A DNA stretch of 42,817 bases from Desulfitobacteriaceae bacterium. Lineage in GTDB: Bacteria > Bacillota > Dehalobacteriia > Dehalobacteriales > Dehalobacteriaceae. The first letter of the stretch is position 1; each line of letters opens with the position of its first letter. The notes below the pieces were generated by a model. The model made no database searches. It saw nothing but the letters and a program-made list of their open reading frames with translations, and was not told the DNA's origin. Location of the stretch: assembly GCA_028709045.1 (NCBI GenBank), contig JAQVXR010000003.1, positions 1 through 42,817 on the forward strand. Reading direction: 5' to 3'. Positions 1 through 42,817 of this stretch are shown here, in pieces. A program made the translations under genes and the position numbers.

Positions 1-553
1 CATACTGTTCCCGTTTTTCTAACTTATCAACTTTCTCCATTAGGTATTTCTGTTCATAAAAAGCTTCCACGGAATCGGCAATAACATCTGTTTCAGTTCC
101 CAGGACATCCATCAGGGAAACTTCATTGCCTTCTTTATCAATTCCAATGGGATCATAAAGAGATATTTCAGTGCGCATGTTCTTAGTCGACCTTAAGTGC
201 ATGAGAATCTCATTCTCAATACATCTTGCCGCATAAGTTGCTAGTTTCGTTCCTTTTTTCGAATTAAATGTATTGATTGCCTTGATCAATCCGATGGTTC
301 CAATGGAAATAAGGTCATCCTTATCAACACCGGTGGTTTCGAATTTTTTTGTGATGTGCGCCACCAAACGCAGATTGTGCTCAATCAAAATATTTCGTGC
401 TTCTTCATCACCCATTTCATAACAGCGGATATATTCAGCTTCTTCTTGCTCTGACAACTTCCGAGGAAATGCGTTATTGCTGACATAACCCAGCATGATA
501 GAAAGCCCTTTTATCAAAGCAACGGCTAGCATCGCACCCCACTCAGGCCCCAT
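1..553 (-). CDS. sigK: RNA polymerase sporulation sigma factor SigK (C-terminal part beyond window)
   Basis: Late mother-cell sigma factor of sporulation. Translating the complement from the ATG at 553 gives 184 codons open to the window edge. Residues 1-30 are a hydrophobic leader followed by SNNAFP, the pro-sequence and junction typical of pro-SigK. Region 2 follows, with NILIEHNLRLVAHI, DLISIGTIGLIKAI and KGTKLATYAARCIENEILMH, all hallmark SigK/SigE stretches. The ribosome site GGAGGTGG sits 4-5 bases before the ATG. Coding is uninterrupted across the part where some Bacillus and Clostridium species carry a skin element, at least up to codon 184. Region 4 lies beyond the window. The pro-sequence implies activation by a SpoIVFB-type protease (family knowledge). 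The gene was found by direct translation because it runs off the left edge. Confidence 0.95.
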   Translation of the reverse strand, partial: MGPEWGAMLAVALIKGLSIMLGYVSNNAFPRKLSEQEEAEYIRCYEMGDEEARNILIEHNLRLVAHITKKFETTGVDKDDLISIGTIGLIKAINTFNSKKGTKLATYAARCIENEILMHLRSTKNMRTEISLYDPIGIDKEGNEVSLMDVLGTETDVIADSVEAFYEQKYLMEKVDKLEKREQY

Positions 554-583
554 TAAACCACCTCCGAAAAGTGTCGGTCTTTC

Positions 584-612
584 ATCTTATGCTTTAATTT
601 TTGATAATGTGA
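584..612 (-). promoter_or_regulatory. Candidate SigE-type promoter for sigK
   Basis: On the minus strand TCACATT (612-606) is followed after exactly 14 bases by CATAAGAT (591-584). This resembles the SigE pattern (-35 like kmATATT, about 14 bp, -10 CATAcaaT) and lies about 30 bases before the sigK start codon. SigE-dependent transcription of sigK is known in Bacillus; its use here is inferred from the match alone. Confidence 0.45.
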
Positions 613-681
613 CACTGATCAGCGGCAAAAAATTTGAATTTTTTAACCAGCTTGTTAAAAATGGTATTTAATTTTTTAAAT

Positions 682-2367
682 TTATTTTAATTTTTCTAAG
701 TCAACAAGCTGGGAAACAATATTTTGAAAAACTGGTGCTGCATCACCGGCTCCGGAATTACCCTTGTGGATGAAAACGGCCACCGCCCACCTAGGTGAAT
801 CAAAAGGAGCAAATCCAGCAAACCAAGCACCCTCAGTTTCTGAGGAACCGGTTTTTCCGGCAGTGCTTATTCCCAATACTTGCGCAGTTTTTCCCGTACC
901 CTCCTGAACAGCATCTCGCAGCATTATTTTTAGCTCTTTTGCTGTTGACGCCGAAATAACCCGAAACTGAGTATCCGGGACGTATTCTTCAATTATTTTA
1001 CCCTCCTCATCTCTGATTCTGCTAACAACCCGGGGGATAACACCCAGTCCTCCATTGGCAACTTCACTGATTAATCTGGCTACGGTAACAGGACTTAACC
1101 TAACCCCATTCTCTCCAATTGAAACATTGGCAATATCTCCGGGAATAGTATAATTAAAAAAAAGCCGGTTTACCTGGGGTACGGAAAGTCCAATAATCCG
1201 GTTTTCAAGTAAACCTAACCGGTCTGCATATTCCTGTATCAAAGCGCCCCCAATTTTCAGCCCATTTTCAATAAAAACCGAATTACAGGAATGAGCCAAA
1301 CTTTCCGCAAAGCTGATATCTCCGTGACCTTCGTGGAACCAGCAAGAAACCTCATGCCCTCCGGGAACACTAAACTTGCCCGTGCAGGTAAACATATCAT
1401 CAGGGTGGGCCAGCCCTTCTTCCATTAAAGCAACAGCCAATACAATTTTGAATACAGATGCCGGAGGATAGCTTTGCAGGGCTTTATTCACATAGGCATC
1501 GCCGCTTATCGGTTTTTCCAGCATGTAAGGATCAAACTTGGGACTGCTGGCCATTGCTAGAATATCTCCAGTATTTACATCCATCACCACTACGGCGCCT
1601 GATTTATCTCCCAATGCCTTTTCCACTGCCTGCTGGTAGCGGTAGTCAATAGTCAGTTCTATCCCATGCATTTCCTTTACCGCTCTTTCCTTGGCCGGAA
1701 GCAGGGTGAATCCCCGGCCGGATAATGCCCTGCCCCGATCATCAATCAATATGGCTACCTTTTCACTGGCACCTCCAGACAAAAAGCTATCGTACTGTTT
1801 TTCGATACCTGTCTTCCCTTCTGTACTCGGGACACTAACCTCATCTTCGCTGCCAGGTTCACCAACATAACCAAGAAGATGCACCGCCGGCCAATCCGTT
1901 TTGTACCTGGTAACAAGTGGTAGGATATAAACCCCAGGGAGTTCTGCTTTTCGGATTCTTTCTACCTGGATATGGGAAGCATTTGCCTTAAGAATAAAGG
2001 GACTTTTTACTATTTTTAAATTATTTTCGTGTTTAACATTACCGATTTTTTGGGAAACAGTTTCGGCAGACATGTTTAGTGTTTCTGCCAACAATTTGAC
2101 AGTTTCCGGAGAATCTTGAACGAGAACCGGAAAGACTACGATACATAGTTGTGGTAGGGTATTAGTTAACGGCCTGCCGTAACGGTCCAGAATATCTCCT
2201 CGAGGAAACTGAATGTAATTTATCGTACGCAGCCGTTGCCCAATAGCCTTTTGAGCTAAGCGAGGCCCATCAATTAATTGAATGTAGCAAATCCTTCCTA
2301 ATAAGAACAGGAATGAGACAAAGAAGAAAAGATAAAGGGTGAAAATTCTCTTCCTTTGGAAATGCAT
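682..2367 (-). CDS. Class B penicillin-binding protein (PBP2/FtsI-type transpeptidase)
   Basis: D,D-transpeptidase that cross-links peptidoglycan on the outer face of the membrane. The 561-residue product has one N-terminal membrane anchor (about residues 8-30), a PBP dimerisation region starting at FPRGDILDRYGRPL (about 54-67), and a transpeptidase domain with all three active-site motifs: SVFK (Ser304 nucleophile, Lys307), SCN (360-362) and KTG (505-507). No PASTA domain follows, so it is not a typical SpoVD/Pbp2x. The start has an AAGGGTGG ribosome site. It is read in the same direction as sigK, 128 bp before it, and follows the ABC ATPase by 87 bp. A role in spore cortex or asymmetric-septum wall synthesis is plausible from the sigK neighbour but not shown. 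Confidence 0.9.
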   Translation of the reverse strand: MHFQRKRIFTLYLFFFVSFLFLLGRICYIQLIDGPRLAQKAIGQRLRTINYIQFPRGDILDRYGRPLTNTLPQLCIVVFPVLVQDSPETVKLLAETLNMSAETVSQKIGNVKHENNLKIVKSPFILKANASHIQVERIRKAELPGVYILPLVTRYKTDWPAVHLLGYVGEPGSEDEVSVPSTEGKTGIEKQYDSFLSGGASEKVAILIDDRGRALSGRGFTLLPAKERAVKEMHGIELTIDYRYQQAVEKALGDKSGAVVVMDVNTGDILAMASSPKFDPYMLEKPISGDAYVNKALQSYPPASVFKIVLAVALMEEGLAHPDDMFTCTGKFSVPGGHEVSCWFHEGHGDISFAESLAHSCNSVFIENGLKIGGALIQEYADRLGLLENRIIGLSVPQVNRLFFNYTIPGDIANVSIGENGVRLSPVTVARLISEVANGGLGVIPRVVSRIRDEEGKIIEEYVPDTQFRVISASTAKELKIMLRDAVQEGTGKTAQVLGISTAGKTGSSETEGAWFAGFAPFDSPRWAVAVFIHKGNSGAGDAAPVFQNIVSQLVDLEKLK

Positions 2368-2454
2368 AAAAAACCACCCTTGGTTATTTTATTAATAACA
2401 TAGGATGGGCAAAACTTGGTGAAATTATTCATATATATTAAGCACCGTTGTAAA

Positions 2455-3738
2455 TTAACGATCTTTTACTATTTCATTTATTTCCTCATCAACCAGTTCC
2501 ATGACATCATTTGGATTTTTTCTGGTGCAGGCACCGTTTTTAATCATCCGGGAAATCAGCTTTCTCGCTGTCCCCCCGGTAAAATCCCTTTTATCAATGC
2601 TTTCTTGCTCAATAATCACAACTTTTTTCTTCAGATTAACCTGAGCCGCCAAAACCTCTTCCAAATTTGCCAAATTTCCTTTTCCGATAGGCACAGGCAG
2701 CACAACAATTACATCGCTTTTTTTAATTAACCGGCGATTTACCTCAACGGCCTTAGGTGAAACAGGCGCAAAAGGGGCTTCTTCTGCAACTTCCAGTCCC
2801 AACTCTCGGGCTTTATGCCAGTCAGTATCTCCCACATTTAAAACTCCACAACTGACTTCAAAGCCATGCTGGTACAACCGGTCCATCAAAAAAGCACCTT
2901 TCCCCCCGCCGCATACCAGATGCACCCTGATATTTTTTACTCCATCCGGCTTGTTTTTAAATTTCCCTAAAGGAATAATATTAAACCGACCGGTTATTTC
3001 ATTTTGAGAAATAACCGCTTCAATCTGATAGACTTCTTTAATGTTTTGCAACGTCAGCACCTCGACCGGTGGTCCATAAGCCATAATTTTCCCCCGGTTT
3101 AAAAGTATCACCTGATCACTAAACTGGGCAGCCAGATTCAGATCATGCAAGACAGCAACGATAGTCAATCCCTTTGTCCTGTTTAATGTCCTTAATAATT
3201 CCAACAAATCATATTGATATTGAATATCCAAATGGGAGGTGGGCTCATCCAAAAGAAGAACTTTCGGTTCCTGGGTTAATGCCCGAGCGACCACTACCCT
3301 CTGCAATTCTCCTCCACTGAGCGTCGTGATATATCTATCCTTTAAATCCCATGTTCCCGTTAATTCCATTGCCCAACGGGCAATAGCTACATCCCGTTCA
3401 TCATCCCCGGTAAACCTGTTTTGGTGGGGCATCCTGCCCATCAAAACTGATTCCAATACAGAAAATTCAAAGTCAACATTGTTATCCTGAGGTACCACTG
3501 CTAACTGCTTGGCTAAAGATCTTTTATTAATCCGGTAAATGTCCTCTCTGTCCAATAAAACAGCCCCTTTTTGCGGAATAAGGCTTGCCGAAAGATTTTT
3601 TAATAAAGTTGATTTACCGGAACCGTTAGGTCCAATTATTGTAATAAAACTTCCGCTTGCAATCTCAAAATTTAAATTCTCCAGAATACTCCGATCTCCA
3701 TAGGAAAAATCCAATTGTTGCACATTAATTTCAGGCAC
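2455..3738 (-). CDS. ABC transporter ATP-binding protein, BtuD/FecE type, with extra C-terminal domain
   Basis: Cytoplasmic ATPase of the importer encoded with the next two genes. The N-terminal 250 residues are a canonical ABC domain: Walker A GPNGSGKS (about 36-43), signature LSGGE (about 140-144), Walker B LLLDEP (about 161-166) and switch His in VLHD (about 198). About 160 further residues follow (IRVHLVCGGGKGAF onward), forming a Rossmann-like region of alternating strands and helices that I cannot name. Plain BtuD/FecE proteins are about 250-270 residues; this one is 427. The GTG start at 3738 is preferred: it has AGGGGGGA upstream and lies 17 bp after the permease stop, whereas the longest frame would begin inside the permease gene. 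B. subtilis YvrA is a similarly long ATPase of a BtuCDF-like system (recall, not checked). Confidence 0.88.
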   Translation of the reverse strand: MPEINVQQLDFSYGDRSILENLNFEIASGSFITIIGPNGSGKSTLLKNLSASLIPQKGAVLLDREDIYRINKRSLAKQLAVVPQDNNVDFEFSVLESVLMGRMPHQNRFTGDDERDVAIARWAMELTGTWDLKDRYITTLSGGELQRVVVARALTQEPKVLLLDEPTSHLDIQYQYDLLELLRTLNRTKGLTIVAVLHDLNLAAQFSDQVILLNRGKIMAYGPPVEVLTLQNIKEVYQIEAVISQNEITGRFNIIPLGKFKNKPDGVKNIRVHLVCGGGKGAFLMDRLYQHGFEVSCGVLNVGDTDWHKARELGLEVAEEAPFAPVSPKAVEVNRRLIKKSDVIVVLPVPIGKGNLANLEEVLAAQVNLKKKVVIIEQESIDKRDFTGGTARKLISRMIKNGACTRKNPNDVMELVDEEINEIVKDR

Positions 3739-3754
3739 GGCTATCCCCCCTATC

Positions 3755-4801
3755 CTAGACAACCTTCTTCTTACGCAGGAGGTAGATAAAGAACGGACCT
3801 CCAAATAAAGAAGTAATAATTCCGATTGGTATTTCTACCGGGGCAAAAAATGTCCGGGCAAAGGTATCAGTTGCCACCATAAACATGGCTCCCACTAAAA
3901 AGGACATAGGAAGAAGGATCCGGTGATCCGGACCAACCATGATTCGTACAATATGGGGAATAATCAAACCGACAAATCCAATAGTCCCACACACAGCCAC
4001 CGCTCCGGCAGCAGTCAGGGCACCTAAAACCAACAATACTATTTTCAGCTTGTCGATGTTGACTCCCAGGTGTTGGGCTGTACTGTCCCCGAAAAGCATA
4101 GCATTTAATTCCTTGGCAAAAAACATAAGAAGAGCTGTTCCGATAAGAATCAACGGTGAAACCATGATAACATGGTCCCAGTTCCTATTGGCAAAACTTC
4201 CCATTAACCAATAAAAGACCTTATGCATTTCCTCTGCATTCAAAACCATCATGAAAGACATAATTGCAGACATAAAGGCGCTTAAAGCAATTCCGGCTAA
4301 CAGCAAAGTATGGGTAAAAACTTTATTCCCCACCTTAGATAAATTGTAAACAACCCAGGTTGTCACAAGAGCACTGCCAAAAGCAAAAAGCGGTATTTGA
4401 AACATACCTAAAAAATCCCCCACTCCGGTCAAAATCCCAATAGTTGCCCCCAAAGCTGCTCCGGAAGATATGCCAATCACATAGGGGTCTGCCATTGAAT
4501 TTCGAAAAAACCCTTGGAATGTTACCCCTACCACAGCTAAAGCACCGCCAACTAAAGCGGCTAGAACCACTCTCGGCATCCGAATTGTCCAGATAATGGT
4601 TTCATGAACATCGGCATATTCTTTGCCCCCAAATAAACTCTCTAAGAAAGAGAATTTACTTAAAATAATGCCTACCGCCTCCCGAAATGAAATAGAAGCC
4701 GGTCCGATTGTCGTAGTGAAAATACTCTCCACTAGTAAAAATAAAAAACTAACCGCAATTAAATACTTCCAACGTTTCCGCACACTTAACGAAGACTCCA
4801 T
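3755..4801 (-). CDS. FecCD/BtuC-family ABC transporter permease
   Basis: Membrane channel subunit for uptake of corrinoid, haem or ferric siderophore. The 348-residue product has about ten hydrophobic segments and family signatures: RMPRVVLAALVGGALAVVG near the N-terminus, the SMADPYVIGISSGAALGAT stretch, and the cytoplasmic coupling region GTIGFVGLIIPHIVRIMVG that contacts the ATPase. Length matches the FecCD family (330-350). It sits between the binding protein (25 bp upstream) and the ATPase (17 bp downstream), a standard three-gene importer operon. Confidence 0.93.
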   Translation of the reverse strand: MESSLSVRKRWKYLIAVSFLFLLVESIFTTTIGPASISFREAVGIILSKFSFLESLFGGKEYADVHETIIWTIRMPRVVLAALVGGALAVVGVTFQGFFRNSMADPYVIGISSGAALGATIGILTGVGDFLGMFQIPLFAFGSALVTTWVVYNLSKVGNKVFTHTLLLAGIALSAFMSAIMSFMMVLNAEEMHKVFYWLMGSFANRNWDHVIMVSPLILIGTALLMFFAKELNAMLFGDSTAQHLGVNIDKLKIVLLVLGALTAAGAVAVCGTIGFVGLIIPHIVRIMVGPDHRILLPMSFLVGAMFMVATDTFARTFFAPVEIPIGIITSLFGGPFFIYLLRKKKVV

Positions 4802-4826
4802 GCCTCATCCCATCATTTCTTTATGT

Positions 4827-5741
4827 TTATTTTGCAAATGCTTCCGGATGTATTAATTTTGCAATCTCTTCCAAACCCTCAATAATCCTTGGCCCGGGCA
4901 GAGTAACTAAATCATCTTCAATTGAATAAACTCGGTTATTTTTAATTGCACTCATTTCCTGATAGCCATTTCGTTCTTTAACTTCTGCCGGACTATGAGC
5001 ATGGTTGTTCAGAAGATAGTATTCCGGATCTGCCAATAAGAGCTGTTCCAAACTGTAATTAGCAAACTCTTCATTGAGATCGGAAGCAATATTTTTTCCT
5101 CCGGCAAGAGTAATAAGGCTGTCAATAAAGCTGCCTTTACCGGCAGTCATCAATGGATCATCCCAAACTTCAAAGAATACATTGGGAACAGGCTGCCCTT
5201 CTACTTTTGCTTTCACGGAATCCAATCTTTCCTGCATATCCCGAACAATTTCTCCCGCTTTTTTATCAGTCCCGGTAATAGTTCCGGTAAGGATAATATT
5301 ATCCATCACCTGTTCAATAGTTTCCGCATCAAGGCAAACTACCGCTATGCCAACTTCCTCCAATTTATCAGTAATCTCTTCCTGCAGACCTGCTGCTGTA
5401 AATACAATATCCGGTTCTTTCTCAATAATTAATTCCAGATTTGGATTTTCAAAACCACCTATCTTATCTACTTGCTTAGCTTCTTCCGGATAATCACAGT
5501 AATCGGTATTACCGACAATCTTTTCTCCTAGCCCGAGAGAAAAGAGAATCTCGGTAGTAGCCGGCGACAAGGAAATAATATTTTCCGGTGCCTTTTCAAT
5601 CATCACTTCTCGTCCTGAACTATCCGTAAATTGTTGTCCATGTTCTTCTTTTGAATTATCTGCCTGACCGCCACATCCGGCGATAAATAACGCCAATAAG
5701 ACTCCCATTACTATCAACAAATTTTTTTTCATCTGCATCAT
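4827..5741 (-). CDS. ABC transporter substrate-binding lipoprotein, BtuF-like
   Basis: Extracytoplasmic ligand-binding lipoprotein of the importer. From the ATG at 5741 the protein has a Lys-rich N-terminus, a hydrophobic segment and the lipobox FIAGC, so it is predicted to be lipid-anchored. The mature part has the periplasmic-binding fold and BtuF-like stretches NIISLSPATTEILFSLGLG and NTDYCDYPEEAKQVDKIGGF. These make a corrinoid ligand the best guess; haem or siderophore is possible. I find no cobalamin riboswitch in the 169 bp upstream. The open frame extends further upstream, but the GAGGAGAAGGAG purine run just before 5741 marks this start, and the extension would cover the inverted repeat at 5859-5906. 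Confidence 0.87.
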   Translation of the reverse strand: MMQMKKNLLIVMGVLLALFIAGCGGQADNSKEEHGQQFTDSSGREVMIEKAPENIISLSPATTEILFSLGLGEKIVGNTDYCDYPEEAKQVDKIGGFENPNLELIIEKEPDIVFTAAGLQEEITDKLEEVGIAVVCLDAETIEQVMDNIILTGTITGTDKKAGEIVRDMQERLDSVKAKVEGQPVPNVFFEVWDDPLMTAGKGSFIDSLITLAGGKNIASDLNEEFANYSLEQLLLADPEYYLLNNHAHSPAEVKERNGYQEMSAIKNNRVYSIEDDLVTLPGPRIIEGLEEIAKLIHPEAFAK

Positions 5742-5858
5742 TTCTCCTTCTCCTCTACCTCTGTATTTACGAAAACCCATTTTTATCCGATAGCTAACAG
5801 CTCTAAGACTCCCTCTTCTTTTAAGTGGAGATAAGAACTGTACAGCTCCTGGATAACG

Positions 5859-5906
5859 ATTTCTTAGTGCCAGATGGAGTAAAAACTCCATCTGACGCTA
5901 AGAAAT
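5859..5906. repeat. Long near-perfect inverted repeat (22-bp arms, 4-bp loop)
   Basis: Left arm 5859-5880 and right arm 5885-5906 are reverse complements except for two positions, one of which is a G-U wobble in RNA. The loop is AAAA/TTTT. The arms begin 5 bases after the stop codon of the DUF4911 gene. Weaker pairing of GATAA with TTATC extends the arms outward. No run of T follows on either strand, so it is not a textbook Rho-independent terminator. It could be a processing or stability element, a dispersed palindromic repeat, or an atypical terminator before the importer operon. Confidence 0.75.
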
Positions 5907-5910
5907 CTGT

Positions 5911-6132
5911 TTATCTCTCTAAAATGGTAACCGGGAAAGGTAAGTGCTTGAGAATTTTTATCACCTCTCCCCGGGTATCTGAAGTAACCCGGACCACCAG
6001 TTTACCAAACTCAGGATGAACGGCCGTAACCAAACAAAGATTGTCATATGCTTCTAAGATTTTATTAAATATATCAATATCACCGGGTTCCACCTTTACC
6101 GGGATATGAAATCTATCATCAGAAATCATCAA
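5911..6132 (-). CDS. DUF4911 domain protein
   Basis: Small 73-residue cytoplasmic protein of unknown function, recognised as DUF4911-like by length, by context and by sequence such as VEPGDIDIFNKILEAYDNL and the region VRVTSDTRGEVIKILKHLP. No catalytic motif is visible. Its ATG overlaps the trhP stop by four bases (ATGA), so the two are translationally coupled. That suggests a job connected with the U32-family enzyme, which is inference from position only. Confidence 0.72.
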   Translation of the reverse strand: MMISDDRFHIPVKVEPGDIDIFNKILEAYDNLCLVTAVHPEFGKLVVRVTSDTRGEVIKILKHLPFPVTILER

Positions 6133-7361
6133 CTTTCCTCCTGGCGTGCACGACGCATGATGGTACCAGGCTCTAATCTGAAGGGAACAGGTATCGTTAC
6201 TAACTGCTGAGGATGGGGTGCAGATTCAATCTCCGCACCTGTATCATCTTTGATTGAATCAAGACTCCATTTAATAAATGGCCTCCTGGGAGGTAAGAAT
6301 TCTATCTCTTCTCCAACAAAAAAGCGATTTCTCTGTTCCAACAGAACTTCTTGCTTTTCTGAATCATAATCAATAACAACCCCAATAAAATCATGGTTTT
6401 TAATGTAAGTGGAAGCGCTGTACCGCTGGTCCTCCTTGGAAGGTTTGTTATGAAAAAAACCGGTAGTGTAACCGCGGTGACTCACCTTAAGAAGTTCCTC
6501 TTGCCAACCGGGCAGTTTTTGAAAAAACTTTTCCGAATCGGAAAATATAGTATCGATCGCTTCCCGGTAAACTTTAACCACGGATGCAACATAAAAAGCG
6601 CTTTTCATCCGCCCCTCAATTTTAAATGAATCAATGCCGCAGTCAATTAATTCCGGTAAGCTTTGTAAAAGACAAAGGTCTTTAGAATTAAAAACATATG
6701 TCCCTCTCTCATCTTCAAAAACCGGCCAATACTGACCCGGCCTTTTCTCTTCAACTAAATGATACTTCCACCTGCAGGGGTGGGCGCAATCTCCCTGATT
6801 TGCATTTCTTTCTGCCAAATAATTGCTCAAAAGGCATCTTCCCGAATATGAAATACACATCGCACCGTGCACAAAAACCTCTAGTTCAATACTGCTTCTT
6901 TGCCTGATTTCGCAAATCTCTCGCCGGGACAGTTCCCTGGCAAGTACTACTCTTTTTGCCCCTGCCTCCTGCCAAAATCCCACGGCCGCCCAATTCGTCG
7001 TATTGGCCTGGGTGCTAATATGCACGGGCAAAGTTGGGACAGTATTTCTGGCAGTTAAAAACACCCCTGGATCAGAAACAATAATCCCATCAACATTTAA
7101 CTCTTCCAATTCTTTTAGATAATCGGGCAAAGCTGCCAAGTCGTTATTATGAGTAAACACATTTACGGCAACATAAACCCGAGCTTTTTTTCCATGGGCT
7201 AATTCTATTCCCTCTTTCATTTCTTCTTGGGAAAAATTCCCTGCCCCTGAGCGCAGACCAAAAGATTTTCCACCCAAGTAAACTGCATCAGCACCAAAAC
7301 TTATGGCCATTTCAAGTTTTTCTAAATTGCCTGCCGGAGCAAGCAGTTCCGGTTTTTTCAT
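6129..7361 (-). CDS. trhP: Peptidase U32 family protein, probable tRNA 5-hydroxyuridine synthesis enzyme TrhP
   Basis: Named a peptidase historically; characterised bacterial relatives in this context make 5-hydroxyuridine at tRNA position 34 (family knowledge). The 410-residue product begins KPELLAPAGNLEKLE, carries the U32 signature around EVFVHGAMCISYSGRCLLS (about 165-185), and has further cysteines in NQGDCAHPCRW; family members bind an Fe-S cluster through such cysteines. It lies 12 bp after the methyltransferase that would act on its product, as in B. subtilis yrrM-yrrN-yrrO. There the family is split over two genes; here one full-length copy is present. The start has a GGAAATGAG ribosome site. 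Confidence 0.88.
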   Translation of the reverse strand: MKKPELLAPAGNLEKLEMAISFGADAVYLGGKSFGLRSGAGNFSQEEMKEGIELAHGKKARVYVAVNVFTHNNDLAALPDYLKELEELNVDGIIVSDPGVFLTARNTVPTLPVHISTQANTTNWAAVGFWQEAGAKRVVLARELSRREICEIRQRSSIELEVFVHGAMCISYSGRCLLSNYLAERNANQGDCAHPCRWKYHLVEEKRPGQYWPVFEDERGTYVFNSKDLCLLQSLPELIDCGIDSFKIEGRMKSAFYVASVVKVYREAIDTIFSDSEKFFQKLPGWQEELLKVSHRGYTTGFFHNKPSKEDQRYSASTYIKNHDFIGVVIDYDSEKQEVLLEQRNRFFVGEEIEFLPPRRPFIKWSLDSIKDDTGAEIESAPHPQQLVTIPVPFRLEPGTIMRRARQEES

Positions 7362-7373
7362 CTCATTTCCCTT

Positions 7374-7982
7374 CTACTCCTCCAGGTGCCGCCAGCTCAC
7401 TGCCAACCCATCACCAAAAGGAAATATTCTGGTTGTTAATTCAGGGTGCTCCTGAATCTTTTGAAGAAAAACTTGCAATCTTTCCTGCATGGTTCGCCGC
7501 CTATGAGGCACATCGGACCGAGAGCGAAAGATAAGATCTTCAAAAAAAATATTATCTGCAATCAAAATGCCGCCTGGCACAAGACGGGGAAAAAGCATCT
7601 CCAAATAATCTGCATATTGTCCCATTGCTGCATCCAAAAATATTAAATCGAAATAACCATCCAAATGAGGTATAACCTCATGGGCTTCTCCTTCACAAGT
7701 GCGAACATTGGTAAGATGAAAGCGCTTAAAATAATCCCGTGCCCTTTCCAGACGCTCCGGCATCCGTTCTATAGTAAGCACACTGCCTCCTCTAGGTTCT
7801 ACCGCCCTAGCCAAATTAATCGTAGAAAAACCAAGGCCGGTCCCAATTTCCAACACTCTCCGGTACCCTCCACAATCAATTAAAAGGGCAAAAAGCTTGG
7901 CAACCTCAGGATGAATTTGGGCTACGTTTTTTTCCCGGCATTCTTTTATTAGCTCATTCATCAATTCACTGTTAAAATCCAT
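7374..7982 (-). CDS. trmR: O-methyltransferase, probable tRNA 5-hydroxyuridine methyltransferase TrmR
   Basis: SAM-dependent class I O-methyltransferase of 202 residues. Motif I is VLEIGTGLGFSTINLA (about 40-55) and the acidic metal/SAM region is DLIFLDAAMGQY, typical of the O-methyltransferase-3 family. The position between mltG and the U32 gene matches B. subtilis yrrM (trmR), which methylates ho5U34 to mo5U34. The start codon ATG at 7982 is 26 bp after the mltG stop. Assignment to tRNA rather than a small catechol-like substrate rests on this neighbourhood. Confidence 0.87.
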   Translation of the reverse strand: MDFNSELMNELIKECREKNVAQIHPEVAKLFALLIDCGGYRRVLEIGTGLGFSTINLARAVEPRGGSVLTIERMPERLERARDYFKRFHLTNVRTCEGEAHEVIPHLDGYFDLIFLDAAMGQYADYLEMLFPRLVPGGILIADNIFFEDLIFRSRSDVPHRRRTMQERLQVFLQKIQEHPELTTRIFPFGDGLAVSWRHLEE

Positions 7983-8008
7983 TTAATACACTCCAAAAAA
8001 CTTTGAGC

Positions 8009-9016
8009 TTACTTTAGATATTGCCGTTTTGCCTTATTGTGCTCAGCCAAAGTTTTACTAAAATAGTGGGAACCATCTTTTTTCGCAACAAAATAAAGAT
8101 AGTTGGTTTTTTCCGGGTATAAAGCTGCCTGCAAAGAATCAGTACCGGGAGCAGCAATAGGACCGGGTGGCAGTCCTCCATATAAATAAGTATTGTAGGG
8201 TGATTCTGTTTCCAGATCCTCAAACAAAAGAACTTCTTTAACTTCCCCTAATACATATTGGACAGTGGCACAGGATTCTAGATGCATGCCTATTTTTAAG
8301 CGGTTGTGAAAAACACTGGCCACTAAAGGCCTGTCTTTCGAGACCCTTGCTTCTCGTTCCACCAATGATGCTAAGGTAACCACTTCTCCAATGGTCATGC
8401 CTAATTCATCTGCCCGCTTGCGCCATTCTTCTGTAAAGATTTGGTCAAAACGGGCAAGCATCATTTCAATAATCTGCCGCTCAGAAAATCCCTTAGTTAT
8501 GTAATAGGTGTCAGGAAACAAAAATCCTTCCAGCCGTTTTTCTGTCCCTTCCGACGGCAGATACTGATATTTGAACGATCCCTCCCTGGCATAAGCAAGG
8601 AATTTTTCCTTATCGACCAAACCCTTCGCAGCTAGATGCTGAGCAATCTGCTCTTCCGTAAAGCCCTCGGGAATGGTAAAACTTTCTGTAACTGCGCGTC
8701 CCTTGATAACTACTTCCTCAATGTCTTTTAAAGAAACCTCTCCCGAAAATTGGTATTGCCCCGCCTTCAAGTGCCTGTCCAGCCCATAGACTTTTGCATA
8801 AACCTTGAAAACCAGGGGATCGCGTATAAGGCCTTTCTCCGCTAAAAGTAGGGCAATCTTCGTTGTCGTAGCCTTTTGAGGTATTTCCAATGCGATAGTG
8901 CCGGAAACCTTTACCGGAGAAGTCAAATATCTTAAATACACCCCACTGGTCAAAGCCACAATCAAAATTAACAGGACGGTAAAAGTAAATGTTTTTTTCC
9001 TGCGCCTTTTAGCCAT
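8009..9016 (-). CDS. mltG: Endolytic murein transglycosylase MltG (YceG-like)
   Basis: Membrane-anchored enzyme that cleaves nascent glycan strands and so sets their length. The 335-residue product has a basic N-terminus (MAKRRRKK), one membrane helix (about 10-28), a LysM-like subdomain, and the YceG catalytic domain. The stretch TLASLVEREARVSKDRP contains the conserved catalytic glutamate, and LPPGPIAAPG is the usual C-terminal signature. The start has a GGGAGG site. Its own promoter lies at 9061-9089. Order mltG-trmR-trhP equals B. subtilis yrrL-yrrM-yrrN/O. Confidence 0.95.
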   Translation of the reverse strand: MAKRRRKKTFTFTVLLILIVALTSGVYLRYLTSPVKVSGTIALEIPQKATTTKIALLLAEKGLIRDPLVFKVYAKVYGLDRHLKAGQYQFSGEVSLKDIEEVVIKGRAVTESFTIPEGFTEEQIAQHLAAKGLVDKEKFLAYAREGSFKYQYLPSEGTEKRLEGFLFPDTYYITKGFSERQIIEMMLARFDQIFTEEWRKRADELGMTIGEVVTLASLVEREARVSKDRPLVASVFHNRLKIGMHLESCATVQYVLGEVKEVLLFEDLETESPYNTYLYGGLPPGPIAAPGTDSLQAALYPEKTNYLYFVAKKDGSHYFSKTLAEHNKAKRQYLK

Positions 9017-9060
9017 ATAAAATCCTCCCGTCCCAAAAAATAACTCATTTATACCAGTAT

Positions 9061-9089
9061 ATTATACACGGTCACCGGTCCTGAAACAA
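9061..9089 (-). promoter_or_regulatory. SigA-type promoter for mltG-trmR-trhP-DUF4911
   Basis: TTGTTT (9089-9084), 17 bases, TATAAT (9066-9061) on the minus strand, about 45 bases before the mltG ATG and just after the vanW stop at 9094. Confidence 0.65.
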
Positions 9090-9093
9090 CCAT

Positions 9094-10443
9094 TTAGCTT
9101 TTAGGGGCTACCCTGACAACAGATTTTACCGCCTTGTAAATATCCCGGGAAATAACCTCTCGGAATACCACTTGGTTTTCTTCCATAACCTCTCTGATTA
9201 CTTCAACCTCCATTCCTTTGTGTCCCTGTTTTTCTACTACCTGAGTTCCTGGGGGGACAGACGGATCCTCAATAATGTCCTCCTCCGGTTCCGTTTCTTT
9301 AACTACCCGGCTAAAAACGTTAACTTGCGGTACTTTTTCTGCTGGTCCGAAGATGATAATGTTAATATTCCCAGGCTTATACTCTGTATGAAGTAAGACA
9401 GGCGTACTTAAGTCATTGAGAAACTTTAAATCTGCCCAATCATATGCCACAGTGGCATCCATTCCAGGGGGGGTATATGTAACCGGCAGGGAATGCGGGA
9501 TGCGTTCAATTATGGAAAAATTAGCCTTCAAAACAGCATTGTATAAAGTAGTAGAAACTTGGCAGACTCCTCCACCTAGCCCTGGAGTAAACTCATTGTT
9601 TTCAATCACTAGAGATTCCTGATACCCTGCTTCTTTAGTCCGGGGTCCGACAACTTCATTAAATGAAAAAACCTCTCTACCCATGACTAAAACTCTGTCC
9701 AACTCTTTGGCAGCAATCTTAATATTAGAGGATCTACCTTCTTTCCCCGGATCAAAATTGGTAGAAAATGATGCAATAACGCCGGTAATTTTCCATTCCT
9801 CCACATCACCGGTTGTTATTTCAGGTTTTATCAACGCTACTTTAAGTTCAACAGTAGACTGCTCCGGTGATTTCAGCGTTTCTGCCAGTGCTGCGAATGT
9901 TTCGTTTACATCTACCTTTTGTCCTTCAATACCGGGTTCAACTTGAATTTTATTTTCTGCGGTAATGTTAATAACAGCATTTTGGGGTTCGATATCAATA
10001 GTACGGGCAATTTGAAGGATTACCTTTTTCAACTCATCATCATCCTGATGAAATAACAAAGGTACCTGTTTTGAATGCCTCCAGGCTGTTACCCGTTCCG
10101 CCCATCTTTGCCAAAAATAACCTCTTCGTCCAACCGACCATGCCTCTCGGACAGTGTCTTCAAGTGCCGATTGCAGGCCCATTTCTTCAGCCAAGAAAGC
10201 CCATTTCCTTTCACCATGTTTAATGGTTATTTGCCGTGAAATAGCCTCTTGAAAAATGGGCACAAGAAGATTTTCAGTTTCCTCTATTGTTTTTGCACTC
10301 ATATCTCTTCCCTGAATTGAAATTCTGGAAAGAATTTTATTGCTTTTCATTATCCGATACTCGCAAACCGCTGCTAAAGCAATAGTCCCTAAGATTATGA
10401 AAATGAGTAAACGACCTCTTTTTTTGCTCAGACACTTAAACAA
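9094..10443 (-). CDS. VanW family protein with PG-binding and G5-like domains
   Basis: Predicted membrane-anchored, extracellular cell-wall protein. It has one N-terminal membrane helix, a peptidoglycan-binding-4-like region (about 45-220), the VanW domain (FSFNEVVGPRTKEAGYQES; GLGGGVCQVSTTLYNAVL; ERIPHSLPVTYTPPGMDAT), and a C-terminal G5-like segment. VanW function is unknown despite the vancomycin-cluster name. The longest frame would start with ATG at 10464, but the ribosome site GGGGAGG lies inside that extension, 7 bases before TTG at 10443. I therefore take TTG as the start, giving 449 residues. It is followed by mltG on a separate promoter. Confidence 0.85.
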   Translation of the reverse strand: MFKCLSKKRGRLLIFIILGTIALAAVCEYRIMKSNKILSRISIQGRDMSAKTIEETENLLVPIFQEAISRQITIKHGERKWAFLAEEMGLQSALEDTVREAWSVGRRGYFWQRWAERVTAWRHSKQVPLLFHQDDDELKKVILQIARTIDIEPQNAVINITAENKIQVEPGIEGQKVDVNETFAALAETLKSPEQSTVELKVALIKPEITTGDVEEWKITGVIASFSTNFDPGKEGRSSNIKIAAKELDRVLVMGREVFSFNEVVGPRTKEAGYQESLVIENNEFTPGLGGGVCQVSTTLYNAVLKANFSIIERIPHSLPVTYTPPGMDATVAYDWADLKFLNDLSTPVLLHTEYKPGNINIIIFGPAEKVPQVNVFSRVVKETEPEEDIIEDPSVPPGTQVVEKQGHKGMEVEVIREVMEENQVVFREVISRDIYKAVKSVVRVAPKS

Positions 10444-10491
10444 AAGAAAGCCTCCCCTTGTCATGATCTTATTTTTATGTTATGACTCCAC

Positions 10492-10524
10492 AAAAATAAA
10501 AATACACAACCGAAGTTGTGTATT
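10492..10524 (-). terminator. Rho-independent terminator after DUF1292 gene, UUCG loop
   Basis: On the minus strand a perfect 10-bp stem (AATACACAAC with GTTGTGTATT) closes on a TTCG tetraloop, which is unusually stable in RNA, and is followed by TTTATTTTTG. Confidence 0.9.
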
Positions 10525-10555
10525 CGCCATATTCATATTTTATTAATTGCCACTA

Positions 10556-10846
10556 CTATTCATTCTCTCCATCAGTCTCATCAATCATTTCATCATAAGC
10601 ATCTGCAACTTTTTCCCATTCTTCGTCATCTTCAATTTCATAGAGAATTTCTTCCCCATTCTCATCTTGGCCAATCTTGAGAATGATTGCCTCATCAGTA
10701 TCATAATCCTCATCTTCTTCTACAGGCATTAAAACAGCATACTCAGCGCCGTCAACTCCAATAATATCCAGCACCTCGAATGCGTGCTCTTTGCCTTCTT
10801 CATCCAGAAGGATTACCTGGCGGTCTTCAAATTCAGTCATATCCAC
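10556..10846 (-). CDS. DUF1292 family acidic protein (YrzB-like)
   Basis: Small, very acidic 96-residue cytoplasmic protein of unknown function. It contains the DUF1292 pattern (VILLDEEGKEHAFEVLDII; YAVLMPVEEDEDYDTDEAI; ENGEEILYEIEDDEEWEKV). Family members lie between ruvX and mltG in many Firmicutes, as here. The gene has its own promoter (10872-10900) and terminator (10492-10524), so it is probably transcribed alone. Confidence 0.9.
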   Translation of the reverse strand: MDMTEFEDRQVILLDEEGKEHAFEVLDIIGVDGAEYAVLMPVEEDEDYDTDEAIILKIGQDENGEEILYEIEDDEEWEKVADAYDEMIDETDGENE

Positions 10847-10871
10847 ACCCCAATTTATTCAAATTACGCTC

Positions 10872-10900
10872 ATTTTATCCCATCAACTAATCAATGTCAA
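10872..10900 (-). promoter_or_regulatory. SigA-type promoter for DUF1292 gene
   Basis: TTGACA (10900-10895), 17 bases, TAAAAT (10877-10872) on the minus strand; the predicted transcript starts about 20 bases before the ATG at 10846. Confidence 0.8.
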
Positions 10901-10927
10901 TGGTTTCCTTTACAGTTATAACCATCT

Positions 10928-11356
10928 TTAATCATTTTTATTCTTTTGCCGGAAATCTAAATATCCCTGGAGAATGATTACTGCCGCCATCTTATCAATT
11001 ACCTGTTTTCTTTTCTTGCGGGAAATGTTTCCTTCTAATAAAGTTCTTTCCGCTGCCATGGTGGAAAGCCTTTCATCCCAAAGAACAACCGGCAGTCCCG
11101 TGCTTTCTCGCAAGATGTCGGCCATGTTTTGGCATTTTTCCGCCGAGGGACCAAGAGTTCCGTTCATGTTCTTTGGCAGACCGACCACAATCTGGGTCAC
11201 TTGGTATTTTGTCACCAAATCTTTCAATTGTTTTACATCATTTTCTATTGTTTCAAACCTTCTTATTGTCATAATTCCTTGAGCAGTCCATCCAAAAGGA
11301 TCGCTTACAGCCACACCAATGGTCCGCTCACCTACATCCAAACCCATTAATCTCAT
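10928..11356 (-). CDS. ruvX: RuvX/YqgF, RNase H-fold nuclease (pre-16S rRNA processing)
   Basis: The YqgF family was called a Holliday-junction resolvase and is also linked to 16S rRNA 5' maturation. The product starts MRLMGLDVGERTIGVAVSD, with the first catalytic Asp in GLDVG, and continues with QIVVGLPKNMNGTLGPSA and LWDERLSTMAAERTLLE, the DERLST signature holding further acidic residues. The start at 11356 follows AAGGGGA; an in-frame ATG six codons earlier has no such site. Length of 142 residues is normal. Confidence 0.94.
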   Translation of the reverse strand: MRLMGLDVGERTIGVAVSDPFGWTAQGIMTIRRFETIENDVKQLKDLVTKYQVTQIVVGLPKNMNGTLGPSAEKCQNMADILRESTGLPVVLWDERLSTMAAERTLLEGNISRKKRKQVIDKMAAVIILQGYLDFRQKNKND

Positions 11357-11411
11357 TTTTATTCCCCTTACCAATTAAGGCCTTCTTCTTTTTTCAAAAA
11401 CGGCATTATCG

Positions 11412-12359
11412 TCAAATCACTTTGATACAGAAATCCCGGCATGCCCTTGCGCAGTATCCACAAAGCAAACATTTTTTCTCGTCAACAACAGTTTTTTTGT
11501 TCACAATGCTTAATGCTTGTTGGGGACAGAGTTTAGCGCATTTGCCACAGCCTAGGCACCATTCTTCAATATGAAGCGCCTTCTTTCTGAAGAGAACCTT
11601 TTTTAAATCCTCCATAGACGGCTCCTGCTCCAAAAGCCAGTCTACATTTACTCTAACTTCCGCTTCCGATTTCATTCCCACAGCAAAAGAATGGACTATA
11701 TCTAAGTTAAATGCCCAAATCAGAGCTTCTTTTACTTGTCCGGCAAGGTTTCCCCCACCGATGGCTTTCATACCGTAGATACCTTTTCCCTTTGATGCAG
11801 CCAACCTGAGGACTTCAATCATTTCTTCAAGAGTTCCATCAAGGATCCCCAGTCCTTGCATATTTAAAAGTGGATGGATCACCTCAATCTCTGCAATATT
11901 TGCTGCCGCCCTAACCGCATCTACCGCATGGGTGGAAATGCCTACAGCACCCACCATCCCCTTTGCTTTTGCTTCCAGTAAATATTCCACCGCTTCCCAA
12001 TGTCCCTTGATAGTCAGTGCGGATTCTTGTTCATGCAGCTCAAAAATATCAATTTTATCCCGGTCTAGACTTTTTCTAGCATCTTCCAAACTTCGGGCCA
12101 TATCTTCCCTGGTATAGGCATAGGATTTGGTGGCAATTACCACATCCTGATTCCATCCCTTTAATGCCGCGCTGATATAAGGGTAAGTTCCGTACGTTTG
12201 GGCTGTATCAATAAAGTTTATCCCCAGCTCAAGAGCTGTCCTAATCACTTCTTTACCTTCGCTGATGCTTAAATTACTCTGGAGAGGGCCCATTGGCAAT
12301 GCGCCAAAACAAATTTTGGACACCACAAAAGGAGTTTTCCCTAATCTTGCATATTTCAT
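11412..12359 (-). CDS. Aldo/keto reductase with C-terminal double 4Fe-4S ferredoxin domain
   Basis: Probable oxidoreductase. Residues 1-260 form an AKR barrel with catalytic-type residues in FIDTAQTYG (Asp, Tyr), IATKSY (Lys) and FELHEQ (His). Residues 270-315 carry two cluster motifs, CLGCGKCAKLCP and CLLCGYCARAC. Such fusions are frequent in anaerobes, and the ferredoxin part may supply electrons in place of, or together with, NAD(P)H. The substrate is unknown. The start at 12359 follows GGGGTGG; a longer frame begins nine codons earlier without support. It sits between ireB and ruvX, which are usually adjacent, after a hairpin at 12392-12412. Confidence 0.9.
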   Translation of the reverse strand: MKYARLGKTPFVVSKICFGALPMGPLQSNLSISEGKEVIRTALELGINFIDTAQTYGTYPYISAALKGWNQDVVIATKSYAYTREDMARSLEDARKSLDRDKIDIFELHEQESALTIKGHWEAVEYLLEAKAKGMVGAVGISTHAVDAVRAAANIAEIEVIHPLLNMQGLGILDGTLEEMIEVLRLAASKGKGIYGMKAIGGGNLAGQVKEALIWAFNLDIVHSFAVGMKSEAEVRVNVDWLLEQEPSMEDLKKVLFRKKALHIEEWCLGCGKCAKLCPQQALSIVNKKTVVDEKKCLLCGYCARACRDFCIKVI

Positions 12360-12391
12360 AAAACCACCCCAAGCGTTACCTAACACAAACG

Positions 12392-12412
12392 GAGACGGCC
12401 TTTGGCCGCCTC
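12392..12412 (-). terminator. Stem-loop between ireB and the aldo/keto reductase gene
   Basis: A 9-bp GC-rich stem (one G-U pair) with an AAA loop on the minus strand, starting 10 bases after the ireB stop codon. The following sequence CGTTTGTGTT is only weakly U-rich, so termination is probably partial, or the hairpin serves to separate or stabilise messages. Confidence 0.45.
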
Positions 12413-12422
12413 TGACATTTAG

Positions 12423-12686
12423 TTATTTATTTTCTTGTAAATAGCTTTTCACCAGTTCTTCTAAAAGATCGTCACGTTCTACTCGGCGAATCAAACTTCG
12501 GGCTTGATTATGACTGGTAATGTAGGCCGGATCACCAGAAATCAAATATCCTACCAACTGGTTAATGGGATTATATCCTTTTTCTTTCAGTGCACCATAG
12601 ACAGAAAAAAGAACATCCCTAGCATTTAATTCTTCTTCTTTAGCAACCTGAAAATGCATCGTTTCTTCCATATTTTTCCCGGCCAT
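12423..12686 (-). CDS. ireB: IreB family regulatory phosphoprotein (UPF0297, YrzL)
   Basis: Small cytoplasmic protein phosphorylated by the IreK/PrkC-type Ser/Thr kinase in Enterococcus, where it lowers cephalosporin resistance (family knowledge). The 87 residues from ATG 12686 include the N-terminal METMHF-like phospho-region (here EETMHF) and the conserved core [20 protein letters not shown] and [19 protein letters not shown]. The start has a GGGGGTGA site; an upstream ATG at 12764 lacks one. It lies 89 bp after alaS, as in many Firmicutes. Confidence 0.94.
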
Positions 12687-12775
12687 GAAATCACCCCCAT
12701 TTTGGATATAGTTAGTATTCGCCGAAAGAATCTTTATTCCTTTATCAAGTCTTAGTTTTGGCAACAGAAATTATC

Positions 12776-15869
<3,094 letters not shown>

Positions 15870-16907
15870 TCAATTCCCCCGGTATGTTACCGCTTTTTGA
15901 TAAAAATAATTAATAACAACTCTAATAACAACGGCTAAAGGAACTGCAAAAAGCATACCCAACACACCAAAAAAATAACCTCCCAAAAGCAGAACAAATA
16001 TGATGGCCAGTGGATGAATTCCCACACTACTTCCGATAATCTTAGGCGAAATAACACTATTCTCCAATTGTTGTACAATAAACATTACCAGGATCACTTT
16101 TATTGCCAGCTTTTTTGATTGGAGGAGAGCCAGGCAAACTGCTGGCACCGCACCGATAATCGGCCCGAAATAAGGTATAATATCCGCGGCACCTGCTACA
16201 AACCCCAGTGTCACTGCATAATCCACGCCAACCAAAGCCAGCCCTAAACCTGTCATAGTACCGACAATACAAGCGACACTCAAATGTCCCCGGATAAATT
16301 TCCGCAGCACTAAATTGATTCTTGTCCATAGAGTCAAGAGATCTGTTCGGTAGCCAGGAGGGAGAAAAGAAATTATCTTTTTGCAGATCAACTCATGATC
16401 TTTCAAGAGATAAAACGTTAAGACTGGGACAATTATAATACTGAGAACATGGCCTACCAAACCAATGATTCCCTGTGCAATATTACGGGCTGCCTCAATC
16501 AGTGTTTTTTCCACCAATAATATTGACTCATCAATTACCTGCCTGATACCCTCAGGAATATTAAAACGGTTGTAAACCTCGTTAAGACGGCCCAGCCACT
16601 TCTGTATTTGAGTAGTATATTGGGGAACCGTTTCCGCAAACCTGTTTAGTTCGGCAAATACTTCCGGAAAAACATAAAGAATCAGTACCGCTGCCACTGC
16701 CGCCACTGATAGGTAAATAATTAAGATTGCTAGTGAAACAGGAATCCGCCTTTTAACCAGTGCCTGAACGCCCGGCAGCAAAATATATGCAAATATGATT
16801 GCTAAGATAAAAGGTGTCAATATCGCCCTGATCTGATACATAAAAATCAAAACGCCTACTACCAGAAATACAACCAAACTAATCGACCAAATTTTTTTCC
16901 GTTCCAC
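15870..16907 (-). CDS. AI-2E family transporter (YrrI-like membrane protein)
   Basis: Integral membrane protein of 345 residues with about eight hydrophobic segments, including the N-terminal pair, the RAILTPFILAIIFAYILLP stretch, and the family signature VDYAVTLGFVAGAADIIPYF followed by GPIIGAVPA. Family members are assigned autoinducer-2 export or ion antiport; which applies here is open. A homologue (yrrI) also precedes alaS in B. subtilis. The start at 16907 follows AGGTGAAGGTG. Confidence 0.9.
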   Translation of the reverse strand: MERKKIWSISLVVFLVVGVLIFMYQIRAILTPFILAIIFAYILLPGVQALVKRRIPVSLAILIIYLSVAAVAAVLILYVFPEVFAELNRFAETVPQYTTQIQKWLGRLNEVYNRFNIPEGIRQVIDESILLVEKTLIEAARNIAQGIIGLVGHVLSIIIVPVLTFYLLKDHELICKKIISFLPPGYRTDLLTLWTRINLVLRKFIRGHLSVACIVGTMTGLGLALVGVDYAVTLGFVAGAADIIPYFGPIIGAVPAVCLALLQSKKLAIKVILVMFIVQQLENSVISPKIIGSSVGIHPLAIIFVLLLGGYFFGVLGMLFAVPLAVVIRVVINYFYQKAVTYRGN

Positions 16908-16959
16908 ACCTTCACCTGCTTTTTGAGGAAAAGCTAATACCGGGATGATTGCTAATCAT

Positions 16960-16983
16960 AGAAAAAGTGAGGTTACCCTCACT
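16960..16983 (-). terminator. Rho-independent terminator after the YtxH-like gene
   Basis: Perfect 7-bp stem (AGTGAGG with CCTCACT) with a GTAA loop followed by TTTTTC on the minus strand, 10 bases after the stop codon. Confidence 0.85.
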
Positions 16984-16992
16984 GGCTGTAGA

Positions 16993-17187
16993 TTATTTTA
17001 TTATTTCCGAGACATTTTTTCGAATGCCTTTTAAAACCTTGCGTGTTCTTTTTCCCATGTCCATATTATTGTTCATTATCTTTTGGGCCGCTTCTTGAAC
17101 CGGTTTTTTTTGCGGAGTACTGATCGTGCCAATAATAGTACCCAAGATACTTCCGGCAAGTATTCCCCGTACAAATGACTTGTTCAC
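16993..17187 (-). CDS. Small YtxH-like membrane protein
   Basis: 64 residues: a short N-terminus, one glycine-rich membrane helix (GILAGSILGTIIGTI, about 8-22), then a basic tail ending GIRKNVSEIIK. This layout fits the YtxH/gas-vesicle-like small proteins of Firmicutes, whose function is unknown. It starts with GTG at 17187, nine bases after GGAGG, and is the third gene of the PRC-barrel operon (21-bp spacing), closed by a terminator. Confidence 0.75.
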   Translation of the reverse strand: MNKSFVRGILAGSILGTIIGTISTPQKKPVQEAAQKIMNNNMDMGKRTRKVLKGIRKNVSEIIK

Positions 17188-17208
17188 CTGGTGTCACCTC
17201 CCAACAAC

Positions 17209-17355
17209 CTAATTGGAAACGTTCGTTAAAGAACCGTCCTCGGCAATTTCAAAAACTTCATCCTGGTCATTAAACTCTACCAGGCAGTTCCAGCAGAAAT
17301 ACTGGTTCGTTCCTATTTTACCAATTTCCCGCCCATTACATACCGGGCATCCCAT
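17209..17355 (-). CDS. Small zinc-ribbon protein
   Basis: 48 residues, too short for many gene finders. The frame begins MGCPVCNGREIG and has a second knuckle CWNCLVEF, giving a CxxC...CxxC zinc ribbon, then an acidic tail (DEVFEIAEDGS). The AGGCAGGTG ribosome site precedes the ATG at 17355. It lies 21 bp after the PRC-barrel gene and 21 bp before the YtxH-like gene, in the same direction. The function is unknown; the even spacing and the two cysteine pairs argue for a real gene. Confidence 0.82.
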   Translation of the reverse strand: MGCPVCNGREIGKIGTNQYFCWNCLVEFNDQDEVFEIAEDGSLTNVSN

Positions 17356-17376
17356 TTTTTACACCTGCCTTCTTTT

Positions 17377-17865
17377 TTACTGCCAAATGTTTTCCTGACT
17401 TGAATCAACAATTAAATTACTCCCGTTTCCCTGGACCACACTTTCCCAAAGAACCATCTTCCGGCCTTGGTTCAAATCAGCCCAAAGACCTCCGGACAAC
17501 TCAATACCAGTAATACAGCCATCTGGAAAATTAAATATAATATCTTTGATAACTCCCAGATCTGTTCCTCCGGTTGAATAAACATTCTCCTCCACCCGGG
17601 AGAGCCAAGAAAGATTTCCCTTCTGCTTTTCCGGATCATCCTGAATAACCTCTTTAGAATTTACCGTTACTGCATCTCGTCCAATATTTATGACATCTTC
17701 CAATTCAATAAATTTACCGTTTTGAAAAAAGTTCTTGTTTTCCAAAACCAGGCCGCATACTCTGCCACATACCAAATCGACAATTAAATCTACCACACGA
17801 CCCAATTCAATTCCATCAACAAGTGAAATAGTCGGCAGATCTCTGATTTCCTTACTGAAGTGCAA
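17377..17865 (-). CDS. PRC-barrel domain protein
   Basis: 162 residues with two PRC-barrel halves: LPTISLVDGIELGRVVDLI (residues about 10-28) and GTDLGVIKDIIFNFPDGCI (about 98-116). PRC barrels act in RNA processing (RimM), photosynthetic complexes and envelope proteins, so a precise role cannot be set. The longest frame begins with a GTG that is itself part of the GGAGGTG ribosome site, so the TTG at 17865, six bases further on, is the likely start. First gene of a three-gene operon. Confidence 0.83.
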   Translation of the reverse strand: MHFSKEIRDLPTISLVDGIELGRVVDLIVDLVCGRVCGLVLENKNFFQNGKFIELEDVINIGRDAVTVNSKEVIQDDPEKQKGNLSWLSRVEENVYSTGGTDLGVIKDIIFNFPDGCITGIELSGGLWADLNQGRKMVLWESVVQGNGSNLIVDSSQENIWQ

Positions 17866-17905
17866 AAAATACACCTCCGTTATTAAATATTATTGCCAAT
17901 AAAAC

Positions 17906-17932
17906 AGAAAAAAATCGCCAGAAGCGATTTTT
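17906..17932 (-). terminator. Rho-independent terminator after mnmA
   Basis: 7-bp stem (AAATCGC with GCGATTT), loop TTCTG, followed by TTTTCTG on the minus strand, about 30 bases after the mnmA stop. Confidence 0.88.
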
Positions 17933-17963
17933 AGTTTGTTGAAATAGTGCATTAAAAAGGATT

Positions 17964-19046
17964 TTACTGAATAACTCCTCCGCCCACCACATAGTCATTC
18001 CAATAATAGACAACCGCCTGTCCCGGAGTAATCGCCCTTTCCGGTTCCTTAAATTCCACCTTTACCCGCCCGTCATCTAAAGGTAAAATTGTTGCCGGCA
18101 CTTCCTTTGCCTTATATCGAATTTTTACGGTTACATCCATTGGCTTTTCCAGGCGATCAATGAGAATAAAATTATTTTTATCAGCTATCAGGGAAGCCCC
18201 CATTAAGTCTTCCTTTTCACCAATAATAACAGCATTTCTTTGAGGATCAATATCAACTACATATGCCGGTTTACCCAGTGCCATGCCCAACCCTTTACGC
18301 TGGCCAATCGTATAATAGGGTAAACCTTCATGCTCGCCGATAGTATTACCTTTTGTATCAAGAAAAGGTCCCGGTTTAATTTTGTCCCCAGCTTTTTCGT
18401 TGATAAATCTGCGATAATTGTTATCAGTAACAAAACAAATTTCCTGGCTCTCCGGTTTATCTGCCACAGACAATCCTAATTCTCTCGCTTTTTCCCGGAT
18501 CTGAGGCTTAGTGTATTCCCCTAAAGGCAGCATCGTCCGGGACAGCTGGTCTTGGGTAAAACCATATAACACATAGGTCTGATCCTTTTTAGAGTCCAGA
18601 GCCTTTTTCATTACAAAACGATTAAATTGGGGATCAAAAGAAACACGGGCATAGTGTCCTGTGGCAATGCAATCGGCGCCAATCGCCACTGCTTTATGTA
18701 AGAGAGCGGCAAACTTCACATACTGGTTACAGGCAATACAAGGATTAGGAGTTTTTCCGCTCATGTATTCATCGATAAAATAATCAATTACTTTTTCCCG
18801 AAATAAATCCCGAAAATTCATCACGTAAAATGGAATATCTAAAGAAAAAGCAACCCGCCTAGCGTCTTCCACTGCCGAAAGATTACAGCATCCTCCTGCT
18901 CCTCGGGGATCAGGTTCATCCTCCGGCCAAATCTGCATTGTCACTCCGATCAATCGATAACCTTGCTCCTTCAAAAGAGCTGCAGTCACTGACGAGTCTA
19001 CCCCGCCGCTCATTGCTACCAAAACTGTTTTTGAACTGTTCACCAA
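17964..19046 (-). CDS. mnmA: tRNA-specific 2-thiouridylase MnmA
   Basis: Thiolates U34 of tRNA-Lys, -Glu and -Gln using sulfur from a cysteine desulfurase. The PP-loop AMSGGVDSSVTAALL is at about 12-26; the catalytic cysteine pair is in GKTPNPCIACNQ (about 96-107) and ESQEICFV (about 200-207). Length of 360 is normal. The first codon is TTG at 19046, eight bases after AGGAG, with GTG next as an alternative. It follows nifU by 44 bp in the nifS-nifU-mnmA operon, which puts the sulfur donor beside its user. Confidence 0.96.
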   Translation of the reverse strand: MVNSSKTVLVAMSGGVDSSVTAALLKEQGYRLIGVTMQIWPEDEPDPRGAGGCCNLSAVEDARRVAFSLDIPFYVMNFRDLFREKVIDYFIDEYMSGKTPNPCIACNQYVKFAALLHKAVAIGADCIATGHYARVSFDPQFNRFVMKKALDSKKDQTYVLYGFTQDQLSRTMLPLGEYTKPQIREKARELGLSVADKPESQEICFVTDNNYRRFINEKAGDKIKPGPFLDTKGNTIGEHEGLPYYTIGQRKGLGMALGKPAYVVDIDPQRNAVIIGEKEDLMGASLIADKNNFILIDRLEKPMDVTVKIRYKAKEVPATILPLDDGRVKVEFKEPERAITPGQAVVYYWNDYVVGGGVIQ

Positions 19047-19090
19047 TAACTACACTCCTATTAATTCAATAAATGCTACCCAATAATTTA

Positions 19091-19465
19091 TTATTCCTTG
19101 TTCTGCTTCTTTTCATAATCTTCAATCGCAGCCTTCAATGCATCCCCTGCTAAAACAGAGCAATGGACTTTTGCTTCCGGAAGTCCGCCTAAAGCACTGA
19201 CAATATCTTGAGTACTTACTCGTTTTGCTTCCTCCAAAGTTTTTCCTTTTACCATTTCCGTGAGCATACTGCTGGAAGCAATAGCAGCAGCGCATCCAAG
19301 AGTTTTAAATTTGATATCTTGAATTCTACTTTCTTCAATATCAAGGTAAATCATGGTGGTATCACCACAGACAGGACTGCCCACTTGGCCTACCCCGTCT
19401 TTCCTGGAACTTTCCCCCACATTACGGGGATTTTGAAAGTGATCCATAATTATCTCGTTGTACAT
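19091..19465 (-). CDS. nifU: Fe-S cluster assembly scaffold NifU/IscU
   Basis: Scaffold on which NifS-derived sulfide and iron are built into clusters. The 124 residues begin MYNEIIMDHFQNPRNVG and hold the three cluster cysteines in GSPVCGDTT, TLGCAAAIASSSML and VHCSVLAGDAL. This is the short IscU-like N-terminal type with no C-terminal NifU domain. The ATG overlaps the end of nifS by 16 bases and has AAGGAGGGG upstream inside nifS, so the pair is translationally coupled. Confidence 0.95.
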   Translation of the reverse strand: MYNEIIMDHFQNPRNVGESSRKDGVGQVGSPVCGDTTMIYLDIEESRIQDIKFKTLGCAAAIASSSMLTEMVKGKTLEEAKRVSTQDIVSALGGLPEAKVHCSVLAGDALKAAIEDYEKKQNKE

Positions 19466-20661
19466 AGAGTCCCCTCCTTCTTATTATCTCCCCCGTTTTG
19501 ACCCTGAATTGTAGTGGGCGACATCGCCCTAAGCCTTTCTACGATCAGTGGAAGCACTTTCAAGACATAATCAATATCTTCTTCGGTGTTTTCTTTTCCC
19601 AGTGTAAAACGAAGTGAACCAAAGGCAATTTCAAAAGGAATCCCCATGGCGAGAAGCACATGAGAAGGATCCGTTGATCCTGAAGTGCAAGCCGAACCAC
19701 TAGATGCAGCAATATTCTTCATGTCCAGCATCAATAAAAGGGACTCTCCTTCCACAAAGCGAAAACTGAAATTAGCATTGTTTGGAATCCTTTTTTGCCT
19801 GTCCCCGTTAAGCTGGGTATAGGGAATGGAAGAGAGAATACCGTCGATCAACTTGTCCCTTAAATAAGTAATTCTTTCCATATCAGCAGGCAAATCCCTT
19901 TGGGCAATCTCCGCCGCCTTACCAAAACCAACTATTCCCGGTACATTTTCCGTCCCCGGGCGCCGCTTTCTTTCCTGACCACCACCAAAAATAAATGGAT
20001 CAATAGTAGTATTTCTTCGAATAAACAATGCTCCTATACCTTTTGGCCCATAAATTTTATGGGCTGATAGAGACATGAGATCTACACCCAGTTTTTTAAC
20101 ATCAACCGGAATTTTACCTACACTTTGCACCGCATCTGTATGAAAAATAATTCCTTTCTCTCTGGCAATCAGTCCAATCTCTTCAATGGGCTGAATGGTG
20201 CCAACTTCATTATTAACATGCATGATGCTTATTAAGAAAGTGTCAGCCCTAATAGCTTTTTTTATATCCTCCACCCGAAGCAAACCCTTTGGGTCGGGAT
20301 TAAGATAAGTAACATCGTATCCGCGTTTTTCCAATTGCTCGCATGGATGTAAAATAGCATGGTGCTCCATGCGGGTAGTAATAATGTGTTTCCCTTTTTC
20401 CCCGCAGGCAGCAACAACCCCAAAAATAGCCATATTATCAGCTTCCGTACCGCCGCTGGTAAAGAAAATTTCCTCCGGTTCCGCCCCGATTAAATTTGCC
20501 ACCTGCCGGCGGGCTTCTTCCACCGACTTTCGGCTTTCTCGCCCGATTCGATATATGCTGGAAGCATTGCCATACTGCTCTCTCAGATAAGGAATCATCG
20601 TTTGGACCACCTCAGGAAGTGCCGGAGTGGTGGCGCTGTGGTCCAAGTATATTGTTTTCAT
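19450..20661 (-). CDS. nifS: Cysteine desulfurase NifS/IscS
   Basis: PLP enzyme taking sulfur from cysteine for Fe-S clusters and tRNA thiolation. The N-terminus is MKTIYLDHSATTPALPEVV; the PLP lysine is in LSAHKIYGPKGIGA (about 200); the mobile active-site cysteine is in ASSGSACTSGS (about 323); GGGQERKRRPGTENVPGIV is diagnostic of the family. Length of 403 is normal. It heads the operon with nifU and mnmA behind a promoter at 20757-20785. No Rrf2/IscR regulator gene is adjacent, unlike many iscS clusters. Confidence 0.96.
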   Translation of the reverse strand: MKTIYLDHSATTPALPEVVQTMIPYLREQYGNASSIYRIGRESRKSVEEARRQVANLIGAEPEEIFFTSGGTEADNMAIFGVVAACGEKGKHIITTRMEHHAILHPCEQLEKRGYDVTYLNPDPKGLLRVEDIKKAIRADTFLISIMHVNNEVGTIQPIEEIGLIAREKGIIFHTDAVQSVGKIPVDVKKLGVDLMSLSAHKIYGPKGIGALFIRRNTTIDPFIFGGGQERKRRPGTENVPGIVGFGKAAEIAQRDLPADMERITYLRDKLIDGILSSIPYTQLNGDRQKRIPNNANFSFRFVEGESLLLMLDMKNIAASSGSACTSGSTDPSHVLLAMGIPFEIAFGSLRFTLGKENTEEDIDYVLKVLPLIVERLRAMSPTTIQGQNGGDNKKEGTLCTTR

Positions 20662-20756
20662 GTAACTTCCCCTACTTTCTCTCCCGGATTAACAACTAAA
20701 ACAATTACTCTAAGAAAGGCAGCTTTCACTTTAGATATGTAGCCCCCCACCTAAAT

Positions 20757-20785
20757 ATCTTAATGATTTACCAGCAATATGTCAA
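20757..20785 (-). promoter_or_regulatory. SigA-type promoter for nifS-nifU-mnmA
   Basis: TTGACA (20785-20780), 17 bases, TAAGAT (20762-20757) on the minus strand, about 96 bases before the nifS ATG. The leader contains a G-run (AGGTGGGGGGC) of unknown meaning. Confidence 0.72.
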
Positions 20786-20795
20786 TTTGGTTAAT

Positions 20796-22136
20796 TTAGT
20801 CAAATGATGCGTTGTCAGATTTCTTATCTAACTCTTGCAAGCGCACCTTAAGTAATTTTTCCTGACCGTTCTCTGTAGGATAATAATACCTGGCACTGGA
20901 TAACTCCTTGGGTAGATAATTTTGATTGACAAAATTTCCCGGATAATTATGAGGATATTTATATTCAATACCATGTCCGATTTTTCCTGCTTGGGAATAA
21001 TGAGCGTCTCTAAGATGAGCAGGCACTTCTCCGGAAGGACCGTTTTTAATATCGGATAAAGCAGCATCAATACTCTGAATAACGGTATTGGATTTAGGTG
21101 CACAGGCTATATAGAGTGCTGCCTGAGCGATAGGTAAACGAGCTTCCGGAAGTCCTATATAAGCTAGTGCCTGCCCTGCTGCTGTAGCTACTACCAATGC
21201 CTGTGGATCTGCCAGACCAACATCTTCTGCGGCACAGATAATAATCCTTCTCATAATAAATTCCGGATCCTCACCTGCATCCAGCATCCGGGCTAACCAA
21301 TACAGAGTCGCATTGGGATCAGACCCACGCATGCTTTTAATAAAAGCCGAAATGACATCATAGTGGGAGTCACCTGTTTTGTCATATCTTACAGCCCGCC
21401 TCTGAATAGATTGCTCCGCTACCTCCAAGGTAATCCGGCGTACACCGTCTTTGTCGGGAGGGGTAGTGATAACTGCCAGTTCCAATGAATTTAAGGCTAC
21501 CCTGGCATCACCTCCGGCCGTACTTATCAGATGTTTTAAAGCGTCATTATCTATGTTAAGCCGATAACTGCCTAAGCCTCTTTCCGGGTCATTGATCGCA
21601 CTTTTTAAAATCTTTTCAATTTCTTCTTCGTTTAATTGTTTCAACCGGAAAATTCTCGACCGAGATACAAGAGCTGAGTTAACCTCAAAATATGGGTTTT
21701 CCGTTGTGGCACCTATCAGAATAACAGTACCTTCTTCCACAGCAGGAAGGAAAGCATCCTGCTGGGACTTATTAAATCGGTGAATTTCATCAATAAAAAG
21801 AATAGTCCTCTTACCGTATAATCCCAGCCTTTCCCTGGCTTCCTGGATTACTCTGCGTACATCAGCTATACCTGCTGTCACGGCACTTAGCTGTTCAAAA
21901 CAGCCTTTAGTAGTATGAGCAATTACTTGGGCCAAGGTGGTTTTCCCGGAACCTGGCGGCCCATAAAAAATAAGAGACGAGAGATGATCCGCCTCAATTG
22001 ACCGGCGAAGCAGCGCCCCTTTGCCGACGACCTCATCTTGGCCAATAAATTCGTTCAGATTACGAGGGCGCATTCTCGCAGCAAGGGGAGCAGCTCTTTT
22101 TAAAACTTCTCCCCTGGAAAAATCGAATAAGTCCAT
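20796..22136 (-). CDS. rarA: Replication-associated recombination protein A (RarA/MgsA)
   Basis: AAA+ ATPase of the clamp-loader type acting at stalled forks. The 446-residue product has the N-terminal [20 protein letters not shown], Walker [10 protein letters not shown] (about 59-67), Walker [21 protein letters not shown], the sensor [12 protein letters not shown], and the tetramerisation C-terminus ([30 protein letters not shown]). The ribosome site CGGAGGAG precedes ATG 22136. Confidence 0.95.
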
Positions 22137-22212
22137 ACTAACACTCCTCCGGATAATAGCCTAATACTTAATTTGAGAAAAAGACCGGTTAACTTGCCTT
22201 CAGACTGTTGAG

Positions 22213-22246
22213 AAAGGGTATTTAAGTTAAACTTAAATACCCCTTT
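22213..22246. repeat. Inverted repeat with 16-bp arms between trxA and rarA
   Basis: AAAGGG plus TATTTAAGTT (213-228 of this kilobase) pairs with AACTTAAATACCC and, after a one-base bulge, TTT (230-246). The loop is a single base, so it is a near-palindrome. No U-run follows on the minus strand. It may be an atypical terminator or a protein-binding palindrome upstream of rarA. Confidence 0.6.
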
Positions 22247-22272
22247 CCTTGGGAATGGCAGTTTTTTTACAA

Positions 22273-22299
22273 TTTAAAGACCATTACCAGGTCTTTAAA
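22273..22299 (-). terminator. Stem-loop overlapping the trxA stop codon
   Basis: Perfect 10-bp stem (TTTAAAGACC with GGTCTTTAAA) with a 7-base loop. Its start overlaps the trxA TAA. The sequence after it on the minus strand is TTGTAAAAAA, not U-rich, so it is more likely a 3'-end stabiliser than an efficient terminator. Confidence 0.45.
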
Positions 22300-22621
22300 C
22301 AATCTTGTTTAGAATTCCGATCAGCTCATTTTTGGACTTATAACCAACTATGCGCTGAACTTCATTTCCATCTTTAAAAATAACAAGGGTAGGAATACTC
22401 ATCACCCCAAATTTGGATGCGGTCATATTATTTTCGTCTACGTTTAATTTACCTACAAGAAGCCTTCCTTCAAACTCTTTAGCAACTTCATCAATCACCG
22501 GAGCTATCATTTTACATGGCCCGCACCATGCAGCCCAAAAATCAACTAAAACAGGTTTTCCTTCGTTTTTTACACTAGTTTCAAAATTTGAGTCAGTAAA
22601 AGTTTGAATCATATCAGACAT
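22295..22621 (-). CDS. trxA: Thioredoxin
   Basis: Cytoplasmic dithiol reductant of 108 residues with active site [14 protein letters not shown] (about 29-42), the cis-proline loop MSIPTLVIF (about 74-82) and normal length. The ribosome site AGGGAG immediately follows the stop of the candidate selenoprotein ORF (22636-22785), with which it forms the csoR operon. The pairing suggests the thioredoxin may keep the Cys-Sec or copper-handling partner reduced, which is inference. Confidence 0.96.
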
Positions 22622-22635
22622 TTTTTATTCTCCCT

Positions 22636-22785
22636 TCACTTGGTTATCTTATCTTTTTCGGTATCTTGCTGATGTGTTTTTTCTTCCCCACCGGAAGAAT
22701 GGGGCATACCTCAGCAGGCACCTTTACCTGATACAGCCCGATAAATCAAAAAACCGATTAGCAACATTATAATTATTGTTTCCAT
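22636..22785 (-). CDS. Candidate small membrane selenoprotein (in-frame TGA at codon 25)
   Basis: I do not recognise a named family. The ATG at 22785 lies 8 bases after AGGAG and 13 bases after the csoR stop. Codons 1-24 give one membrane helix (about residues 2-18) then GKGAC. Codon 25 is TGA (22713-22711), followed by GMPHSSGGEE and a charged tail; the next stop, at codon 50, abuts the trxA ribosome site. Read through as selenocysteine, the product is 49 residues with a Cys-Sec-Gly-Met-Pro-His motif, a set of soft-metal ligands on the end of a membrane anchor. A SECIS-like hairpin begins 11 nt after the TGA. Alternatives: a 24-residue peptide ending at TGA, or a gene with a nonsense mutation (TGC/TGT to TGA). 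Confidence 0.65.
22681..22699 (-). promoter_or_regulatory. Candidate bacterial SECIS stem-loop
   Basis: On the minus strand a perfect 7-bp stem (TTCTTCC with GGAAGAA) closes on the loop GGTGG, starting exactly 11 bases after the in-frame TGA. In E. coli fdhF the minimal SECIS upper stem also begins 11 bases after the UGA and has a GGU-containing apical loop (family knowledge). An overlapping alternative, CCCCA with TGGGG, also exists. I cannot confirm the bulged U of the E. coli element. Confidence 0.55.
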
Positions 22786-22798
22786 ATATGCAACTCCT

Positions 22799-23065
22799 TT
22801 AGCTTGTAAATTTAGCCATTATATGAATTAATTCTTCGATGACATCATCTTCCTTATTTTCTTGTATTGCTGTTTTCAAACACTCTCTTGTATGATTTTC
22901 TAGGACAATCACCCCGACCTTATTAACGGCAGCACGGATAGCCGCAATCTGGATCAAAATATCCGTGCACCTTTTTTCTTCTCCGATCATCCGCTGAACA
23001 CCTTTTACCTGACCTTCAATTTTTTTTAATCTTTGGATGATGTTCTCCTTTGAGCATTTTTCCAT
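22799..23065 (-). CDS. csoR: CsoR-type metal-sensing transcriptional repressor
   Basis: All-helical DUF156/CsoR-family repressor of 88 residues. The Cu(I)-type ligand set is present: Cys33 (KRCTDI), His58 and Cys62 (ENHTRECL). This fits copper CsoR rather than the persulfide sensor CstR, which lacks the His. The core RLKKIEGQVKGVQRMI is typical. Start ATG at 23065 has AGGGGGA upstream. A palindromic operator sits between its promoter and start, so it probably represses its own operon, which continues with the candidate selenoprotein and trxA. No copper ATPase (copA) or chaperone (copZ) gene is adjacent. Confidence 0.92.
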   Translation of the reverse strand: MEKCSKENIIQRLKKIEGQVKGVQRMIGEEKRCTDILIQIAAIRAAVNKVGVIVLENHTRECLKTAIQENKEDDVIEELIHIMAKFTS

Positions 23066-23082
23066 TGTCTCAATCCCCCTAG

Positions 23083-23099
23083 ATACCCCTGCCTGGTAT
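23083..23099 (-). promoter_or_regulatory. CsoR operator-like palindrome
   Basis: ATACC-7 bases-GGTAT, with a G-rich centre (ATACCAGGCAGGGGTAT on the minus strand), lies 10-26 bases after the -10 box of the csoR promoter. CsoR operators in Bacillus and relatives are G/C-tract palindromes flanked by ATAC/GTAT, so autorepression is likely. Confidence 0.7.
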
Positions 23100-23109
23100 A
23101 CCTATTTAG

Positions 23110-23138
23110 ATTATATAACGTTTATCAAAATTTGACAA
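23110..23138 (-). promoter_or_regulatory. SigA-type promoter for csoR operon
   Basis: TTGTCA (23138-23133), 17 bases, TATAAT (23115-23110) on the minus strand. The start point falls next to the operator at 23083-23099. Between this promoter and the 6S RNA gene (23139-23291) I see nothing more. Confidence 0.82.
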
Positions 23139-23291
23139 TTAGTTTTCATTCTTTCTTCAAGTAAATTTTTCATCCTTAAGCATTTCCGCTAATTTCATTT
23201 TTTAGTAAAATCCCATTTATTATTTTAACCTGTTCTGTTGATGCTAGTTAGCAAACTTATACCAAAAGTAGCTAAAAACGCATTACATAAC

Positions 23292-23483
23292 AAAATAACC
23301 CCACAAATGCCGTGGGGCCGATGTTTTGAACCTGCTCTCCGCAGGTGGGTACCTCCTGAATGCTTTCTATGTCCCCCTCATAAGGAGGCGTATAGGCTAC
23401 ACCCAGAGTCAGGTTCCCTTTTAAACTGTGTTGGCTCAAAACATATCAGCGAATTCACACGTACATTGTAGGGCGCTGGTTAC
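23292..23483 (-). ncRNA. ssrS: 6S RNA (RNA polymerase-holoenzyme regulator)
   Basis: About 190 nt, the usual 6S length. Read on the minus strand it has the conserved halves of the Firmicutes type: GATATGTTTTGAGCCAA on the 5' side, GGGAACCTGAC, a GGGGGAC block, GGAGGTACCCACCTGC, and GCAGGTTCAAAACATCGGC on the 3' side, which pairs back with the 5' half to form the long rod with a central bubble. It ends in a terminator with a 6-bp CCCCAC/GTGGGG stem (23299-23317) and a T-rich tail. It follows aspS, as does 6S-1 RNA (bsrA) in B. subtilis by my recollection. 6S RNA binds the housekeeping holoenzyme in stationary phase. Confidence 0.92.
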
Positions 23484-23489
23484 ACTTAA

Positions 23490-23518
23490 ATATTATCATA
23501 TGCACCGGCTATTTTCAA
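23490..23518 (-). promoter_or_regulatory. SigA-type promoter for 6S RNA
   Basis: TTGAAA (23518-23513), 17 bases, TAATAT (23495-23490) on the minus strand. The predicted start near 23483 gives a transcript of about 190 nt to the terminator. Confidence 0.72.
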
Positions 23519-23579
23519 GTACCGCAAAACCCAATGATCCCTTGAAAATTATGAATTATCTTATTTATTCCAATATTTC

Positions 23580-25370
23580 TCACTTCTTCGGCAGCACATC
23601 AAGTTTGATATGCAATTCCTTAAGCTGTCTGGCGGTTACCGAGCCCGGCGCCTGTACCATCATGTCGGTAGCACTTTGAGTTTTTGGAAATGCAATGACA
23701 TCCCTAATTGAATCACGTCCGGCCATCAACATCACCATTCGGTCAATCCCGAAGGCAATTCCCCCGTGGGGCGGAGTACCGTATTCAAAAGCTTCCAACA
23801 AATAACCAAATTTTTCCTTTGCCTCTTCCGGTGTTAAGCCAAGCATCTTAAACATCTGTTCCTGGACAGTACGGCGGTGAATTCTTATGCTTCCTCCACC
23901 AAGTTCTACTCCGTTTAACACCATATCATATGCTTTGGCCTTAACTTTACCAGGGTCTTTTTCCAATAGTTCCAAATCCTCATCTCTGGGAGAGGTAAAT
24001 GGGTGATGCATAGCAACCCAACGTTTTTCACCTTCATCATATTCAAATAGTGGAAAATCTACCACCCAGGCAAATTTCAGTGCATCAGCATCAATTAAAC
24101 CTTCTCTCCGGGCAATCTCTTCTCTTAAGTGGCCTAAACTTTCTGCAACAACAGCCGGTTTATCTGCAACAAAAAGTAAAAGATCTCCGGGTTTTGCCTC
24201 CATACGTTGCAACAGTTCTGCTGTTTGCTCCTCTGTAAAAAATTTGGCAATAGGCGACTTAACCCCTTCTTCGGTTACGATCATCCAGGCCAAGCCCTTT
24301 GCCCCAAAGATACCCACATAATTAGTGAGATCGTCAAGCTCTTTGCGCGAATACCGCCCGCACCCAACAGCATTTATCCCTTTTACTTGTCCACCTTTTT
24401 TTACTGCCCCGGCAAAGACTTTAAAATTAGATACTTCCCCAATATCACTAACATTTACCAGCGGCAGATCAAATCTTAAATCAGGTTTGTCAGAACCGTA
24501 CTTATCCATCGCTTCCGCATAGCTCAACCTGGGGAATGGGATAGGTACTTTTTTACCTAATACCCTTTCAAAAACATAGGCAATCATTTCTTCCATTAAG
24601 CTCTGTATATCTTCACGTTCCACAAATGACATTTCAATGTCTAGTTGGGTAAATTCCGGCTGCCGATCAGCACGGAGGTCTTCATCTCGGAAACAGCGCA
24701 CAATTTGAAAATATTTTTCCATACCCGCCACCATCAAAATCTGTTTAAAAAGTTGGGGTGACTGTGGCAGAGCAAAAAAATCTCCCGGATGAACCCGGCT
24801 TGGCACCAGATAGTCCCGCGCACCTTCCGGAGAACTAATTGTCAGCATGGGTGTTTCAATTTCCAAGAATCCTTTCTCATCCATAAAGCGGCGCATCGCC
24901 ATTGTTGTCTTATGCCGCATGATTAATGCTTTCTGCATCTCAGGCCGGCGCAAATCAAGGTAACGGTATTTTAACCGCAGAGTCTCGTCCACATCAATAT
25001 CATCCTCAATATAAAAAGGAGGGGTTTTCGCTGCGTTTAAAACACGAAGCTCCGTCGCATATACCTCAAGAGTGCCCGTAGCCAAATTCGGATTTACCGT
25101 GCCTTCCGGACGTGGCCCTACCTTTCCGGTTACAGCTAAAACATATTCATTACGCACCGCTTCAGCTTTGGAGAAAGACTCTCCTGACACCTCCGGGCTA
25201 AAAACAACTTGGATAACTCCAGTCCGATCGCGCAGGTCAACAAAAATTAATCCCCCGTGATCTCGCCTGCGCTGAACCCAGCCCATTAATGTTACTGTCT
25301 CCCCGTCATTAGCAATTGTCAGTTTTCCACAATAATGTGTCCTTTTCATTCCCGCCATTGATTCCGACAC
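23580..25370 (-). CDS. aspS: Aspartyl-tRNA synthetase (bacterial type)
   Basis: Class IIb synthetase. N-terminal OB anticodon domain ([20 protein letters not shown]), catalytic motif 2 region ([21 protein letters not shown]), the bacterial GAD insertion, and motif 3 ([15 protein letters not shown]). Length of about 596 is normal. The ribosome site AGGAGG lies one base before an ATG at 25376 but seven bases before GTG at 25370, so GTG is the better start. It follows hisS by about 26 bp and shares the T-box transcript. Whether it charges tRNA-Asn too cannot be judged here. Confidence 0.96.
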
Positions 25371-25396
25371 TTTCATTCCTCCTATTTAGGATAACT

Positions 25397-26659
25397 TTAA
25401 AATAAATTTTCTTTTACGACCTTAACAACATCATTTAAAGAAACTTCAATTTGTTCAGAAGTATCCATCCGGCGCATAACTACCACTCCCCGGCTCAACT
25501 CAGTTTCTCCGATTATAATTGTAATGCGTGCATTAAAACGGCCGGCATGTTTCATCTGGGCTTTTAGACTTCTTCCCAGAAAATCTTTCTCGCTTTTGAC
25601 TCCTTCTTGCCGTAATTTCATTAAAATTTGAAAACCTACTTTGTCTGCCTCATCCCCTAGTGTTGCTACAAAAACATCCAGCGGTTTCTCAATGGAAATA
25701 TTTATTCCCTGTGTTTCCAATGTAGGAAAAATTCTCTCCATCCCCAGGGCAAACCCTACTCCCGGAGTCGGTTCCCCTCCCAATGATTCAAGAAGTCCAT
25801 CATACCTTCCGCCCCCGCAAATCGCACTCTGGGCTCCAATCTCTTTGACGATGATTTCAAAAGCGGTCTTTGTATAATAGTCCAGGCCGCGCACCAATCG
25901 TTCGTCAATTACATATTTTATTTCGGCTAAGTCAAGATAACCCTTAACCTTGTCAAAATGCTCCCCACACTCTGGGCAGAGGCAATCCAGAGTGGTCGGA
26001 GCTCCCTGTGACAACTCCTGGCATTTGGCATTCTTACAGTCTAAAATGCGCAAGGGGTTTTTTTCAAATCGCTCTCGGCAATCTGGGCAAAACTCATTTA
26101 AATTCTTTATAAGAAATTCCTGCAGTTTTTCCCGATGTTTTTTTCGGCAGTTTGGACAGCCCACACTGTTTAAATGCACTTCCAATCCGTTTAACCCCAA
26201 ACGCCGGTAAATTTCCATAGCTAACCCAATCACTTCAGCGTCAACGGCCGGTTCAGAACTGCCAAAGGCCTCCACTCCAAACTGATGAAACTGCCGATAG
26301 CGGCCTGCCTGCGGTCTTTCGTACCGAAACATTGGCCCCATGTAAAAAAGTTTTGTCGGCTGGGGAAGTGCATACATCTTGTGTTCCAGATAGGCTCTGG
26401 CGGTGGATGCTGTTCCTTCAGGCCTCAGTGTTATGCTGCGTTCACTCCGATCAAAAAATGTATACATCTCCTTGGAAACAATATCAGTTGTTTCTCCCAC
26501 GCCTCGCTGAAACAATTCTGTATGTTCAAATATCGGAATGCGAATTTCCCGGTAGCCAAACTCCCGGCATACCGTTCTCAATAAATCCTCCAAGTACTGC
26601 CACTTTTCCGTTTCCCCGGGTAAAAAATCATTGGTTCCCCTGGGTCTGGTCGTCAGCAC
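25397..26659 (-). CDS. hisS: Histidyl-tRNA synthetase
   Basis: Class II synthetase with motif 1 (RPRGTNDFLPGE start region), motif 2 (GPMFRYERPQAGRYRQFHQFG), the histidine motifs RGLDYYTKTAFEI and GGGRYDGLLESLGG, and the C-terminal anticodon-binding domain. A cysteine-rich insert (CPNCRKKH, CPDCRERF, CPECGEHF) suggests a zinc-binding module. The frame extends nine codons upstream, but AAGGAGG precedes GTG 26659 by about 8 bases, which I take as the start (420 residues). It is the first gene after the T-box leader. Confidence 0.96.
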   Translation of the reverse strand: MLTTRPRGTNDFLPGETEKWQYLEDLLRTVCREFGYREIRIPIFEHTELFQRGVGETTDIVSKEMYTFFDRSERSITLRPEGTASTARAYLEHKMYALPQPTKLFYMGPMFRYERPQAGRYRQFHQFGVEAFGSSEPAVDAEVIGLAMEIYRRLGLNGLEVHLNSVGCPNCRKKHREKLQEFLIKNLNEFCPDCRERFEKNPLRILDCKNAKCQELSQGAPTTLDCLCPECGEHFDKVKGYLDLAEIKYVIDERLVRGLDYYTKTAFEIIVKEIGAQSAICGGGRYDGLLESLGGEPTPGVGFALGMERIFPTLETQGINISIEKPLDVFVATLGDEADKVGFQILMKLRQEGVKSEKDFLGRSLKAQMKHAGRFNARITIIIGETELSRGVVVMRRMDTSEQIEVSLNDVVKVVKENLF

Positions 26660-26770
26660 ATAAAAAACCTCCTTTTCAAATTCCATATCTCTTTAGGCAC
26701 ACACTATCCCCAGACAATCGGGGTCAACACACTTCCCGGCTGAAAAAAGAAATGACTCAATATCCAAATT

Positions 26771-27113
26771 AAAAAACTCCCGTGCTGACGACAAAATTAT
26801 CATCAGGGACGAGAGTATTTCCCGCGGTGCCACCCCTATTGGATAGTGCTATCCCACTTAAGCCAGATAACGGTTGGTTCCGGGCACCCTTTTCAGGTAC
26901 CGGCTCCCGGGTGTCCTTTTGCATGAGGTTTTGGAAAAGCTTCCAGTCGCGGCTCTTCCTCCCTGTGAAAACCCGTACAGCAAAACTCCCATTCACAGCC
27001 TTCAGTTTATGAACAGTTCTTCGTAAGATTGGATTTTCTATCTCAAAGTGAGGAATCATCAAAGCAAAGTGAATTGCCTCTTATTATGGATAGTACAAAC
27101 ACCAATCTGACTG
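26771..27113 (-). promoter_or_regulatory. T-box leader controlling hisS-aspS
   Basis: tRNA-sensing attenuator. The T-box core GGTGGCACCGCGG is at 26834-26822 on the minus strand. It is followed by a terminator (about 26816-26777: 8-bp outer stem plus inner stem, then TTTTTT), the helix expected to be replaced by the antiterminator when uncharged tRNA binds. Upstream are a first stem closed by AGATTGG/CCAATCT (about 27105 to 27026), a second by CTGTGAA/TTCACAG, and a third GC-rich hairpin (ACCCGGG...CCCGG). A His codon CAC at 27050-27048 lies in the first stem and is a candidate specifier; the exact specifier loop is not certain. Confidence 0.9.
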
Positions 27114-27119
27114 CCATTT

Positions 27120-27148
27120 ATTTTATACAATTGATACCAGTTTGTCAA
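27120..27148 (-). promoter_or_regulatory. SigA-type promoter for the hisS T-box transcript
   Basis: TTGACA (27148-27143), 17 bases, TAAAAT (27125-27120) on the minus strand. The promoter is embedded in the last codons and stop of hemZ. Confidence 0.78.
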
Positions 27149-28580
27149 TTTTCTTCTTTGTTAATAGGTTTAATTGCTTAAGATAATAGCTAATGTCCTT
27201 CGGATTATAAACAGCATCTTCCAGTTCGCCTTGAGAATTCACAAATTTGGACCCTGCTCCCACACCCAAGCCAATAATAGTCTGGCGCTCCTCCATAATA
27301 TTAATATTATAATGGCATTCCTTTCCCGGAAAACAATAGCCCGTATTTTCCAACTGTCCTAAAATATTTTTCTGCCGGTAAAGATAATAAGGATACATAC
27401 CCATTTCCTGTGCCTTTTTTCTCGATATCTCAAGCATCTCCTCTGCATCTTTGGAATTGGCAAGCCGGAAGGCACTGCGTTCCCTGTTGATGATCGAGTT
27501 TCTCTTAACAGCCAACGTATGCACCGTTAAATTATCAGGTTTAAGCTTTGCCATCTTTTCCATGGTACTTTCCACATGGCCAGGAGTCTCTCCAGGGAGA
27601 CCAAGTATCAAATCCATGTTTATGTCAAATTTCATCTCAATGGCCTGATAATATTTTTCAATTATTTCCTCAACAGAATGTTTCCGGCCGATTAAATCTA
27701 GTGTCTCCTGATGCATCGACTGGGGATTGATGCTTACTCGGGTGACGCCGGATTCTTTCATCAGCTGAAATTTCGTTTTACCTAAAGTATCCGGGCGTCC
27801 CGCTTCTACAGTAAACTCCCTAACCTCATCCCAGGGAAAGCTTTCTCTGATAAAGGTTAACAGTTTGTCAAAATCCGTCTCACTTAAACAGGTAGGTGTT
27901 CCCCCACCTAGATAAACCGCCTGCACCTGCAAATTAAACTCTTCTAGAATTTGCCTAACGGATGCAATCTCGTCCCGCAGAGCACTTAAATAAGCGGGAA
28001 CAAGAGTCCCCGCCCGGCCAATGGGTTCTCCTGCAAAAGAACAATAGGCACAACGAGTAGGACAAAATGGAATACCGATATAGATACTGACCGGTTTAGG
28101 AGAGCTTATGTGAAGAAGAAAAGGACGTTGAACCCGGGCTACCTGAACCAAAAGCCGGGCTTTTTCTTCAGCTAAAGCATATCTTTTGACTAAACCTCTT
28201 TCTACCTCTTGGAAAGTTCGGCCTTTATCCAGCCATCGATGTACGATTTTTGTCGGTCTGGTTCCCGTCAGTATCCCCCAAGGGGAGCCCTTCCCACCTG
28301 TTTTTTTCAGAAGCAATTGATAAACAGCCAAGCGAGCCAGTCGCCGCACTTGATTATTAGGCTCTTCGTCTTGATGAAACTCTTCCTTTATTTCGAGTTT
28401 CAGACAATCCTTGTCAATAACCCGGGCTAAAACTACTATTTTCTCGTGGCTATCCACAGTTATCCGGAGCTTGGCACAGGTATCTGAACCTGTAAATTTT
28501 ACATCTGGTATAAAAATTCGAATTACATCTTCTAATGTGTGTAATAGCTCTGGTCTATTGCTTTCAAAGCCTAAATTCAT
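27123..28580 (-). CDS. hemZ: HemZ, coproporphyrinogen III oxidase-like radical SAM protein
   Basis: Radical SAM enzyme of about 485 residues. The Fe-S motif CPTRCAYCSF (about 175-185) follows an N-terminal domain of about 160 residues that is typical of HemZ and absent from HemN/HemW. Other family signatures: YLGGGTPTCLSETDFDKLL, VSINPQSMHQETLDLIGR and MDLILGLPGE. Assigned to anaerobic conversion of coproporphyrinogen III to protoporphyrinogen; activity of HemZ proteins is less certain than HemN. ATG 28580 follows GGTGA by six bases and is preferred to a TTG two codons earlier. Confidence 0.9.
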   Translation of the reverse strand: MNLGFESNRPELLHTLEDVIRIFIPDVKFTGSDTCAKLRITVDSHEKIVVLARVIDKDCLKLEIKEEFHQDEEPNNQVRRLARLAVYQLLLKKTGGKGSPWGILTGTRPTKIVHRWLDKGRTFQEVERGLVKRYALAEEKARLLVQVARVQRPFLLHISSPKPVSIYIGIPFCPTRCAYCSFAGEPIGRAGTLVPAYLSALRDEIASVRQILEEFNLQVQAVYLGGGTPTCLSETDFDKLLTFIRESFPWDEVREFTVEAGRPDTLGKTKFQLMKESGVTRVSINPQSMHQETLDLIGRKHSVEEIIEKYYQAIEMKFDINMDLILGLPGETPGHVESTMEKMAKLKPDNLTVHTLAVKRNSIINRERSAFRLANSKDAEEMLEISRKKAQEMGMYPYYLYRQKNILGQLENTGYCFPGKECHYNINIMEERQTIIGLGVGAGSKFVNSQGELEDAVYNPKDISYYLKQLNLLTKKKIDKLVSIV

Positions 28581-28608
28581 ATTCAATCACCATTAAATAT
28601 TTTCCAGG

Positions 28609-29232
28609 CTATTGTATTAAGAAGGGATTACTTTTCTTTTCCTTACCAATACTGGTTTCGGGGCCATGTCCGGGGCAAACTAGAAAATCATCGTCTAAAG
28701 GAAGCAGCTTTACTTTAATAGATTCAATCAGCGCTTTAAAATCACCGCCAGGAAGGTCTGTCCGGCCAATAGATCCCAAAAACAAGGTGTCACCAACAAA
28801 TACTACTTTGTCACCTACCAGAGAAATCCCGCCGGGAGTATGTCCTGGAGTGTGCAAAATTTTAAAGGCCAGCTGCCCAACCTTGATCTCATCCCCTTCT
28901 CTCAACATAATATCTGCCGCAGGACCCTTTCCTTCATCTCTCATAAAAGAAGCCATATTAAGCTTACCGTCCGTGAGAAAGGCCGCATCCTTTTCGTGAA
29001 TCATCAAAGGCGCTCCAGTAAGTTCCTTGATTTTTTGATTTGCGCCAACATGATCCCAATGTCCGTGGGTATTGACAATAGCCGTTACCTTTAAGCCACT
29101 CTTTTTCACCACGTCCATAATTTTTGGGCCTTCGTCCCCCGGGTCAATGATCATTGCTTCTTTAGTTTGTGAACAACCAACAATAAAACAATTTGTCCCA
29201 ATCATGCCAACCTGTAATGCTTTAATAATCAT
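28609..29232 (-). CDS. MBL-fold metallo-hydrolase (glyoxalase II-like)
   Basis: 207-residue metallo-beta-lactamase-fold hydrolase. Dimetal motif NTHGHWDHVGAN (HxHxDH, about 52-63), then HTPGHTPGGISLV and VGDTLFLGSIGRTD supply the further His/Asp ligands, and CPGHGPET near the C-terminus the last His. Closest to the glyoxalase II/YcbL group; substrate unproven. ATG 29232 follows GGAGTGATAAC; an in-frame ATG six codons upstream lacks a site. It sits between dtd and hemZ, a common order in Firmicutes. Confidence 0.92.
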   Translation of the reverse strand: MIIKALQVGMIGTNCFIVGCSQTKEAMIIDPGDEGPKIMDVVKKSGLKVTAIVNTHGHWDHVGANQKIKELTGAPLMIHEKDAAFLTDGKLNMASFMRDEGKGPAADIMLREGDEIKVGQLAFKILHTPGHTPGGISLVGDKVVFVGDTLFLGSIGRTDLPGGDFKALIESIKVKLLPLDDDFLVCPGHGPETSIGKEKKSNPFLIQ

Positions 29233-29273
29233 GTTATCACTCCGTTTCATAGCATTGGATATATATTTTTACT

Positions 29274-29723
29274 CTAAAATGTTTTTTTACTGTCCAAGAG
29301 CATGGTTACCGGCCCATCGTTTTCGATGGAAACCATCATGCTTGCTTGAAATATACCTGTCTTTACATTCAGCCCCATTCCCTTTAAGCTAGACACATAT
29401 TTTTCATATAAGAGATTCGCTTCCTCCGGCAGAGCCGCTTGAGAAAACCCCGGGCGCCTGCCTTTTCGGCAATCGGCATACAAAGTAAATTGGGAGATAG
29501 CTAATACCTCGCCTTTTATATCACGGACAGACAAATTCATTTTATCCTCGGCATCGGCAAATATGCGCAGGTTGGCAGTCTTTTCCGCCAGGTAAAGAGC
29601 ATCATCAACAGTATCACCCGCGCCTACCCCTATTAAAACAACAAGACCCGGTCCAATAGCACCAACAATGTCCCCATCAACCGAGACTGAACCTTTCTTT
29701 ACTCGTTGAATTACAGCACGCAT
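29274..29723 (-). CDS. dtd: D-aminoacyl-tRNA deacylase
   Basis: Hydrolyses D-amino acids from mischarged tRNA. 149 residues from ATG 29723, beginning [17 protein letters not shown]. The active-site [17 protein letters not shown] segment (about 77-93) and the C-terminal Gly-Pro motif [13 protein letters not shown] are intact. GAGG lies 7 bases before this ATG; the frame reaches 29738 but that start is unsupported. It follows relA, as in B. subtilis (yrvI). Confidence 0.95.
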
Positions 29724-29774
29724 ATTAAGACCTCGCAATATTTATTTATCTTACAGCTAAAATTAGATTAACGT

Positions 29775-31934
29775 TTACATATTCCCCGGTGTGACCCTTT
29801 TGACTTCAATGATATCTGGCAATCGCCTAAGCTTGTTCATAATATACTCCAAGTGGTCAAGACTTTTGATTTCAATTTTGACGTTGACCGACGCCAGCTT
29901 ATTTTTGGTTGCCCGGGCATGGACAGAATTAATTGTCGTTTTGGTATCGGCAATAGCCGTCATAATATCCATGGCAAGGCGTGGTCGGTCCAGTGAAATT
30001 GCTTCGATCTCCACCTGGAAAAAGCCTTCACTCTCTGTATCCCAAGATACTTCAATAAGCCGTTCTTTTTCATGCTGATGGTTTTGCACAACATTAGGAC
30101 AGTCCACTCGGTGAATTGACACTCCTCTTCCCCTGGTAATATAACCGACGATAGGATCTCCCGGCAAGGGATTACAGCAGCGGGACAGTCTGATCATAGC
30201 ATTATCGACTCCCCGTACCAATATCCCCTTGGAATGTTTTCCTGTATCTTTCCATGGCTTTAGTTCCGGCGGGGCGAGAGAAGCATCCTTCTCCTTTTTA
30301 AAATCTTCCTTAATTTTAGTTAACATTTGAATGGGAGAAATGATTCCATCCCCCACAGCTACGATCAAGTCTTCTCCTGATTGATAATTAAAACGTTTGG
30401 CAGCGTCCAGGAGCCTCTCCGGCTTGAAGAAATAGGAAACTTCATGTCCGTATTTCTTTATTTCTTTTTCTAAAAGCTCCCTGCCCCGTAGCAAGTTTTC
30501 ATCTCTTTTTTCTTTTTTGAACCACTGTCTGATCCGATTTTTTGCTTGGGTAGTTTTCACAATTTTCAACCAGTCCCGGCTGGGTGCGCTTCCTTTTAGG
30601 GTGAGAATTTCTACTATGTCTCCGTTATTTAGTTTATAATCAATAGGAACAATTTTGCCGTTAACCTTTGCCCCAATACACCAGTGTCCTACTTGGGTGT
30701 GCACACGGTAAGCAAAATCAATGGGAACGGACCCTGCTGGCAGTTCTACCACATCCCCTTTGGGCGTAAAAACATATACAGAATCGGCAAACAAATCGAT
30801 CCGAATAGATTCCATAAACTCCCGAGCATCACGCAGTTCCTGCTGCCACTCCAGCATCTGGCGCAACCAGGACAACTTTTCTTCAAAATCTTTATCCCCA
30901 CTTTTACCTTCCTTATAACGCCAATGAGCAGCGATCCCATATTCAGATGTCCTATGCATGTCCCAGGTGCGAATCTGAATTTCAAATGGCTCGCCTTTAG
31001 AACCGATGACGGTGGTGTGAATAGATTGGTACATATTCTGTTTAGGCATGGCAATATAATCTTTAAAGCGGCCGGGAATGGGCTTCCACATAGTATGGAT
31101 AATTCCTAACGCCCCATAACAATCTTTAACATTATCCACAATCACCCGGACAGCCACTAGATCAAAGATTTCGCTTAGTTCCTTTTGTTGCTGAACCATC
31201 TTCTTGTAAATACTGTATAGATTTTTGGGCCGGCCCACAACTTCGGCTTTTAACCCTACTTGTTCTAGTTTTTGGCCTAGAACCTCGCAAATTTCTCCGA
31301 CGTACTGTTCCCGCTCCTGCCTTTTCATGACAATTTGATCGACAAGACTGTAGAACTTATCCGGTTCCAAATACCGAAGGGCTAAATCCTCCAATTCCCA
31401 TTTAATTTTAAAAATCCCCAAACGATGGGCCAATGGAGCAAAGATTTCCAGTGTCTCCTCGGCAATTTCTTTTTGCCTCGCCAAAGAATGATAGCGCAGG
31501 GTACGCATATTATGCAGACGGTCAGCCAATTTAATCAAAATTACTCTAATATCCTTTGCCATTGCTAAAAACATTTTACGTAGGTTTTCCACTTGCTGCT
31601 CTTCTTTTGACTTATATTCCAATCTGCTTAGCTTAGTCACACCGTCAACCAGCACAGCAACTTCGCGACTAAATAATTTAGCTATTTCCTCAATAGTAAC
31701 ATCAGTATCCTCTACCACGTCATGGAGAAGACCGGCTGCTAAAGTAGTATCGTCCAACTGGAGCATGACAAGAATTTCGGCTACCGCCAGAGGATGGATA
31801 ATGTACGCTTCACCGGAATGGCGCAGTTGACCTTGATGTGCCCGGGCCGCAAAATCATAAGCCCTTTGGATAAACGCGACATCACTGGCCGGGTTGTATT
31901 TAATTATTTGCTCTTCAAGCATTTTAATGTCCAC
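29775..31934 (-). CDS. relA: (p)ppGpp synthetase/hydrolase, RelA/SpoT (Rel) family
   Basis: Bifunctional stringent-response enzyme of 719 residues. Hydrolase HD domain with GLLHDVVEDTDVTIEEI (about 68-84) and an intact HD motif; synthetase domain with GRPKNLYSIYKKM and PNMYQSIHTT-like MPKQNMYQSIHTTVIG; TGS domain (GDVVELPAGSVPIDFAYRVH); zinc-finger CRCCNP-like (LSRCCNPLPGD); C-terminal ACT domain. Both activities look intact. The start is GTG 31934, or ATG 31922 four codons later; neither has a strong site. It follows recJ by six bases, with no apt gene between. Confidence 0.96.
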   Translation of the reverse strand: MDIKMLEEQIIKYNPASDVAFIQRAYDFAARAHQGQLRHSGEAYIIHPLAVAEILVMLQLDDTTLAAGLLHDVVEDTDVTIEEIAKLFSREVAVLVDGVTKLSRLEYKSKEEQQVENLRKMFLAMAKDIRVILIKLADRLHNMRTLRYHSLARQKEIAEETLEIFAPLAHRLGIFKIKWELEDLALRYLEPDKFYSLVDQIVMKRQEREQYVGEICEVLGQKLEQVGLKAEVVGRPKNLYSIYKKMVQQQKELSEIFDLVAVRVIVDNVKDCYGALGIIHTMWKPIPGRFKDYIAMPKQNMYQSIHTTVIGSKGEPFEIQIRTWDMHRTSEYGIAAHWRYKEGKSGDKDFEEKLSWLRQMLEWQQELRDAREFMESIRIDLFADSVYVFTPKGDVVELPAGSVPIDFAYRVHTQVGHWCIGAKVNGKIVPIDYKLNNGDIVEILTLKGSAPSRDWLKIVKTTQAKNRIRQWFKKEKRDENLLRGRELLEKEIKKYGHEVSYFFKPERLLDAAKRFNYQSGEDLIVAVGDGIISPIQMLTKIKEDFKKEKDASLAPPELKPWKDTGKHSKGILVRGVDNAMIRLSRCCNPLPGDPIVGYITRGRGVSIHRVDCPNVVQNHQHEKERLIEVSWDTESEGFFQVEIEAISLDRPRLAMDIMTAIADTKTTINSVHARATKNKLASVNVKIEIKSLDHLEYIMNKLRRLPDIIEVKRVTPGNM

Positions 31935-31940
31935 GCCTAA

Positions 31941-34900
31941 TCAATCCTCTTTCTTCTCCGGTTGTTCAGAAAAGTTTTTAATGAATGACGTAAAATCAGG
32001 CGACACAGCGGGCCTCCGCCAATAAGAAAACATTTCTTTTTCCCGTTCCCCCTCTCGGAAACGAGGCGAATTATCTAAAGCTACCTTTTCACCGTGTTGC
32101 ACCGGTTCCAAAAATATATTTTCACAGGCAGACTGCTTTATTATTCCTAATTCTAAAAAAATTGCCAAAGCCGCGTCAAGCGTCGCATCTTTAAAGCTAC
32201 AAAATCCCACCGATTTTAGCTTATTTAATATTTCAATTTTGGAGCCGTAAGTTTTACCTTCTCTCAAAGACAAAGTACAAAATGCCCGATAAATTTTTCC
32301 CAGAGTTTCCCGGCCTGGAAAGTTGATTTCTAAAAGCCTTTCTCTTACTGCCAAGTCTGCTGTAGAGTAGATTAAGTGAGCCTTAGGAAGTTCCCCTTCA
32401 CCCGGCCAACCGGTAAGATCGCAAAATTCCGCCAGACTATGGGGAACGTTAAACAAAACCACATGCTTAAATAACCGGGTATATGAAGATATAATCGGTT
32501 GGTGAGTAATAAGAACCTTTATTTCTCCCGCTGCTACCTTTTCTGCCAATATTTCCTGTTCCCAGGGCCTTTGCCGAGCAGTGCACCCAGCTACCATAGT
32601 AAAACCTTTATTGCTAAGGTCTTTTACCAACTCATCCACCTGGTGCTTAAACATGACATAAACCAAACAGCTCTCACCGTTTTTTATCACATTAAAAAGA
32701 TACGAGCTTTTATCCTCCAATTCCCGGTAATCAATTATTTCCAAACGGCCGGGATATATTTCTGAATATGTTTTCTCCAAGAAAAAATTTTTTTGTAGAT
32801 CTTTAAAAAATTTGCCTTGGAAGAAACCTGCCAGAACCAGCAATCTAAAGTTTTGGGACTGGCTTAATAATTCCGTGAATTTACTCGTGAATTTTTTTGT
32901 TTTCTCCAAAAGAAAAATAGGGTTTGAGTAATCAACAATTATAAAAGAGTCTTCAATTAGTTCTGCCGGGTTTTCCAAAGATTCCAAAAAATCCGGAGTA
33001 GTCAAAAGCACCGGAAATGCTCCCGACACAAAATTATTCAAAAGTTGCGCCTTTTTTTTAGGAGAAAGCCGGCTGTCGCCTTTTAAAACAGTAATCCCCA
33101 GCATATTAAGTTCCCTTTCGGCAGACACACCTTCAAACCATAACTCGGAAAGAGATAAAGTAAGAAAAAGCGTTCTTCTTCTAAAATTAAAATATTGATA
33201 AGCTGCCAAACCGTGCCAAAATGCGCGCTGTTTGCTGCGGGGGAACGCTAATGCTATTTTAGGGATTTGCTCACCCGAAACCTCATTACTAAGACTTTTT
33301 ACATAAGCAGTTTCCTGAAAACCTTTTAAAATGTCGTCTTTGTGAGGGTCAGCCAACTGTTGCTTCCCATCAATAAAGGAAAACACCGGTGCCGGCTGAA
33401 TATCTTTTAAAACCAGCTGAACGGTTTCACATCCGTTCCAATTATTCATCTCCAATATACCTGCAGCATCCACCCGGTCACTGTCATTTAACCAGGCAAG
33501 GTGCCCGCCCATATTAAAACCAATTCCTTCTAAAGTTTTGCCTTCTGATTCAAATTTAATCTTCAAATGGGCAGCGTTCGCACCGACAGCCCGAACTTCT
33601 TTAACTTTTGAATTTCGGAAGGAGAATACCGGGCAGGGATTATCCTGTCCAAAGGGGGAGAGCATGGCAATTTCCCCGGCAAGGACTTCTTCACTGCCAT
33701 CAATTTCTTTATCTGCATCTATCTGTATTATCGGAATTAAGTCTTCTTCCTTCAAAACGCTCTGGGCCCATTTATTTATTTTCCGACGGAAAGCTTCAAT
33801 ATTTTGCACAGGAAGTTTTAACCCGGCAGCCTGCTTATGGCCTCCAAATTGAATCAACAGGTCTTTGCAATGTTCTAATGAATGGTACATATGAAAGCTC
33901 TCAATACTGCGAGCGCTTCCTTTTGCCACTTCACCTTCAATCGTCATCAGTATAACCGGACGATAAAACCGTTCAACCAATCGTGACGCCACAACGCCGA
34001 TTACTCCCTGATGCCATCTTTCCGACGCTAGAACTAACACTAATTCTTCTTGTAATTCACTATTGCCTTCTATCATTTCCAACGCTTCATCAAATATAGC
34101 TTTCTCTAAAGACTGGCGTTGGTTGTTTTCCTGATTCAAAACTTTTGCCTGTTCCAAGCAGTATTCATGATCAGAAGATTGTAATAATTCTACTCCTATC
34201 CTAGCATTGGATAGCCGACCTGCAGCATTTAAACGCGGCGCTAAGAGAAAACCCACCTGTGTCGCACTAACTTCTTTTCCTTTAATCCCTGCTACATTAA
34301 TAAGCGCTTTTAAACCGAGCCTTTTAGTTTTTGAAATTGCTTCCAATCCCATTTTTACAATGGTTCTATTCTCTCCGGTTAAGGCCACAACATCAGCGAT
34401 CGTTCCCAAAGAAACCAAATCTAGAAATTCGGATAGAATTACTTTTTCTTTTTGCTGGTCGCCAAGCTTTAAATATATTGCTTGGGCTAATTTCCAGGCG
34501 ACTCCGACCCCGGCCAAATCGGAGAAAGGATACCCGGAATCCACTACCCGCGGATTAATAATAGCGTCTGCCACCGGAAGGAGGGCGGGAGGTTGGTGAT
34601 GATCAGTTATAATAATGTTGATACCCAAGGATTTCGCCAGTTTTATTTCTTCCAGTGAACTAATCCCGCAATCAACAGTAATAATCAAGCCAAACCCTTC
34701 ATGATCTGCCCATTCTATCGCTTCTTTATTTAGTCCGTATCCTTCTTTCATCCTGTCCGGGATATAGTATTGTACATCGGCCTTTTGACTTTTTAAGAAT
34801 TGATAAAGCAATGTGGTTGCCGTAATACCGTCTACATCATAATCACCGTAAATCAAAATCTTTTTTTGTGATTTTATATTCTGTTCTACCAGCGCTACTG

Positions 34901-35117
34901 CTTTAGCCATTTCGTGAAATTTAAAAGGACTATGCAAATCATCCGCCGTAAAGGTTAAAAAAAGTTTTATTGCTGATACAGATGTCAAACCACGGTTCAT
35001 TAAAATTCTGGCTACGATTGGCGATATATTCAATTCTCTTGATAGTTCCAACTGCCTGCGGCAGTTACAAGGGAGAAGTGTCCAACGCTTTTTAGGTAAA
35101 TAATTAAATTCTTTAAT
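31941..35117 (-). CDS. recJ: Single-strand DNA exonuclease RecJ, long form with C-terminal extension
   Basis: 5'-3' ssDNA exonuclease. DHH-domain motifs GDYDVDG (about 91-97), TVDCGISS and TDHH (about 171-174), DHHA1 FGGHKQAAG (about 424-432), then an OB fold. A further 500 residues include a helicase-C-like segment (CLVYVMFKHQVDELVKDL; AAGEIKVLITHQPI) without a visible Walker A. E. coli RecJ is about 577 residues and B. subtilis about 786; this is about 1058. The usual longest frame starts at TTG 35051, but conserved RecJ N-terminal sequence (PKKRWTLLP...) continues upstream in frame. The only codon with a good ribosome site (AGGAG, 8 bases) is ATT at 35117, so I propose that start. Weak promoter TTGCGA-17-TAGTAT at 35234-35262. 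Confidence 0.92.
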   Translation of the reverse strand: MKEFNYLPKKRWTLLPCNCRRQLELSRELNISPIVARILMNRGLTSVSAIKLFLTFTADDLHSPFKFHEMAKAVALVEQNIKSQKKILIYGDYDVDGITATTLLYQFLKSQKADVQYYIPDRMKEGYGLNKEAIEWADHEGFGLIITVDCGISSLEEIKLAKSLGINIIITDHHQPPALLPVADAIINPRVVDSGYPFSDLAGVGVAWKLAQAIYLKLGDQQKEKVILSEFLDLVSLGTIADVVALTGENRTIVKMGLEAISKTKRLGLKALINVAGIKGKEVSATQVGFLLAPRLNAAGRLSNARIGVELLQSSDHEYCLEQAKVLNQENNQRQSLEKAIFDEALEMIEGNSELQEELVLVLASERWHQGVIGVVASRLVERFYRPVILMTIEGEVAKGSARSIESFHMYHSLEHCKDLLIQFGGHKQAAGLKLPVQNIEAFRRKINKWAQSVLKEEDLIPIIQIDADKEIDGSEEVLAGEIAMLSPFGQDNPCPVFSFRNSKVKEVRAVGANAAHLKIKFESEGKTLEGIGFNMGGHLAWLNDSDRVDAAGILEMNNWNGCETVQLVLKDIQPAPVFSFIDGKQQLADPHKDDILKGFQETAYVKSLSNEVSGEQIPKIALAFPRSKQRAFWHGLAAYQYFNFRRRTLFLTLSLSELWFEGVSAERELNMLGITVLKGDSRLSPKKKAQLLNNFVSGAFPVLLTTPDFLESLENPAELIEDSFIIVDYSNPIFLLEKTKKFTSKFTELLSQSQNFRLLVLAGFFQGKFFKDLQKNFFLEKTYSEIYPGRLEIIDYRELEDKSSYLFNVIKNGESCLVYVMFKHQVDELVKDLSNKGFTMVAGCTARQRPWEQEILAEKVAAGEIKVLITHQPIISSYTRLFKHVVLFNVPHSLAEFCDLTGWPGEGELPKAHLIYSTADLAVRERLLEINFPGRETLGKIYRAFCTLSLREGKTYGSKIEILNKLKSVGFCSFKDATLDAALAIFLELGIIKQSACENIFLEPVQHGEKVALDNSPRFREGEREKEMFSYWRRPAVSPDFTSFIKNFSEQPEKKED

Positions 35118-35274
35118 CCCAATCTCTCCTATTGACCAACTAGAGGTCTGTTTATTTTGTTAGTTTATTAATTTATAGATATATTTTCATGCCTCAGTCA
35201 GAAAAGACATTACCTCTAAAAAATCTTTCTTTGATACTAACATAGAGGATAAAGCTTCGCAATAAAACAATTTG

Positions 35275-35298
35275 CAAAAAAGAGCACTATTAGTGCTC
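35275..35298 (-). terminator. Rho-independent terminator after the LapA-like gene
   Basis: Perfect 7-bp stem (GAGCACT with AGTGCTC) with a 3-base loop followed by TTTTTTGC on the minus strand. The stem includes the stop codon of the LapA-like gene. Confidence 0.9.
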
Positions 35299-35622
35299 CT
35301 CAGTTCTTTTTTCATCCATTTGAATCGCTTCTGTTTGTTCCACCGCTTCCTGGGAATTCTTTAACATTTCCAATTCGGTTTCCAGTGCCTCATTCTTCTT
35401 CTCCAAAGCATTAATACGCCGGCGCAAAGAAATTTGCTTCACCAAATTCAGTAAAAAAATAATTACAGCACCAATTAAAGCAGAAGTAAAAATAACTATT
35501 ACTAAAGATATTTTTTGAAACTCAAACACAAAAAAGCTGATATCCACCGGGGTGGCGTTTTGCACTGCAAACATAGCCACACTAATAGCGAATAACAGGG
35601 CCAGCACTAAATAAAACTGCAT
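35290..35622 (-). CDS. LapA/DUF1049 family small membrane protein (YrvD-like)
   Basis: 110 residues from ATG 35622: two membrane helices (about 4-20 and 37-60) separated by the DUF1049 sequence NATPVDISFFVFEFQKISL, then a cytoplasmic coiled coil (RRRINALEKKNEALETELEML) with an acidic tail. LapA proteins help lipopolysaccharide assembly in Gram-negatives; the role in Firmicutes is unknown. AAAGGGG precedes the ATG by 8 bases; the frame opens ten codons earlier. A relative (yrvD) also lies between recJ and secDF in B. subtilis. Confidence 0.86.
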   Translation of the reverse strand: MQFYLVLALLFAISVAMFAVQNATPVDISFFVFEFQKISLVIVIFTSALIGAVIIFLLNLVKQISLRRRINALEKKNEALETELEMLKNSQEAVEQTEAIQMDEKRTEEH

Positions 35623-35712
35623 CGCCCTATCCCCTTTCATAGAATCCACCATAAAATAAGTAATTTCTACATGGCATTTGCTTTTCCTGCATTCTATTTC
35701 TAAGACTTATTA

Positions 35713-35744
35713 AAAAAGCAAAGAAACCTTGGCTTGCGCCCAAG
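35713..35744 (-). promoter_or_regulatory. Terminator-like hairpin with competing helices in the lapA leader
   Basis: On the minus strand CTTGG/CCAAG (35744-35728) is followed by the T-rich GTTTCTTTGCTTTTTT. Two other helices compete with it: GCTTGC/GCAAGC (35758-35732) and AGACT/AGTCT (35766-35743). This resembles an attenuator or switch, but no known class is recognised and the stems are short. Confidence 0.35.
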
Positions 35745-35811
35745 ACTCTGAAGCAAGCGGAAGTCTCGCACTTATACTGTCAATCTCTATAAATTTATCT
35801 TTTCCGATACT

Positions 35812-35839
35812 ATAAAAAAAGAACCCTCTATAGGGTTCT
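35812..35839 (-). terminator. Rho-independent terminator after secF
   Basis: Perfect 8-bp stem (AGAACCCT with AGGGTTCT), 4-base loop, followed by TTTTTTTAT on the minus strand, 19 bases after the secF stop. Confidence 0.92.
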
Positions 35840-35857
35840 AAAAAATAATTTTTTAAT

Positions 35858-36745
35858 TTATGCCCGGGCTTTTGTCAACTTCTTTTGAGTGTAGTTATTT
35901 CTCAATTCAACCCAAATCGAGCTGGCAATAAAAATAGATGAATAACATCCACTGATAATTCCAATCAATAAGGCTAAGGCAAAAACCTTAATGGTAACGC
36001 CCCCAAATAGAATTAATGCAACCAGAGGAAATAATGTGGTCACAACAGTATTAATAGATCGGGCAAGAGTCTGCATCAAACTATGATTAACCAGATTTCC
36101 TACATCTTCTATCTTTCTAGTAATGTTCAAGTTCTCTCTGATCCGGTCAAAAATTACAATGGTATCATTAATGGAATAACCGACAATAGTTAATACCGCC
36201 GCAACAAAAGAACTATCAACCTCTAACTGCAGAATGGAAAAGGCACCTAAAATCACAAATACATCATGGAGAAGGGCAATAATGGCTGCAATGGCAAATT
36301 TAAATTCAAAACGGAAAGTAATATAGATAACCATTAATACCGCAGCAATAGCCAATGCATACAAAGCTTTTAATGTTAATTCTTTCCCAATCACCGGGCC
36401 AACATGCTCATTTCTCAGCACTTCATTATCTCCAAATTTAGAAGATAAATCTGCAATAAGTGCTTGATTCTGTTCTTCGCTAATCACACCAGTACGCACC
36501 AAATAATTATTATCCTCGGTCTCCTGAACGGAAAAGCCTTGTTCAATATGTTGGGAAAAAACTTCCCGCACTTCGGTCGAGGAAACTTCTTGGGTGAATT
36601 TTATTTGCATTAAGTTTCCACCCGTAAAGTCAATACCCAGGTTTAACCCTTGAATAAATAAAGAAATGATCCCGGGGATAATGATAAAGAGAGAAAGAAT
36701 ATACCAAATTTTACGCCTTTTAATAATTTCAAAACTTAATTTCAT
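35858..36745 (-). CDS. secF: Protein translocase subunit SecF
   Basis: RND-type accessory of the Sec translocon, six predicted membrane helices. The first is followed by the SecF hallmark NLGIDFTGGNLMQIKF (about 31-46), and the later membrane block contains YSINDTIVIFDRIREN. The 295-residue length matches stand-alone SecF. It follows secD by 13 bp as a separate gene; in B. subtilis the two are fused. Confidence 0.96.
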   Translation of the reverse strand: MKLSFEIIKRRKIWYILSLFIIIPGIISLFIQGLNLGIDFTGGNLMQIKFTQEVSSTEVREVFSQHIEQGFSVQETEDNNYLVRTGVISEEQNQALIADLSSKFGDNEVLRNEHVGPVIGKELTLKALYALAIAAVLMVIYITFRFEFKFAIAAIIALLHDVFVILGAFSILQLEVDSSFVAAVLTIVGYSINDTIVIFDRIRENLNITRKIEDVGNLVNHSLMQTLARSINTVVTTLFPLVALILFGGVTIKVFALALLIGIISGCYSSIFIASSIWVELRNNYTQKKLTKARA

Positions 36746-36758
36746 CGTTCTCCCCTCC

Positions 36759-37967
36759 TTATATCCCGTACAATTTTTTATTTTTAAAAAGATTAATATC
36801 TGATGTCCATTTAATTAACAAGCGGGTCAAAGTGATTGCGGTAAACATACTGGAAATAATCCCGATGCTTAACGTCACTGCAAACCCTTTAATAGAACCT
36901 GTCCCGAAATAGAACAATACACCGGCCGCAATCAGCGTAGTCACATTTGAATCAAAAATTGCCACAAAGGCTCTCTTAAACCCGGAATCTATCGCAGCTC
37001 TCAATGTCTTTTTCGTATTTAACTCTTCTTTTATTCTTTCAAAGATAATAACGTTGGCATCAACCGCCATCCCAATGGAAAGAAGAAATCCGGCAATGCC
37101 AGGTAAGGTAAAGGTTACATGGAGAAGGTTATGAATCCAAAGTACCAACAGAATATAAAAAATGAGAGAAACATTGGCCAGAACACCGGGCAATCGATAA
37201 TAAGCGATCATAAATATTAATACAACAAGAATGCCATACATTCCGGCGGTAAAGCTCTTGTCCAGCGAATCCTTCCCAAGAGTAGGACCTACTGTCCGCT
37301 TTTCCATGATTTCAACATTTACCGGCAGAGCACCGCCTCTTAAAAGAGCGGCATTTTCAGCTGCCTGTTCAAATGTAAAGCCACCGGTAATCCGAGCTTG
37401 TCCGTTCATAATCGGTTCATCCACATTAGGACTCTGTATTACAGTTCCATCCAGGACGATACTAATAGGCTGATCTACAAGGCGAGCAGTTGCCGAGCCG
37501 AATTTTTTCGCACCTTCCGAAGTAAACTCTAGACTGATTTCCGCCTGACCGGAGACGGAGTCTATACGCGCCTGTGCATCTTTCAGATCGGCACCTGTCA
37601 CAACTACCTGTCCTGCCGGATCTCTAAACTCAAGTTGAGCTGTCCGGCCCAATATTTCAATTGCTTTGTCAGGATTGTCCACTCCAGCAAGTTCTATGAT
37701 CAGACGGTCGTTGCCCGCCGGCTGAATAATCGGTTCGGTAACACCGAACTCATCTACTCGATTGCGCATCACAGCGGTTAGCTTTACCATATCACTGTCG
37801 GTTATTTCTTCTCCTTCATTAGGGATTGCCTGAAGCACCACGTGGGCCCCTCCCTGCAAGTCCAACCCCAGGTTAGTCCGGTTTTTAATTGGATCCAGAG
37901 AGAAATAAACTGCTGCGGCTATCAGTATAACGATTAATAAAAGTTTAATACCGCTTCCCCGGTTCAT
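36759..37967 (-). CDS. secD: Protein translocase subunit SecD
   Basis: Partner of SecF using the proton or sodium gradient to aid export. From ATG 37967, 402 residues: membrane helix 1, the signature RTNLGLDLQGGAHVVLQA (about 31-48), periplasmic P1 domain, and a C-terminal block of five helices including GMAVDANVIIFERIKEEL. The P1 domain is the short Firmicutes form (E. coli SecD is about 615). AAGGAGG lies 8 bases before this ATG; the frame extends ten codons upstream. Confidence 0.96.
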   Translation of the reverse strand: MNRGSGIKLLLIVILIAAAVYFSLDPIKNRTNLGLDLQGGAHVVLQAIPNEGEEITDSDMVKLTAVMRNRVDEFGVTEPIIQPAGNDRLIIELAGVDNPDKAIEILGRTAQLEFRDPAGQVVVTGADLKDAQARIDSVSGQAEISLEFTSEGAKKFGSATARLVDQPISIVLDGTVIQSPNVDEPIMNGQARITGGFTFEQAAENAALLRGGALPVNVEIMEKRTVGPTLGKDSLDKSFTAGMYGILVVLIFMIAYYRLPGVLANVSLIFYILLVLWIHNLLHVTFTLPGIAGFLLSIGMAVDANVIIFERIKEELNTKKTLRAAIDSGFKRAFVAIFDSNVTTLIAAGVLFYFGTGSIKGFAVTLSIGIISSMFTAITLTRLLIKWTSDINLFKNKKLYGI

Positions 37968-38005
37968 TAATTTTTCCTCCTTAACAAAAAAATTCATACT
38001 TCTAG

Positions 38006-38035
38006 ATTATAAACCCGGGCACAGTTTATTGTCAA
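38006..38035 (-). promoter_or_regulatory. SigA-type promoter for secD-secF
   Basis: TTGACA (38035-38030), 18 bases, TATAAT (38011-38006) on the minus strand, about 40 bases before the secD ATG and after the yajC terminator. Confidence 0.85.
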
Positions 38036-38076
38036 TTAACAGGAACTTATCCCGGACACATGGTATTTAAAACAAT

Positions 38077-38103
38077 AAAAAAACAGACCCCTAAGAGAGG
38101 TCT
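38077..38103 (-). terminator. Rho-independent terminator after yajC
   Basis: 8-bp stem (AGACCTCT with AGGGGTCT, one G-U pair), 3-base loop, followed by GTTTTTTTATTG on the minus strand; it overlaps the yajC stop by two bases. Confidence 0.9.
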
Positions 38104-38389
38104 ATTTTTGTTCATCTGATTGCAGCGAACCAATGGAAGATTTTAAAACTTCGATCTCCACTTTATCCGCCACTTTTAGCCAAACGGAATTATCTTTTAC
38201 CCTGGTAATAGTTCCAAGGATACCGCCCGCTGTAATAACATCGTCATTAGCTTTTAACGATGAAATCAGGTCACGGTGCTGTTTTTGCCTTTTTTGTTGC
38301 GGTCTGATCAAAACCAGATAGAACACCGCAAATATAAAGACAAAATAAATAATTGTTCCACTCCAGCCACTCAAATCTACTTTCACCAC
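38102..38389 (-). CDS. yajC: Preprotein translocase subunit YajC
   Basis: Small single-pass membrane partner of SecDF. The 95-residue product has a membrane helix (IIYFVFIFAVFYLVLIRPQ, about 14-32) ending in the diagnostic RPQQKR, then a cytoplasmic region with SLKANDDVITAGGILGTI. It starts at GTG 38389 or the adjacent GTG 38386. It is upstream of secD but separated by a terminator and a new promoter. Confidence 0.94.
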   Translation of the reverse strand: MVKVDLSGWSGTIIYFVFIFAVFYLVLIRPQQKRQKQHRDLISSLKANDDVITAGGILGTITRVKDNSVWLKVADKVEIEVLKSSIGSLQSDEQK

Positions 38390-38482
38390 CTTTTTTCCAA
38401 TAGTTACTTTTTTCGCTATTCTTTAAATAAATCCTTTTTCGTCTGCAACTTTTTCCAGTAATTTTTTAAAACAATCTACAAA

Positions 38483-39607
<1,125 letters not shown>

Positions 39608-39647
39608 CTAATTCTCTCCATAAATTATTTTATTAAACACAACAAAA

Positions 39648-40670
39648 TTAGATAATCAACATCGCATCTCCGAAACTAAAAAAACGGTACCTTTCTTCAA
39701 CCGCCAAGCGATATGCCTGTATGGCATTTTCATGACCGGCAAAAGCGGAAACAAGCATCAGCAAAGTGCTTTTTGGCAAATGAAAGTTGGTTATTAAAAC
39801 ATCTACTGCTTTATACTTATATCCAGGATAAATATAGCAATTACTCCAACCTTGGCCAGGAGAGACAAACCCTCTTTCATCAGCAACAGTTTCCAATGTC
39901 CTCGTCGAAGTGGTCCCAACACATACCACCCGGTTCCCCTCTTTTTTAGCTTTATTTATCTTTTCAGCGTTAGCATAATCAATTTGATAATATTCAGAGT
40001 GTATTTGGTGCTCTTCAACATTTTCAACTTTCACCGGGCGAAAGGTCCCGAGTCCAACATGAAGCAACACTTGGGCAATAATAATTCCTTTATTTTCAAT
40101 GGTTTCTAAAAGTTCCCGGGTAAAATGAAGGCCGGCAGTAGGCGCAGCGGCAGAACCCCTTTCCCGGGCATAAACCGTTTGATAACGGCTGCCATCAGCT
40201 AATTCCTCCCTAATATAGGGGGGAAGCGGCATGTGTCCGACACGATCAAGAATCTGAAAAAAATTTCCCTGATACTTAAAATCTAAAATCCGTCCTCCTG
40301 CTTCCGTCCGGTCAGATACTTCCGCTTCCAGTTCCCCGAGAGAAAATATTAATTTCGTTCCGGTTTTTACTCGCTTTCCCGGCCGGACAAGTACTTCCCA
40401 CCGGTCATTAGCTAGTTGTTTGAGTAAAACTACTTCTATTTTACCACCTGATTCTTTCACGGCAAACACCCTGGCAGGAAGCACCTTTGTATTGTTTATC
40501 ACCAGGACATCTCCTGGATTAAGATACTCCACTACATCCCGAAAAATTTTATGTTCAACTGTTCCGCTGTCCTTATGTAGCACCATTAAACGAGAAGAAT
40601 CTCTTGGTTCCACCGGATGTTGGGCAATCAATTCTTCCGGTAAAAAATAATCAAACTCGGCTACTTTCAT
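39648..40670 (-). CDS. queA: S-adenosylmethionine:tRNA ribosyltransferase-isomerase
   Basis: Turns preQ1-tRNA into epoxyqueuosine-tRNA using the ribosyl part of SAM. 340 residues from ATG 40670 (AGGAG upstream), beginning [19 protein letters not shown]. Typical segments: [44 protein letters not shown] and [18 protein letters not shown]. The frame extends 18 codons upstream without support. It follows spoIID after a terminator. Confidence 0.97.
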
Positions 40671-40732
40671 GTCTCGCTCCTGTCTCCCCATAATTCTATC
40701 GCTTAACCTTATCAGTATAGTCAAAAAAAATA

Positions 40733-40762
40733 CAAAATAAAAGCCCGGATTAACTCCGGGAC
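40733..40762 (-). terminator. Rho-independent terminator after spoIID
   Basis: Perfect 6-bp GC-rich stem (CCCGGA with TCCGGG), 5-base loop, followed by CTTTTATTTTG on the minus strand, about 37 bases after the spoIID stop. Confidence 0.86.
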
Positions 40763-40798
40763 AAAATTTCCCTTGATCTTGAAACTAATTATAAGTCT

Positions 40799-42229
40799 TT
40801 AATAACTATCCACTGTCAATTTTCCGTCTCTTTTATCTTGATTATAATAGTGTTCAATAATCTCTCTGTAGTTCGCCCCGTTAGCGGCCATTCCCTGTGC
40901 TCCCCACTGGCTCATGCCGACTCCATGTCCGTAACCGTATCCTTTGAATATAATTTGTTCCGACCCGCCTTTCAAAGCCGTATTGCCATCCCGGGTAACA
41001 ACCTGGAAAGGTTCTTTCCGGTCATTACTGTCCACAACAAAACCTCCGGCCCCAATGATTTTTAACCCTGCTGTCCCCTCTAACCTGCGCCTTTCACCGG
41101 AGCCGCTTTCAATCACAATCCTTTTACTCCCTCCACCGGTTACATTAAATTTGGTACTCTTCAATCCAAACAATGTGCGGATATTATCGCGGTAAACATT
41201 AGCTTTACCCTTAGTGCCAATCAGCTCTATCCTCGTTACCCGATTGGATACCGTTGATGATTTTCCGTCTCTTCCTTCCCGATAGATTCTCATTTCTTGG
41301 AAACTGCCGATATTTATCGGAGAAGCTGTCCGCTCATTATACTTACCTATTGCGTCCTCGATTTCAGCTAATGAAAAAATCTTCTCCCAGCGATAAGACT
41401 CCGACGCCCATACCTGCCCGGTCTTATCCCCGTATTCTACTGCATACTCATCCTCAGGAGATGGTACCCCCTTTAAATAAGGTAAAGATTCATTCCATAC
41501 GTTTTCACTGTCCTCTGTATAACCACCAGCATTGGAATGAAAAAAAGCCTGTATAATTTCTTTATCTCCGTTTCCCCGATAATAAATCACTTCCCCTTGA
41601 GTTTCATCAACAGCTTGGATTGCCTTTTCCGCACCAAAATCCATCTCCGCGCTGTATCCCCCATATACCTGAGTTGAAGTATTTGTGCCCAAATCATATT
41701 TTAAACCAGTACCGCATAATGCCAATGCATAGGTGCGGGATACTACAGCTTGTGCCTTAAGAGCCTCTTCGTGAGCACCGGCTCCCATTTCCCTGCCCAC
41801 AACACCATATAGATAATTTTCTATACCAACATGATTTACCGCCAATAAGCACCTGTTATCAATACTTACTGTAATACCATCCCTGTACTGGATATTCTTA
41901 AAGCTGAAAACATTTTTATCGGATTTATCTTGAGGTAAAGCGACTAAAGGCCCGGAAAACGGGATATTATCTTGTTCCCCGTTCACTTCAACATTGAGAT
42001 TGCTCCCTGCCAGATTAATTGTAACTATATCTCCTGGTCTTAGTTTTCCAATTGACCAGTTGGTCGCAATGTCACGTAACTCATAGCATCCAGATTGGAT
42101 TCGATAAGAAACGGAAGTAACATCCTGAGCCAAACATACTCTCATCTCAGGTGTCTCCTTACTGCTCGCTGAGCTTAAGAGCATAAAAATAATTAATACA
42201 ACTAAAATCAGCCTAAAAATCTTCTGCAA
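40799..42229 (-). CDS. spoIID: SpoIID/LytB domain protein
   Basis: Probable lytic transglycosylase of the engulfment machinery. The 476-residue product has an N-terminal membrane/signal segment (IFRLILVVLIIFMLLSSAS) and a SpoIID domain with GVVGREMGAGAHEEALKAQA, the catalytic-type Glu in REMG, then RTYAL, HSNAGGYTEDSENVW and the terminal GYGHGVGMSQWGAQGMA. The longest frame starts with GTG inside the ribosome site GGTGGGTGG; the TTG at 42229 is better spaced. SpoIID paralogues exist, so orthology to B. subtilis spoIID (rather than LytB-like) is probable, not certain. Confidence 0.9.
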   Translation of the reverse strand: MQKIFRLILVVLIIFMLLSSASSKETPEMRVCLAQDVTSVSYRIQSGCYELRDIATNWSIGKLRPGDIVTINLAGSNLNVEVNGEQDNIPFSGPLVALPQDKSDKNVFSFKNIQYRDGITVSIDNRCLLAVNHVGIENYLYGVVGREMGAGAHEEALKAQAVVSRTYALALCGTGLKYDLGTNTSTQVYGGYSAEMDFGAEKAIQAVDETQGEVIYYRGNGDKEIIQAFFHSNAGGYTEDSENVWNESLPYLKGVPSPEDEYAVEYGDKTGQVWASESYRWEKIFSLAEIEDAIGKYNERTASPINIGSFQEMRIYREGRDGKSSTVSNRVTRIELIGTKGKANVYRDNIRTLFGLKSTKFNVTGGGSKRIVIESGSGERRRLEGTAGLKIIGAGGFVVDSNDRKEPFQVVTRDGNTALKGGSEQIIFKGYGYGHGVGMSQWGAQGMAANGANYREIIEHYYNQDKRDGKLTVDSY

Positions 42230-42308
42230 AAAAACCACCCACCTGTTATTACAATTAAACTTCCTCTAAAAAATTAATATTTCGACACAGGAAGTGTATT
42301 TCCTGCGC

Positions 42309-42336
42309 AAAAAAAGACACAGTCTTCAACTGCGTC
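42309..42336 (-). terminator. Rho-independent terminator after the charged repeat protein
   Basis: 8-bp stem (GACGCAGT with ACTGTGTC, one G-U pair), 5-base loop, followed by TTTTTTTG on the minus strand. A run of eight T on the other side suggests it could also work on the plus strand. Confidence 0.88.
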
Positions 42337-42353
42337 CAGATTTTTTTTAGAAC

Positions 42354-42817
42354 CTAATATTTTTTAAAGTGACCATTTTCTCCCCAGTGATATTCCCATT
42401 TTTCTTCTGTTTCTGCTTTATTTTCGTCTGCGCCGCGCCAGTTCTTCAGTATCCTCGGATAAAAAATAATTCTTCCCTCTTTTTTTCTTATCCCGCTACT
42501 ATCTAATGATTCCTTTGCGCCGCTGTTCATTTCCTCTCTGGGAACTCGCTTCTTATCTTCACCAAGATTGATCATTTTCCGCGTGCCCAGGGAATTGCTC
42601 CCGCTTTTTTCTTCCTTATCTTCGCTTTTTTCTTCTTTAACACGATGTTCAAGCTCTTTCTTTTGTTTGATTATTTCTTCTTTAACTTGACGTTCAAGCT
42701 CTTTCTTCTCTTCCTTTTCTTTGGTTATCTCCTCTTTAACACGATGTTCAATCTCTTTCTTTTCTTTCTTCTGTTTGATTACTTCTTCTTTAACATAACG
42801 TTCAAGCTCTTTCTTTT
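42354..42817 (-). CDS. C-terminal part of a charged alpha-helical repeat protein (5' end beyond window)
   Basis: Not recognised as a family. The frame is open from the right edge to the stop at 42354, about 153 residues. The first 69 residues are almost only Lys, Glu, Arg, Ile, Leu and Val, in four repeats that begin KELER, KEIEH, KELER and KELEH, with lengths 18, 18, 15 and 18 residues. Eighteen residues are five helical turns, and the E/K pattern fits a single alpha helix or coiled coil. A non-repetitive tail follows (NSLGTRKMINLGEDKKRVP...), ending NGHFKKY, with tryptophans in EEKWEYHWGE. A shorter start at 42575 is only an internal Met. A spore-coat or cell-wall role is possible because of spoIID, but that is a guess. 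Confidence 0.75.
   Translation of the reverse strand, partial: KKELERYVKEEVIKQKKEKKEIEHRVKEEITKEKEEKKELERQVKEEIIKQKKELEHRVKEEKSEDKEEKSGSNSLGTRKMINLGEDKKRVPREEMNSGAKESLDSSGIRKKEGRIIFYPRILKNWRGADENKAETEEKWEYHWGENGHFKKY

Follow-up and report, generated by a model that had tools for sequence, protein, structure and literature searches.

A Small Membrane Protein with a Predicted Cys-Sec Pair, Encoded between csoR and trxA, Is Likely to Represent a New Selenoprotein Family

Results

A Candidate Selenoprotein Gene between csoR and trxA

A 42,817-nucleotide stretch of contig JAQVXR010000003.1 from a Desulfitobacteriaceae bacterium (hereafter the window) contains, between the genes for a metal-sensitive repressor and a thioredoxin, a frame for a 49-residue protein that very probably receives selenocysteine (Sec) at UGA25. 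The case for Sec, made from sequence, is strong and is chiefly comparative: the same slot, the same TGA codon, and the same hairpin geometry recur in related genomes. The frame opens with an ATG at position 22785 and continues for 24 more open codons after TGA25; read with TGA as Sec (U), its product is METIIIMLLIGFLIYRAVSGKGACUGMPHSSGGEEKTHQQDTEKDKITK. A sequence-only reading of the window had proposed this gene, and its description of the frame, from the coordinates and ribosome-binding site to the helix, Cys24, TGA25, and the codons beyond, was exact (Table 1). It had also argued that a stop placed by chance would not hand over so neatly to trxA. The adjacency holds in the window, where the trxA ribosome site (AGGGAG) begins right behind the final stop of the selenoprotein gene, but the openness of the frame is less telling than had been thought: 4 of 30 long ORFs of the window are likewise open for at least 20 codons past their stops, and openness beyond TGA25 is therefore weak evidence by itself. 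A filter that combined a ribosome-binding site, a start codon, a TGA, at least 18 open codons, and a bacterial SECIS (bSECIS) hairpin of -7.5 kcal/mol or better returned this frame alone from both strands of the whole window.

Table 1. Features of the csoR–trxA region, in window coordinates
Feature	Position	Strand	Remarks
Candidate selenoprotein gene, 49 codons	22639..22785	-	TGA taken as Sec; G002 and G003 have orthologous genes
Terminal stop TGA of selenoprotein gene	22638-22636	-	
In-frame TGA, codon 25, candidate Sec	22711..22713	-	Same codon is TGA in three genera
Cys24 codon	22714-22716	-	Immediately before TGA25
Ribosome-binding site AGGAG of selenoprotein gene	22794..22798	-	Abuts csoR stop, 8 nt before ATG
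SECIS-like hairpin UUCUUCC-GGUGG-GGAAGAA	22681..22699	-	7-bp stem, loop starting 18 nt past TGA
N-terminal membrane anchor, about residues 4-15	22740..22776	-	From hydropathy; followed by R16 and K21
csoR, metal-sensitive repressor, PF02583	22799..23065	-	Cys-His-Cys ligand pattern C33, H58, C62
trxA, thioredoxin WCGPC, TIGR01068	22295..22621	-	Gene after selenoprotein in putative operon
CsoR-type operator-like repeat ATACCAGGCAGGGGTAT	23083..23099	-	Upstream of csoR
TATAAT-like box	23110-23115		Near operator-like repeat, which lies downstream of the box

Orthologues Keep the TGA and the Residues on Both Sides of It

When the window protein was compared with 101 genomes in which stops were read through, two orthologues were found, each with exactly one internal TGA: one in the MAG DUPU01 (G002; E = 1.0e-9) and one in Ca. 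Formimonas warabiya DCMF (G003, NZ_CP017634.1; E = 9.6e-5), which represent two other genera of the same order. Their products are MESLIIAVLIIFLVYRAVTGKGICUGRVHSSGQEEIKDIKNVDNFKKINNDENK (G002) and MATILIGIIIAFVIFRMVSGKSSCUSRVNPSGQEGTKKVKQENKG (G003). Both genes lie in the csoR–trxA slot, and both have TGA, rather than TAA or TAG, at the codon equivalent to 25. Residues are conserved on both sides of TGA25 in the three genera (R16, V18, G20, K21, C24, Sec25, S31, G32, and E34, among others, are invariant), and the motif around Sec reads G-x-C-U-G or S-S-C-U-S. The agreement of three independent genomes excludes a sequencing error at the TGA and led us to reject a pseudogene as well. Synonymous and non-synonymous changes after the TGA were also counted, but the numbers are too low to be informative, and the hairpin described below confounds them.

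Profile searches of 43 genomes of the class and 399 genomes of the phylum revealed no further Sec orthologues; the remaining matches look like chance, one of them (L115) upon inspection. A DNA pattern, run against a collection of 84,980 species, recovered only G002 and G003, and its hits on other contigs, from unrelated taxa, were taken as chance matches. A search of genome contigs with the single protein gave no match, probably owing to the TGA and the short length.

In the three genomes rarA, aspS, and hisS surround csoR, the selenoprotein gene, and trxA. G001, the family's fourth genus, has kept csoR–trxA–rarA, with a 122-nt gap between csoR and trxA that is devoid of the selenoprotein gene. 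This gap (L058) holds ATGGCAATTCTATCTGGA, which bears a faint likeness to the opening of the gene in G003 (ATGGCAACAATACTTATCGG) and is possibly a decayed remnant.

A SECIS-Like Hairpin at a Fixed Distance from the TGA

In all three sequences the TGA is followed by a 7-bp stem with a 5-nt loop that begins with GG (GGNNN) and sets in 18 nt after the TGA. The hairpins are UUCUUCC-GGUCA-GGAAGAA in G002 and UCCUUCC-GGGCA-GGAAGGG in G003, with energies of -8.1 and -9.6 kcal/mol, respectively, and that of the window genome (G000) has an energy of -8.2 kcal/mol. The bSECIS model specifies a loop of 3-9 nt, a stem of 4-16 bp, a spacing of 16-37 nt, G in the first two loop positions, and an energy of -7.5 or lower (PMC13188914), and all three hairpins lie within every rule quoted there. 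Within the window, roughly 1.1% of TGA triplets have a hairpin to match the one in G000. The stems differ by one compensatory pair (U-A to C-G) and one change of U-A to U-G; three sequences give too small a sample for the covariation to be significant, and its score was reached by 169 of 500 shuffles. Folding of the whole region was not decisive, with an unremarkable z value of -0.35 for G000 and moderate values of -2.0 and -2.3 for G002 and G003. The simple contiguous-stem test for SECIS elements is insensitive, in that it detected nothing at the grdA genes and only -5.8 kcal/mol at selD.

The Genome Encodes the Selenocysteine Machinery

The machinery for Sec, which the sequence-only reading had named as something to look for, was found. 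Contig C117 carries selA (594.7 bits) and then selB (386.4 bits); selD is present and itself contains an in-frame TGA; and a tRNA-Sec with a UCA anticodon (57.8 bits, above the cut-off) lies at the extreme start of contig C192. ARAGORN does not call this tRNA, perhaps because its 5' end is cut at the contig start. A second above-cut-off match to tRNA-Sec, on C117, is actually a tRNA-Ser. There are three grdA genes with one TGA in each, and hence the organism evidently decodes Sec routinely. G001, G002, and G003 likewise carry selB.

No Described Family Accounts for the Protein

Searches of Pfam-A and NCBIfam, including the selenoprotein models, gave no match to the window protein at E values up to 10, and the G002 and G003 orthologues drew two chance-level NCBIfam matches only, none of them meaningful. 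A 2026 inventory counts 119 prokaryotic selenoprotein families, several with a CU motif; nothing in the 2026 selenoprotein review was recognized as a small csoR–trxA selenoprotein, and CsoR is unmentioned in it. The review table includes, under NCBIfam accessions, the families from two source papers on new selenoproteins. Selenium goes unmentioned in a genome paper that treats the class Dehalobacteriia, and literature searches turned up no description of such a gene. The earlier supposition that no family of this kind had been described is borne out by the models and the catalogue, and the small csoR–trxA gene is likely to be a new family among selenoproteins.

The Gene Appears To Be an Addition to an Older Gene Pair

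Across the phylum, the arrangement of csoR and trxA side by side, often with rarA as well, is conserved (L077-L106). Outside this family, trxA lies downstream of csoR on the same strand at 18 of 29 close csoR loci of the phylum. The gap in 16 of these pairs is -2 to 93 nt, so that the selenoprotein gene cannot fit, and in the other 2 a gene of the RseC/MucC family lies between. Being widespread in the phylum, csoR–trxA is therefore an old pair, to which the selenoprotein gene, judging from this distribution, seems to have been added in one lineage. An operator-like repeat similar to that of the window is found in all four family genomes (ATACCGGGTAGGGGTAT in G002 and G003 and ATACGGGGTAGGGGTAT in G001). 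Meanwhile, trxA directly follows the selenoprotein gene in each of the three genomes that have it, and in G002 and G003 it has a good ribosome site of its own after a short gap.

The putative operon of csoR, the selenoprotein gene, and trxA contains no copper transporter gene. For this reason, and because many csoR–trxA pairs occur without the small protein, the tie to copper is one of association; CsoR relatives can sense species other than copper.

Two structured RNAs are encoded on the minus strand nearby: a 6S RNA (RF00013, 97 bits) at 23294-23477, between aspS and csoR, and a T-box leader (RF00230, 94.8 bits) at 26802-27005, upstream of a histidyl-tRNA synthetase-like ORF at 25397-26686.

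Tiny Cys-Cys Membrane Proteins Share the Layout

A weak match in the search of 101 genomes (G043, E = 0.08) drew attention to a group of tiny, unnamed proteins that consist of an anchor helix and a GGCC[GS] motif. Of 399 genomes searched in the phylum, 22 have matches at E ≤0.001, and about a dozen of these were read. Members of the group (L119-L136) had, where tested, no Pfam or NCBIfam match. One is encoded directly after csoR (L121) and another near csoR (L119), three are encoded beside CopA-type ATPases (L125, L128, and L130), and one is fused to a YHS domain (L123). In a profile comparison the Cys-Cys pair aligned on Cys24-Sec25 (E = 1.9e-5, probability 78%); with Sec masked as X the E value was 4.2e-5, and the alignment moved by one gap, so that the Cys-Sec register was no longer fixed. 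The score was reached in none of 150 permutations of all profile columns and in 4 of 150 permutations of the anchor columns only. On these comparisons we take the common layout to be real, and common descent of the Cys-Cys proteins and the selenoprotein to be likely but not proven. In this broader set Cys codons do line up with the TGA, but the homology of the set is borderline when its layout is controlled for.

Discussion

A Proposed Cys-Sec Site under CsoR Control

How might the protein work? The best hydrophobic stretch begins at residue 1 to 4, and an AlphaFold model has a helix from residue 2 to 23 with the remainder as a disordered tail. By the positive-inside rule, R16 and K21, which follow the anchor, suggest an N-out/C-in orientation, which would place the Cys-Sec pair on the cytosolic side, separated from the membrane by a few residues. 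We picture csoR, the small selenoprotein gene, and trxA as a single transcript from a promoter that overlaps the CsoR-type operator. The hairpin 18 nt downstream of UGA25 would recruit SelB and Sec-tRNA for the insertion of Sec and the completion of the 49-residue protein, whose N-terminal helix would serve as the anchor while Cys24-Sec25, on its cytosolic tail, stayed near the membrane. The operon would be induced once CsoR sensed an excess of Cu(I) or of some other thiophilic metal or species. The metal would then be bound by the Cys-Sec pair, as it presumably is by the Cys-Cys pair of the similar proteins beside csoR or CopA, and thioredoxin would reduce a selenenylsulfide and so restore the metal-binding form.

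Taken as a whole, this reading, in which a membrane-anchored Cys-Sec soft-metal site is controlled by CsoR, with Cu(I) the most likely ligand and TrxA the reductant, is the one toward which we lean. The insertion of Sec, which is very probable, and co-transcription, membrane topology, copper as the ligand, and partnership with thioredoxin are its inferred elements, and the assignment of a soft-metal site derives from the neighbouring genes. Such a role is preferred mainly because the Cys-Cys look-alikes adjoin csoR or CopA genes or carry YHS; the Cys-His-Cys ligands of CsoR and the conserved operator-like repeat also speak for metal. The phrase "soft-metal or redox site" used in the sequence-only reading was a reasonable guess, and the genomic context favours metal, with thioredoxin in support. 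More tentatively, the new family may be a Sec-upgraded form of widespread, unnamed Cys-Cys proteins of copper systems, with a Cu(I) or soft-metal site under CsoR control and TrxA as its dedicated reductant.

The same selenoprotein could instead be purely redox-active: tethered to the membrane, its Cys-Sec pair would relay electrons to or from TrxA, with a chemistry akin to that of the Gly-Cys-Sec-Gly tail of animal thioredoxin reductase, and would bind no metal. We regard this as possible but less probable. It would suit the constant position of trxA right after the selenoprotein gene in the three genomes, the G-x-C-U-G or S-S-C-U-S motif, and the two other genomes in which an RseC/MucC membrane Cys protein fills the same slot. 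TrxA evidently does not need such a partner, however, since 16 of 18 csoR–trxA pairs are without one; the Cys-Cys look-alikes are found alongside copper genes; and the likeness to the animal motif (see below) is only four residues long.

Readings in which the peptide matters little or ends at the TGA are much less likely than the metal and redox readings. In one, the frame is a selenium-sensing leader, in which read-through of UGA25 brings ribosomes to the trxA start and the peptide is secondary. The abutment of the final stop on the trxA ribosome site in the window is what such a leader would show, but we consider it improbable: the peptide shows conservation before and after the TGA, for which a leader would have no need, the trxA genes of G002 and G003 have their own ribosome sites, and similar tiny Cys-Cys proteins exist without a UGA. 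Least probable of all is an ordinary stop that ends a 24-residue membrane peptide in Cys, with the downstream similarity due to chance or to an untranslated RNA structure; the open stretch past the TGA is short and TGA, which ends 6 of 30 long ORFs of the window, is a usable stop, but it has been kept in three genera despite a preference for TAA (19 of 30), along with in-frame residues beyond it and a SECIS-type hairpin whose spacing is identical in the three sequences, and the genome has a complete Sec machinery.

Small selenoproteins escape gene callers twice, through their short length and through an apparent stop. The one described here likely represents a new family of very small architecture, in hosts related to anaerobes studied for the fermentation of dichloromethane and glycine betaine, and through it selenium is linked with a thioredoxin operon under metal regulation. 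Read-through can be tested on an existing public proteome, that of Ca. F. warabiya DCMF (PRIDE PXD037334; PMC9768040).

Comparison with Known Systems

Vicinal Cys-Sec is also found in several selenoproteins of the review table, namely SaoC (NF040734), KCU-star (NF033934), MbdU (NF045648), SaoL (NF040728), HgcA (NF040863), and a CopZ-type 2Fe-2S protein (form 2), several of which are tied to metals or organometals. No NCBIfam HMM for these CU proteins matches the selenoprotein, however, and its size and gene neighbourhood are absent from the table. The RseC/MucC-family proteins (L084 and L105) resemble it as membrane proteins with a Cys cluster encoded between csoR and trxA, but they are of about 150 residues, belong to PF04246, and have no Sec. 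Animal thioredoxin reductase ends in a C-terminal tail with Gly-Cys-Sec-Gly. The four-residue motif is of the same type, and a thioredoxin is encoded by the next gene, but the selenoprotein is a 49-residue membrane peptide with no flavoprotein domain, and we treat the resemblance as a lead only. The tiny Cys-Cys proteins have in common with it an N-terminal anchor helix, a Gly-rich stretch, a vicinal Cys pair, a hydrophilic tail, and, for some, proximity to csoR; they differ in having Cys for Sec, in their His-rich tails, in being often encoded beside CopA, and, in one case, in a YHS fusion. These unnamed membrane proteins around csoR and copA, whose common descent with the selenoprotein is likely but not proven, deserve a function, and their anchor-helix layout and csoR neighbour are seen again in the selenoprotein, with U in place of the second C.
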